Positions 1-64,000 of a stretch of DNA of 64,000 nucleotides are shown here, piece after piece; position 1 is the first letter of the stretch, and every line of letters starts with the position of its first letter. Made by a program: the position numbers and the translations under genes. Source of the DNA: Collybiopsis luxurians FD-317 M1 (lineage: Eukaryota > Basidiomycota > Agaricomycetes > Agaricales > Omphalotaceae); assembly GCA_000827265.1 (NCBI GenBank), contig KN834809.1:159312-223311 (forward strand), in the 5' to 3' direction. Under the pieces are notes generated by a model. It did no database searches. It was not told where the DNA came from and saw only the letters and a list, made by a program, of their open reading frames with translations.

Positions 1-2
1 AG

Positions 3-550
3 GACGAGGTTCGTCTCTGCCTTCAGCACCTGGATAGCGGCGAAGAAGATCTCGTGGACTTTCTTCTGGAGAAGCGTCAAAAGTTGCGCCTACGCGGTAT
101 TGCAGCTCTAGCTGCTACGGAGGGGAAAATTAGGTATGTACCTCTCCCAGATCTCGAAGCAATCTCCTCATTGTGGACCTCTTTAGACTCTACCTGCAGT
201 CCCAGGTGAAAAGCCGTGAGCTCGTTCTTACCTCACAAAGGAGAAACATCATACGGACCTTGGCTCAAAAATATGCCTCGAGTCAGTTGTCTTTCGCAAA
301 AAGGACCACCATCACCATGGGTGAATATCTCGCAATCAAAAGAGGAAGAATTAACAAGTGGGTCCAGGATGAGGCGCGAGTATATGGCTCATCCCCCTGC
401 CAGAAGGAACAGAGGCGTCATTCTTTGACACAGCATGTACTAACGGCTATGGCTGCTGACAGCGATGATGAGGATGAAGAAGAGGTCAGTGCTTCATCTC
501 TTTTTTCTTTGTGTGTCTGACATTATTGTATGTAGATTACTTGGTTGTAG
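3..550 (+). CDS. Unknown protein, 3' part of gene (5' end outside window)
   Basis: I read exons 3..133, 187..484 and 536..550, with introns of 53 and 51 nt (gtatgt...ttag and gtcagt...gtag) that keep one frame. The visible protein starts DEVRLCLQHLDSGEEDLVDF, continues through a lysine/arginine-rich stretch (KRGRINKWVQDEARVYG) and ends in a strongly acidic tail (DSDDEDEEE) followed by ITWL and a stop. No known domain is recognised. The short last exon is the least certain; if the last intron is retained the frame stops at 520. The gene is incomplete at its 5' end. Confidence 0.55.
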
Positions 551-1021
551 ATGTATCTATTTAGGTTTTACATGGTCAACGTAGTCTCTAGATAGACAAT
601 TGATGCTTTGTGTGCGCTCACACCGATATCATCTCTGAGTTCTGTTCTTCCTCCGGTAAACTCGCGACGAATAATCCCGGAGCTCGCTTACTTTGTTTCA
701 ATTGCACAAGGTTCGCGGCGAATTTTGCTCAGAAGGCTGTATACTACGGGCTCCAGTTGAGGGTGGTATTGGGCTATTCATTGTTTCATACGGCACCCGA
801 AGACCAGATTTGAGATAATCTATGATACAGTGCGGTTGCAACGGCGCAACGGCACCCTTTTTCTTTTCTTTTTTTTTTTTTTTGAGGCCCAGTTTATTCG
901 GGTTTATCCAAGGGATACGGTGTCCAGTTTAATTCAGGTTTATCCAAGGACTTCGCCTTTTGTGGCACGTCCTAACCCTGCTTCTTTCCTCCTTGGATCT
1001 TGCCCTGCCCTTTCTTTCACC
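551..1021. other. Intergenic, promoter side of the next gene
   Basis: No convincing coding frame. It holds a long T-run at about 862-883 and a direct repeat of the motif GGTTTATCCAAGG (near 900 and 939). It probably contains the promoter and 5' UTR of the gene starting at 1022. Confidence 0.4.
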
Positions 1022-2990
1022 ATGAGCAGACGTCGTCGCAATAACCCCATTCCTTCTGCTCCTCCTCCATATTCCGCAGCTCCTGCGCCCGGGGAGGAAG
1101 TGGCTATTCCAAACCCTCAACAGCTGAATGCTCTTCCGGGGGCTGCATTGACCGGTGGTGTTGGTGGACCAACAGCTGCAGATGCAGCTCAAGCTCCTGC
1201 CCCTGCTGAACAAGTTCCTGCTACAGATACAGAGCGGCGCCGTTTGAAGGGAACTCAGAACGACATCAGCCGAGAAATCCGGAACATCATCACCAAAGTC
1301 TACGTACCGGAGTTCGAGAAGAAAGTTTTTGAGCTTCATTCCGACTTCAACCGCGATAAATCCCAGGCGGAAGGGTCTGCCAGTCTGTCCGATATCAGGA
1401 AGGAGACTGCGAACAACATTTTCAAACTACTCAAGGACAAGAAGGCGCCGTTTAATAACATTGAGACGGACCTCCATCCCAAGAGGGCAGATGCAAATCT
1501 CAGAGTGAGCCCTTCTGTTGTTCGTTCTGCTTGGCCACGGTAACGTTCTTTGCAGGCCATTAATCGTTTATTCCTGAATCATGTCCACTTGACTATGAAG
1601 AGGGAGAGCAAGTCGAAGGCGCCCATCTTGTCCGCCGAAGCTTCTAAGGACCTAGTGGACAAAGTCCTGACATTGTTGGCACCCAAAACCGCTCGTCAGC
1701 TGTTCGAACAGGAGAATGGCGAAGTAGTAACTGCGAGGATGGGCCGAGATGGTAGTCGATTCAGGACCGCCGCGAAGGTGGTCTGGGATGAGCTCCGGGA
1801 GGACGAGAAAAAATCTTACATTGAACGGGCTCAAAAAATCGACGTGGCGGAAAACCAAGAGGAGCTAACGAACGCTCTGACCGTTCTTCTGGGGTCGTTG
1901 GGTAGGTCAGGGAGGGTAGGTGGAATGGAGGCAATGATTGTTGTGTCGTTGCGAACCCCAGATGGAGATCTGGATTGCCATTGGTGCGTAGGTCTTGCCC
2001 AGTCTGAATATCTGATTATCTGACATTACTCTGGCTTAGCGTTATGGGCGGGACAAGCGGGATAAACTACGAGGCCAGTCAATCGCGAGAGTTCAAAAAT
2101 CTGGTCATGGATCCCTTCAAGGAATGGTCGGACTCTGTACTGCCTCAACGCTCCCACTGCAGTGATTTCAAGTATGATGCGGAAGGTCTGCCTATCTTTC
2201 CCTGTATCCAGATTGATGGGGCCACAGGTGACCAGATCAAGGAATTCCTTGTCGAGTATCTGGAGGAGCTGTGGAGTAAGTCATTTTGGTGGTGACCGTC
2301 AATGTCTTGGAGGCTTATGATTCATCCCTAGAATGCCAGTATAACAATGACAGCCCCCTGCCGTGGGATGACTTTAATCGCAACCCAGGTGGCTACTATG
2401 ACCAGCAAAAATATCCCTTTGCGGTCGAGCTCAAACACCCAGAAGTCTTAGGTACATGGAAGGCTTTTCTTGCAGTTGACCTGCTGAAAGCTTGCACACC
2501 TCCTTTCCGCTTTACCAAACCGGAGACAGTAGACGAAACGGAAGCGTCGTCGACAACTGGCCACGAATCGGTAGCGGTAGGGGCGGCGACTGGAGATGTT
2601 ACGACGGGAGAGGCGAGCTCAACCGCGAATCACACCCAGCTGGAGTTTGTGCAATCAGGGTCACTTGAATCTGGTCATTCCTCAGCTCACGATTCTTCTG
2701 AAGAGCCGGATTCCCCGTCAATCCGTGCTGACTCTCATATGGGGTTTATTTCTTTGCTATTTACTGCCTATAACTAACAATTGCCAATTACAGTGCACGT
2801 TCACAACGAAGACGCGGTTGACTCTTATCGGTCAACCGGAGCACCCTCCTCCTCTCAATTACCACGTCACACTACAACCAGAGGGAAACGGCTTGCCAGC
2901 GATGTCAGTATTCCTGAGGAGCGCTCACCTAAACAACCTAGGAGAAGCAGCCGGGCGCCGAAGCCCTTGGCCAAGATGTTGACACAGTAG
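1022..2990 (+). CDS. Unknown nuclear-type protein with HMG-like helix and basic tail
   Basis: Exons 1022..1504, 1556..1983, 2040..2275, 2332..about 2742 and about 2794..2990; the first three introns are 51-56 nt, in frame, with consensus ends. The start ATG sits in the context CACCATGAG. The protein begins with a basic, Pro/Ala-rich segment, then a central region with the pattern W-x2-L-x4-KK-x-Y-x3-A, which resembles the third helix of an HMG box but is too little to assign the family. It ends with the basic segment KRLASDV...SPKQPRRSSRAPKPL, a plausible nuclear signal. The last intron boundary is unclear: no GT donor joins the frames exactly, while a GC donor or a mutated donor would. I do not recognise the family. 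Confidence 0.6.
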
Positions 2991-3287
2991 AGGTTGGCAT
3001 CCACAGGCCATTGCCCTACTACGGTCAGCCTCTTCTAAGTGGTTATACATCCTATCCTGTCTTTCAATTGTTAGCTTTTTACATTGTGTTGTTTAATCTT
3101 GAATGTGGATGTAATTGTGTTGAAAAACTATTCCGATCTCACACCAGTGACACCACGAGAAGAATGAGCTTTCTACTGAGTTTAACACGGTTTATCTGCA
3201 TACTGATCAAAACTGAGCCGATTTCGACCCTTCTAGGGGTATTAGTGAGTCATTGATTCAGAAACGGCCTGGCATTGAAAGCAGGTT

Positions 3288-3410
3288 TAACCGCGAGTCA
3301 AACTGGGTTAAACCAGTGATTCTGAGTGTCGTACAGAGTACACTTGGGTTTCTGTGCTGGTTAAACCTGCGTTAAACCGCATTAAACCACGTTAAACCTG
3401 TACATGACCG
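3288..3410. repeat. Degenerate TTAAACC-type repeats
   Basis: The motif GTTAAACC / ATTAAACC recurs at least six times in about 120 bp with irregular 10-30 bp spacing. It lies between the 3' end of the upstream gene and the transposase relic and may be the border of a mobile element. No function is inferred. Confidence 0.5.
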
Positions 3411-3499
3411 GTTTTCGCTGGCCTGTGGTTTCATCAGTTTAACTCTGATTTCATGGCCATGGCATATTTGGCTGGGCCTGTTTAACAGTCCTTATTGGT

Positions 3500-4020
3500 T
3501 TACTGTTAGGGGAGTTCAAGAAACCATAGTCAGCTGACAAAAAAATCAGCAACCATGATGGATGGGCCTTCACCTTTGGGTTTAGGTTTCATACCCGAGG
3601 TGAGTTTCTTCCAGAAGGTTTTTTGGCAGTCATTAGCATAGTATGTCAACTCATTATGAAATCAGATGACAACAGCCACTCTGATTTCTGGTGGCAGAGC
3701 CCAGCCAATTTTGTCAATCCAATGATGCATCTGTTTCATCAGCTTCAATAGAACAGGGATGAAGACTTCCTGCTGATGCTTCACAACACTGTCATCCCTT
3801 TCATGCCCATCAATGTACTATGCACAAGAATGGCAACCCCAACAATACCCATTCTGGATGAGCCAGCAGCACACTGTAGACAAGCTGATTGTTTTGGTAC
3901 AACCAAGGCAACTGAGCATGTCTTTGGATGAGCAGATATGAACAATGTCCTCTGCTTTGATGTATTTCCCAATTACCTGCAGCTGAAGTGCTATCTTGTT
4001 CATCATCTACTAATCACCTA
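3500..4020 (-). pseudogene. Decayed DDE-superfamily transposase
   Basis: The minus strand carries ordered motifs typical of the basidiomycete DDE-endonuclease elements related to pogo/Tc1: a helix-turn-helix-like segment ending in W-L-I-x-NGY-x-W, then YIDGHERDD, then FHNE-x-TYYAND (the family normally has an Asp where this copy has Asn), then KPKGEG and VADFF. Reading requires frame changes and passes stop codons, so it is dead. Several arginine positions read as Cys or Gln, as expected from C-to-T change at CpG, and 3421-4200 contains one CpG by eye. Family assignment rests on remembered motif order; a profile search would settle it. Confidence 0.55.
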
Positions 4021-4978
4021 TCTCCTTTGTGAGTATTAAAGATATTAAAAATTGGGCTCAGAGGAATTGTGGATATAGTTAAAATGAAGGGTTCCTCTGA
4101 GCCCTTTTGATAATTTATGTCCTCTGTGAATATCTAATGGATTTTTGAGGATTTATGGGCTTTAGTCACACATTGCCACTCTCTTGGCACATGATGTACC
4201 CAGTTGCAGGTCAACTCTACCTTACCTTAATTTGACGGCGGGTTTTAAGCAGGTTTCTGAGGAGTATTGTGTTCTCTTAAGGATCTTGGGAAGGTTTTTA
4301 CTCGTTCTTCTTTGCCGGGACTTGAGAGTACATTGTGGTTAGTGCCCCGACAGTTCAGCTTCAGATAGCGCGGCCTTGGCTTGAAGCCAAAGGCACTTCG
4401 CTGGCCATCTCGTAACGGCTTGTAACGGCTCCAAGCGGCTGAGCCACAAAGTTCTTTCGACATTGAAACCTTGAATTCCTGTTCTCTTACCCATCGGTTT
4501 TGGATATCTTTTTAATCTCATCTACTTATGTATTTCTGTGCAAAGGATTCGGGTAAGTACTAGTAGGTATCCCACTCTTTACTATATTTTATACAGCTGT
4601 GTGTGGTTCATTTCTGTAGTGCGAGCCTAACACAAAAACATTTACCGGTAAGATTCTTATGATACGGAATGAATTTACAGTGTATCGCCGTATGTACGCC
4701 ACAGGCAAATGTCATGACTGAACCCTTCTTTATCTTACTTTTCGCTGCAACATGGATAAACCAATTTTTGAACTTCATTTGAAGATTCTAGAGAATTTCA
4801 GTTATAGGTAATTCTTATACATATTCACTGGAAGAATTAGTATTTTTTACATTCAGGTAAATAGAGGAGCAACCCAGTGCTCTTGCTCTTGTTGTCAGCA
4901 ATCTTAATCAGGAGCTGAGCCCGGTAATCATAATCAAGCCAAAGCTGAGATTGTAATGTTGCGGCAGAAACACAGGGC

Positions 4979-6247
4979 TCAGAGTTTTGACTTTGGGTTT
5001 TTGACATCCAGAGGCTTCCACTGAGCATTTGTATGAGCTACAATCTAAATGAAAGAAGAAAGAGGAGAACTTACCCATGGGTACCATGAAGAAGCATTCT
5101 CTGAAAGTGTGTCTGTATACTTAGGACGCCTTCTCTCTATGAATGATTGTGCTCCCTCGACGGTGTCCTTGCTCATTCCAATGATCTTTATAGCTCTCGA
5201 TTCCAAAAGATGATTCTCCTCGATACTGGCTCCTGATCGGTGTATGAGGCCTTTTGTATAAGCGTATGATACCTGTCCGATACCGTAAGCGACATTCTTT
5301 GCAACTTCGATAGCTACGGGCAGTATTTCTGTCTGGGTGGGGAGGATTTGGTGGTAGAGGCTGGCGAGGTAGTGTGCATTGGGTTTTTGTGGGTCTCCGC
5401 TGAGGAGCATGTATGCAGCGTTGGATTGGCCGATGAGGCGGGTGAGGAGGTATGTGGATGTAGCTGGACATGAATATCAGGCAGTTAGAGGAGGGTGAGG
5501 AAACCATTAGTGGTGATGGTACGTACAATCTGGGACAATACCGAGCCGTACGAAAGGGAATGTCACCTTCGCACTGGCCCAGATGACCCGAAAATCGAAA
5601 GGTAATTGTAAAGCAGTAGCTCCAGTTCCAGACTTGTAAAAGGCAAGAAGTGGATTGAAAATTTGCGAGAATTTAGAAGGATGCAATTGGTTCACATACG
5701 GCATGTCCATTCACGGCGGCGATGGTGATTTTACGGTTGTTGTATATGGCCATGGCGACTTGGCCTCCAGGATCCCGATGTTCTATCGCACACTATTTAT
5801 AATTCGATTCAAATGAAGTGATTGTGGAAAGCCTTGCCGTGCTCTTTGTCCTCCTTTCTTCCGAGAAGGGCTGAACCATTGATGACCTTGTCTATATCAG
5901 CCTGTGGAGCTTTCAGTATCGAAGAGCTCGAAAAACAGTTACGAAGCTGGTACGATACTGACCCCTGCACAAAAGGCTGGAGCGGCTGGGTCAGCGGTGA
6001 GGATGATAATGTGAACGCGATCATCCTCATCTCCCAGCTGGAACACGCGAATAAGTTCTTCGCCCATCTTCACAGAAAACATGTTCAGTCTAGAAAACAA
6101 CGCGTCAGTTACAAAAGCGCGTTGAACTGCACCTGTATAGTGCGCTACTCACTTTTTAGGTCTGTTCAGCGTAATGATGAGAATACGATCTTCGAGTTTT
6201 GCAGTGGTTGTGGTAAGCCCGAGTGCAGTGTAATCCGTGGCAGACAT
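4979..6247 (-). CDS. Peroxisomal enoyl-CoA hydratase/isomerase, paralog 1
   Basis: Seven exons on the minus strand: 6153..6247, 5963..6089, 5838..5901, 5700..5782, 5527..5632, 5075..5463 and 4979..5020, giving 301 aa. It is a crotonase-superfamily enzyme of fatty-acid beta-oxidation, acting on enoyl-CoA thioesters. Visible landmarks are the CAG-ADID oxyanion segment (about residues 73-78), the conserved AAVNGHA segment and FPFVRLGIVPD. The C-terminus is PKSKL, a canonical PTS1 peroxisomal signal, reached only through a last 42-nt exon. The third intron (5783..5837) is GC-AG (gcaagg...gatag). The residue after Pro in GIVPD, taken by alignment to ECI-type isomerases as the catalytic acid, is Asp here but Glu in both paralogs, so activity may be altered. 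Exon lengths match the paralogs at 22576-23844 and 38078-39310 exactly. Confidence 0.85.
5783..5837 (-). other. GC-AG intron in hydratase paralog 1
   Basis: Removing this 55-nt GC-AG intron joins ...KEDKEH to EHRDPGGQ in frame. Without it a TGA (frame HNHFI-stop) truncates the protein. The same position is an intron in both other paralogs. Confidence 0.8.
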
Positions 6248-6331
6248 CGTTGGGGCGCGTAATGGTATACGTGGACTAGGGAAGGTTTGGATGGGGAAGT
6301 AAGTACCGGCTCGCCGTTCCACATTGGAGTC

Positions 6332-6338
6332 TTTTATA
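6332..6338 (-). promoter_or_regulatory. TATA box of hydratase paralog 1
   Basis: TATAAAA on the minus strand, 85-91 bp upstream of the ATG. It is identical at 23929-23935 in copy 2. Confidence 0.5.
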
Positions 6339-6821
6339 CAATGTACTTGTGGATGAGATTAGCTCAAATTTTACCATACCATTATTGAATATTCATCGGA
6401 ATCCGCTGACTCAAGATACTGTATTCACCACCAAACGCTAGTCTGTCGAAAGAGCTGACCGGGGTAGCGAGAACTACCAGTCGGGGGTAGCAAAGGATCG
6501 GTTCAATTAACCCTTGGCGTTGCCAGTGGCACATATATAATGAATTTAGATACCGCATTCGAGACTTTTAGGTTTCCGGCTTGATGCAGAGACACGATTT
6601 CAAGCCCAGAGCACCTCTCCGATCTTGTTGCTTCCCGACTTTCAATGTTTTACTGAAGTACAGGGATGTGGCTGACCAGAGTAATACAGACCAACGTGCA
6701 CGGTGCAGGTTCAGATGCCTGAAAGAGGGGATGGATCATGATGGATTGATCACGTTTATAAAGGATTCCGCGAAGCTAGTGTACTACGTATACTGTTGCG
6801 GCCGTACGAAATACGGCAGTC

Positions 6822-6826
6822 TACAG
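6822..6826. other. Target-site duplication TACAG (left)
   Basis: TACAG immediately precedes the left LTR and is repeated at 11903-11907 after the right LTR. The unoccupied site, GTCTACAGTTCATTGG, is preserved in copy 2 near 24410-24425. Confidence 0.95.
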
Positions 6827-7191
6827 TGTTAAGGTTCGCTGTTCCATTTACCCCTAACAGTCATTCGTAGTTACTTCATATGGTACTTACTTAATATGTT
6901 TCCGATCGTAGTTACCGTTCATTCTTTAGTGCGACTCCCTTTCCTTTCTTTTCTTCACCTCATACGTCCACCTTCTACTTTACTAGTACAGGACTACCAC
7001 CTTCGTTATGAGTATATGACTATATATCACATATATCAGGCATCTCACTAACTTACCTAGTATATATTCTTTTATATTACCTCTAGGTATTTACACTTGT
7101 TATCGCCATATACCTTCATTTATATATTCTTTTATATTACCTCTAGCTCGCCCTGTGCCTCCAAAGTCCGACCGTAATACTGCGCTCAACA
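6827..7191 (+). repeat. Left LTR of copia element
   Basis: 365 bp, TG...CA ends. It contains a partly duplicated motif (TATATTCTTTTATATTACC twice, near 7063 and 7121), which explains why it is longer than the right LTR. Confidence 0.95.
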
Positions 7192-7192
7192 G

Positions 7193-7204
7193 GTTATGGG
7201 CCCC
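7193..7204 (+). promoter_or_regulatory. Primer binding site, half-tRNA(iMet) type
   Basis: GGTTATGGGCCC lies one base after the left LTR. It is complementary to the anticodon region of initiator tRNA-Met, the primer used by Drosophila copia, which primes from an internally cleaved tRNA half. The gag start ATG overlaps this site. Confidence 0.75.
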
Positions 7205-10200
7205 GCTACAATGATGACCAAAAGCTCCTATAAAATCGATGTCCTCCCCAAACTTATTGACGACGGCTCCAACTGGCATAGTTGGAAGGAGAAGGTCTAC
7301 ACAAACATTGTTAGCAAACCTGGACTTTGGAGACACATTGTTGGACGAGTTACCCATCCGACTGATCTAGAGAACCGTAATGGGAAGTGGTACACCAGCA
7401 CCTCGGACACCGCTGTACCCCTAACCGACAATGACTTGGAGAAACTCGAAGAGCAGATTGATACCTATCACCAGCGCGAAGCTCAGATCAAGGATATTAT
7501 CTACAAATGCCTTTCGGAGAGCACCCTCAACAGTATCAAGGGTGCACGCTCTGTGCACACAGCTTGGGTAACACTCTGCGGACTCTTCGAGAAGAAGGGC
7601 GACCTTATTCACACTTCGCTCCTTGCTACTCTCCAAGCTACTCATTGTAGTGAAGACAATGATCTGCAAGCTCATCTTAATAAAATGGACAATATCAGAC
7701 AGTTACTCACTGCTATGGGTCAGCCACTCCCTGACAGTACTTACATTGCATATCTGAAACTTTCCATTCCTGAATCCTATCAGTCCATTGCACGCGCTGT
7801 CACTGCAGGCATTAATTCTACAGGTGGAGATGTCACCGTAACCTCACTAACTACTCCCATCCTCGAGGAGTATGATGGATGTGTATTGCAAAAGAAGGCT
7901 AACAAAGCTATTCAGAATGCGGCAATGATAGCTAATGGGAAAACTTCTACCAGTACGCAAGCTCAAAAGAGCTCAAAGAATTCTTCTTCATCTAAAGGTG
8001 GTAGTCCACAAGTGGACAAGTCGAGTCTTCACTGCTCGAACTGCGATAAGAAAGGTCATATCGCGGAGATGTGTTATGGAAAGGGAGGCAGATGCGAGGG
8101 TCAAGCCCCATGGCAAAAGAAATGATCTAAATCGAACAAGGCAAAGTCTGCAAATGTTGCAGAAGAGCCTCAGATAGATAATTACGCATTCACTGTTGAA
8201 GAGTCGCATTCAGTAAATGACTACAACAATGGCAATTATTCTTTCCTCACCTTTGACGCCAACTCCCCCGACATACAGACACAATCCCACATTGCGCTCC
8301 AGGTGAATCCTGGAACCTCAGAGCACAGAAAGATAATTGACACAGGTGCAAGCAGCCACTTCACTCCTGACTGACATTCTCTAGTCAACTTCATGGAGAC
8401 TACTCCCGAGCCTATCCGTGCAGCTGATAACTGCGAATTTATGGCAGTTGGGAAAGGAGATATGCTTGTAAACTTTCCTATGGGTCCGAATCAAACCCCT
8501 ACGCAGATTTGTCTTCAAAACATTCTGTACACACCTTCCATGTCGTACACACTCATTTCCATATACCGTCTCAACAAAGCTGGTTACTCCCTCAAAATAA
8601 ATGGAGGGGTATGCACCATCCGGTCACCAAAGCCTGCACTAAAAGTGATTGCTCGCATTCCAAATGTCTGTGGTCTGTACCGTCTACCCAAAGGTCAATC
8701 GTCCACTACCGTTCAAGTTGCGAATATAGCTTCAAAGAAACAACTTATGTTACTTGAATTCCATTACCTCCTTGGACACATAAACTTCGAAACGTGCATT
8801 ACTCTGTTGAAGGACAAGCTGGCCAAGAATCTCCCTGTTGTGGACATTACCGATTCCAAGCCATACTGCAGCATTTGCGCCAAAGCTAAAGCTAAAGCTG
8901 TCCCTTCCCTAAAGAAAGTCAGACCAAATACTCAAGCTACGGCGACAAGGTTGTTTCTGACCTGTGGGGACCAGCAAGCGTCCAAAGCCTGATGCACAGT
9001 CTGTACTTCCAGCCAATCATTGACCTTGCATCCCATGAGATTTGCCCCTATTTTCTCAAAATGAAATCTGAAGCGTTCGATAGCTACAAAGCTTTTGAAG
9101 CTTTTGCTAAGAACCACCGTGGAGTAATTGCTATCAAAATTTTTGGGTCAGATTGAGGTGGTGAATTCATGAGTGACACATTCCGAACTCACCTATCCCA
9201 AGCCGGCACCATCTGACATCTTAACGTTCATGATTCTTCACAGTCCAATGGCCTGGCAGAATGCATCATCGGAATTTGCCTTGCTGATGCTAGAGCATTA
9301 CTTGTTGCTTCAGGCCTACTGAAATTCCTCTGGCCTGAAGCTATTAACCATAGCGTTTGGCTTAGGAACAGAGTACCGTCTTCTGGGAATGCTATTTCCA
9401 CTTTTGAATTTGTGAACAGTACGAAGCCGTCTTTGAAAGACCTAATGACATGGGGGACAACAGTTACTGTTCAAGATCTAGGTTCGGACAAATTGGACTT
9501 ATGTGGTAAGGAAGGCAAGTTTGTTGGTTACGATGCAGAGTCCAAAGGAATCCGTGTTTACTGGCCTGACCGTCGCATCGTTAGCATTGAATGCAATGAC
9601 AAACACGACCCTGGTGAAATAATCTTCATGTCTCCCAGGTCTGAGGGGGAGCATACGGATAAATTGTCCAGCCCTGATGCAGACACCAACAACATATCTC
9701 CTGCTTCCATAACTCCTCCTCCACCAGCTCCAGTCCCTAATGAGCCCGAACCACATTCTTCTCGCCAATGTCCTCCACCTGGCTACTTCAGAGACTTAGC
9801 GGCAGGGAAACATGCAAACGTTGCGGAATTTACTCACAAATATGAAGCCCTAATGGCTGAGGCTGGAGATAATTTTGAGGAAGATGAGGTTTCTGAATGC
9901 ATTTCCAAACACATTTCTGAGATTGCTTTCGCAGCAATAAACGGCGATCCTATCACTCTTGCTCAAGCTTTTGCAGGTCCCGAATGAGACAGCTGGTCCG
10001 AAGCCTACCAGATGGAAGTTGACCGACTAAAAGTCTACAACACCTTTGACATTGTGCAAAGACCAAGTGACAGGACAAACATTGCAAAATGTGTTGTAGC
10101 CCTGCGACACAAACTTGGACCTGACGGTACAATTTCGAAATACAAAGCTAGGATTTGTGTAGGTGGTTACAGCCAGATATTCGGTATTGACTTTGATAAA

Positions 10201-11527
10201 ACTTTTGCCCCTGTTGTACAGAAAACTTCCCTTCAAATAATCTTTGCATACGGCACGTCAAAGGGAGTGTATATTGAACAAATCAACATCGAAAGTGCTT
10301 ACCTGCAAGCCGACCTCCACCACACAATCTATATGGAACTCCCTCCATTCCTCCTCGACTTCTACGCTCCCAAATCCGAAATCACTCATGTTAAAAATCC
10401 CGTATGCTGTCTCAAATGTCCTTTGTATGGAAGCCGCCAAGGTGCAAAGGAATGGTATGATAAAAATTGGGGGATCCTCATTGAAGCAATGAAGTTTAAG
10501 GTTAGCTCCGCTGACCTGTGGATCTTCTTCAACCTTCAAGGGGAGACCTATACCATTCTAGGCATAGCTACAGATGACTTCTCCATAGTCGCTGACTGCC
10601 AGAAGACCTCGAGGGGATTCATAAGAGAGTATCGAGGTAGAATCAATATCACTGAACTTGGGAGCATAGGTTGGCTCCTGGGGATGACCGTTGCATGCAA
10701 CTACAACTGCAGAGTTATAACGCTAGCGCAAAAAGCCTACTGTCAAACTATAATTGACAGAATGGGACTTAGCGAGGCGAATCCAGTTGCAACGCCGCTG
10801 GAACCGGGCATTGACCTAACTCCTGGTTCCGCCGCTGTCTCCTCTGAATTACTTTTGACAGCAGACGCCGCCATGTACAGGATGGGCATTGGATCTCTAA
10901 TCTATTTGTCAGACAGCACCAGGCCCAATATCACCTTCTCTGTCTCTGTACTTTCTCACTATATGGCCGCTCCTAATTCTACCCACTATAAGGCTCTCAA
11001 ATGTGTTGTTCATTATATTCTTGGTACTATCGACAAGGGACTAGAACTTGGAGGTGAAGATCTCAATTTTGAAGGATATTCTGATGCTGATTTTGCTTTG
11101 GACTTGGACCATAAATCGGTTAGTGGTTATGTTGTCTATTTTGGCAAAGGAGTTGTATCTTGGAGCTCAAAGAAGTAGGACCTCGTTACAGTTTCTACAA
11201 CTGAATCCAAGTACGTGGCTCTGACACATGCAGCCAAAGACCTGGTTTGGTGCCGTAAACTTATCCTCAAGCTCAGTCCTGTTACCGTTCAAACTCCCAC
11301 CACTCTCTATTGCGACAACCAGAGCACTATCTGACTGGCTTCTGACGCCACATTCCATATGTGCACTAAACACATTGATATCTGTTTCCATTATGTCCGC
11401 CAATCCACCAAGCGAGGAGACATCAAGATTGTCTATTGCAACTGACCATATGGTTGCAGATTGCATGACCAAGTCCCTCACACGCATCAAATTCATGCAT
11501 TTTTGTCAAGTCATGGGAGTCCTCTGA
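7196..11527 (+). pseudogene. Copia gag-pol polyprotein, disabled
   Basis: Gag runs from 7196 and contains a CCHC knuckle (CSNCDKKGHIAEMC near 8032). The protease motif DTGASSH is near 8340. An integrase region follows, then reverse transcriptase (KARICVGGYSQ near 10145, ATDD near 10566) and RNase H near 11090. In-frame stops occur at 8123, 8372, 9154, 9214, 9985, 11176 and 11332; most look like Trp-to-stop G-to-A changes, and the one at 11176 fits a C-to-T change of a Gln codon. Frame changes lie near 8940 and 11440. The element cannot make its own polyprotein. Confidence 0.9.
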
Positions 11528-11530
11528 GTT

Positions 11531-11545
11531 CACAGCGAGGGGGAG
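11531..11545 (+). promoter_or_regulatory. Polypurine tract
   Basis: CACAGCGAGGGGGAG directly abuts the right LTR, as expected for the plus-strand primer of an LTR element. Confidence 0.8.
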
Positions 11546-11902
11546 TGTTAAGGTTCGCTGTTCCATTTACCCCTAATGGTCATTCATAGTTACTTCATAT
11601 GGTACTTACTTACTTAATATGTTTCCGATTGTAGTTACTGTTCATTCTTTAGTGCGACTCCCTTTCCTTTCTTTTCTTCACCTCATACATCCACCTTCTA
11701 CTTTACTAGTACAGGACTACCACCTTCGTTGTGAGTATATGACTATATATCGCATATATCAGGCATTTCACTAACTTACCTAGTATATATTCTTTTATAT
11801 TACCTCTAGGTATTTACACTTGTTATCGCCATATACCTTCATTTATATTACCTCTAGCTTGCCCAGTGCCTCCAAAGTCCGACCGTAATACTGCGCTCAA
11901 CA
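11546..11902 (+). repeat. Right LTR of copia element
   Basis: 357 bp, same ends as the left LTR, with scattered substitutions and small indels relative to it. It is followed by TACAG. Confidence 0.95.
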
Positions 11903-12035
11903 TACAGTTCATTGGATTCATACAGCGGCAACAATTCATTGGATTTCTATAGCTGAACCTCCCGCAAAAACATTTTCTGAGGCTCTTGCGGTAAGGTACA
12001 GGTAAACTTACGGCGTGCAGCGGTATAAGCACCCA
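11903..12035. repeat. Duplicated hydratase block, copy 1 (right remainder)
   Basis: Matches 24411-24550 and is the rest of the block interrupted by the copia insertion. Similarity stops near 12035, beyond which CpG-poor sequence begins. Confidence 0.85.
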
Positions 12036-12349
12036 TACTTATATACGGTAGGCGGGAACCCCAAGGTTGATTTTTGATTTTCTAATTCTTATTTTTCATT
12101 GAATTGCAATTTTGGCTGATGCATTCGGCACAATATAAGGATGTTTCAAGTAACTTTTTAACATCCACTGGATGCTCAAATATCTTAAGAACTATCTTTC
12201 TGCGATAGCCAATGAGCAGTTTTGCAGAATTTGCAGAATTTGCTGATGAAAGTGGTATCATTGACAGTGGCCAAGGCTTGTATTTACAAAAAATTTTCTC
12301 TCTTCCAAACAATTTAAGATACAAATTATTCAGACAAATATAACTGTAA

Positions 12350-14790
12350 AGAGTATACCATCAGTCACTTTCTGTACCTTTGTCATCTTCCTGGAACCTC
12401 ACAAGACCCAAATCTTCACAGCGCTGATTACAAATGTGTCGTTGCTTGAAAATAAGAATGCCTTGTCTGCTGTAGTTGTTGAGTCCAAATAACTTAAAAG
12501 TATAGGATGACTTGTGTTAAAACATATGAAATTAACTGAAGAGAGACTTACTTTTCTGTTGAGTGTATGCCAATATCAAACAGAAGCTCACAGAGAATCC
12601 CATTTGCATTCTTGCCAAGGCAGGCTATTAGAGGTGGTAAATGGACATGTAACTGAGTGGAAAGTAATGTGGAGTAACTTACTTTGGATGTCAGCAAGGA
12701 CAAACATTTCATTGCTTGCTTAATATATGAAGTGAGCAAAGGCTGTTAAAATTGAACCCATCTTGCTGCTATGTTGAACATGAACATTGGTTCCACTGTA
12801 TTTCTTCATGGCATTGGTATGATGTGGTTCAATGAGCCAGGAAATGGCAACATCAAGGTCTTCATCATTGTCCGTGTCCAGGGTGGACCCAATTTCATTG
12901 AGAGAAATGCTAGAAGCAGGAGAAGGGAAGGGAGTGAACTTGTTTTGCAAGCCACACAAGGGTAACATCGAGATGATGGCCTAGTGAAAGTAGAGTTTCA
13001 TTAGAAAGTATAAGCTGACCTAGAGCTCACTGCTTGATATGTCAACACCCTGTTCACGAGCCTCTTTAATGAACCAGTCAAGGAAAAACTTGACATGGTA
13101 AATACATTGAGCCTCAAACTCAAGTTCCTGTGCATTATTAACCAATGTAAAGGACTAAAAACACATTTGGCAACATATAAGTCTGATGAATTTTGAAGTT
13201 TAAGCTGATACAAGTACATCAATAAAAGAAGAGAATGAAAATGCATAAGCTTACATTGAACTTCCTTAACATTTCCACTGCTAAATGGCTTATCATCTAA
13301 CTTAGCTGAGATCCCTTCTTTCTCTGGCCAGGTCACTGTCACATTTATGTGTTTGAAATCTTCTCAATCTTCAGTGATAGTTGCATACTGTAAAACAACA
13401 GCAGTGGAAGGGGTAGCAACAGCACTAAAAGATGATACCAGTGGTGCTTGCATTGAAGGCATCACAGCTGTGAAATGCATTTATGATCAGTAAAAATATA
13501 TACAACTTGATACAGAACACACATGTAACATTGCAACAACTTTCACCATAGCTGCTGCACTTACACTTTAAGTCCTTCAGTGGACCTGGTCTGATAAATT
13601 GCAAGGAACCTGGAATATCTGAAGGTGCAGCTGATCCAGTATGCTGCTCAAACTGAAGTAATAATCAGATATAGAATTTTGGGAATGAATGTAAAAGGTA
13701 GATACTTTACCTGTGGTACCTTGATGATTCCATGCAGCACAACATATTGCCCTTCTGGCTTTTTACCAAATCTCGAAGGGGGACAATGTTTATAGAGTTT
13801 AGAGTTGAGTTGAGCTGATGATAATGAAGCCAATAGAAATCCTTCAATGTTCCTACATTGGAGTCTTTTACAAAGGGAGTATTTGCAGACCACCAACAGA
13901 AACTGATATCATCTCTGCAAGTTGCATTAGAAACCAGGGTGAAAACCATTGAGTTAAAAGAAAGCATACATGGTAAGACTATTTTGTGAACCTTTATCCC
14001 AGTTGCAGTTCCATAATTCAGCCACATCTGTAAAAAATATCTAGGTATGATTATGATATTAACTTTCTGAAAAAAGACAGGAAAAGGGAAGATAAAAATA
14101 CCTTGCATAGTAGTCTCTTCCCAAAGAAGATTATCAAACACTCCAACTTGGGAAAGCACTATAATCTTGTTATTCTTGAGTGCTGCAGGAAGAACAATTC
14201 AAATGCAAGAACCATCACTAGTTTCATCTCAAATAGTATTGAGTGAACTAGTAGTCAGTGGTACTGTGGGCTTTGGGGCTTTACCCATGTGTTTCTGGGC
14301 TGCATTAGAATGGGCAACAGCAGATAAGTCTACTTGTGGTCCTTCATGAGGAATGGGGAGCATAGCAGTCCTTGGAGAAGGAGTTGGTCCTGAGTGTGAT
14401 ACTGCAGTGCCGGCAGCATTCAGCTCCTCTGATACACAGCCCCTGCAGTAGTTGCCTTCAAGAAATTGGATGGGCACTGCACATCTATGGCAGAATGGAA
14501 AATTCTAATAAATCAGTAATCAGTAAAACTGAGTAAAAAATGTTCAGAATGCATACCTGATGCCTGTCTCACTCTGCATCAGAAGGAGCCATAGCAATAA
14601 AGGCACATCTTGCACATTGTCCAGGGTTGATTTTTTTTGGAAAGTGACATCTGCAGACAAATGCCTTGGGATCCTCAGGCATAAGACAGAGAGTGAAACC
14701 AAGAGTTGAAGCTTGTGTACTATTAGACATGATGGAGTAGTTGATGGGGGATGATGGGGCAAGTTTGAATCTGAGCCCTTTTTATAGTGT
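12350..14790 (-). pseudogene. Alpha-kinase-domain gene relic
   Basis: The minus strand shows a chain of short open segments separated by GT-AG introns that together resemble the large agaricomycete alpha-kinase family: a cysteine-rich N-terminal part (NYCRGCVSEEL near 14430), then WLIEPHHTNAMKKYSGTNVH near 12840, SILTAFAHFIY, FVLADIQ, and the end part QGILIFKQRHICNQRCEDLG near 12420 (the zinc-binding C-terminal segment of alpha-kinases). A TAA interrupts FIY and ASNEMF at 12720, where family members have an open codon; a C-to-T change explains it. By eye only three CpG occur in 12481-13320. The kinase fold is no longer intact. Confidence 0.6.
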
Positions 14791-15140
14791 AGCATGCCTG
14801 ATTCTGCCTGCTTCAGCAAAAATGAATAATTGAATCAAATTATAATCCCAAAAGGCATCAAAAGTGTTGAACAATTTCATAGTTTCAAAATTATTCTGTA
14901 ATAACTGTAGCTTTATTGATCAAAATAAGTAGATAGGTCAAGTCATAATGTGTGAGAGTTCTATGAACACTATGAACACTAGCAAGAACTACAAGTAAAT
15001 CAATGTTAGTAAGTGCTAAGTAATCAATAAAGAGTCTCACCTCAGTTGTTTACAGACAAACTGAGGTGACAATACAAAACATGTCCAGTATAAGTACTAA
15101 AACAAAAGCTAGGAACAATACCAAACTGAATAATACATAC

Positions 15141-15242
15141 AGTACCTGCATTAACCTACATAAACCATAGTTCCCACAAAGTACCTGCATTAACCTACAT
15201 AAACTATAGTGCCTGCAAAGTACCTGCACTAACTACATATAT
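15141..15242. repeat. 39-bp tandem repeat, about 2.6 copies
   Basis: Units start at 15141, 15180 and 15219, each with AGTACCTGCA at its head. They lie upstream of the integrase-like relic. Confidence 0.8.
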
Positions 15243-15560
15243 ATATAGTACATACAATAGAAATATAAAGGCTGTAAACAGTGGGAACAGACTTCCCACT
15301 GTTTCTCAGGCTCACCACTTTGCCTGAGAATCCCAACATAATGTGTATTGCCATTTGTGGAAATGAAGAACAAAAATATTCTTGTAGTAACACCAAAACA
15401 ATCTCATTTTTGGTTTTCCATTATGGTCTTTAATCAATAATTTACAAGCATAAAATTGGCAATATTGCCTTTTTCCAAACACAATGGTTCAGTAGATGTA
15501 TAAATACTGCAGAGAGGAGGAGTGCTGCATCAACACATTCCCTTGCCTCCTCTCCTACTA

Positions 15561-16715
15561 TGGTCAACTCCACTGGCTCAAATGGAATTGATAATGGAAC
15601 TTGTCCTCCAGATGATGTTCTTAAAGATGCCCTGAAAAAATATGCCTTGCAAGGCCTTTCTCTTGATTTGCACCTATTACATTTGGAGAAGGAATTTGGC
15701 TACAAAATCAAGTAAGTGTCAAGTTTTATAACACTACATTTAGGGCTCATCTTTAATTCAGACATGAAACTTTGTGCAAATTGAATTGTCATTCAACATA
15801 CCCTTAGTTCAGAAACCTCCCACTTACTCTCTTTCCAAGGCTCTTGTATGTGACAAAATTGCAAAGGATGTGAGCTAAAAATATGGACCCTGACAAATCA
15901 AATGAGACCTTCAAACTGATGGAATTTTGATACCAAGGCTAGTATGCTTAGCTTTTAAATTGATGCATTTTAATTCTTATGCCCAACTTGAATGCAGGGA
16001 TACTATATGAAAGATCCAACAGGAGGAAGCACCAAAAGGTGCAGCACTTTGTGACCCAGCTGGAAGTAAGCAGAAGAAGATTAGAGGCCATCTCAGTGGC
16101 ATTGGCATAAATGAACAATGTCATGCTGATGGCTATGAGAAGCTAGCCAAGCTGGCACTCCATATGAGCAGTGTTGGAATACCAATCTATGGTATGAGGG
16201 ATCATGTGGGCAAGATCCAGATATTATGCACTGTTCCGAATGACAGGAATGAGCATGTAATTGGTCATGTTTACCTTGATTTTGTAGAGGAAAATGGATA
16301 TGGTGAATGTTCCTTCAACTCTGTGTGTTTGTTTTACTAATACTGACCCTTCTAATGTTTAGTCATTCCACTTCAGATGACTGTTGATGGCGGTAATGAG
16401 ACTGGAATTATGTATGGATTCCAACACTCACTTCAGTAACATTTATATCAGCAGCCATTATTGATATAATTTTGACTCTCAATAACTGCAGCTTTGCCTA
16501 TCCCCCTGATTTAGATGAGAGTCAGTACCCTACTTTTGTTTCACTCCAGAGCACTGACAACATCCCTGTTGAGTCAATGTGGTCATATTGGCAGAAAGCC
16601 AAGGGCACAACAATCTGTCAAGTTATTGCATCTGGGTATGAGCAGGGCTTCTTCATTCATCAGCAAAAGTACTTCAAAGCCTGGGCTCACTTTGATTCCT
16701 TTTGGGAAACCTGGA
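15561..16715 (+). pseudogene. Integrase-core-like gene relic, 5' part
   Basis: Begins MVNSTGSNGIDNG near 15561, after a TATA-like box near 15500. It then shows segments matching the agaricomycete integrase-core protein family: LKKYALQGLSLDLHLLHLEK, IPIYGMRDHVGK, IGHVYLDFVEENG, MTVDGGNETG (carrying one of the acidic catalytic residues) and NIPVESMWSYWQK (the conserved Glu-Trp stretch). Introns such as gtaagt at 15713 are visible, but stops and frame changes disable it. The C-terminal part continues at 18516 after an insertion. Confidence 0.6.
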
Positions 16716-18345
16716 GCTTCCTAGGCTACCTGGTAGACCCAGGATGCCAGAGTTGCCCAAGGTTGCCAGGAGACACCCCCCAAATCCTGTGCACACTCAG
16801 GCAAATTAAAGTAGCCCAAGGTATCCTGGGAATCTTTGAGCAGCCCTGAGAGCTCCCTGAGTATCCCTGAGTATCCCTGAGCATCCCTGAGCATCCCTGA
16901 GCATCCCTGAGCATCCCTGGAAGGTATCTGCTTATGTTAAAATCAATCTTGTAACCCTAGATAAATATCTAAACCCCTGTATATCTCATCTCACATATGT
17001 TTTGNNNNNNNNNNNNNNNNNNNNNNNNNNNNNNNNNNNNNNNNNNNNNNNNNNNNNNNNNNNNNNNNNNNNNNNNNNNNNNNNNNNNNNNNNNNNNNNN
17101 NNNNNNNNNNNNNNNNNNNNNNNNNNNNNNNNNNNNNNNNNNNNNNNNNNNNNNNNNNNNNNNNNNNNNNNNNNNNNNNNNNNNNNNNNNNNNNNNNNNN
17201 NNNNNNNNNNNNNNNNNNNNNNNNNNNNNNNNNNNNNNNNNNNNNNNNNNNNNNNNNNNNNNNNNNNNNNNNNNNNNNNNNNNNNCCCTCGTATATCTCA
17301 TCTCACATATGTTTTGAGAGCAACAAGGAATATATGTTAACTTGATTACATAATACAACAGTAGAAATATAACTCAAAGATGAGATGGGTAAGTAGACAG
17401 ATATTCAGTAAGCAGGAAAGTAAATGCAGTGTCAAGAAGATCAATCTAAGGTGATTAATCAGTATTAAAGAAGGGGAAAAAAAGACAAGAACTCATCCTA
17501 GATAATAGCCCTCCTCTCTACACAGGTCCTTGCCCTCAGACAGCAATATAGGCTTCAGGTGTGAATGTAGAATGCACAAAATGAATCTAAGATATTCAAT
17601 AAGCATAAGGAATCAAAAAAGTGATAGAAAGCTCACCAGGGCATGTTCTATTCCATCCAGTAGATAGTCAAAAACTTGCCCTAATCCTCCTTAATGTCTC
17701 TCAGCATCCAAGACTATGCTATTTCTCAGAGATATAGCATAAGAAATAAGAGATGAAAAGTATAGGGCAGCTGAAGTTCATTAGACATGGTAGTTAAGGG
17801 AAGAGAAGGAATGGGGTCAAAAAGAGGGCGTGCATAAAATTTCAACCAAAAGTCATGTGATGTCATGTGCTCAAGCCCACAAGCAGGTGATTGTCATTTT
17901 TTAAATAAAAAATCATGCCACTTCTTTAATTTCAAAAATCATGTCATTTTTTAAAAAAATTTCTGTGACAAGGCACCACTCTGTGAGTGTAATGACTTAA
18001 AACTATTATTCATACTTGGAGCAAAGGGTGTGTAATCAGCATAATTAAGCACAAGTTCATGTGTTCATGCCAAAAGATATTTCAAGTTATGGCCCATTAA
18101 TTGTGCCAATGCTGAGAACAAGTTTTTCATATAAATTTTACATTATGTTTCAGGTACACCAATATATCTCCCAGGGGTGCCCAGGGATACCCAGGGATAC
18201 CCAGGGATGGCCCAGGGATGGCCCAGGGATGATCCAGGGACTCTCAGGGAGACCAGGATTTGGACAAAAACCTGGGTAGCCCTGGCAAACTAGGCTGCCT
18301 AGAAGGCCCAAGATTACTCAGGATTTGGCAAAATTCCTGGGTTAG
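16690..18345. mobile_element. Nested non-autonomous element with inverted repeat arrays
   Basis: Left end: a tandem array of the 10-mer TGAGCATCCC near 16845-16920. Right end: an inverted array of CCCAGGGATAC/GG units near 18168-18240. Outside these arrays the two ends also resemble each other in inverted orientation (CTAGGCTACCTGG near 16720; the complement of CTAGGCAGCCTAG near 18290-18305). No coding capacity is seen between them. It separates the two parts of the integrase relic. Exact ends and target duplication cannot be fixed by eye. Confidence 0.5.
17005..17285. other. Assembly gap (run of N)
   Basis: 281 N. Near-identical sequence (GTATATCTCATCTCACATATGTTTTG begins on both sides, near 16979 and 17290) flanks it, so the gap may be a collapsed or artefactual tandem duplication. 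Confidence 0.95.
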
Positions 18346-18515
18346 GCACCCTGAGCTAAGGGTGATTTTGCTGATGTTGTAGGCAATCAACTTCATTTGT
18401 ACATCTTGTGGCTTCCTTTCAGCCAATCACTGACATTGTACCCACTCAGTAATCTCTTTCAATGGCTCTGGCCAAAAATTGTTCAGCAACATCTTGATGA
18501 TTTTTAAAAACACTT

Positions 18516-18800
18516 TCAATAATAGTGCACCCTGATATTAATGTGACAAGAGACTCCCATCTGGTGTCTCTCCCCAGGTTGTCTTCAATTTCCCTGAAAG
18601 ATATAACTTACAGAATGTTGGATGCCCTGTTGAGCCTGCTGCAGTACAAGCTCTTTGAGATAGCATTGTTATCAGCCAAGCTGAGGCATTCCAGCAGGTC
18701 TCAGATGAGTTTGATTCCTTAGCATACCAGGTTTATACCCAGATTGGACAACTGGAGCTTGATTGCAATAGTGGGTGAGCTATCTTTAACAAAATAATTC
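18516..18800 (+). pseudogene. Integrase-core-like gene relic, 3' part
   Basis: Reads DKRLPSG, then VVFNFPERYNLQNVGCPVEP, then (after frame changes) AFQQVSDEFDSLAYQVYTQI and a tail ending near 18800; this is the C-terminal pattern of the family that starts at 15561. Two stop codons near 18535-18541 sit where family members have Arg and Gln, as C-to-T change would produce. Confidence 0.6.
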
Positions 18801-21214
18801 ATATTCTTGACACTTATAAGTAAATACAAAGACAAGTATGCTTACATTTTTATGTTTATTTATGTTATTCAGTGAATGTCCCCCAGTATTGACTCAGTAA
18901 TCTATCTAATGTACATAAGTTTGTGACATTGACTGGAACAAAACAAGCAAAGCTGGGTGGCAAGGGAGACAATGATGCCGGACGCATCAGCAGAGATTAT
19001 TATTTAACAAACAATAAAAATTAAAATGTTACTGTACCATTGAACTTGCAGGATGGGCCATTGTGCATTGTGCATGGCATGTACAAGTCTGGATACTTAG
19101 AACAGTCTATGTATGTCCAATGCACAGTGGACACTATATATCACCCATGCAAACAGACTATATATCACAAGCATTCATTCCTACTGTCATACAACAATAT
19201 CTTGGTTTATGAATGCCATCATCTTCCTCTTCCAGGCATTGCTAATGTCATCAATCTCCCAAACAGTATTGTCAAAGTTGATAGGCAAATTCACACTAAT
19301 AGCCAAGTCTCCACACATGACAAGAATGAATGCTGAACCTTTCTGACCATGCACATGAGCATTCATGTTAACATGGACAACCTGATCCTGCAAAACATCT
19401 CTTACTGGCCCCACCTCTGTGATCTGCTCTACCTTGGTGTTGGTCACAAAAAATGCTGTCTCTTTACAAATGTGGCTTCCCAGAAAAAGGTGGTGCTGAT
19501 ATGTTACATACACAACCAACACTTTGTGGAATGCCTGCTGAGGACATATGTGAAGCTTGAATGCTTTGAATGTGGCTCAAGCAATGGTAGGACAGTGCTT
19601 GTCAATGAATTTGCACAGAGCCTTGATAGCGATGTGGCTGTTAGACCCCAACTGACTGCCACTCCTTCTCTTCCTTCTTTTCCTCTTTCTGCCACCCCTT
19701 CCCAACCACTGTCATGCTCACTAATTTCTCAACACTGCATCATGGTGTGCCTTCCTGTGATTTTACACATTCCTTACCATTACTCAGTATAGTTACTCAA
19801 TAACCATAGACCTATATAAACCCAGAAGTGAACCCAAGAAAGGCATGTTGGAATTACTGTAACTTTTGCCTACTTCTCTTGCTACTTTCTCCTTCTGCTT
19901 CTTTACTCTGTGATTCTCTTTTTGTACATCCCAATACAGTTATTTGTTCTGCTTAGCATTGTTCAGACCTCCCGCAAGCTCCAATTTGATACTTTTGAAT
20001 TGACACAGCTCTGAAATTGTGCCAACAACTTTGTCACTGCTCTCTCCTCACATTCACCAATACCTACTGCCTATCAGGGGTTATTTACCCTTATTCGGTC
20101 ACTCTTGCATCTAGTCCATGCATTTCTCACTTCCAAATGCAGTCATCAAGTCTTTCGCAGCTTCCTTTTGCACACAGGTCCCTGTGGAACCCTGCTACTA
20201 AACTATTACAGTGAAACTCAATATAATCACCAGTACAACCTACACTGTCCAATTCTTCTCAAAATCTAGTTCCAGTCCTAACAGTGGCACTCTAGTGCCC
20301 ACAAATCATGATTGGATCAGTTCATCTTGCACTTTTCCTTATGGAATGGCCAGTTCTTCCTCTGACATTTAACATTCTGTATAGAGGAACTGATAAAAAT
20401 ATGCATGTGCAAGAAGTGGAACACATAACCTAGAGAAGAAAATAAGAGATGATTTAAAGGAAGAAAAGCAAGGATGGACAGAACACTCTCAAAGTTTGGA
20501 GAGGGTACTACAGATTGAAGAACCATAGATGATCAACTAGAGGAAGATAGGAAGAGCACGAGGGAATATATATAGATATATTTTATATATAAAAGAGAGG
20601 AGGAAAAGAAGAGGACAAGAGGTAATGAACCAATGGTAATGGAAGGGCAAAGGGATGGTCATGAAAAGCAGCAATAATGACAGGCAGGAGGTAGTAAAGA
20701 TGTGGGGATTAAATGTCAAGAAGGCATGTCATAGCAGTCAAAAAAAATGGGGGTAAAAAAGAACCAAGGAGAAGCAACACAAAATCCACAGATATGGAGG
20801 CAATTGATCCCTACAAGGATGTGGAGAGAGAATCAAGGAGAGGTGCTTGAGAATAAAACAAGCTGGGACAGGACATACAAAGTGCACTAAGAGCAGCAAG
20901 GAGGGTGCATAGTAGGTGATGACCACTAGGATATGCAGTGAAGGGATTATACTGACAACAATGGTTTCCTGCATTCGCAAAAGCCAGAGACAGACACCGG
21001 GGAAAAAAAAAAAAAGTCAAGAGCAACAAGATGGTGGTGGTCAGAAAAGTCACACACATAACAGCAGTCACAAAAAGTGACAGATCCATATAAGGGGATA
21101 AAAGTTGAGTATAGGGAGCACTGTGAGAAAAAGGGCAAACTGCGCATAAGGACAATTCCTTCATTTCATTCCGGACTCATAATATTAAGTACTGATCAGT
21201 ACTTAGCTTCTGCC
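18800..21214. other. CpG-poor repeat-derived DNA, no supported gene
   Basis: AT-rich and nearly free of CpG. Between about 20440 and 21010 the plus strand is strongly purine-rich (GGAGGAAAAGAAG-type), and long open frames on the minus strand there are compositional artefacts. No family was recognised. Confidence 0.5.
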
Positions 21215-21420
21215 AACTCAAGATACTGTATTCACCACTGAACACTTGTCTGTCGAACATGCTGATCGGGGTGGCAAGAACTACTAGCCAGGCCCAGTAG
21301 TAAAGGACCAGGCTAAATTAATTTTCAAAGCCGGTGGCACATAATGAATTCGATTGATGCCATGTTAGAGGCTTCCAATTCTGCTGTATCGCAACTTTCG
21401 ATGTTTTGTGAGTTGAGCCT
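21215..21420. repeat. Diverged remnant of a third hydratase block (5' flank only)
   Basis: ACTCAAGATACTGTATTCACCAC and following bases match 6410-6655 and 24005-24250 with many substitutions. It is the upstream flank of the duplicated block, in the same orientation, placed just before copy 2. Confidence 0.7.
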
Positions 21421-22575
21421 CCTATGTTATCTTGTTGGTCGCACCACCTTTGCAACGGTCCTACATGTCTGCGCTCAGATAGATGGAAAGAAGAAAGCAC
21501 GAGAAGTCACAGATTGAAGCAAAATACAAGTAAAAGAAGACCTCAAGAACTGTCAAATTGTTGTCACTGCAGCCGCCCTCACTTGCTGAGAACCATAGGC
21601 TAGAGGTAACATGTACATCTTGGTCATTTGTTGCATTCCTGCATTTTGGACCAAATATTAAAGTGGCAATGGAAGAAAGGAAGGAAGTGTATTACACAGC
21701 ACGGTCCAAGATCTGAATGACCATACTCAATCTCACACATATGCAGGCTGTTACAATGCAGTGAATCACGAACATGTCATATGATATTGCCTAGTACTAG
21801 ACATTTTAAAACTATACCTGGCGATTTCTGTACCTTATGTAGATCCCCGGCTCTTGGCTCCATATGGTGGCCTGCGGCTGTAAAATCAATTCTTTCTCTC
21901 TCCCTCCAAGATATGATATGAATTCGGTGACAAGATTTCCTGTGTGCTCTCAAGGACCTTGGGAAGGTTTTTTTCTTCGCTTTTCCTTGCCATGACTTGA
22001 GAGGGACATAATCCCCCTCGGAGTAAAGAAGTGAGTTATGCCCGCTAGCTCGGCTTCGGGTAGAGCGGCTCTTGCTTGAAACCGAAGGCAACGTCAAGCG
22101 GCGGGGTCATTCCGTACCGGCTTGAAACGGCTCCAGGCGGCTGAACCGCGGAGTTCTTTCGACATCAAATTACTGGATTCCGGTTCTCTTGCTAATAGGG
22201 TTTGGATATCTTCTTAATTCCATCTAATTATGTGTCTGTGCTCTATCTAGTTCATTTCTCTAGTGCGATTTTAATGCAAAAACATCTGCCAGTGAGACTC
22301 TTACAATAGGGCCAATGCCATACTGAACACTTCCCTATCTTACTTTTCGTTACAACGTGGATAAACTACTTTTTGAACTTCATTCGAGGATTCTAAAGAG
22401 TTTGGGCTGTAATTCTTATACATATTCAGTTGGAAGAAATAGCATTTTCTACATTCAGGTAAATAGAGGAGCAACCCAGTGCTCTTGTTGTCAGCGATCT
22501 AAATCAGGAGCTTAGTCCGCTAATCGAGTCCTCTGACGAAGCTGAGGTTGTAATGTTGCGGCAGAAACACGGGGC

Positions 22576-23844
22576 TTAGAGTTTTGACTTTGGTTTTTTG
22601 ACATCCAGAGGCTTCCACTGAGCATTTGTATGAGCTACAATCTAAATGAAAGAAGAAAGAGGAGAACTTACCCAAGGGTACCATGAAGAAGCATTCTCTG
22701 AAAGTGTGTCTGTATACTTAGGACGCCTTCTCTTTATGAATGATTGTGCTCCCTCGACGGTGTCCTTGCTCGTTCCAATGATCTTTATAGCTCTCGATTC
22801 CAAAAGATGATTCTCCTCGATACTGGCACCTGATCGGTGTAAAAGGCCTTTGGTATAAGCGTACGATACCTGTCCGATATTGTAAGCGACGTTCTTTGCG
22901 AATTCGATAGCTATGGGCAGTATTTCCGTCCGGGTGGGGAGGATTTTGTGGTAGAGGCCGGCGAGGAAGGGTGCATCGGGTTTGTGTCCGTCTCCGCTGA
23001 AAAGGATGTATGCAGCGTTGGATTCGCCGATGAGGCGGGAGAGAAGGTATGTGGATGTAGCTGGACATGAATATCAGGCAGTTAGAGGAGGGTGAGGAAA
23101 CCATTAGTGGTGATGGTACGTACACTCTGGGACAATACTGAGCCGTACGAAAGGGAATGTCACCTTCGCACCGGCCCAGATAAACCGAAAATCGAAAGGT
23201 AATTGTAAAGCAGTAGCTCCAGTTCCAGACTTGTAAAAGGCAAGAAGTGGATTGAAAATTTGCGAGAATTTAGAAGGATGCAATTGGTTCACATACGGCA
23301 TGTCCATTCACGGCGGCGATGGTGATTTTACGGTTGTTGTATATGGCCATGGCGACTTGGCCTCCAGGATCCCGATGTTCTATCGCACACTATTTATAAT
23401 TCAATTCAAATGAAGTGATTGCGGAAAGCCTTGCCGTGCTCTTTGTCCTCCTTTCTTCCGAGAAGGGCCGAACCATTGACGACCTCGTCCATATCAGCCT
23501 GTGGAGCTTTCAGTACCGAAGAGCTCGAAAAACAGTTACGAAGCTGGTACGATACTGACCCCTGCACAAAAGGCTGGAGCGGCTGGGTCAGCGGTGAGGA
23601 TGATAACGTGAACGCGATCATCCTCATCTCCCAGCTGGAACACGCGAATAAGCTCTTCGCTCATCTTCACAGAAAACATGTTCAGTCTAGAAAACAACGC
23701 GTCAGTTACGAAAGCGCGTTGAACTGCACCTGTATAGTGCGCTACTCACTTTTTAGGTCTGTTCAGCGTAATGATGAGAATACGATCTTCGAGTTTTGCA
23801 GTGATTGTGGTAAGCCCGAGTGCGGTGTAATCCGTGGCAGACAT
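22576..23844 (-). CDS. Peroxisomal enoyl-CoA hydratase/isomerase, paralog 2
   Basis: Exons 23750..23844, 23560..23686, 23435..23498, 23297..23379, 23124..23229, 22672..23060 and 22576..22617, 301 aa, each the same length as in paralog 1. It ends PKSKL (PTS1), indicating beta-oxidation in peroxisomes. The proposed catalytic acid in SIVPE (residue 158) is Glu, as in the third paralog. The GC-AG intron (23380..23434) is retained. All frames are open, so the gene looks functional. In exon 6 it differs from paralog 1 at many codons (for example GDGHKPDAPFLAG against GDPQKPNAHYLAS), while neighbouring exons are nearly identical. Confidence 0.85.
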
Positions 23845-23928
23845 CGTTGGGGCGCGTAATGGTATACGTGGACCAGGAAAGGTTTGGAGGGGGAAGTAAG
23901 TACCGGCTCGCCGCTCCACATTAGAGTC

Positions 23929-23935
23929 TTTTATA
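23929..23935 (-). promoter_or_regulatory. TATA box of hydratase paralog 2
   Basis: TATAAAA on the minus strand, same distance from the ATG as in copy 1. Confidence 0.5.
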
Positions 23936-24550
23936 CAGTGTACTTGTGGATGAAATTAGCTCAAATTTTACCGTACCATTATTGAATATTCATCGGAACT
24001 CGCTGACTCAAGATACTGTATTCACCACCGAACGCTAGTCTGTCGAAAGAGCTGACCGGGGTAGCGAGAACTACCAGTCGGGGGTAGCAAAGGATCGGTT
24101 CAATTAATCATTGGCGTTGCCAGTGGCACATATATAATGAATTTAGATACCGCATTCGAGACTCTTAGGTTTCCGGCTTGATGCAGAGACACGATTTCAA
24201 GCCCAGAGCACCTCTCCGATCTCGCTGCTTCCCGACTTTCGATGTTTTACTGAAGTACAGGGATGTGGCTGACCAGAGTAACACAGACCAACGTGCACAG
24301 TGCAGGTTCAGATGCCTGAAAGAGGGGACGGATCATGATGGATTGATCACGATTATAAAGGATTCCGGGAAGCTAGTGTAGCGTATACTATTGCCGTACG
24401 AAATACGGCAGTCTACAGTTCATTGGATTCGTACGGCTGCAACAATTCATTGGATTTCTATAGCTGAACCTCCCGCAAAAACATTTTCTGAGGCTCTTAC
24501 GGTAAGGTACAAGTAAACTTACGGCGTGCAGCGGTATAAACGGCCGTGCT

Positions 24551-25058
24551 TATACCCAACTCATGCTATATCTCTACTGTAAATTTGAGCACATGCACAC
24601 CATGGGATTCGAATGCCATGATCCTTATCTCAGGTTTGACTGCATGCAACGTATTCTTTGCACTCGAGGAGGCGCCCATGATTTTACTAATGACGGGCTA
24701 CCATATATTGTATCTCGAGCTGAGTTGAAGCTTGAAATTCCATATACCGTGAAAATCCAACCGCAAGCCATATCATATATCTTTCGCTGGTGGGCTGCCC
24801 AGCTTTTAATGCAACATCGCATTCGGCAACCAGAGACTGGCACTATTTATTTATGGTCAAGTTCAAACCGTAGCGACAAAACCTTACGAATCCGATATCG
24901 TACAGAATAAGATATTTCGAGAGTACACTAAAATACAATCAAGAATGAAGTGCCGGAACCAGTCCAGCCGAATTATCCGCAAAAATACATAGAATAAAAA
25001 GCGATTCGATCAAGCGATAGCAGAGGACAGAAAACTTTCATAGGAGAGCTAGCTGAAA
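24551..25058. other. Intergenic, uncertain short frame
   Basis: A 115-codon frame (24563-24910, plus) contains SYIFRWWAAQLLMQHRIRQP but matches nothing I know and has no supporting splice or promoter signal. Otherwise nothing is seen. Confidence 0.3.
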
Positions 25059-26065
25059 TCAAAACCGTCCGCCATTGTACGGGCGAGGCATGTATCCTCT
25101 CAGTTCCATCTGCGCCTTTTCCGAATAGTAAAAGGCATCGTCATCCGTGGAATGAACGGAGAGAGCAACGGTAGGTGGACGGGGAGGCCTGACTGGACCC
25201 TGAGGACGAGAAGAAGCGTCGGCCTTCTTTTCCTTCGGCTTGGAATGGATGGGACAGTTCCGAGAACACAGGTCGAGTGGGCGGGGAGGAACGGGACGCG
25301 GCGGAGGAAGACAGTTGGGATCTCGCTTTACAGCCAAAGCAGCATCTGCCTCCGCCTGCCAGTTTGGATTGCAGTTGTAGGGGTTGCGGACTGGCACTGG
25401 TGTTTTCCCGATCACAGTGGCGTAGAGGTTCTTTGGCGAAAACGGTCTTGAAGGAGCATGTTTGGCGGGAGAGGGAGTAGAAGCCGAGTTAGACAGTTTA
25501 AGTGGCTTTGGCCTTTTCGACTCTTTGCTTTGGCTCTTAGACTTGGAAGAAGTATATCCTGGAGGTACGACCAACCCCGGGGGGCTCACCATCGCAGGAG
25601 TGCTCCGGAGAGGCGGACGAGCCACCGGAGAGCCAAGCCTCCTCGTCGCTGCACTACGTTCCAAGGGTGATCCAGGAGTATTTCCCCATTTTTCTCTCCT
25701 CGCTGCTGTCTTGCCTTCCCTGTCATACCGAGCATAATCCCTCTCTTCACTCCTACGCTCGCTAGTCTCCTGAATGGCCTGGTACCTTTCCCGCTTTTGC
25801 TGCCGGAACTCATAGGCCCGACGAGACTGTGCTTCAACCTCGACGGCCATGGACATGGTGACGACATAAGTGCCCTTGCGGCACCCAACACAAACATACG
25901 TGCCAGGCGCGGGTTGAGGAAGGTTCGGATACATGCAGTTACCTTGACTGCATTTGTTATGGAGGGGCGAAGGCCAGTTGATGGGTAGTTTGGATTTGCT
26001 AACTGTAGATGAGTAGTAAGGCACTCGGGAAGAAGAAAGACTGGGTATGTAAACGTACAAATCAT
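25059..26065 (-). CDS. Cys-motif protein 1, unknown function (paralog of 39830-40507)
   Basis: Exons 26059..26065 and 25059..26002, 316 aa, with a 7-nt first exon followed by a 56-nt GT-AG intron. The N-terminal motif is WPSPLHNKC-x5-C-x5-PQPAPG-x2-VC-x2-CRKGTY (about residues 10-45): four cysteines that could bind zinc. Then come a charged, coiled-coil-like part (RRAYEFRQQKRERYQAIQET), a Ser/Pro-rich disordered part and a second Cys pair (CSRNCPIH). The intron position and Cys motif match the gene at 39830, so they are true paralogs. Domain unknown to me. The start is supported by the conserved intron position. Confidence 0.75.
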
Positions 26066-26197
26066 GATGTTGGGTTAGATGAAGAAGAAGTTCAAAAAAG
26101 AAACGGAAAGGACTGTTAGTGGCACCGCTATGGGTGGAAGAGTGAAAGGAAAGAAAGTGTGATTGAAGTTGTGGCCCCGCTGGAGTCTACTCACTCA

Positions 26198-26204
26198 ATT
26201 TATA
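26198..26204 (-). promoter_or_regulatory. TATA-like box of Cys-motif gene 1
   Basis: TATAAAT on the minus strand, about 135 bp upstream of the ATG, a spacing similar to that at the paralog (39675). Confidence 0.4.
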
Positions 26205-27089
26205 TGATTGAAAAAAGGCCACGAAAGGAATGCCTTTGGTTGCTTATCCCATTATGGAGTATCCCGACAATGGGTAAAAGGCGTGAGTCTAGAATCGAGT
26301 TTTGGCGCTAGGCGGGATTGTCTTTTGTTTAGCAGAAATAGCAAAGTGGCAAAAAGAAAAAGGTTTAAACAATAGCTCGAATAGTCTTTAACTTGTTGAT
26401 CTTGCTGAAAAAGAAGAGCGGTCAAAGAGCGAAAATAAGATCCAAACTTGTGAGTCCAAGTACTCTTGACGTCGTACGTTTTATATTCAGGCAATTATTG
26501 TGCTACCTTGAGAATAATTGAAAATTAGAGTAGTGAGGATGGGCTTCATGGCAAAACGGAGCCGTTTTAAACCTGCTTGAGATTCAGAAATAACACCTTG
26601 ACGCAGCCTTGGATTTCCATCATAATAGAACGCGTCGCAGTTGGTCGCCCCGTCGTTATTAACATCTTCTGTTCTGAGCTTGAAGCCAGAAAAAGCTGTA
26701 TTCGCGAGTGATAGAAAACGAAAAACGGTTTTCATGGCAATCTGGAATCACAAGGGTGTATGTTGACGAGCACAGAGCGGTTGCAATTCCATCAGCAAGG
26801 AAATATTTGAGGCTTCACAGAATCCTAAGCCGTTTGCGTATACGGGACAGCCAGGACAGGTAAGATCAAGAGTAAGACCAATTTGAAGCCGCAGGCGCTA
26901 ATCGAAACTCTTTGATCATGAGCGCTTACAGCACATTGCAACTTGACCGGTGACTGAACCTGAACGTTGAACTGTTACAGTTTCGCTTCTCTTTTGAAGT
27001 TTCCTGGGGCTGCACTGCTTGAATCAGAAATAACATCGACGTTAAAGCTCAAAAAACGCGTCGCTGTGGTTTCTTAACCCCCCAGAAGC
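26205..27089. other. Divergent intergenic region
   Basis: Separates the minus-strand Cys-motif gene from RAI1. No coding frame is supported; it probably carries both promoters. Confidence 0.4.
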
Positions 27090-29052
27090 ATGTCCAAACG
27101 TACTATTTCTGAAGTCATCGACGGAACAACTCCGACCGAAGATGCTCATACAGAAATTAAGCGTCGCTTGGACTCTACGGCTACAAATTCCAAAGCAATA
27201 TCTCGTGGTCCCAAACTCCTTTCTTATCCCAGCCTTGCGACTCAATCTTCGCCACCTCAATCTGTCCCATTTCAGCAGCCTACTCCTTTGATCTCATTCT
27301 CTTATACCCCAGAACATATTCTACAATTTGATGAGTCTTCTTTGAAGTATTACCACCCTCCACCTCCTAATGCTCAGCTTGGGTACGGTTACGAACGGTG
27401 GATTCGTAGACCGGAAGAAAGGTCTAGGATTGATTCATTGCTGGAGGCTGTCGATCGCGTCACAGACCCTGAGGGAACCGGGAAGGATGGCAGACAGAGA
27501 AAACTGGATTTAGGGGATGTTGGTGTTGTCGCTTGGAGGGGTGTTGTTACGAGGTGAGGCTTTCTTCGTTGTCGGAGAAAGCAAAGCTGACGTCGTGTTT
27601 TTGGTTGAGAGAGAATATTGACTGCACCCTATGAGGATAGAGATCGTTTTGATATGAACGTCATGCTGGTAAACGGAACCCTTTACCTCGAAGAACATCG
27701 TACAGAGGCACAACTTAAAGAAAAGTCAGTCGCTGTCTCTTCCTTATATGTGCAAGTCTTCTGAGACGTTTCTATTTTAGAAACAATCTCAAACCTCAAC
27801 AGCGTAAGATGATGTACCATGGATACGCATTTGAGAGTTATTGCACTACCGACACTCCCTCGGCATCTTCATTGAAGCAACCTGCAATCTCGCAGTCCCG
27901 TAGAGATCCGCCTGGTTGGGGTGGAGATGTTAATACTAACGAGCAGTGGTGTAGTGTTGTTCGAACGAAACTCGGTAACACGAAAATCATCATTGGTGGT
28001 GAAGTTGATTGTGTTCAAGGTCTTTACCCTAATAATCTCTCGTCGATCTTTTGTCGTTCTTACTTTCGATACGATAGGTCAGTATAAAGGTACGACCGAC
28101 ACGTTTGTTGAACTGAAGACCTCGATGTCCATCCGTGGAGTCGCTGACGAGATCAAGTTTGAAAAGTGAGTTTATCAATCTATTCAGCTTTTCGGAGACT
28201 ATGTTTTTGAGCTCTTCGCGTTCCGCGCGTACGGCACCCACGTTCAACAAAGTTTATTGGATTCACGTCAACGCTCTTTTTATTCTTGTTATCACAATAT
28301 TCTAACTGGAATCACAGAAAGTTACTCAAATTCTACTTCCAGTCGTTCCTTCTCGGAGTACCGGTAAGTTGACATCGGCTTTAGACTCGGGATCATGCGT
28401 ATGGAAATCATCTCTTAAATCAGAATGTGCTGATTGAGATGACAAGTTTTTTTTCTTCTGTTGCTACAAACTGGATTTCTCTTCTCGTCATTCGCCTATG
28501 CGCAGCCGAAAAAGAATATCATTGATGAATTCTTATTCATAGAAAATTGTCGTAGGATTTCGGACGCCATCTGGAGAGCTCATGACCACGCAGTCCTTGC
28601 AAACAATTCAACTTCCGAGGATGGTGCGAGAAAAAGCTGCAAGTAGAGGCCCAAGCGACGCGAATAATATTTGGAACCCATCGCTTTGTTTAGCCTGGTG
28701 CTACAACTTTTTGACGTACCTGAGGAAAAGTATCCGGGAACCGGAAGATGATCCGACCAAAAAGGAAGATAAATCTCTCTCTGCTGAAGAAGCGAACATT
28801 GAGCACCCGACCTTGGCTACAAGTGCGGCGGTATGGCGAGTGACTTTTGTGCCTCATGAAGGGGCCAGGGTGACAAAACTGGATAGATCGGCGGTTGAGG
28901 AGGTGGTCAACGGTGAGGATCGGGTGGGATTTTTGCCGAGCTGGTATTGGAGAAAAGTGGGGATTGGTAACGGTCAGAGTCAAAGTGATACACGTAGTAG
29001 TACAGCAGTAGTACAGCCTGGAGGGGGACTGGCGGAAGGCTGGCAAATATGA
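27090..29052 (+). CDS. RAI1: RAI1/DXO-family decapping nuclease
   Basis: Exons 27090..27553, 27614..27724, 27781..28019, 28078..28165, 28318..28363 and 28543..29052, 485 aa, all joins in frame. Rai1 partners the 5'-3' exonuclease Rat1 in the nucleus and removes aberrant or unmethylated RNA caps. Visible family motifs in order are GYGYERWIRRPEER, YHGYAFESYC (equivalent of the YWG-FE motif), WCSVVRTKLGN, GGEVDCVQ (acidic metal-binding motif), FVELKTS, KFYFQSFLLGVP, IVVGFRTPSGELMTTQSL and WNPSLCLAWCYNFLTYLR. Catalytic acidic residues (E-x-D and E-x-K) are present. The N-terminal 80 residues are disordered. The fifth intron is unusually long (179 nt), so another small exon inside it cannot be excluded. 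Confidence 0.88.
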
Positions 29053-29307
29053 ATTTGTAAGATTCAATCGCGGTTCCGGCCGGACGAGTGACAGGTTCCG
29101 GCTTGTGGCCATGGGAAAATTCAAGCGCGACTCGGAGCTGACGCGAAACTGACACCAAGACCATCTGACCCTTTTCCTCAACGCCCACCGTGGCTCGTCC
29201 CCTTCCTCATCGCTGTCTGTATATATCTTGCTCATCGTCAGGTTCGGTGTCAAGCCCAAGTCATCTACAGCCACTTATCCTTCCATTTTTCTTCAACACG
29301 CGTCAGT

Positions 29308-31239
29308 ATGGCGACACCGTCGTCCTCGGCCACGTCGCCTTCGCCGCCAATGGCGTACTTGCAACCCTTAGTTCCAATGGTTTCACCTAACCAAGGACCC
29401 TCTTCTCCCTCATCATCCTCGATATCGCCTTCGACGGGCCCTGTAGAACGGGACAGGAGGAAAAAAGCAGTACAGAAGTTTCTTGCCAGAGCCGAATTGT
29501 CTAATGTAAGTCCTCAAATATATTTAATTTCAGCGGACGCGTCGAGGCACGTCCATCACTGTGGCACATTGTTTTCGCGCTTCTGAGCAGTCGTAATTTT
29601 TCCCTGCGATTTTTTCCGATGCTCATCGTGCTCCTATCATCTGCGGCAACAGGTTACCAGAACGTTACGCTCAAGGCTGTCTCATGCCTCATCCAAGACG
29701 TCTAACAATGTTCCTTTCGCTTTCGGTGACTACGAACCCCAGACCCAGAACCCAAGTACCCTCATACCCACTGCCCGCTCCTACGCCGCTAAACGTAAAC
29801 CCCCCTCCCAACCGGTTGGAAACACTGTCACAAGTCCATTAAGAAGGGGCAGTCTTGGTCCAGTCCCTCCCAGAACGCCTGCTATCAGCAGCAGTGTCGG
29901 AGCTTCTACCAGCGCCGCAGCCGGCAGCGCAGAGCCCAATACACAGACGCTCTTCACGTCAATTCTGGCGCCGCCTCCGCCTAATCAAGCTAGGACCATT
30001 CTCAATGTCAATGATCCGCCAGTCGCCGCCCCAGTCAGACCTCCCATGTCGCCAAAGGTACGCGGCACGAATAATGGCAAGGCCCTCAAGACTATTGCAG
30101 AATCCACACGCGCTCACGGTAAGAGCCGTACTCATCACGATAAACGAAAGGATAAGGGCAAGAACAGAAAAAATGTAGACGCTGATGGTGATGTTGATAT
30201 GGAGGCAGCAGCCACCTTGACCTCCTTGTTACTTCATCATCGTCCATCGATTGCGAGCGCGTCTTCACCACGCTCCAGTGTAGATGGTGGCTCTGAGCCG
30301 GGAACATCGTTTTCCCAGCAATCTCATTCTGCACACTCGTCGTTTGCTTCTATAACCTCTACCGCTCCGTCGACTACAGCTTCGACATCATACAGAGGTG
30401 ACACCCCTCCTAGGAGTTCAAACATTCCTGCTCAGCAACAGCAGACTACCCCTGGCCTTGCACCGACTGATAATGAAGCCGCTGATCTCATGCTGTTCTT
30501 AGCCACTTCTCCATCCCCTGCTCGGCCCTCGACGAGCAAAAATGCTAGAGATGCAGCTGCATTTCGAGCCCTGGGGAACCCAGCTTCCCATCCCACAAAT
30601 GCCAATAACGGCAATATGATGCGTGCGAAGCCGCGTGTTTTGTTCCCCACGCAGGGTGATGCCAATGATGACCACCCTTCAGGCCGTCGCAATTCTCGCA
30701 CGGGACAAGGTCTAGCGAGGACCGATAGCAACGCTGGTTCTAGCATGTCGAGTATTGGAGGCGAGACGTCGGAGCCTCGAACAATTGCTCGTCCTCCTCC
30801 GCCGCCTGACAGGATCAACCCGACATCACAACATCCACATTTTCCCCACCAGCAATCACAACCATCTGCCACTGCCGTACCTGCGCACGCGCATGGAGCC
30901 CATCTGCTTCCGCCACCCTCGTTACCCGCCCAATCCCACCTGCATCCGTCATCGAATTATCCGTCTAGTCCGTCCTCACTCCGTCAGGAATCAAGCTCAT
31001 CTTCTCGATCTGGTCATGGAGCGGTTTCTTCAGGAGACCGCGAATTCTTCAACGAATACGTGCATGGGTCGCCGGGACGATCCGGTTCCCCTCTTAATGC
31101 AACCGCCTCAAAGGCGAATATTGGGCTCAGAGCGGATGTTGGGCGAAAGTTGTTTGAGGAAGAGCAAATTCGGTTGCAGCAGAAGAGAGGGCCGGATGAT
31201 AGAGGTTTCGACGGGGGTGTGGATTTGGTGAGGACTTGA
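29308..31239 (+). CDS. Whi5/Nrm1-like G1/S transcriptional repressor
   Basis: Exons 29308..29505 and 29653..31239, 594 aa, with one 147-nt intron. A short conserved block spans the splice site (KAVQKFLARAELSN, then VTRTLRSRLSHASSK), as in the Whi5 domain. A second motif, AADLMLFLATSPSPARP near residue 345, resembles the motif by which Whi5/Nrm1 proteins bind SBF/MBF. The rest is Ser/Pro/Thr-rich and disordered with many SP/TP sites, fitting CDK regulation. Known members repress G1/S genes until phosphorylated by Cdk-cyclin. Assignment is by motif recall; another disordered regulator remains possible. Confidence 0.6.
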
Positions 31240-32573
31240 TGAAGGATGTGACATACACGCTAGTCGTGGTCAAGGAACGATTGAAGAAATGAACGAAGAG
31301 ATAGAGGGATGAGAGGACAGAAGAGGCATTTAGAAGCTTGACGATCGAAGAAGATGCGGTATACTTGGTTACTCAATCCTCATTAAATCTATCACGACAT
31401 CTTGGAACATGCAAGGGGTACCGGGTTTATCGCCATTTTCGCGTCTGCCTCATCTGCTGTTACTCTCTTCAGCTCGAAATATTATATTCCATTCAGCGCG
31501 TTGTGCACTTGGATCGAGCCTGCGAAACAGCAGGTTCAGCTGTTCGTGTCTCCGGCCCTGTCATGATTGTACTAACTTCCTCCTCTTTTCATATATGCGG
31601 AAATACACTACTATTAAGATCTAACGCAGACGGACTCACACATCTTGTATCACCAGCCATCTTCATCACAACGAGTAATACCTTCAGCATACCTTCCTCG
31701 TTCACGTCTATCCGCATCTCTCGTTGTAACAGCTTCTTTATTATAAGTCAATACCTTCACTTATTCTTATCCCTTGTGTCTATCCTTGCCTACTTCCTAG
31801 CCCGCGTTTAGGAACTGATCCTCTTCGTGTTTCTTTGCGACATATCTTTATCCTCCCTTCATCCTTTTGCTGTCCTGCGTCGTCTTTTTGCACAGTGCTT
31901 GGCCCCAGCGCCCTCGCGCATTTCATATAGGTCACCGTGGTTGGACGGTCGTTGTTGTACGATAATGACTTCCCTCCTCTCTCACTCACCGACATATCAT
32001 TACACCCTCCCGTTCCGAATGGTAGTAACCATTGGGTCAACGCCTTACTTCCTCTTTTCCTTGAATATCTTTCTAATTTCCACTCGTTATTTTTTTGTTT
32101 TCTCTATCCTGTCGTCGATGTCCTGGTTCTAACTATTGTGTCTTCTCTGTCTATTTTCCTGTTTCGCGCTCTGTACCAATGAATGGTAATACATATTTCA
32201 TTTACAAGGAAATATATGTTGTTTACTCCTACTGAGGGTGGTCTCCCTTGATATTCGTTCTGCTCTCTCATTCCATTTGTTCTCCTCGTTATAATGGTGG
32301 CACGTTGCGTTCTGCTGATTACTATTTCATAGTCAATCAGTTGATCATCGTGAGTTGGGAGCGCCCAACCAAAGCGGTAATTCAACGCCGGACCGTGTTC
32401 GGACCAGTGGAGTGGTTTATAACCGGGACCACCAACGCAGCTGATGTCTCTACAATGAATTCATAGTCTGGGTATGAAAAATCTCCCATTAAAATTCACG
32501 GAAATCCGCGAAACTCGGACGAAGGCTCCTTTCCATCCCACCTTCACCTTGTTCCATCCCCGGCTCGCACATA
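31240..32573. other. Intergenic region, no supported gene
   Basis: About 1.3 kb of 3' UTR, spacer and promoter. T/C-rich stretches make open frames that lack start context, splice sites or similarity. Confidence 0.45.
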
Positions 32574-34783
32574 ATGACCATTCGCCATGAACTCAGAGAG
32601 GTTGCCCATTACCGAAATGCGTATATACTTTCACTTTCTGCTGCTATGGGAAGTATATTTTATGGATGGGATATGTTCGTGTTTTCTTGTTTCCGTTCGG
32701 ATTTAGGCTCCAGCTTACGCTTCGACAGTGGTCTCATAGGAGGAATCATCACTTTGGCGTCCTTCCAAGTCTCTTTTGGTGTAGACAAACTAAGCGCTTC
32801 TGCAAAGGCGGATTTTAATGGCAACATCGTTTCTATACTCCAGGGAGGATGTTTGTACGATTGGTTCTTCAGAGTATGAGGCGTGTAGGCACTGATAGAA
32901 ATCTCGTTTTAGCTTTGGAGCCTTGGGAATGGGTTACTTTTCTGGAAAGTTCGGAAGAAAGCCTTGCTTGCTTGCGTCAGGCGTCATCTACATCGTTGGG
33001 AGTGTTATTCAGTCAATCGCGGGCTTGGGTTCTAGCACGTCGACAGGCCTCAGCGTTCTATACTTTAGTCGATTCCTCGGTGGAATCGGCGTGGGTATGG
33101 TCTCTGCGCTCGTTCCGTCGTACGTATCCGAGTGTACTCCGAGGAAGATTAGAGGGAGATGTACGGGCATGATTCAGTTTGCGAATAACATCGGTATCAT
33201 GTTGAGCTGTAAGCCACGTCGTTCTCGGAGAGGAGACGGTTCAGTTGATTTCTTTGTAGACTGGGTGAACTACAGCGCTGCTAAGAACATGGCATCTACG
33301 GACATGCAGTGGCGTATCCCATTCATTGTCCAGTGAGTCCTTGCACATTCCTTACCTACGGGCGTCAGTGGTCTTCACGAGATCCTGATGTGTTCCTCTC
33401 CAGAATTGTACCTGGTGCTATATTCCTAACAGCAATGCTCTTTCAACCAGAATCCCCACGCTGGCTTGTTGAAAAGGGCAAGTACGATCAAGCTGCCAAA
33501 ACATTATCCTATGTCGCCCGTACCTCCATTGATGATCCTGCGGTGCTTGTTACAGTCAACGAAATCAAAGAGGAATTCGAGGGCAAGCACAGATTGTCCT
33601 TGTGGCAGCAGTTCAAAGGAATGGGGGGATCACTTGCTATTGCTAACCGATGCTTTATTCCTTCCCTTGTCATGTTCTTCCAACAGTGGACTGGAACAAA
33701 TGCAATCAACTACTTTAGTCCTCAAATCTTCGCTGGTCTGGGCATTACTGGTACAACTTCAACCTTGTTAGCAACCGGAGTGTATGGCTGGTGCGGTTGT
33801 ATTCTCCTTCAGAATCCATTTCTTGAATCTAACTTTGTATGTCTTGCCAGTGTCAAGGTTAGAATTGAGATCGGGATTATTACAGTCCACCCAAACTAAG
33901 GAATGCATTCCAGGTGATCTCTGTCGGGCTGGTCCTCATGTTCGCTGTGGAGGCCTTTGGACGTAAAAGGTGTTTAATTGTCGGTGGTATAGGCCAAGGC
34001 TTGATGATGCTCTGGATCGGGGGATACAGTGCTATACATCCTTCTAATAAAATCGTACCGGTAAGTCATATTTCCAATCGCACTTATTGCTCCTGAGCTC
34101 AGAGGATTTTCGCAGGCAAGCTACGTATCGCTTATCGCGGTTTATCTGTATGCCGTATTCTACTGTGTTGGTAAGTCAGCGCCTGACATTTCCGCCCCGC
34201 AACGCTGACAAGGTATCACAGGATGGGGTGAGTCAGGTAATTATTTTTCCGATATCGTGCTCATACTCTTTGCCGGACAAAGGTCCAGTTCCCTGGGTTG
34301 TCGCAGGGGTGGGTACCTTCACTCCTTTTACCTTAGAACTTATCTATAGCCTGACATTCTCTATAGGAAGTGGCACCTAATCATCTTCGTACTGTGGCAC
34401 TTTCCATTGCGATCGGTGTAAATTGGCTTTTCTCTTTCACCATTTCTAAAATCACGCCCATCATGCTCGAAAATATCACATACGGCACCTTCCTCATCTT
34501 TGGTATCATGTGCATGATCATGGCCGTCTGGACGTACGTATTCTATCCAGAGACCACGGGCTATGCTCTCGAAGATATCCACTTCCTGTTCGAGAACGAC
34601 GTCATCTTGCGGGCACTGCAGGATGCACCGCTAGGACGAGTATTTATCGGTAAGAGGCGCGCTGTTCCCGTAGAAGAGCTTAAGAAACGCGAAATGAACG
34701 AGGATCAGAGGAGTATGAGGGAGGATGATACGAAGGTCTCTGAAGATAGTCGGTTACAGAATGCTGGAGTGGCACCGATTTAA
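32574..34783 (+). CDS. MFS sugar/quinate-type transporter
   Basis: Eleven exons: 32574..32674, 32729..32854, 32913..33208, 33260..33332, 33404..33790, 33851..33857, 33914..34060, 34116..34170, 34222..34227, 34283..34308 and 34367..34783, 546 aa. It is a plasma-membrane proton symporter of the sugar porter family with 12 expected helices. Landmarks are GWDIGLIGG in helix 1, GMGYFSGKFGRKP (loop 2-3 motif), RFLGGIGVGM, PESPRWLVEKG, QQWTGTNAINYFSPQIF, EAFGRKR (loop 8-9) and YPETTGYALEDI, the C-terminal signature. The closest remembered type is fungal quinate permease/hexose transporter; substrate is not determinable here. It contains exons of 7, 6 and 26 nt, required for the frame. Confidence 0.85.
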
Positions 34784-34974
34784 CGTTCCTGGTGACATTC
34801 TTATGACTGCAATGAAAGCCCAAACCCGTAATTTTTTGGTTGTACGACGTACATATTCTGTGTAAAAAAAAAAGCCTGAAATTCAACAAAATGTCCGACA
34901 CCCCGGGCCGTTCTTGGTGGCTGTGACGCTTCATTGACTTGACATGAATCCAGATCTTGAGTCACTACCATTCC

Positions 34975-35814
34975 ATGGCTTCGTTCCTTCGCAGTTGGCT
35001 ACCCTCTCTACCCACAGCTTCAGCAGCACAATCATCTGATGATGCCCCGGATAACATACGAATATCTCCGCCTCCTGTCGAAGGCGACGACGACGACGGA
35101 TCGGAAACCGAGAAAGAAACGGATGACTCCCCTCCCGCTTTCCCAAGTCTGAACAGTGCTCAACGAATGCAAACGGATACCTCTTCGATACCCAAGATCC
35201 TAATGGATAATCAAAGAATGCCTCCGCCTCCCGCTCCGAATCTGTTGAATCGCACGCTGGGCGTTCCAACAACTTCTCGAGCCGGCGGTCTTGCTGTACC
35301 TCCAACGACCACCAAGCCACCGGTTAAACCTTCTAAGAAGCGAGAAAAGGTCGCTCTAGCACCTGGACACAGTCCTTTAGATTGGGCGGCGCTGAAGTCT
35401 TCCGGTACAGATCTTCGAGTACGCCACATTGTTCAGAGTCATCTCTCGGACGAGCCCTGATATTCCTTTACTCTCTATATCTCTATATGTAGGGTGTAGA
35501 CACTTTAATGCGTATACCCCCCTCTGTACTCAAACAACATAATACCCGAGACGACGCCTGGTCAGCGTTCAATGGAAAAGTGTATAATATAACACCGTAT
35601 CTCCCATTCCACCCGGGAGGCGAGAAGGAACTCATGCGTGTAGCAGGGAGGGATGGAACGAAACTTTTTGGTAAAGTGTCTTCGACGCTCGATCTTTGAG
35701 TTTGACTGCTGATGATTTGCTTTCGCAGCGTTAACACATGCGTGGGTTAATGCCGATTTCATGCTTGATTCTTGCCTCGTCGGTTTCCTGGTACCGGAAC
35801 CATCTACCTCTTAA
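34975..35814 (+). CDS. Cytochrome b5 domain protein
   Basis: Exons 34975..35418, 35493..35670 and 35729..35814, 235 aa. The first 140 residues are disordered and acidic (GDDDDGSETEKETD). From about residue 149 there is a heme-binding cytochrome b5 domain: PPSVLKQHNTRDDAWSAFNG, then YLPFHPGGEKELMRVAGRDG with axial His188 in HPGG, and the second axial His211 in LTHAWVN. No transmembrane tail is visible, so it is likely a soluble electron carrier. It lies close downstream of the transporter, same strand. Confidence 0.85.
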
Positions 35815-35929
35815 TTAGACTAGACCTAGATTCACTCTTAGAGCCATATGGCTTTTCTACATTCGCATGTATCCCAAAAATTGTAATCGATGCTAATGTA
35901 CGACGAGCTGTAGTAACGAGCGGTTTAGT

Positions 35930-36480
35930 AATACACTAATGAGTGCAATGTTATTTAGGCATTATCCATGATCAACCTGCTCTGAATGTTCAGAGGTGGT
36001 CTGTTGTTCAATATCCACCAGATCAGGCTCAACCACCACACTAGTGTGAACAACAAAAAGATGTTCCAATGGTGAGAGTTGGAGGCAGCAAATTTTGTTT
36101 ACACCAACATGAAGTGCAGCTGTAATGTTCAGCAGCACATTTTCAGGACCCTAAATCACAAATCTACCAGTGTGTTATGCAGGAAGATTGGCTGCACTTA
36201 CCAAGTCATAAGGAAACCAGGTTTTTCCATATGGTTCTCCTTGGTTTATCTGAATGGTTAGAGACCCTTGTGATGGCCAACTATGCATAGATGTCCACAT
36301 TTGGCTAAGATTCTGAGGGTGGGAATTATTCTGAATGCCATTGGGTCCTAAAGGCAGAGACAGTAGATGTACTGCAAGTTTTTCACATTTGGATGATGGT
36401 TCTAAGTTGTCCATATGAGGCCTAGATATCTTGTGATGAGAATAAGCTGATGCAAGGTATAGAACAGACATACCTTATAT
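35930..36480. repeat. CpG-free repeat-derived segment
   Basis: 35941-36540 contains no CpG by eye, unlike flanking genes, and resembles the 12-20 kb repeat DNA in composition. It extends into the 3' end of the next gene. Confidence 0.5.
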
Positions 36481-37915
36481 TCCACTTCTTTGCTGTTTCT
36501 TCATCAATATCAAATGTGAACTCCAAGATACCAGGATGTGATAAAGCTATTCCAACACTCCATATGCTTGGTACTTTGTGGCACGGCAGTGGTTTTTTCT
36601 CCGATGGCACAACCAATTCAATATCTGGAGAAATATCATGTTGTGGCAAATGACCATTGATTTTTTTGTCTTGTGGAGATGATACAATCATATCATGCCT
36701 GCCATTCATCTGCACTTCCATGGAAGAGGCCTTGGGCCCTTCCAGATGGACAGCACTTTCTGAATGCGCAGAGGTCATGAGTGTAGGAAGAGGGAGGGAA
36801 GTGGAGCGATTTGAGTCGTGCAAGTCAGCAAATACTTCGGAGGGGTTGGAAGATAAAGGTGCTGTAGAGGGGCGTGCAACTGACGGATTAGAATGGGGTT
36901 CGGACTGCAGGTTACGGCGGTGAAGAAATGACTCCGTATTACCCAATGACTCAGAATTGGATTCCGGATGATTTCTATGCTTTACAAGCGAGGTGTTGAG
37001 GTTTGAGAATGAGTGAGGTGATAGTACGCTCCTGGAAAAATCTCGTTGGGGTGATACTGGTGTAGATGATTCTGACATCCAATTGGGTGAATACCGAGCG
37101 CCAGCATCTAATCGTCTACGTTTTGACGGGTTCTGAGCATCATCCCTATTCCCGAATACATCGCTGCTTGATCGCGCTGTTCCATTGACTCGGAACAAGG
37201 AGGTGTCAGTTATCAACGTTGGTGAGTCGGACCGGCGTAGGAGTTGTGAAGAGGTCGTTCGAGAGGCATCTAAAACATTATCGAGCATCAAGCTAGAATC
37301 GCGAACAGAAGAGGTACGAAGCTGCTTTCGAACATCAAGCATCTGGTCTGTTATCGACTGACAAGCTTCATCGGTAAGGACATTCTGTAGCACATCACGA
37401 ACGACATCCGAAGAGTCTTCCTTCGTATTCCCTTCCCGAAGAGCGATATTCCTCATTAGGAGGGGAAGGACTACATCCCGAACCGTGTCCGCCGATAGCG
37501 ATTTCAAGCGAGAGGCACCGAAGTCGTGTTCGGAAACAGCATGTTGATTGAATGTCGGCGGTATTTCAGGATGCTGTGGGGATTTCGGACGCTCCGAGAC
37601 TTTCTCTGTGGCAGGATCTATGGAAGACGAAGGAACGGGATGCGGAGCGGCGGGGATTTGGTCGCGTTTTTCAGAAGGGGAAGTAGCGGTGGGAGAGCAC
37701 GAAATCAGGACATCATTGTTGGAAGCCTAATGACAGTGAGAGTTCAGACAAACTCATGGCCAACCTCATTACAAACTTGCCTCGGTGATTTCATGATGCT
37801 GTCGACTTTCAGTCCACGGTGATTCCGAGATACCATTGCAATTGAATGTCGAGTAATTACTGGTGGCGAAAGGATCCACAGCGGGATTCTCTTCAAGGGC
37901 AGTAAAATCTGCCAT
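36422..37915 (-). CDS. Unknown disordered protein with repeat-derived C-terminus
   Basis: Exons 37781..37915 and 36422..37726, 479 aa, joined by a GC-AG intron (37727..37780, gcaagt...ttag) in phase 0. The N-terminus begins MADFTALEENPAVDPFATSN; a helical stretch follows (DTVRDVVLPLLMRNIALREG), then long Ser-rich disorder with a basic cluster (NPSKRRRLDAG). From about codon 380 the DNA becomes CpG-poor and the sequence (VPSEKKPLPCHKVPSIW, ILEFTFDIDEETAKKWN) looks like a different, repeat-borne protein. The native C-terminus is probably lost or replaced. Function unknown. It is divergent from the hydratase at 38078, with 162 bp between starts. Confidence 0.55.
37727..37780 (-). other. GC-AG intron
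   Basis: 54 nt, donor GAG|gcaagt, acceptor cattag. Removing it joins two open frames in phase 0; no GT donor is available nearby. Confidence 0.75.
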
Positions 37916-38077
37916 ATTTCGAGTACTAGCAAGAAGGGAAGACTACCAAGAACATCAAGGATCAAGAAAGAAAGATATTTGGCACCTGTTGAATGACGAC
38001 GGAGATCACGCCGGTTCCGGCTCTGACTTACCGGATCCCCGTATTTAAACAGTCGTACCCTCACGTTCACAATTACT

Positions 38078-39310
38078 ATGGCTCCCTTGGACTACGACGC
38101 TCTCGGATTCAAGGCAATCCTTGCTAAGCTAGATAGTGGCATTCTTATCATCACAATAAATAGAGCCAAGCAGTAAGTGCAAGGTTCAAGATTCACTATT
38201 TGTCGCTGTACACTGGTTTGCAGGAGAAATAGCTTCGGTGACACCCTTCCAGAAGAGCTCATTCAAGTCTTTGGCCTTGCTGACAGAGACGATCGTGTCC
38301 GGGTTGTTATTCTGACTGCTGAACATACCGCGCCAGCATATTGCTCGGGGGTGAGGGTTTCACTCAACTTTTCGCGTCCAAGGTCTCCAATGAAGATTGT
38401 TTAGGCAGATATATCCAAAGGGTGGTCAGCGTTATTCAAGCCGGAAGAAACAGCTGAAGGGGAAACAGGCAGGCTTTTTTTTTCCTGCGAGAACGCGTCA
38501 CTGAGTTCTCGCTCAGCGCACAGAGACACCGGAGGCCAGGTGACATTGGCTATATACAGTTGCCGAAAGATAACTATCGCTGCGGTCAATGGTCATGCGG
38601 TTAGTCGAACTTGATTACAACAGATTAATGATTTCGCTTAAGGTCTATTCGCGCAGGTTGGAGTCGGTATGACTGCTCTGCAGCTTCCCTTCGATCTTAG
38701 ATTCGTCTGGGAAGGTGCCAAACTGGCTTTTCCTTTCGTACGTCGAGGTATCACTCCTGAAGGTACATTTTACTCTTTTGTCCTGCCGAATAACTTTTAG
38801 CTGATACACTTTATCTCCCAGCGGCAAGCAGCTATCTACTTCCTCGCTTACTCGGTCACTCACGCTCCAACGCACTTCTTCTTACCGGGGCTACTCTATC
38901 ACCAACTTCGCCTCTTATTTCCAGCCTCTACTATGAAATTATCCCGAAACGAGAAGATGTTTTACCAGCCGCTCTTACTCTAGCCAAAGACCTCGCTGTC
39001 AATACGTCGCAACTCTCGGTCTCTTATACCAAAGGTCTCTTGCAGCATCCCGGTGATTCGATCGAAGAAAATCATCTTCTAGATTCGAGGTCTATCAAAC
39101 TTCTTGGCTCAGGCAGAGACGCTGCCGAAGGTGCCCTGGCGTTCAAAGAGCGAAGATTTCCCAAGTTCCCTGACACTCTGGCGGAGAATTCGTCCCCTTG
39201 GTATCCTTGGGTACGCAACCTTCCTCTTGATCTGACAACTGAAGGAGAGCTCATATCTTCTTGGACAGTGGAAAACCATGGACGTCAAACATCGAAAGGC
39301 GAAGCTCTGA
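38078..39310 (+). CDS. Peroxisomal enoyl-CoA hydratase/isomerase, paralog 3
   Basis: Exons 38078..38172, 38224..38350, 38405..38468, 38517..38599, 38657..38762, 38822..39210 and 39269..39310, 301 aa. Exon lengths (95, 127, 64, 83, 106, 389, 42) equal those of both other copies. It shows YCSG-ADISKGW, AAVNGHAVGVGMTALQLPF, FPFVRRGITPEA with the proposed catalytic Glu, and ends RKAKL, a PTS1 variant. The intron 38469..38516 is GC-AG; if retained, 16 extra codons stay in frame (317 aa), so retention would not truncate it, but the conserved exon lengths argue for splicing. It is clearly diverged in sequence from the 5- and 23-kb copies and is probably the ancestral locus. Confidence 0.88.
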
Positions 39311-39674
39311 TATATGATTCAAATTTTGTGTATTTGCTGCAGATGTATCATATACTTTCTAGTTCAATCATGCATTCAGTTTCGCTTTACATTGCGCTCG
39401 TAGTCCGATTTTTCTGCTCTCGTTTGAACTAAGGCGAGCTTTCAAGCGTTATTCGTGAACTATAAGCTGATTACATTGTTAGTGTTCACCTAAGATACTC
39501 GTTCTCCTTCAAACAATAGCTTGGAGAAGTCCTTATTATTTTGACGCCGTCGAATCTTGCATAAGAATTCCAAGGGCCACTCGCCATAACGATAACAATG
39601 TCGGATTTTTTCCTATTTTGGAAATGGGTGGTCCACACATGATGGCGATTGTCCACAATGCTTCACTCTTAAGG

Positions 39675-39681
39675 TATAAAA
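39675..39681 (+). promoter_or_regulatory. TATA box of Cys-motif gene 2
   Basis: TATAAAA, about 150 bp upstream of the ATG at 39830. Confidence 0.5.
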
Positions 39682-39829
39682 TCCCTGCGTTTAAGACCGT
39701 TATCCTCCAGCTCTTTCTACTAACCCACACCATCCTTTACTTCGATTGTTTGCAAGCGCGAGCGCTATACTCCGTCTTTCTTTAAATCTCTTTGTAAACC
39801 TCTTTGCCGCCACTTCTCAATTGATCACC

Positions 39830-40507
39830 ATGTTCACCTGTACGTTTTCATTGCCACTCGTTCACTCTAATAGACTGACCATCGATTTTCTTGTAGTCGG
39901 CAAACGCAAACCCAAAATTCCCACTGTCTGGCCGTCACTCCATCACAAGTGCAACGTCAGGAAATGTACCTTCCCAAACACGCCCCAATCTGTCCCTGGA
40001 AAGTACAAGTGTCGTGGTTGCGAGAAGGGCACCTACTCTGTGTCCCAGGCGCAAGCCCAACAGGCTAGTATGAAAGGCTTCTACGTTCCTGGCTGTTCCC
40101 ATCCTTTGAACCCACGAGCCCAGCTGTTGGACCTTAACCAGCTGTTAGACCGTAACCAAGGGTTTCCTGATTACTTTCAAGCAGACACTTTTCAGCGGCC
40201 GCAGGTGTCTCGCGCAAAGATGGCGCCCAACCCTCAGCACACGCCTGTCCCTTCGAGAGACTTTCAGGTTTCTAATGGCTACGCACACGCTCCAGACGTT
40301 TATCATCGCGATGGCTTCTACGACAGAGCTCCTCCCGCGAAGAATGCCTACAACCGCGGTCTTCGACCGAATGCCAGGCAGCAGATGTATCCACCTTCTG
40401 CCACTGGTACATCCCAGTCTTCGGAACCCTGCTCGCGTTTTTCAGTGTCCACTGTTGAAGAGACCAAACCCCGTTCTAAACGCAGGAGATATATCATGAA
40501 TGCATGA
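39830..40507 (+). CDS. Cys-motif protein 2, unknown function (paralog of 25059-26065)
   Basis: Exons 39830..39839 and 39897..40507, 206 aa, with a 10-nt first exon and 57-nt intron. It shares with the 25-kb gene the tiny first exon, the intron position and the motif WPSLHHKC-x4-KC-x5-PQSVPG-x2-KC-x2-CEKGTY. The remainder is Gln/Pro/Tyr-rich and disordered, ending in a basic cluster (KPRSKRRRYIMNA) that could be a nuclear signal. The four Cys suggest a small zinc-binding module. Function unknown. Confidence 0.75.
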   Translation: MFTCTFSLPLVHSNRLTIDFLVVGKRKPKIPTVWPSLHHKCNVRKCTFPNTPQSVPGKYKCRGCEKGTYSVSQAQAQQASMKGFYVPGCSHPLNPRAQLLDLNQLLDRNQGFPDYFQADTFQRPQVSRAKMAPNPQHTPVPSRDFQVSNGYAHAPDVYHRDGFYDRAPPAKNAYNRGLRPNARQQMYPPSATGTSQSSEPCSRFSVSTVEETKPRSKRRRYIMNA

Positions 40508-40652
40508 AGGAAAGAATGGTTTACACCGGCAGTTCTGTAATTGATTGTTGTACACATTAAATTGTATTTTACGCGTCGATTATGTTTCGTTTGGCTGCGC
40601 CTACCCAACATATTTCCGCTTGCGAATTTGCAGTACATGGGAACATGGAGTT

Positions 40653-41693
40653 TTACAATCGCGTAATAACATCTCTTATCCCTTTCCAGCGATGTCCTGG
40701 CCAAAGCTTGTTGGCGCTGCCGGCAGCCTCCTCTCCTTCACCTTCACGTCCAAGCTCAAAGTTCCATCCGGTACTCCCAGCTCCGGATTCGAAGACCCTA
40801 GACAGCATAGACCGGATTTCTGAATCAGGACCCGGAATGGCCTCGACGTAGGCAATTTCTTTTTTGTACCATTTTGCAATATCCTGTAAGGAGGCCCGGT
40901 CACCTTGAAGGCGGAATATCCTATTCGAAAGTGAACTGAGGCTCAGTGAGGTTAGAGCATATGCAACGAAACCTAATGGTATGAGAACTGTCAAGCTCCG
41001 TATCGCTACAAATTGAAAGAAGATTTCACCTCCAATGTCTTCTTCGAATGTGAACGACACCGGACTGTGGCCTTTACCAATGATATTAATCTTGTTGTTT
41101 ACGCGGAAGCCAGTTACAGAGTATATTGCGCGGTTAATGAAGCCTCCGGTCTGGCGTGATACCCACTGAGTTCACTCCATAACCTTTACGATCAAGAACT
41201 TACATAGACTCTTGCCCAAGACAACCCAATCGAATCAACATACTCTAGTTGAGGTTCGCTTTCATCAGATCCTCCGTGAAATAAGCGAGGGGAAAGGCTT
41301 ACTCGCAACTTCGTCTTTTTCCTGGAAAGGCGGGTACTCGTCTGGTGCCCCATCAGTCGGAGAGCCAAATTCCGAAAGGACAAAAAGTTTCACTCCCGCC
41401 TTCTTGGCCGCGTCCGCCATCTGCCTCTGGGTCTGTACTGCTCCAGCCGCTACTGTCGACACAACCGCATCAATCTTGTACTGGAAGAATATATCCGCGA
41501 TGGTGTCAATGTCGCTATAATTATCCACTTTAACAACCTTCACCCGTGGAGGGAACTTCTTCCGGTCTGGGTTCCGAGAAAGAACGACAAGAGTCGATGA
41601 GTCTGGGGCTTGAGCAAGAAAAGCTGATAATATGATGGATCCGATGTATCCAGTTCCAATGAAGGCAAAAGAGGTGAGATTACGAGTAGACAT
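40653..41693 (-). CDS. NmrA-like / isoflavone-reductase-like NAD(P)-binding protein
   Basis: Exons 41303..41693, 41204..41244 and 40653..41150, 309 aa, the usual family length. An N-terminal Rossmann fold is shown by FIGTGYIGSIILSAFL, followed by the basic/polar strand end VVLSRNPDRKKF that favours NADP. VDAVVSTVAAGAVQTQ and LFVLSEFGSPTDG are the family's conserved strands. GGFINRAIYSV and the DIGGEIFF segment belong to the substrate domain. Likely an oxidoreductase or redox sensor; substrate unknown. It is divergent from the dioxygenase at 42110, with 416 bp between starts. Confidence 0.82.
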
Positions 41694-42109
41694 GGAGTTT
41701 GGAGCTCTTATTCTGATGCAGATTCATGCGCCGTCCTCTCAGAAACTTGCTTCGAGCAGCTCCGATGCACCACCTCAGTGCTGAGCGTGGTAAGTGAATA
41801 AATTCTACACTTGTGCCGTCTTCAGCTAACGGAATTCTCCTTTGAAACGTTTGTCATACTACAGGCGGATACTATGAGAATTGGCAGCTAGTAGTAACTG
41901 GCAGGCAACTTCGTATATGGTATCACCTGATTACCTTTCGCCATTGCAGTTTCCAGTTGCGTAGATATTCTTCAATTGCGCCATCTGACTTGGGTATGGA
42001 GCTTTCATTGGCCCTTCCTGCGCTTGTGAGATTCCTTCACGCAAAAATCACGACTTCCTGAACTCGATGGCATATATATAATTACGTGGGTGCTTCCGGC
42101 TGACACACG
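41694..42109. promoter_or_regulatory. Shared divergent promoter, NmrA-like / TauD-like
   Basis: 416 bp between two divergent start codons, with a TATA-like CATATATATAAT at 42071-42082 facing the dioxygenase. Co-regulation is an inference. Confidence 0.5.
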
Positions 42110-43908
42110 ATGGCTCCAGTTGCAACCAACGATAAACCCGCTCCTACGCATGATGTGCAGTCACTGAAGAAAGAGGAGGATGCACAAGTATTCAATCCTT
42201 TCTATTCTCCCTCGATTGGAGACGATGGAGACGATACCTATGTCCATGCTCAATACAAGGTCAGGATCACATTCGACCTCCTCCCGATCTGAATATTAAC
42301 CCAGATACGGGACAGCCTTTCTTCCCCAAGTTGTCATGGCCTCCTCTAGAGGAAGTCAAGGTTACCGAAAGAGGTCTATTTGCCGATCCCGAGAAGAAAA
42401 GTCTTTTGGGTGCCGCTACGAAAGTCAAGCATTACACGCCCACGATCGGTACTGAGATCTTGGGAATTGATCTTCGCCAGCTATCGGACTCTCAGAAAGA
42501 TGAATTGTATGTACTTGACTAGTGATCATCTCAATTCTTCGCTTGCTAACCAGATCGCAGAGCCCTGCTCGTTGGCGAACGAGGAGTAGTCTGTACGAGG
42601 TTATTCTTGAAATCTGTATTACGCATCCTCATCATCGATGCACAGTCTTCCGTGATCAGGAGATTACTATCGAAGAACAGCTCAATCTGGCTCGATATTT
42701 TGGCCCGCTTCACAAGCACGCGACTACGCCCATTCCCAAGAATGGATTGGAAGAAGTTCACGGTAAGGGGCAAAGCTCGTGCCTGACGGTTACATCTTCT
42801 GACTTTTTGCCTTCAAAGTTGTCTATAACGATTCCTCCCGCCGGCCAGATCCCTCATCTTTCTCCAAGCTGGAATTATGGCATTCTGACGTTCGTTCATC
42901 TATTACAATTGGTGTCTTGTTCCTTGACTGATGCTCCCTTCCCTATAACAGGTGACATATGAAGTTCAACCGCCTAGTGTCACTTCCCTTAAAGTGATTA
43001 CCGGTCCTGAATATGGTTCGTGATGTGCTGTCTGGCGACTTTGAAACGCTGAATGTCTAAGTCACTTATGCATGTAGGTGGAGATACACTTTGGGCTTCA
43101 GGGTATATCTTTGCCAATCTCGCTTGTGCTGTCGAAAATTGATCTAATTCATACTCAGATACGCGCTCTACTCTGGCTTGAGCCCCGGCTTCCAGAAGTA
43201 TCTCGAGGGTTTGAAAGCTGTGCACAGTGCTGTCGCTCAAGCGGATGGTGCTCGAGCTGCTGGTCTTCATGTTCGTCGAGAAGCAATTGAGACTGTACAC
43301 CCTCTGGTTAGGGTTCATCCGGCAACTGGCTGGAAGAGCGTATACGTCAACCCAGGTATGGTCACTTCGTTCTATTAGCCCTTAACGACCTTTGACTGTT
43401 CGAAAACAGGCTTCACACGCCGCATTGTTGGGGTGCCAAAAGGTGAGCTTGTACCAATAAGTTCTTCTGATGTCATGTGCAGGATACTTAGGCTTTTTCT
43501 CGTGCAGCTGAATCGGATGCCATTCTGAGCTTCTTATTCCATCAAATCGCAGAAAACGTAGACAACCAAGCTCGCTTCCATTGGGAACCAAATTCGATCG
43601 CCTTCTGGGATAACCGGGTGCGTCCATTTTTAACCTTACAGGCGCATGCGTATGGCTCGTTTCTCAAACTCATTTTGTCTTGTCCGCAGGTGGTGGTACA
43701 CACGGCGACTTTTGACTTTTGGCCCGCAACACGCCACGCTCTACGGGCTACTCCTCACGGGGAAAAGCCGACCTCTGTTGAGGACTGGGAGCGACAGACG
43801 GGAAAGGTGGCGAAAGATAGGCAGTTGGAAATCTGGAAACAACAAGGGCTCGACGCTCAGATCAGTGGCAAACCTTACACCTCCAAAGCCAGGGGATATA
43901 ATGATTGA
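42110..43908 (+). CDS. TauD/TfdA-family 2-oxoglutarate dioxygenase
   Basis: Eleven exons: 42110..42259, 42316..42506, 42561..42592, 42646..42762, 42819..42889, 42952..43015, 43078..43102, 43159..43355, 43410..43442, 43508..43617 and 43690..43908, 402 aa. It is an Fe(II)/2-oxoglutarate dioxygenase of the fungal sulfonate/alpha-ketoglutarate group, used to release sulfite from sulfonates or for related oxidations. Motifs are GERGVVFFRDQ, YFGPLHKHAT, the iron ligands His185-x-Asp187 in LWHSD, GGDTLWASGYALY, WKSVYVNPGFTRRIVG, and the distal His334 in VVVHTATFD followed by the Arg-rich 2OG-binding stretch TRHALRATPHG. All expected catalytic residues are present. Confidence 0.88.
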
Positions 43909-45296
43909 TTGTCTCGAAATGTGTATTTTGGAGAAACTTGTACCTTATAATCTCACCAACTTTTCGCAGTCTATTGCACGGATGGATCTTGAAAATCTTT
44001 AAGCCCTAATTTCTATGTCAGAGATCATGCCATCCTCAAGATCGATGTGACGTCGACGTAATGATTCGGTCTGTGGGTAGTAATTGTAGTCATAGGACGT
44101 ACATTATCTCATTAAACTTACGGCCGTACTTTCCAAGCATTCATATTATTCCATATACTTCCTTTTAGAGTACTCAGTAAACGACGATAGTATCAAGATA
44201 AAATCAATTTATGATCAGCGTGCAACATCGACAGCTGGGATGATTGAACAACCGTAGATTATTCCTCTTTGGCTCAGTTGCGAGTTTCAGGCAGAGAAAT
44301 ACCGGTTATACATAAACAAGTACCACAAGGTCCCCGGGGCCACAAATTAAGTGCGCATTGGCAGCACGCGGGACTTGGCCAGTGCACTTTGACATTGGCA
44401 TTCACAAGCAATATTAAACCCATCATGCCAGTTACTGGTTACCAGCAAAACGATCTTGGTGTGATCGAAAACTTGAATGGGGCGCAAGGTTCATTGACAT
44501 TGTCAGACAGCGTCTCAAAGAGGAAGGTCGAACGAAAGTCCTCAATTCAATCCCCTCCCGCGAAACGTTCGTCAGATTTTGAATCGTTTAATGGCTCGAA
44601 CATTATCGCGAAAGTCAACCATCGCAGTGTTGCACTTTGCCAAGTCGCCAAGTTCTCCAGTCCTTTATTTGGAAGGGATGGATGCACAAGCAGATACTTT
44701 ATCCGAATGAATAAGGATCGGGATCGCTGAATGGCCAGTTGCCGAAGATACCGTCGGGATCCACTTCCGATTCACAGGTACCTGCCCAATTGCACGGATT
44801 ATCACAGAACGGATGCGGCGTGCAGGGAGCTGTTTTTACAGCCATTGCTTCAAAAGCAGTCATCCCACAGCTTACAAGTTGCAAGCGAAGGTTGTGCGGA
44901 CTCCATCGAGTGCGGGCCTCAGAGACGTCAAAGTTACGAACTTGTTCCTGCGTGCATTAAACGCTGGTGTACCTAATACCTAGAAAGTGCATAAGTAGGA
45001 TTAAAAAACTCTGGTAAGTAAATAAGGAGCAGAACCATAGTAATCACCGGACCTAGCAAAGAATAGCGCTATAGGCAGGACAAGAATCAGGGTACAGCGT
45101 GAGATGCAGATGACAATGACAATGGCATGAAGGTGATGATGAGAAACGGAGCAGTGGCAGAGGAGAATATGCTAACAATGAAAAATGCATTGTACAAGAA
45201 ATATTCGAAGCGATGAGAATCAGAAAAGACAAAAAAGTCAAACTACAGAGGCAGTCATCTCCGAGCGAACAATCCGTAGCCCTACAGCCTTGGATG
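43909..45296. other. Intergenic, only doubtful short frames
   Basis: Frames at 44405-44730 (plus) and 44699-44960 (minus, containing PCTPHPFCDNPCNWAGTC) are open but lack a clear start, splice pattern or known relatives. The minus one is Cys-rich and could be an exon of a small gene. Otherwise 3' flanks. Confidence 0.35.
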
Positions 45297-47821
45297 TTAC
45301 CGATTAACTGAACGAATGAACGATTGACCCTGAAATTGTTCTGAAGGCGTGTACGTTCGTGCATTGGCTGCCCAAGGTGGAGGTGGAGGCATTGATCCAC
45401 CGGTTGTTGTTGTCGTAGTAGGGGGAGGCAGAATTGTGTGATGATGGGCTGGTAGCCGACTAGGATCCGAAGAGGAGGACGTAGCCGTAGAGGTCTGACC
45501 TTGAGCCTGGGCTTCTGCAGGCGATAACACCGAGACTTGGAACTGTCCTTGATGTGGTGCGGTATTCTCGTCAGTCTTGCCCAGCGAATGGCCTCCCCCG
45601 CTCTTCTCTAGTTCAGCCGCCTTAGCAGACGCCTTGAGCGTATCCATATCAATTTTCGGAAGCGCTTCGCCATTTGGAGGGTTTTGTTTAGACTGCTTGC
45701 GCACCAGCTTCGCGTAATCTATTCAAGCATAAGACATAAGTGTCAAAAAACGAAACGCTTCGGGAACAATTAGGACAGCGAAACCTACGCAAACCACATG
45801 CATTGCAAAGCGTTCTCGCACCGTCTGGACCTCGTCTCCATTCGGGAGTCTCTCTGATATTACAAGAATGGCACTTTCCGGGTGGCGTTGCCCGCTTGAG
45901 AACCAAATGCATTAATGATTTTGTTCGATATTGAAAGCAAGCAGGAAGCTCACACTTCGTTTACGGTACTTGCTTTTGGGTTGACCGGCCGCAGAAGCCG
46001 CCCCAGCAGTTGTCGTCGCTCTCTTGGAACGAATGAGCTCCATATCTTGCTCGGCGGTGGTTTGTTCCGATCCGCCAGACCCTGAAGGAGGCTATAATAT
46101 AGACAATTCAAAATTAGTTCGAGCCACCAGATGACTGTAAAATATCAATCCGTACCTCAGGATAATTGTTTGACGTATCGTCACCGGCGACTTGGCCATC
46201 TTGAGCCATATCTTCCCAAGGTCTTTTGGGCGGACGATGATCCTCAGGGGTTGTGGGCATGGCGCCTGGCGTGCTTTCATCCTTGAATCGTTCGGCACCA
46301 TCCGGGTCATCCAACCGACGAAGGAGGTCTAGAAGTTGCACTACTTCGTTGGCACGACGTGCCATTTCACTAACCTCTGTTATCGTCGGCTGAATATGAG
46401 GCATAGCGCTACTCAGGGTTGCTAGAATGAAATAAGTGAGCTGGACGCCTCTAGATTAATTCCGACCAACTCACAATAGCGGCTCGCAAAATCATATAAA
46501 ATAGAGCACAACTTCACGATCTATGATAACAAATAGTGTCAGGCAGAAGTAAAGGGAACGGTGGAAATAGAGTAGATACCTCTGACATTGTGTTCTCTCG
46601 TTCGGAAGGTTTAGCCGGATTAGCAGTATACGGGGTCCGAATCTCTACCTCAGGGGTAGGTACTATGGGCGTGGTCACAACTGGAGGTATGGCGCGAGAT
46701 AAGGAACTAGACTGGGAGTACATCGGATGTGAGTGAGGTGGGGGTTGCTGCTGGGTTGGGGGCGGCGGGGGAGGAGGATGAGAGTATGAATTATGATGTA
46801 CGGTAGTTAAAGACGCGGGAGCTGCTGTGGTAGGCGGCGGAGGCGGCGGTGCATGTTGCACTTGGTGGTGCTGTACTGGTTGTACGGGCTGATGATGCAG
46901 ATGCTCCCAGTGGGGCGGCTCTTGGGATACTGAAGGGGAAGGTGACGGATATGGGACGGTGGGAGGCTGGGAAGATGGCAGAGGTGCTTGGACTTGTTGT
47001 GGAGCGGGATGATAATTATGGGGTGGTGGTGGTCCTACGTGCTGAGGACTGGACCGAGCCATATACGGCTGCGGTTGTTGTGGTTGATACGTATATCCTG
47101 GGTGAGCCGGAGGCGCACTAGGCTGCTGCTGTATGTGAGCATGAGGAGAAGGGGGAAGAGGAGTATGGTTTATGGATGTAGGGGCAGCCAGGACCGGACT
47201 CATTTGATGGTAAGGACTGGGCGGCGGCATCGGAGGTTGATATGACTGATATTGGGGAGGATAAACAACCTGAACTTGTGTTAGATTTGTATCGGTAAAA
47301 CTCGAGGTATCTCATACATGATTTGGACGAGAATCACGAGACGCAACGATTGGCGAAGGACGACTTCTTTTGTCATCGTTACGAACAGCTGGTCCTATGC
47401 TGACTGAACCAGGTAATGGTGTCGTTTGAGCTGACAAGGGTAATCCAGGCGTGAGGTAACCGCCACTGTCATGTCTGGTTGGGTAATCGCTGCTTTTTGG
47501 TTCCAGGCCTGCAGAAAGCGGCGGAGTATGTTGTTGCTGTGGTGGGTGAGCTGGCGGCGTTGGCTGAACTGAACGACTCCACGATTGAGAGTGACTTCGA
47601 GAGCGATCCTGACCAGCAGACACGGAAATCTCAGTCATTGTCTGTGCCCCATTTCCCGAACTGTTCTGTGAGCCTTCCGTACGGGGTCTTTCAAAGGAGA
47701 ACTGCAAATCTTTAATTGAAGGAAGCCGCAAAGCGTCGTTCATGAGACCAGCTGGCGGAGGTGGTGGGGGAATGGAATACTGATGTTGTTGACGTGGAGC
47801 TGCATGGTGAGCAGCAGCCAT
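45297..47821 (-). CDS. GATA-type zinc finger transcription factor
   Basis: Exons 47318..47821, 46580..47269, 46475..46520, 46156..46421, 45954..46091, 45789..45894 and 45297..45718, 723 aa. One zinc finger at about residues 555-580, CHSC-x18-CNAC with [10 protein letters not shown] in the loop, followed by GLHYAKLVRK; this is the 18-residue-loop class (as in white-collar proteins) rather than the 17-residue class. Upstream there are a conserved start ([14 protein letters not shown]), a long Pro/Gln/His-rich region and a helical segment ([20 protein letters not shown]) that may mediate dimerisation. It is a nuclear DNA-binding regulator; its target pathway cannot be told. The last Cys pair and the finger tail are split by an intron. 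Confidence 0.88.
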
Positions 47822-50800
47822 GGTCAACGTTATGGACAGCGACGCGGGTGAGATATATGGTGAAGACAAATAGCACTAATTCAGATTCAGGTTTATAATT
47901 GAATGTGAGGAGGAAGCCGATGTTAGCGGATCTGGACATATATCTTGACATGAGGTACACGCACGGGAACCAAAGCAAGAATCTGTGACGAGATTCGAAA
48001 GAACGATGGGAGGATAGGCTTTCTGTGAGTACGGACTGGAGCAGGTGAATATTAGAAAGACCTTTTGAGGACCGTGTACGAAAAGTTGGGTACAAGATCG
48101 TGGTAAGGAAGCAAAAAGATATAACGCCGGTTGGACAGCCGCAGGATCTCAAGATCGGAGTTTGAACCGAGATTCCTTGATTCAGACACAAATTTCTCAT
48201 TCACTCTTTTCACTCCAAATCTACTCAGAAATGTCCTCCTCCTCCTTCCCCTTCGGATGGGAAACATACCTTGCTTTTTTATCTCACAGCAGAGAGTATC
48301 ACAAACTCGGGGCTCTCGGTTATTGTTCTATCCACACAATCTATTGGCTGGGATCCCGATTCCAAATTTCGATGAGATCGATGGTCTCACCCTTACGTAT
48401 CAGGACCCTTCTCTTGTTCACAAAGATTCAACTCTTTTGCCAAAACGGAACAATCGGGTCCGAAGACTGACAAGTTTTCTGGTTCACTATGTGGTGTATG
48501 CCACAATATACACCACTTTTTTTTTCTCTAGTGTCATCATCCTTAGCCTTGGTATCCCAGTCCCTTGCACTCTGGTTTTTTTTTCTTCCGCACCTTCCAC
48601 GAAACAAGTACCTGATCGGATCTTACAATGTGGAATTTTGCTTGCCAGATCACCAGATGCAATCAGGGCTGGCTTCATATCCCATCCCACGCCATCTCCA
48701 TTTGACCACCAGGATTTCATTTGGCGACCAAAAATATAGAACCAGGCAGTTGGCTCACAGATAGGCTACTCACACGCGTTAAGATTCAATATACTTGCGT
48801 ATCGCAATCTCACGAACCATCGTGCCATCATCATTCATTCTTGACCCAATCGTTTGGTACCGATCCACCGTGCTTGCCTCTTCCATGAAAATCCTCCCTC
48901 AAGAAAGTGCCAGCGAGAGGAGTTGGCCTACTACACCATCCGTGCAGTGGCGTATGGCAGCGTCTGGCCTATTTCCAATGGCAATGGATCAGTCAGACTC
49001 ATATCGTTGAACTTGATCAAATTTTCATGCTAACCCGTTTCAGCTTGTTTTGTTATGGTAATGTCGCCCCGGAAAAACCGGACACTACACTGAAACGGGG
49101 TATCTCGAAGTATCTCGAAAAGTGAGCGCTGTAGCGAACAGCCGGCATGGACGCACTCTCTCTGAATATTTTTTCGAGGCGAGTTAGCAGTCGCTATCTC
49201 GATGTTAAAGCTAATCTGCGTAATCTGCAACAAACGAAAAATAAGAATGAACTGAACGCGTCAACGATTGAGCTCACCACGGCTCCGTGTATAGGACTGA
49301 AACATATATAGAAGGCGGATCGCAATAAAAAACTTCATCGCATCGACTTACCGGCGGCCTAGGGGGCAGTTCGAGGAACCCGAAGGGATGGAAGTAATTG
49401 GAGCAAATCTGTCCATTCTTGCATCTTGACCGCGAACTAACAATGTTGTTATTATATGCACCATTGAATTCAGCCTTAGGTTAGCAATTGCAGCAAGGGA
49501 CAGAGGGCAAGTGTCAGCAATGAAGGAAAGGAATGAATGGACGTCGCTACGCTGACGCCACGAGTATCCAACTGGTCTCGATTGCGAACGAGCCATGAAG
49601 TCACATCCGACTCGTCTATTGTTTATGAGATGGAGACATCAAAGTAAAGGTGGTAGAAGGTGTAAAAAAATTCACAGCGTTCATTCATCAGACATAAAGT
49701 TTGGGCCTTGGAACCCCAGGGTATTCTGTATGCCGGTGGCATCGCTGGATAGGGCGGTAAGTTTAAACTCCAGAGCTTATCTTGCGCATGACTAGTGTTC
49801 ATGCTCGATTACTAACTAAAACACGAAGCGCGGAGTGAGAAAAGAAGAGGAATGACGACAAGGTCTGCTACTTACTCGAGCAGATGAAAAGCAGTTGCGA
49901 ATCCAGGGGACCGCCGCATTCGAACAAGGTAAATATTTGAAGGCACAGACCTGAAAAATGAACCTGGAAGCAAGACACTTGAGGCAAAGCTACCCATACG
50001 GGTCGGAAACGCCAAGCTTGCGAGCTACACCCTCGATCTCGAGAAAAGTACCTGGAAGGTGACATTCGATTTGTGGGCTCATGGCGTGGAGTCGTGCGGA
50101 CCTAAATTTGTCAATGTGGGCTAACGTTGAATACCAATGGGCGTGTTTATAGACATGTATAGATTGGTCGGACCTGACATGGTATGAGCACAGTAAAATT
50201 CGCGGAACTCGTACCGGCTTGGACTTTGTGCGGAAAATGATTCGGGAAAGCGCAGAATTTGGAGGCTAGAAAACCCTAAACATTCTACAGAATCGGAGTA
50301 GGACCTGAACATGGATCCGGGGAATTGTTCTTGCACAGAGGACTCGGTGGTTGTTGGCGAAAAGTTGAACGCACTAGGGAACGTGATATTGATGACAAGT
50401 TCGTGATCCAGCGCTAATAGGACACTTCCTGAGTTTCTTTGCTACTTCGAGGATCATCCGGAGCGACCGCAGCGGACAAGTCAAGGGTCCTTGTAGGCTA
50501 GGCTCAACTTGCCATGAAAACCGAACAAATTCTCAAGCATAGGGACGACCAGAAGCAAATAAGATTAGTATCCGGAGGGCACGTTCTCGGACGTTGGCTT
50601 CGTCAAGTTTGTCGAGTAAGTAGACCGTATTTAGATAGACTACCTGATTCGTTGATCTAAACCCGCACAGATTCCGAAGGATTGCCCGCGATGCATTTGT
50701 CCTTTGCAAATCATCAAGATCATTGCAGACCAGGACTAAAGGGTGCACCCGTTAATGTTTTTTCGCAAATTTGGCTATATTCCTTACTCCGTGTTCCATC

Positions 50801-52720
50801 CCACATTTCATACAAGAAGCTGGGAAGTGTTTCTTTCATTTCCCTCATTTTCCCTCATTTCCCCTCATCCAGGTTTCTGGCTCCCTAATATAGCACTTTC
50901 ACAACAGCTTACGATTTGAAATCCATCATAGTCCTTCCCTTTTTCGGGTTGCGTTGCCTCATTTTTGCGTGCTCTTCCATTATGAAAGTAGTGCCGCAGC
51001 TTTACATGTTCCTCTTCGAAGGTTTCTCCAACGATTGTAATGCCTATTCCTGGTCGTGAGCTTGACGAAACGCGGCAGATCCCGATTCAGAGTCACGACT
51101 CAATGAAAATTTTTCCTGAATGCGCAATTCAACCCGTTCCTCTCTCGTTTCAATTCACAGGGGAATTATTATCAATAACTTCAGCCATTCTTGGTTAATC
51201 TCGACCTAAACCCTGACGGTGAAGTGTTGCTATAATCGTACACTCATCTCCAAACCCGGCACATCGATTGCAGATCATCGATGATGAGGTGAAAAAGCTC
51301 AGGGTCAGTGTCTGAGCTTGCTGCAGCTCCAGTGCTTCGCCCATCGTTGTAACGAGGAACTGTTTGAAGTATAACACTAATCGTTGAAGGAATCATGACC
51401 GACCGTGATGATTCAATCTGGACTGGAAATTGAATACAAGATCTTTTATTGTTTACGGCGAGTTTCACGTACTAAGTTTCCGTTTTGTTCTCATACGCCA
51501 TGCCTGTCTAATTCGATCCGTATTGATATTTGGCCTCGAGGACCTCAACGCCCCAGAACGTTGTCTCTCTTGCTCCAGGTGGCTCTCCTTGGTCCATTTA
51601 AAAAATTTGAGGGTTCCTCTTTGTTCCTCAGCTTGGGACTGCGTACAGTCATTGTAAAGGGGAGGGCTGCATCGTGTGGTATCGAGTTCTCGATCTCTCC
51701 CAGTTCAATTCACGCATTCACTTGAGCTGACAGGTTTGATGAAGGAATCGGGGCGTCCCGATACCAATTGAAAAGCACCTTCGCGGGAGAAGCACATATT
51801 CAGTCTATGCACATGGTGCACAAGGCCTGGGGCAGGTCGGTGAAATTTTTAGCTATCAGCGTCCAAAAAAATCTCTTTAACACAAGTTTGATAGGTATGG
51901 GACGGGGGATGCCTCGAACGCTGGTGAATTCCAATTGAAAGCACCTTCGCGGGAGAAGCCCCCATTCATTTTCATGCTTGGGCCCACATTCGGCTGTGGG
52001 CTGGCTACATAGGGAGGGTAGGTCTTTTTTTTACGTCTAGATTTATTTTTACAGGACTCTGTGAGAGGTTACAAGGGACTTGTGCTTGCTGAAAAGAAAT
52101 TCGATCAGAACGCGCCACTGAAATGAATTCGAAGCTCGAGAATGAGAAACAGTGATAGACCCGGTTGCCGAGTGCTGGCTTTTCTTTCCCTCACCGTGCA
52201 AGATAGTGAGTGAAGTAGTTACTCTATTCTGTTTACCGTAAACTAAGCTGACGAGGACAATATCAATCAAAGTTGAGTACCAAGATGGCATCTCATTACC
52301 TCTTTCGCGGGAGAACTCTTCCAAGAACATCTAAGATCGGCGTTAGGCCCGATATACACACTCGTCCGGAAGCGGAAGCAAATCCCATCGATGTATGAAG
52401 TTGAAGTTTGAATTGATACTACACTAGTTATTTTCGGAGAGATAGCGTATCCTGATTTACAGGACAGAGCTATTATCAGCGAGCTAAGGTTTAGGTTTAT
52501 GCTCATCCACCTCTGATTGAGGCGACTAACTGGAGGAGTGCATGGTCTGAAAATTCACAAGAGTGCCATTCCGGATGAAAGATGGCGACGTCGATAGAAC
52601 GGGAATGCATTGTGGCTATCATCCAGTAGGTAAATCGGGTGGCATCCATGGGATTCTATACGGGGTTTAGAAAGCGCAGGCATAGGTGTCGCAGCATTAC
52701 AATCTTCACTCTGGAGTCCT
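47822..52720. other. Gene-poor 4.9-kb region upstream of the GATA gene
   Basis: No coding frame with splice support or recognisable similarity on either strand. It contains a T-rich segment near 48515-48590, a ATTTCCCTC-type tandem repeat near 50835-50870, and a direct repeat with core TTCGCGGGAGAA (51780, 51948; a third core near 52307). It may be regulatory DNA, a long leader or noncoding RNA. Confidence 0.4.
51764..51970. repeat. Direct repeat with TTCGCGGGAGAA core
   Basis: CCAATTGAAA(A)GCACCTTCGC... begins at about 51764 and again at 51931, matching for about 30 bp. The second copy is followed by a 7-bp-stem hairpin, GCCCACATTCGGCTGTGGGC (51982-52001). Confidence 0.6.
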
Positions 52721-54883
52721 TTAGACCGCAATCGGCCGCGAAGTAGACGGCTGAGCACCTCGTGTACCTGGGCTCCCCGCGACCGCCGAAGTGGAACCAC
52801 CACTTGAAGGAGGTATTCCCACCGACGGAGCACCCACGGACAGCGGTATCCTCGTCCAGTCCGGAAGTACATTCCTGGGAATTGGAAGCTGCAAGGTGCG
52901 CGACTGCGTCTGTCGACTCCGTGCGGGGGATTCCGACATTGAGACATCTGCATCCTCTTGCTTATCAGGGTCAGCTGCGTCCCATTTTTCACGACTGACT
53001 TCGGCTCCTCCAGTTTTGAGAGCTCTACGGAAAAGAAGATGGAAGTGAGCTCTATGATCGATTAATTTACATACATGTAAAACTCACCCAGCGAGCGAGC
53101 CCCCAATCCAGGCCATAGTAGCTGGAGAAAACGCGGGAGCTTTACCAGCGTTATTTTTTGCTCGGTCGGAAAGAGGCACGGGTGGTGATGGGTTGTTTAA
53201 TATGGCAAAGTACGGTATCAATGGACGCAAGGTACTGTAGCGGTCGTATTGCGGTGGCGCCGGTCGTCCAGGTCTCGTCGGAGGTCTGGGAAGCGGTGGT
53301 AGGGAAATGGCACGTAAAATTTCTGCCTGGAGCCGAGGAATGAATCCTGGGAGCATAGATGTTCCGCCGACAACAAGAATTGAAGAAGCGAGTGTTTTTC
53401 GCAAGTCCACCGGAACCTGGAACCATGGCGCAGGATCAGCGAGGGGGCTATGACTGGGATATTACGACGTCGTACTACACACCTTCAATAGGGCATCAAG
53501 AATAATTTCCGCAAGACTGCCTTCATCGACATCTCCGCCTTCAAATAAAACTTCCGCAGTGCGCTCTCGGATCCACCCAGGTATAATGAGGGTCCCAAAA
53601 CCTAGAGAGTTGGAGCTTGCCATCGACGAGGGTGGCTCCACCCGCAATCGCAAGTCTGTCGTAGTAGAGTGTCGCATGTACATGTCCGCTAGTATTTGTA
53701 ACCGATTTTCACTGACTGCTTCGAGTCTTCCAGCAGTCCGCGGTGTTGATATGACACTATATTCTGATGAGTCGTGCTGGGATGAGACTCCACTTTCCCT
53801 ACCCGCGAAGGAGAATTCAGACTCGGACTGAGCAGGATCGCTACTAGGCGGCATATCTATATCGGAGGAAGCCACAGAATCATCCGGGGTGGGCCCACTG
53901 TCCCCGGGTTCTGAGAATCCTGAGACAAGGGATTCGCCAACAAAACAACATCGTGTTTTGATTTCCTCCAAAACTTCATTCGTCAGGATTTCGGGGGGTA
54001 CACGCATGGAGCGACTTGATTGAGGAAGATTTGCGGGGCCTGGAGATGTCGGCGCAACATAGGTTCCGAAAAGGAGGAGAAGAGAACGAAGGTGAGATAG
54101 GAAACGCTGGCCTGCCAGAGGAGTGGTACGAAGGTTCGAGAATAAGGGTCTGGCAGCAAAAATCTAGATTATGGAATCAGGTTGATCGCGTAAAGTATTG
54201 ATGCAAAGACTCTCACCGGCAAAACTACAGATTCGAGGAAGCCACAATCAAGCACTAGTCCTGTTATTCGACCGACTGCAAACAAAGACAGTAGATGACT
54301 CGAAGCAAAAGAAACTGAAGGAACCTAATAGGATGGTGAAGAGCCTCGATTCGGGTAGAAGGCCAACTACATACCTGGAGGTTCTCAAACAAAATTCGCG
54401 CAAGAGCTTCCTTGATATGCAGCGGTAGTAAAGGATTCTCAATAATGATGACCTTTCTAGCTTTAGGATCTGTTAAGAGTGAACTTAGAACGAATAAGGA
54501 GACGGCAACATCAACGGTAAAATTAGTACAACTTACTCATGAAACAAGGATCTCAAATTCTGCTCAAGCCGATAGTCCAGCATTGTTTCCTCTTCCACTC
54601 GTTTAGCAGTATCCGCTGGTCTTTTCAGGCCCCATAAAGGCTTCGCTGATTTACCACCGGCATAGAACACCTCTCTTGGTCTGCCTTCGCCACTGAATCC
54701 AATTTTCCATATCATTGAGCCGGGGTCAATTACTATACGGTCTTCGACTCCATAAAGAGAGTGTCTTCGCGTTGTTGTATAGTGGGGTGAAGACTGGACG
54801 TGCGAGCTGGAAATCCGAGACGTTGTAGGAGTAGATGGATTAAAGGCAGCCTTTGAACGAGGTGTTTCCGGTGCTGTGGTCAT
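52721..54883 (-). CDS. ARP10: Actin-related protein Arp10 (dynactin subunit)
   Basis: Exons 54537..54883, 54375..54483, 54217..54324, 53483..54163, 53088..53416 and 52721..53024, 625 aa. Actin-fold landmarks are VIDPGSMIWKIGFSGEGRPRE (phosphate-loop 1), DPKARKVIIIENPLLP, GLVLDCGFLESVVLPIF (phosphate-loop 2), FAARPLFSNLRTTPLAG and SSILVVGGTSMLPGF (the adenosine motif), as in Arp10/Arp11 proteins that cap the pointed end of the dynactin filament. An acidic, Ser-rich insert (about residues 245-320) and a disordered C-tail make it longer than actin. Two acceptors were chosen by frame and family pattern (54483 and 54163). Confidence 0.85.
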
Positions 54884-54962
54884 TGAGGAAAGCAGAAGAG
54901 AAACAAACGGAAACAAAACGCCCATGTGCCGGCCCGCCAGCGCAACTCTACCCTATACCCCC
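54884..54962. promoter_or_regulatory. 79-bp bidirectional promoter, ARP10 / MED22
   Basis: Only 79 bp separate the two divergent start codons. It is A/C-rich with no TATA box. Both 5' leaders must be very short or overlap. Confidence 0.6.
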
Positions 54963-55539
54963 ATGTCCGACACGCCTCAAACAGATGTTTCCCGCCCTTC
55001 CGCCCTTCCAACAGCTACTCTTCTTCAACGGAGTATTCCTCAAGCCATCATTGACCAAAATTCCGACGAATATCTAGATTCAATTGAAGAAGAATGGAAC
55101 AAAAAAGTGGACTTGGAAGTCGAGACTCTTGTCGACGGTATGGTCGATTTAGTGGGCCTGGCATCTGTCAGCCATTGTGTTTCATTCTCGCAAAACTTCG
55201 GATTGAGGAAGTTATCATAGATCAACGACAAAGATAAATTTCGCATTGCCCAAGAATCTTTCCAAGCGCAAGCGCGTGCAGAATCAATGGTTCGTAAGAT
55301 ACTTACCCGGTTTTATTCACAATCTGTTGGGTGCCAATGTCCGTCAAATACAGGTCCGAGCTGCAAACTCTCTCCTCTCGATCACCCATTCAATGAAGCT
55401 ATTACTACTTCTTTCTGACGAGGCTCAGATTGCGCATCGTCGAGATGCAGAGCTCAAAGTTGTTCAAGAGGAAAAGGAAAAAGCGAAGGAGCAAGTTGCG
55501 GTGTTATTGGATGAGATGCTGAGAGGTCGTTCGCGATAG
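54963..55539 (+). CDS. MED22: Mediator complex subunit 22 (Srb6/Surf5 type)
   Basis: Exons 54963..55166, 55221..55289 and 55354..55539, 152 aa, the usual family size. It is a head-module subunit of Mediator, linking transcription factors to RNA polymerase II. The helical core reads NSDEYLDSIEEEWNKKVDLE, then INDKDKFRIAQESFQAQARA, then AANSLLSITHSMKLLLLLSD and EAQIAHRRDAEL; the last block is highly characteristic. A charged coiled tail follows. All introns are 50-65 nt and in phase 0. Confidence 0.88.
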
Positions 55540-56267
55540 ATGTGTTTGACGCTTCATTCTACAAATGGAAGGTATCCAAGCAGACGGACCTAAAATTAGG
55601 TGCGCAGGTCATTTTTTCCCTGGATTAGTCTTTTCCCTTACCATCGTACGTCAGGATCTCACTTCGAAGCCAGATCGTTGGCGATCTTCATCCACTTCTG
55701 GCTCTAACGGCACCTGCCCATACCCGAACCAGGCTATACCTGATCCTTGTAGGGGGGACCTACACCTATTTACGGCGATACTTCGTCGGGTGCCCTACTA
55801 GAGACTGTACTCTGGCTCTCTTTTTAGCAACCTGTTTGACGAATGAAAAAAAGTATTTTATCGGTTCTAGGTCTTTAATCTGTGCCTGTTACAGGATTAG
55901 TGCTTTTGCAAATCGGTTGCGGGATAGATTTTATATCGTGTGTCGTACGGAAGATGAGACCCACATCAGAATGGAAGTAGGCTAACGTAGCTGCTGAACG
56001 TTCAAGTCAACCCGAGTTCAAACAATACCATATTCAAACGAGTATTCCAATTCACGACATATAGTGTTGTCTGTTTATATCAGTACACAATTCTACACTA
56101 CACAAACGACAACACTCTGATATCCTACGACTATGACTTCGTAAACCGCCCGCGAACAACGACGTACGATAGGAATAAAATCAGAAAACAAAACAGCGAC
56201 GAAATAAATCATGGAAAGGATAAGCAGACAGATATGATCCAAATTCACAGAGTCACAGAGCAAGTCG
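55540..56267. other. Intergenic; contains duplicated 3' UTR sequence
   Basis: No gene. The part 56070-56267 resembles 58880-59257 downstream of the bZIP gene (for example ACACTACACAAACGACA against ACACTACATAAACGACA), so the duplication that made the kinase tail included 3' flank. Confidence 0.5.
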
Positions 56268-58183
56268 TCAACTCACTCCCTCATCGCCGTCGAACCTAAA
56301 GTCGATGGAATGACTCCTCAGGATCTCCTGGAGGGTTTCAGCTCTTGTCTTCCACTGCTCCAATTCCATTTTCAGCTCATCGACTCGCAATTGCAACACA
56401 CGCGTATACTCCAGCTTCCTCCTCCTGCTCCTCCTAGCCGCAATCGAATTCTGACGACGCTTGTACTCGATCTTCTCTAGCTCCGTCGCATCAGGACCTG
56501 GAGCTGCCATAACAACTTCTTCGCCGTCATCTTCGTCATTATCGCCGAACGCTGCTGTGCGCGTTCCATGTACAGACTGCAAGATATCATGTATCTCATA
56601 TGATGAAGGACGGTCTTCCACAGTCTGAGCCCAGCAACGTGTAGTGAGATCCCAGATATCATCTGGACACCAAACATCCTGGGGCCTTGTAGGTCTGCCG
56701 CCATTCATCACTTGGAACATGACATTATAATCGGTCTTACAGTCGTGAAAGGGCAACTTTTGAGTGAGGATCTGAAATAAGTGCGCCGGACGTGAATTCA
56801 AGAACGAAGTGAGGTGAACAGGCTCATTATACCTCGACAATAGTGCAACCAAATGCATATACGTCTCTGGATGTGTGATTAGGACCCGAGCTGGAAACAT
56901 ACTCTGGAGCCAACCAACGCATGGAACCTTTGGTGGTGGACCACACTTGTGAGTTAGTAGTGACCAATGTTAAACCAAAGTCAGCCAGGCAACAGTGAAG
57001 ATCGTTTTTAACCAGAATATTGCCCTGAAATTATCCTCAGCCAACAATCAATCGGGGTAACAACGTACGCACCCCGCGTATATCACCATGAATTAAAGGG
57101 GGGTCTCTGGTATGTAGATAATGCAGGCCAGCTGCGATTTCGCGAAGCTGCGGAACACCATGATTATCATGTCGAACATGGAATGTATAGTCTCTGTGCA
57201 CATACAATAGAAGGTAAACTGTGCTGTAGATTCCCCTTCTTCAAAAGCGTAATGATATCTCTGTTTTCCATCCAGGGTGAAATGAGGCAGAACGATGGAT
57301 GAAAGAGATCTATATTAACGCCGAGTAAAGGAAGAATGTTGGGATGGTGTAGCTGGCGCCAGACCAAGGCTTCGTGGCAGAATTGCTGTGAAGTTCGTAA
57401 AGCCTTCTATAGGTCCGTTTCGAGGGAAAAGAAGTAAATTGACCAACCTCACGAATCTTATTGCGAGCCGTTTCATCTTGCTCGAGGGTAAGCCGAAGGA
57501 CCTTCAAACATACGTGTTTTTCGTTTAGGGTCCCGCGCCAAATATCCTACTTGCTATCCGTTAGCACGGCACCTTTGATGCTACGCATATGAAATGGACT
57601 CGCTGCAAATCCACCGCCCGCAACCGGGTTTTGACCTTCTCGTCTAATGTCGCGGATAACCAATGATAAAGGTAAAATCTGGAACCTCCGTGAGAGATGA
57701 CGAAGAAGGCCAAAGTACTTTTCGTAATCCTCCGAGCTGTCCTGTTCAGAATCCAAGATCTAGATGAAAACGAGCGTCTGAGTTTTTTATTTTGTGGTTT
57801 TGACTGGTTTTGGCTAAGGACTTGCCGATTGTAAGTGGTCCACCAATTGCTGGGCCATATGCGGCTCAAGCCATTGAAAACGCAAACTCCGATTTTGCTT
57901 CTGAGCGTCGTATTCTAACAGCGCACATCGGAGAAGGTCCTGGATAGTGCTTTCATTAGTCGGTTCCGAGTCCACGGGTCCTACGGCGGTGATGAAGCTC
58001 GACGTCGATTCCATTTCGGAGACTATACGAAGATTTGCAAAAGTTTCCGCCGTCTTTCAAAATTAAGCGCATCCCTGACATACCGTTGTTCACCATCTGC
58101 TCGAAGATCTGTCCCTGCCTCATCTCATAGTCATGATCCACTGTCCCGCATGTGGACTCGTGGCCAGTGTCCCGGTCGGCCAT
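56268..58183 (-). CDS. Protein kinase fused to a C-terminal bZIP domain
   Basis: Exons 58084..58183, 57826..58022, 57604..57759, 57448..57546, 57206..57385, 57073..57147, 56833..57024 and 56268..56771, 500 aa. Residues 1-145 are a helical N-terminal region. Kinase core: glycine loop GGGFA (147-151), Lys166 in VCLKVLR, catalytic IHGDIRG (Asp266), Asn271, DFG (284-286), WLAPEYV and DVYAFG, so activity is expected; the HGD loop is typical of expanded mushroom kinases. After the kinase C-lobe (RPSSYEIHDILQS) the frame continues without a break into TRTAAFGD (about residue 403) and a complete bZIP: basic region KRRQNSIAARRSRRRKLE with invariant Asn441, then a leucine zipper to about 490. Introns at 57760..57825 and 57547..57603 are GC-AG. 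The tail matches the neighbouring Gcn4-like gene. Confidence 0.8.
57547..57603 (-). other. GC-AG intron in the kinase glycine loop
   Basis: Donor GCA|gcgagt, branch-like CTAAC, acceptor aagtag. Splicing restores GGGFADIWRG; retention gives a stop (TAG) at the acceptor. Confidence 0.7.
57760..57825 (-). other. GC-AG intron in kinase N-terminal region
   Basis: Donor TCG|gcaagt, acceptor catctag, 66 nt. A GT donor two bases away would put the next exon out of frame. Confidence 0.7.
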
Positions 58184-59257
58184 GATACCAAATTGCTTCT
58201 TGAGAAGTTATCTCGCGAGTAGCCACTGCATGAGCAGCGGCGCGTATAGTCGATGGAGGTGAGACTTGGGGGGTGGAAATAATGGACGCAGCGAATTGCT
58301 GTGCAGCCACCCTGCACATACAGCTTTCATTCACCAGCGGCACACACTCGAGTATAGAATTAACAGCAGTCACTGAATGGTAATTCCTGTAATAGAACAT
58401 CTACGCCGCCTATGAGATATAAAACCTTTGAGCGAGGATAGACAAGGCCCCGCGGATCATTTAAGTACCCTGCATAATTCTCTTTGCTTACTGTAACCTC
58501 CAGATCGCTGATATGAATTCAGATCGTTCATGGTCTTCACCCCCATAGCTAGCGGCCCTAATGCATACTTGAATTATACTCCGAATTCTTAAAGGGAAAC
58601 TGTCACCTAGTGACACTGTCGGCTTCTCTAGATCTAGGGTGCGGTATACTTGACTAATAAAAGTAGTGTCTGTCGCTCGCTGAACACGTTCAGGGAGAGC
58701 TTCAACAAGCTTAAGTCGCGTGAATGAACTTTTTTCCTGTTGCTGGAAGGAAGTCAGATTGAAAGTAGCTGCTAGCGAATTGTAAACACTCAAGCAAAAG
58801 CAAAAGTTTTCTTTTTTGAAATCAAACTCGAATTGACGAATCACAACACATACTGTTCTGTTCATTACAAGAAACAGCTGTACACTACATAAACGACACA
58901 CACAACACATGGAACATACTACTACGACTAACAAACTTTCCACTTCGATAACAGCTATAACCTTCAAGTTTAAGTACATACGGGGTCATAACATGGCAAA
59001 ACTAGGGAAATGGAGACGTGGGGATGAGGGATACGACGATGCTCGAAGGAAATGGTGAGTGGAGGGAAAGAGTGATCTAGAAATACACGAGCATCGGAGA
59101 GGACTTTTCACTAAACAAAAATGAGAAGGTGAAGAAAATCGAAACCGATACGAGTCGGTGGTATAATAGGGATGAAACAAAAAATTTAAACGACGGAATA
59201 AAAGAAAGCATAGAACGATGATCCAGATTATTATCCAGATTCACCGCAGCGACTCAC

Positions 59258-60856
59258 TCACTCGTCATCGTCGAACCTAAAGTCAACCGAATGACTCCTG
59301 AGCATCTCCTGAAGGACCTTACACCTGGTCCTCCACTTCTCTGACTCCCTTTCCAACTCGTCGACTCGTGACTCGAGCATAAGCTTATGCTCCAACTTCC
59401 TCCTCCTGCTTTTCCTAGCCGCAATCGTGCTCAGACGACGCTTGTACTCGATCTTCTCCAATTCCGTCGCACCAGGACCGGGAGCTTCTGCGGGAGCCTC
59501 CTCGACGTCCTCTTCATCGGCGAACGCCACTGTGCGCGAACGCTTCTTGGCGAACGAAGCAGGAACTTCTTTGCGGGAGGTAGAAGAGGGAGTGAGATAT
59601 CGGCGAGTTTGCGTCGGAGCATCGAGCGGAACAAGGTTATCAGGGGTGATGTTGCGACGGGTACCAGTCGCAACTGTAGAGGGTAGGGAAGCTGACACCT
59701 TTCGAGGAGCTGGCGGAGGAGCAGCGGGAGTCGATTGGACGGCGGTAGGAGGCGATACGGTGAGAGAAGGAAGGCGGGGAGACGGGTATAGGCTGTGTAC
59801 AGAGTCGAGCATTGGAGTGGCAGGCGACAACGTAAACAAATTCTTGTTATTCAGGATCTCGGCTGCGGTAGTGACAGGCGCTGCCTCCTTGACAGGTTCC
59901 TCGAGCATCTTGTACAGCGCCGACGCAGGATCGTTGAATAGCGGCTCGTTACTGCCGTTGGACATCCAGCCTAGCTCGTCGTCAAGGACATCCATGATAG
60001 GTGTGGAAAGGTCAGGAGCGAAAGGAGAATCATCCATTGGCGACGTGCTGAAGTCGTCGTACGGAGTGTTGAGGAATGGGGAGGAAAGGAAGTCGCTGGC
60101 CATGGTGAATTCTGGAGAGGCTGAGCCCTCCGAGTCAGCAAGATACGAATATGATGACACTGGAGAGGTTGTACCTAACATAGTTTCAAGAGCAGCTTGA
60201 AGGGCCGCGGCCTGGTCCTCAACCTGAGGAGGTGCAGGCGCGGCCATTTCTACTCGTTCGTTGGTGGTAGACATATTGGTATCAGGTGTGGGGGTTGAAA
60301 TATTATCCGATGGTTTATGGGCAAGCATTGATAAATAGTTGCGGCTGAGAGACTCAAAGTCGGGCAGCATTTCGTTTGATTTGGCTACAGTACGTGGTGT
60401 AGTACGAGGTGGCCGAGGCAGTAATTGTGGAATGCCATAGTGGGCAGCTAGTGAATTCACCGGTGAAGGCGATTGTGAAGCATCAGGAGATCCAGGACCA
60501 TTGTGCAAAGCCGTAGACGGGTTGGGAGAAGCAGCCGAGTTATTCAGAGGAGTCGGAACATCTTGGCTCGTGTTGAATTTGTGAGTGGACTGCGATGAGG
60601 CTGGAATTGCGAAGAGGTTTAAATTGGGTCTAGGCAAGGTTATAGTAGGCACGTTTGGCGGCGGCGACCTGGGAATTCTGTGACCATGATGTGTCAGTTC
60701 TGATTCGCTTTCAAAAATCGGATAGCCTGGCTCTGGCTGGATTATAGATGATGAAAGCAAGACAGATGGGGAATGTTCCCATCGATATACTTTTGAGTCT
60801 GACTCCATTTTATCTCGACTTTGGATTTCCGCTACCGATGAGGTGCGCAGAAACAT
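59258..60856 (-). CDS. Gcn4/Cpc1-like bZIP transcription factor
   Basis: Single exon, 532 aa from the first ATG, or 516 aa from the second (60808, context AAAATGG). The N-terminal and middle parts are Pro/Ser-rich with acidic activation-type segments (PMDDSPFAPDLSTPIMDVLD, DELGWMS). The C-terminal bZIP occupies about residues 460-520: KRRLSTIAARKSRRRKLE plus zipper, ending LRSHSVDFRFDDDE. By position and architecture it is the cross-pathway amino-acid control activator. The normally invariant Asn of the basic region is Ser476 here, while the duplicate in the kinase fusion keeps Asn. It lies 1.07 kb upstream of that fusion, same strand. Confidence 0.82.
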   Translation of the reverse strand: MFLRTSSVAEIQSRDKMESDSKVYRWEHSPSVLLSSSIIQPEPGYPIFESESELTHHGHRIPRSPPPNVPTITLPRPNLNLFAIPASSQSTHKFNTSQDVPTPLNNSAASPNPSTALHNGPGSPDASQSPSPVNSLAAHYGIPQLLPRPPRTTPRTVAKSNEMLPDFESLSRNYLSMLAHKPSDNISTPTPDTNMSTTNERVEMAAPAPPQVEDQAAALQAALETMLGTTSPVSSYSYLADSEGSASPEFTMASDFLSSPFLNTPYDDFSTSPMDDSPFAPDLSTPIMDVLDDELGWMSNGSNEPLFNDPASALYKMLEEPVKEAAPVTTAAEILNNKNLFTLSPATPMLDSVHSLYPSPRLPSLTVSPPTAVQSTPAAPPPAPRKVSASLPSTVATGTRRNITPDNLVPLDAPTQTRRYLTPSSTSRKEVPASFAKKRSRTVAFADEEDVEEAPAEAPGPGATELEKIEYKRRLSTIAARKSRRRKLEHKLMLESRVDELERESEKWRTRCKVLQEMLRSHSVDFRFDDDE

Positions 60857-62332
60857 TTACGGACAATACGGTATCCGACAAAGCCAGGGATATGATAGAA
60901 GACTCACACTAACTCAGTGACTTGACTGAGGTAAACTTAAGACCCCTCGGGGAGTCTAGAGTGGGTGGAGGGGAAAGGAAAGAACCAATGACTAGATTGA
61001 CCGACTTGACTCGATTATAAACTGATTACTGATACAATATACGGCCCGAATTGACTCAATCTCCTGAAGGTTCGGTTCCGTGATTTGTGATGTTTCGACA
61101 GCTTTGCACTGGTCCATTACACCTTTGACAGAGCCTTCCTTCACTTCCTCTTTGACCCAGGTACTTGGTCTCGCAATTCGAAGCCCTTTATTTCCCTCAA
61201 ACTATCCTAAAGTTCAACAAGATCCTTTGTTTTTTTCCGGCGACATGCGTATGAGATCTGTAAGCGCTGAAAAAAGTACAATGTGCACAGTAACTTCCGT
61301 GGCAGACGGGGGTTATATGATACACATCTGAACACAAGCCTGGTATACATCTGCACCAGGCTTTCAACCATGCGGTGATCCTTCTCTTTCGGAAAAACAT
61401 CATCTATTCTATGTCCCACCAATTTTCAAAGGAGAACAAGCTGTGCACTATAGCGTATCTTCCTCTCACTTTCACTTTCAAGGCTTAGATGGTATTAGGA
61501 GCTCAGTATCACAAGCACCGTATTGACTGCGGACCGCGATCTGTTGCTACACGGTATACGTCAATTGTATTGTATGACAACCGACGGCAACTGACACATT
61601 CTCTGGCTATGCTTCTGCTCCAACCACTAGACTTTCGCCACCAGGCCAGACGGGGCGCGTAAAGACGCCAATTCACTGGAAATACACCATTCGATGGCCT
61701 CCAACGCAATGCGAGCTGGTGGGGAGACATTGGTCCTAAGGAAGTCGTGAAGGCGAAAATATCTCTTCTCACCAGATTGGCAACTCTGGGAATTCAAAAT
61801 CGGTGCGGCAGTGTGGAGCGACGTTGAGCGCTGAGTGTCGCTGCTATTCACTGCCAGTCACCTTTCGTAACTAGTCGTAAAATCTCGTCCCAACACCAAC
61901 ATCGGAACATTCGGAAGCGGAACGTGCTACTTTGCGTCTCTGCCTTCACTCGGGTCTATAGCAAATTACTCCACTGTCCTCCCTTGCCTTGTACAACAAA
62001 TACGCTAAGCTATATCTGTGCTTTCTTCAGGTACTTGAAGCGGCCGCTTGGGGCGTAATGCTTTGGAGCTTGCGCGGATTCTGTGCGGATTTCTCGGATA
62101 ATACGCCGGCTGGTAGCTTTAAGTGGCCACATATGTATATTCATATCGTTTGCTCGAGTCGTAAAATTGATTAGGACGAGTTTAAAGGTTTTTCTTTCGA
62201 AACTCAGGCTACGGTGCTTCTGATAAAATAGAAAAGTAAAATTATTGGTATCCACGCGTATGGACCAGGTCGATGGGTAGGAACGCCTACGTTGGTTCTA
62301 GATGAAAAAAAGCTCGTTCCAGATAATTGGAA
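60857..62332. other. Intergenic region, no supported gene
   Basis: The first 250 bp are the bZIP promoter or leader. Frames further on lack splice signals and similarity. Confidence 0.4.
61007..61058 (-). promoter_or_regulatory. Two Gcn4-type sites upstream of the bZIP gene
   Basis: TGACTCA (perfect, 61052-61058) and TGACTCG (61007-61013) lie 150-200 bp upstream of the first ATG. Gcn4 family factors bind TGACTCA, so autoregulation is plausible. A 41-codon upstream frame (61117 to 60992, minus) overlaps them and would matter only if transcription starts further out. Confidence 0.45.
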
Positions 62333-62420
62333 TGGCCAACGTGGGGATCGAACCCAAGACCTTCGCGTAACATAACATTGCATATTAGCACGACGCTCTA
62401 ACCAACTGAGCTAGTCGGCC
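62333..62420 (-). tRNA. tRNA-Ile (anticodon AAU) with 14-nt intron
   Basis: A cloverleaf can be drawn: acceptor GGCCGAC/GTTGGCC (one G-T pair, rest paired), D-arm GCTCAGTTGGTTAGAGC, anticodon stem TCGTG/CGCGA, loop CTAATAA with anticodon AAT at 62384-62386, T-arm with GGTTCGATCC. The 14-nt intron (62369..62382) sits after position 37, the usual site. A T7 run downstream (near 62303-62309 on the minus strand) is a plausible Pol III terminator. Confidence 0.88.
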
Positions 62421-62737
62421 TTGGAAAGCGCAGAATGTACAAGTAGTCAACAAGAATGGTCAAAGTAGATGTCCTTCAAAGCTTGGAATGCTTGGATTTC
62501 GGAGATGCAACTACTTTTGAGAGTCGCACTGGCAGGTAGCTCCTTACACAAGTATACGTGCACCCCCATCTGCAGTGCCATTGGACCTTTTTCCAAACAG
62601 AACAAATCTAAGGTCATGGCTAGAGCTAGACAAGACTGCAATGAATAACAACTTAATGGGAAGTATAGCTGTTTCTCAAACCATGCTTGCGCGCCGCCTA
62701 CATTCGAGCACCCTGATAAGAAGAAATAGCGTTCTCA

Positions 62738-62838
62738 AGGCCAGCGTGGGGATCGAACTCAAGACCCTCGCGTAATACAAGTCATGTCATTTATGCCTTA
62801 TATTAGAACGAAGCTCTAACTAACTGAGCTAGTCGGCT
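62738..62838 (-). pseudogene. tRNA-Ile-like pseudogene with 27-nt intron
   Basis: Close relative of the tRNA at 62333. It keeps the A and B boxes and the AAT anticodon loop, but the acceptor stem has at least two mismatches (including position 1, A opposite C), the anticodon stem has a T-C mismatch next to the loop, and the intron is longer (62774..62800). No T-run terminator follows. Probably non-functional. Confidence 0.7.
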
Positions 62839-63041
62839 GTTTTCGACTTAAATATCTCCAGCTCTCTTGCAGATGATGGAGTATGTCTCTGAAATGCCTT
62901 CGGAAAAGGGACGAGACGCGACTCGGACTCTGACGCGACGCGCTCAAATGACCGTGTTTTGTTACGTAATAATCACGTCACGCGTTTCTCAATCCTTTTA
63001 CATCTTTACACGCGACTACCACCACTACAGCTTCTTCGTCC

Positions 63042-64000
63042 ATGTCTAGTCTCAAAGTATGTTCAGGCTTTACTTGACAGATGCTATCTTGCGAGGCTCA
63101 TGCATATAGGGAGATACTTCTAGAGAATTCGATGAAGATTGGGAAGATCTATCTGATGAACAGGAAGAAACTACTCCAAGATCCTCATCTCTTCCTCCCA
63201 CTTCCCCAAAGTCTCCGCGGCAGTTTTCTTCTAGAAAGAGGAAAAACGTCCCTCGAAACAATCCATCTTCGCGAAATACATCCAGTGCACGACGCACTGC
63301 AGCTAGGCCCGGTAGGGGAAGGGAATTCCCTACGGACGAATGGATCGAAGGCGTTTGGGACTTTACCAAATTTACACTACGTTATGTGGTAGACGTCGTT
63401 CTCGGAGGCATTCACCTCCTTCGCAGACCTCTATCATTCCTTCTCTTCCTATGGCTTCTCGCTCTCATCGTAAGCCGAATAACAGCAACCGTTAAAATGG
63501 TCATCAGGCCTCTTTGTATCATCCCTGGGATCAGTAGTTCAACCCTCTGTCAAACGGACCCTAGCGGCTTCAAACTTCCTAAGCACAAAGGAACCTCCGA
63601 ATCTGCCCCTCAATGGGCAGATTATCCAGGTCTCATAAACGCTCAGAGCCTGACATTCGAAAAATTGCTTGATGAATCTATGGGTGGCTCGAAGCTTTCA
63701 TTGGATATCAAAAAGGCGGAGATGGCTACGTCTGACCTTGTCGGTCTTGTCAAATTTAGCAAGTTGACTAGCAAGGACCTGTTAGGTAAAAACATGCGGT
63801 TTAGGACCTGTTAAATATAAAAAGTTGACCGTAAAATCTACTGCAGCTGAATCCCTGACCGGCTTTGTGGAAGACGCTCGTCGGACTGGACGTGGATTGC
63901 AAAGACTAGGGGCAAAGGTCGGCGGTGCAGTTGACTCGTGCGTACCTTCTTCCCCTACTCTTACTGTTTTTTCTCACTGACTTTGATCGCCGCAGCATTC
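63042..64000 (+). CDS. Single-pass membrane protein of unknown function, 5' part
   Basis: Exons 63042..63056, 63110..63785, 63847..63937 and 63996 to beyond the window. A 15-nt first exon (MSSLK) precedes an acidic/Ser-rich segment and a basic stretch. A hydrophobic helix, RPLSFLLFLWLLALIVSRI (about residues 112-130), follows, then CIIPGISSSTLC and a helical region (SLTFEKLLDESMGG, SLDIKKAEMATSDLVGLVKF). It resembles a conserved agaricomycete membrane protein family without assigned function. The gene is cut by the window end. Confidence 0.65.

What the first reader, a model, noticed from the sequence alone, without database searches (positions are those of the whole stretch)
56268..60856. 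Kinase-bZIP fusion beside its apparent Gcn4-like parent
An intact-looking HGD-type kinase reads in frame into a full bZIP domain whose flanks (the RTxAF...E linker,, the APGPxATELEKIEYKRR lead-in, the SHSxDFRFD end and 3' UTR words) match the adjacent Gcn4/Cpc1-like gene. A tandem duplication that captured the 3' end of the bZIP gene is the simplest origin. A kinase that could dimerise with, or compete against, the amino-acid-control activator at its own sites would be a new signalling layout; I know of no described protein of this architecture.
Basis: partly seen in the sequence, partly recalled or inferred. Interest (0 to 1): 0.85.

Follow-up and report, generated by a model that had tools for sequence, protein, structure and literature searches.

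The report
Mushroom kinase fused to Gcn4-like bZIP
In the mushroom Collybiopsis luxurians a protein kinase gene has picked up the DNA-binding end of a Gcn4-like regulator gene, and it is one of several kinase genes in this genome that carry pieces copied from other regulatory genes.

Summary
The fusion is real at sequence level. An HGD-type kinase of eight exons (window 58183-56268, minus, 500 aa) reads inside its last exon, without a stop, into a whole Gcn4-type bZIP. The public model of Collybiopsis luxurians (GYMLUDRAFT_48095, partial) has the same architecture. The bZIP end matches the adjacent Gcn4-like gene (76% DNA), but a C17 copy matches equally well, so the exact parent is open. The gene is tripartite: its first exon and intron come from an isoleucyl-tRNA synthetase gene on C2. 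It is not alone. The same genome holds further chimeras of this kinase family with pieces of Gcn4-like, adenylate cyclase, eIF4G, Spa2 and Zn2Cys6 genes, with related gene copies found elsewhere. One tandem pair diverged after its fusion with Ka/Ks 0.31. Public models of relatives elsewhere carry homeodomain, WOPR (partial), RhoGAP or receiver domains. Expression and function are untested. I think most likely that the bZIP docks the kinase on Gcn4-like partners without an activation domain; bait/decoy and decaying-chimera readings stay open.

The parts
58023..58259 (-). 5' segment derived from an isoleucyl-tRNA synthetase gene (sequence before the start codon, exon 1 and intron 1)
   Evidence: 80% DNA identity to C2:1735523-1735765(-) over query 582-818; C2 pieces match ileS (TIGR00392) and tRNA-synt_1 best
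58084..58183 (-). Exon 1 of the fusion gene (MADRDTG...MVNN), IleRS-derived, spliced in frame onto the kinase
   Evidence: peptide alignment score 104 against a maximum of 40 in 2000 shuffles
57826..58022 (-). Exon 2: kinase leader; kinase-family DNA homology starts at its first base
57604..57759 (-). Exon 3, ends in the G-loop GGGFA; introns 2 and 3 on either side have GC donors
57448..57546 (-). Exon 4, VCLK lysine
57206..57385 (-). Exon 5 (acceptor as in public model P0001)
57073..57147 (-). Exon 6, HGD catalytic loop
56833..57024 (-). Exon 7, DFG and APE motifs
56268..56771 (-). Exon 8: kinase C-lobe end, junction, bZIP, stop
   Evidence: one open frame
56562..56573 (-). Junction VHGT between kinase (...EIHDILQS) and bZIP side (RTAAFGDND...)
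   Evidence: homology to both the neighbour and C17:63k begins at 56563
56322..56474 (-). bZIP_1 domain of the fusion (basic region NSIAARRSR, zipper d positions L-L-W-L)
56052..56115 (-). Weak 3' region patch similar to the neighbour's 58841-58903
   Evidence: BLAST E 2e-5 in a two-region comparison; not listed genome-wide
59258..60808 (-). Neighbour Gcn4-like gene, 516 aa from MESDSK, basic region LSTIAARKSR (Ser in place of Asn)
   Evidence: its bZIP_1 score is below the Pfam cut-off (21.8 against 27.6)

Best explanation
The locus is a genuine tripartite chimeric gene: (1) an exon and intron copied from an isoleucyl-tRNA synthetase gene, (2) an HGD-type kinase of the C82-array kind, (3) the 3' end of a Gcn4-like gene, from the neighbour or a close copy. 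Shown: anatomy, open frame, homology blocks, kinase motifs, matching public gene model. Inferred: it is translated as one protein; the bZIP, with its basic-region contacts kept and the activation region absent, dimerises with Gcn4-like paralogs and takes the kinase to their sites, so that it phosphorylates the partner or competes as an activator without an activation domain. It belongs to a wider set of kinases in this genome that have captured pieces of regulatory genes.
For: Open frame and domains; public model; breakpoints; parent of exon 1. Kinase motifs GGGFADIW, VCLK, CHEAL, HGDIRGGN, DFG, APE, SRDVYAFG present. Kinase Ka/Ks 0.121 over 358 codons against C82:99k. bZIP Ka/Ks 0.198 to the neighbour; 22 of 75 residues differ, against a neutral mean of 40.6 and minimum of 27 in 3000 runs at 0.375 changes per site. 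AlphaFold helix 430-486 at block pLDDT 81-94. Zipper g-e' tally: fusion homodimer 0, fusion-neighbour +2. Purifying selection after fusion in a sister chimera pair, Ka/Ks 0.31 over 395 codons.
Against: No transcript or protein evidence. The kinase-bZIP fusion was seen in one genome only: 1 of 29 hits and 1 of the 120 listed (of 433), both the gene itself. The bZIP branch is long (0.37 against 0.06 for the neighbour). Pairwise Ka/Ks cannot separate selection before and after the fusion. If the branch were only 0.2 changes per site, 22 differences would be ordinary (neutral mean 26.4, minimum 12), and an open frame by chance has probability 0.12-0.23. Two of seven introns have GC donors. The compared paralog C82:99k carries a stop. 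AlphaFold is unsure at 281-300, around the activation segment (68 and 49). The public model is partial. The neighbour's own homodimer tallies higher (+4).
Confidence: 0.45

Rival explanations
1. Integrated bait: the captured bZIP (like other captured pieces in this family) is a lure that senses interference with a conserved hub protein, and the kinase gives the alarm, as proposed for plant kinase fusion proteins and NLRs with integrated decoys.
For: Capture of pieces of conserved regulators (Gcn4-like, adenylate cyclase, eIF4G, Spa2, Zn2Cys6; in public models elsewhere WOPR, homeodomain, RhoGAP, receiver) with related genes kept elsewhere; model stated for wheat kinase fusions and for fungal NLRs; selection kept on both sides of one junction; one relative joins an NLR-type NPHP3_N domain to the kinase (P0108).
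Against: No known effector, partner or immune phenotype; captured pieces include one unlikely as bait (33 residues of IleRS); allelic diversity not tested.
Confidence: 0.22
2. A chance chimera without present function, made by gene shuffling in a duplication-rich kinase family and on its way to decay.
For: Single species; long bZIP branch; GC donors; a sibling kinase with a stop; truncated copies of Gcn4-like genes at C25 and C17:72k; public models P0029, P0031 and P0032 of sister chimeras lack the catalytic loop and DFG; simulation not decisive at short distance.
Against: All eight exons open; kinase Ka/Ks 0.121; bZIP changes fewer than neutral at the estimated distance; basic-region contacts intact.
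Confidence: 0.24
3. Two products or an annotation join: kinase transcripts end or splice before the bZIP, so no fused protein exists.
For: Two GC-donor introns; no RNA evidence; public model partial.
Against: The junction lies inside one exon with no stop between.
Confidence: 0.06
4. Assembly error at the join.
For: Similar tandem sequence about 3 kb apart; N-terminal pieces of Gcn4-like genes without bZIP exist at C25 (51% identity) and C17:72k (60-62%) and were not tested as the other half of this copy.
Against: The two copies are only 76% alike and no Ns lie nearby; kinase chimeras recur at other loci.
Confidence: 0.03

Closest known systems
Gcn4/Cpc1-type bZIP activators
   Same: Basic region and zipper spacing; C-terminal block shared with the neighbour
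   Different: No activation region; a kinase in its place; Trp at the third zipper d position (shared with neighbour and C17:63k), Leu at the central a position (Ser and Ala there)
Agaricomycete TK-related and TKL kinases (FslK of PMC3937382; TKL expansion in Laccaria, PMC2838846)
   Same: Kinase family expanded in mushroom fungi; catalytic motifs present
   Different: In the FslK paper 16 of 241 members have additional domains, listed in a supplement I did not see; membership of this kinase in FslK was not tested
Plant kinase fusion proteins such as Sr43, Lr9, Pm4 (PMC10260397)
   Same: Kinase fused to an unrelated domain; integrated-decoy model proposed there (passages)
   Different: Plant, resistance function shown; here fungal, partner parts are copies of the fungus's own genes, function unknown
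Fungal NLRs with candidate integrated decoys (PMC12258605)
   Same: Copy of a conserved self protein joined to a signalling protein (passages)
   Different: No nucleotide-binding domain in the window gene; here the kinase is the common part, there it is the candidate bait

Membership tests
bZIP transcription factor domain | Pfam bZIP_1 above its cut-off | tested here: met
   32.5 and 31.3 bits against 27.6
bZIP transcription factor domain | DNA-contact residues N..AA..S/C-R in the basic region | tested here: met
   NSIAARRSR in the fusion; the neighbour has Ser for Asn; the rule itself is recalled
Gcn4/Cpc1 activator | N-terminal activation region | tested here: not met
   Kinase in its place; homology stops at 56563
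Gcn4/Cpc1 activator | uORF-controlled leader | not tested
   Leader not examined
Active protein kinase | G-loop, Lys, alpha-C Glu, HxD, Asn, DFG, APE | tested here: met
   motif positions; Pfam 141 bits; roles of the motifs recalled
Active protein kinase | Catalysis | not testable with these tools
   needs an assay
FslK kinases | Placement in the FslK clade | not tested
   no FslK reference sequences were fetched
Integrated-decoy kinase fusion proteins | Kinase joined to a copy of another self gene, a related copy being kept | tested here: met
   window gene; also Gcn4-like, MIF4G, cyclase, Spa2 and Zn2Cys6 cases
Integrated-decoy kinase fusion proteins | Recognition of an effector with immune output | not testable with these tools
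   needs experiments

The most novel reading that the evidence does not exclude
The HGD kinases of Collybiopsis and its relatives are a fungal counterpart of plant kinase fusion proteins: a fast-shuffling kinase family in which many members carry a copied piece of a conserved regulator (bZIP, Gcn4-like activation region, adenylate cyclase, eIF4G, Spa2, Zn2Cys6, homeodomain, WOPR) as bait or docking module, forming an intracellular surveillance or allorecognition repertoire. The kinase-bZIP gene would guard amino-acid control.
Probability: 0.18. Interest if true: 0.92.

Novelty: new variant of a known kind. Interest (0 to 1): 0.76.

Why it matters
A kinase fused to the DNA-binding and dimerisation part of an amino-acid-control regulator would be a new signalling layout. 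More important, the locus exposes a mushroom kinase family that repeatedly captures pieces of its own genome's regulators, with related source genes found for several and one fused pair under purifying selection after its fusion. That makes the birth of signalling chimeras directly testable and offers a concrete candidate for kinase-based surveillance in fungi.

Tried and rejected
Assembly gap: the one N-run lies at 17005-17285. Orphan N-terminal half of the captured bZIP gene as a sign of misjoin: the 14 matches include whole paralogs, the C52:162k chimera, a truncated copy at C25 (51%) and short pieces at C17:72k (60-62%); none was tested as this copy's lost half, so the point is open. Asn regained versus retained: the tree without the trait columns leaves the fusion unresolved in a clade of 14 rows, holding the 11 Ser/Cys rows together is not rejected (p-AU 0.256), and two C17 copies (43k, 42k) also have Asn, so I make no claim; the first tree, which put the fusion outside the neighbour's group at 88/89, used the trait columns and is not relied on. 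Orthologs of the C52:162k chimera: one search gave 3 hits from 1781 candidates, each covering 36-50% of the queried region, so no public protein supports my exon model of it. My first exon-5 acceptor was dropped for the public model's. PH_10 in P0085 is below its cut-off (26.1 against 27.5) and PF27634 of P0053 was not found in my scan. The 14 control genomes gave 0 for PF00170; the collection is described as prokaryotic, so this says nothing. The ten paper searches listed no such protein by title or abstract; subscription papers and preprints are not held. No control family was run for the rate of annotated extra domains. On re-checking I lowered the best explanation from a drafted 0.47 to 0.45 and raised decay from 0.22 to 0.24, because of the simulation at 0.2 changes per site and the catalytic gaps in some sister models.
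Full report
What is there. On the minus strand of the window, exons 58183-58084, 58022-57826, 57759-57604, 57546-57448, 57385-57206, 57147-57073, 57024-56833 and 56771-56268 give a 500-residue protein. The public protein P0001, GYMLUDRAFT_48095 (partial) of Collybiopsis luxurians FD-317 M1, is the same without the final residue; its contig is 336946 bases, the length of G000:C61. Pfam finds a kinase at 145-396 (141 bits) and bZIP_1 at 433-483 (31.3 bits, cut-off 27.6). The join is inside exon 8, so it does not depend on an intron call. AlphaFold on a 58-row alignment gives kinase blocks of 77-97 pLDDT except 281-300 (68 and 49, around the activation segment) and a helix 430-486 across basic region and zipper at 81-94; residues 1-43 and about 411-420 are not confident.

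Three sources. (a) 3' end. Similarity to the neighbouring gene starts at 56563, inside the short linker VHGT, and runs to about 56271 at 76%; a weak further patch lies at 56052-56115 against 58841-58903. Against the whole genome this end gives six rows: itself, the neighbour (76%), C17:63k (76%), two rows at C17:43k (74%) and C17:42k (71%); the further patch was not listed there. Synonymous distances are 0.79 (neighbour), 0.84 (C17:63k) and 0.88 (neighbour to C17:63k), a near trichotomy. Adjacency and the weak patch favour the neighbour as source without proving it. (b) Kinase. The genome gave 202 matches to the kinase part (150 of 211 candidates scored), many in an array on C82; C82:99972-100445 is the first row. 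Over 358 codons the fusion and C82:99k have Ks 0.94, Ka 0.114, ratio 0.121; C82:99k has a stop in exon 5. (c) 5' end. Of 27 rows, eleven with kinase loci start at query 819-825, the start of exon 2, and others later; only a 46-base patch at C82:226754 (query 401-448) and the C2 row lie before it, apart from the gene itself. Query 582-818 (window 58259-58023) matches C2:1735523-1735765 at 80%. Pieces of the C2 gene match isoleucine--tRNA ligase best in NCBIfam (fragments, so below the full-length cut-off) and tRNA-synt_1 above its cut-off in Pfam. Exon 1 and intron 1 are thus IleRS exon and intron, spliced in frame onto the kinase. That an aminoacyl-tRNA synthetase piece, a kinase and a Gcn4-type bZIP meet in one gene recalls Gcn2-Gcn4 control (recalled), but 33 residues are no functional domain and I treat it as coincidence.

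The bZIP. One search gave 18 matches, which I read as the fusion, a canonical Gcn4-like gene (C10, QNT in the basic region), ten further Gcn4-like loci (C61 neighbour, three on C17, C8, C14, C7, C52, C37, C1), repeat rows of some of these, and three weak others. In the 23 rows the position of the Gcn4 Asn is Ser in the neighbour, C17:63k, C8, two C. confluens rows and two unnamed ones, Cys in four Lentinula rows, and Asn in the fusion, in C17:43k and C17:42k and in the remaining rows. Whether the fusion's Asn is retained or regained is unresolved (p-AU 0.256). The fusion branch is long (0.37 against 0.06). Arithmetic gives about Ka 0.14 and Ks 0.38 for the fusion branch, a ratio near 0.4. The fusion differs from the neighbour at 22 of 75 residues. 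Neutral runs, 3000 each, gave means of 40.6, 35.3 and 26.4 changes with minima of 27, 21 and 12 at 0.375, 0.3 and 0.2 changes per site; a stop-free frame had probability 0.12, 0.15 and 0.23. So constraint is likely at the estimated distance, but this cannot tell selection before the fusion from selection after it. Charges at g and e' positions tally 0 for the fusion homodimer, +2 for fusion-neighbour and +4 for the neighbour homodimer: heterodimers are possible but not favoured over the neighbour's homodimer.

Not alone. Searching the neighbour's N-terminal part in the genome (14 matches) led to C52:162 kb, where the N-terminal half of a Gcn4-like gene reads in frame into a kinase of the same family: 626 aa, seven GT-AG introns, no bZIP, the reverse arrangement of the window gene. 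This exon model is mine; no public protein matched it. Its captured half is 51% identical to C52:286 kb over 246 columns, against 32% and less to the neighbour, C17:63k, C10 and C8. C4:26899-27567 lies in one 387-residue frame with a kinase tail (19.5 bits, under the 23.1 cut-off, as only the tail is in that exon) and MIF4G (136 bits); C6, 78% alike, has MIF4G and an eIF_4G1 match just under its cut-off. C23 has two tandem frames with PP2C (152 and 158 bits) and C11 one with a cyclase catalytic domain (64 bits); each runs into the same kinase leader, and their relatives, C22:681728-682690 (75%) and C22:682754-683485 (60%), lie next to each other with an 809-residue frame reported for both, hence my name adenylate cyclase. 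C52:157.5 kb joins a Spa2-like part (GIT_SHD in P0031; relative at C3:325 kb, 57-86% by piece) and C12:959.6 kb a Zn2Cys6 part (relative at C40, 72-83%) to the leader in one frame. At C42:33.5 kb the Zn2Cys6 join depends on an intron of the public model P0030 (relative at C101, 77%). Kinase matches follow at these loci. I did not build kinase models there, and public models P0029, P0031 and P0032 lack the catalytic loop and DFG, so some may be incomplete or mis-modelled. The C23 pair shares its junction region, so I take its divergence as later than the fusion: Ks 0.434, Ka 0.136, ratio 0.31 over 395 codons, 0.22 in the PP2C core and 0.25 in the 48-codon kinase leader. At least this chimera has been kept as a protein.

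Other species. Of the 120 listed of 433 kinase relatives, 16 carry a non-kinase Pfam domain by precomputed annotation (my count from the listing, leaving out kinase-like models and the uncertain PF19974 of P0068). I rescanned all 16: 14 have an extra domain over the curated cut-off, P0085 does not, and P0053's was not found. Six of the 120 carry DNA-binding domains: bZIP (P0001), Zn_clus (P0030, P0062), Gti1_Pac2, profile positions 1-91 of 168 (P0070, C. confluens), Homeodomain (P0093) and Homeobox_KN (P0123) (both Desarmillaria tabescens). For other species gene-model joins cannot be excluded, since their DNA was not read. P0001 is the only one of these 120, and of the 29 hits, listed with both kinase and bZIP; 313 hits were not shown.

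Literature. The FslK paper says that 16 of 241 members have additional domains (PMC3937382, passages and sections 6, 7 and 9). Laccaria has a large TKL expansion, and Fungal_trans is named among domains seen once in the fungal kinomes studied there (PMC2838846, passages). Wheat kinase fusion proteins have been proposed to carry integrated decoys (PMC10260397, passages); fungal NLRs may carry them too (PMC12258605, passages). Searches listed no kinase-bZIP protein by title or abstract. One search served the plant comparison.

Judgement. Function is inference: docking on Gcn4-like partners (0.45 with the gene's reality included), integrated bait (0.22), non-functional chimera (0.24).

Noticed in passing
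L061 6267-3988 (G000:C52 about 163266-160987, minus): Reverse chimera: N-terminal half of a Gcn4-like gene reads in frame into an HGD kinase, 626 aa by my own exon model, no bZIP.
   Followed up: partly
G000:C4:26899-27567 (L077): Kinase tail exon reads in frame into MIF4G; eIF4G-like relative at C6.
   Followed up: partly
G000:C23:434.6 kb and 444 kb (L072, L076): Tandem PP2C (adenylate-cyclase-like) to kinase chimeras, Ka/Ks 0.31; a further copy of the PP2C part at C23:455.8 kb without a kinase-leader match in that row.
   Followed up: partly
G000:C11:494267-495166 (L074): Cyclase catalytic domain joined to the kinase leader, with Spa2-like matches just upstream at 493.3-493.8 kb, perhaps a further part.
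   Followed up: no
G000:C52:175 kb (L075): Long repeat-bearing N-terminal frame of unknown origin joined to the kinase leader.
   Followed up: no
P0070 (Collybiopsis confluens), P0093 and P0123 (Desarmillaria tabescens), P0108 (Armillaria novae-zelandiae), P0133 (unnamed source): Same kinase family with WOPR (partial), homeodomain, Homeobox_KN, NPHP3_N and receiver domains in public models.
   Followed up: no
G000:C7:320 kb (L019, L026): A Gcn4-like gene with two bZIP-like segments in one open frame.
   Followed up: no
window 57825-57760 and 57603-57547: Introns 2 and 3 have GC donors; at intron 3 the C82:99k and C52:162k relatives have GT, and C52:162k has GT at intron 2 too.
   Followed up: partly
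window 62333-62420, minus: One tRNA gene with undetermined anticodon by ARAGORN; a similar sequence lies about 400 bases on (by eye).
   Followed up: no
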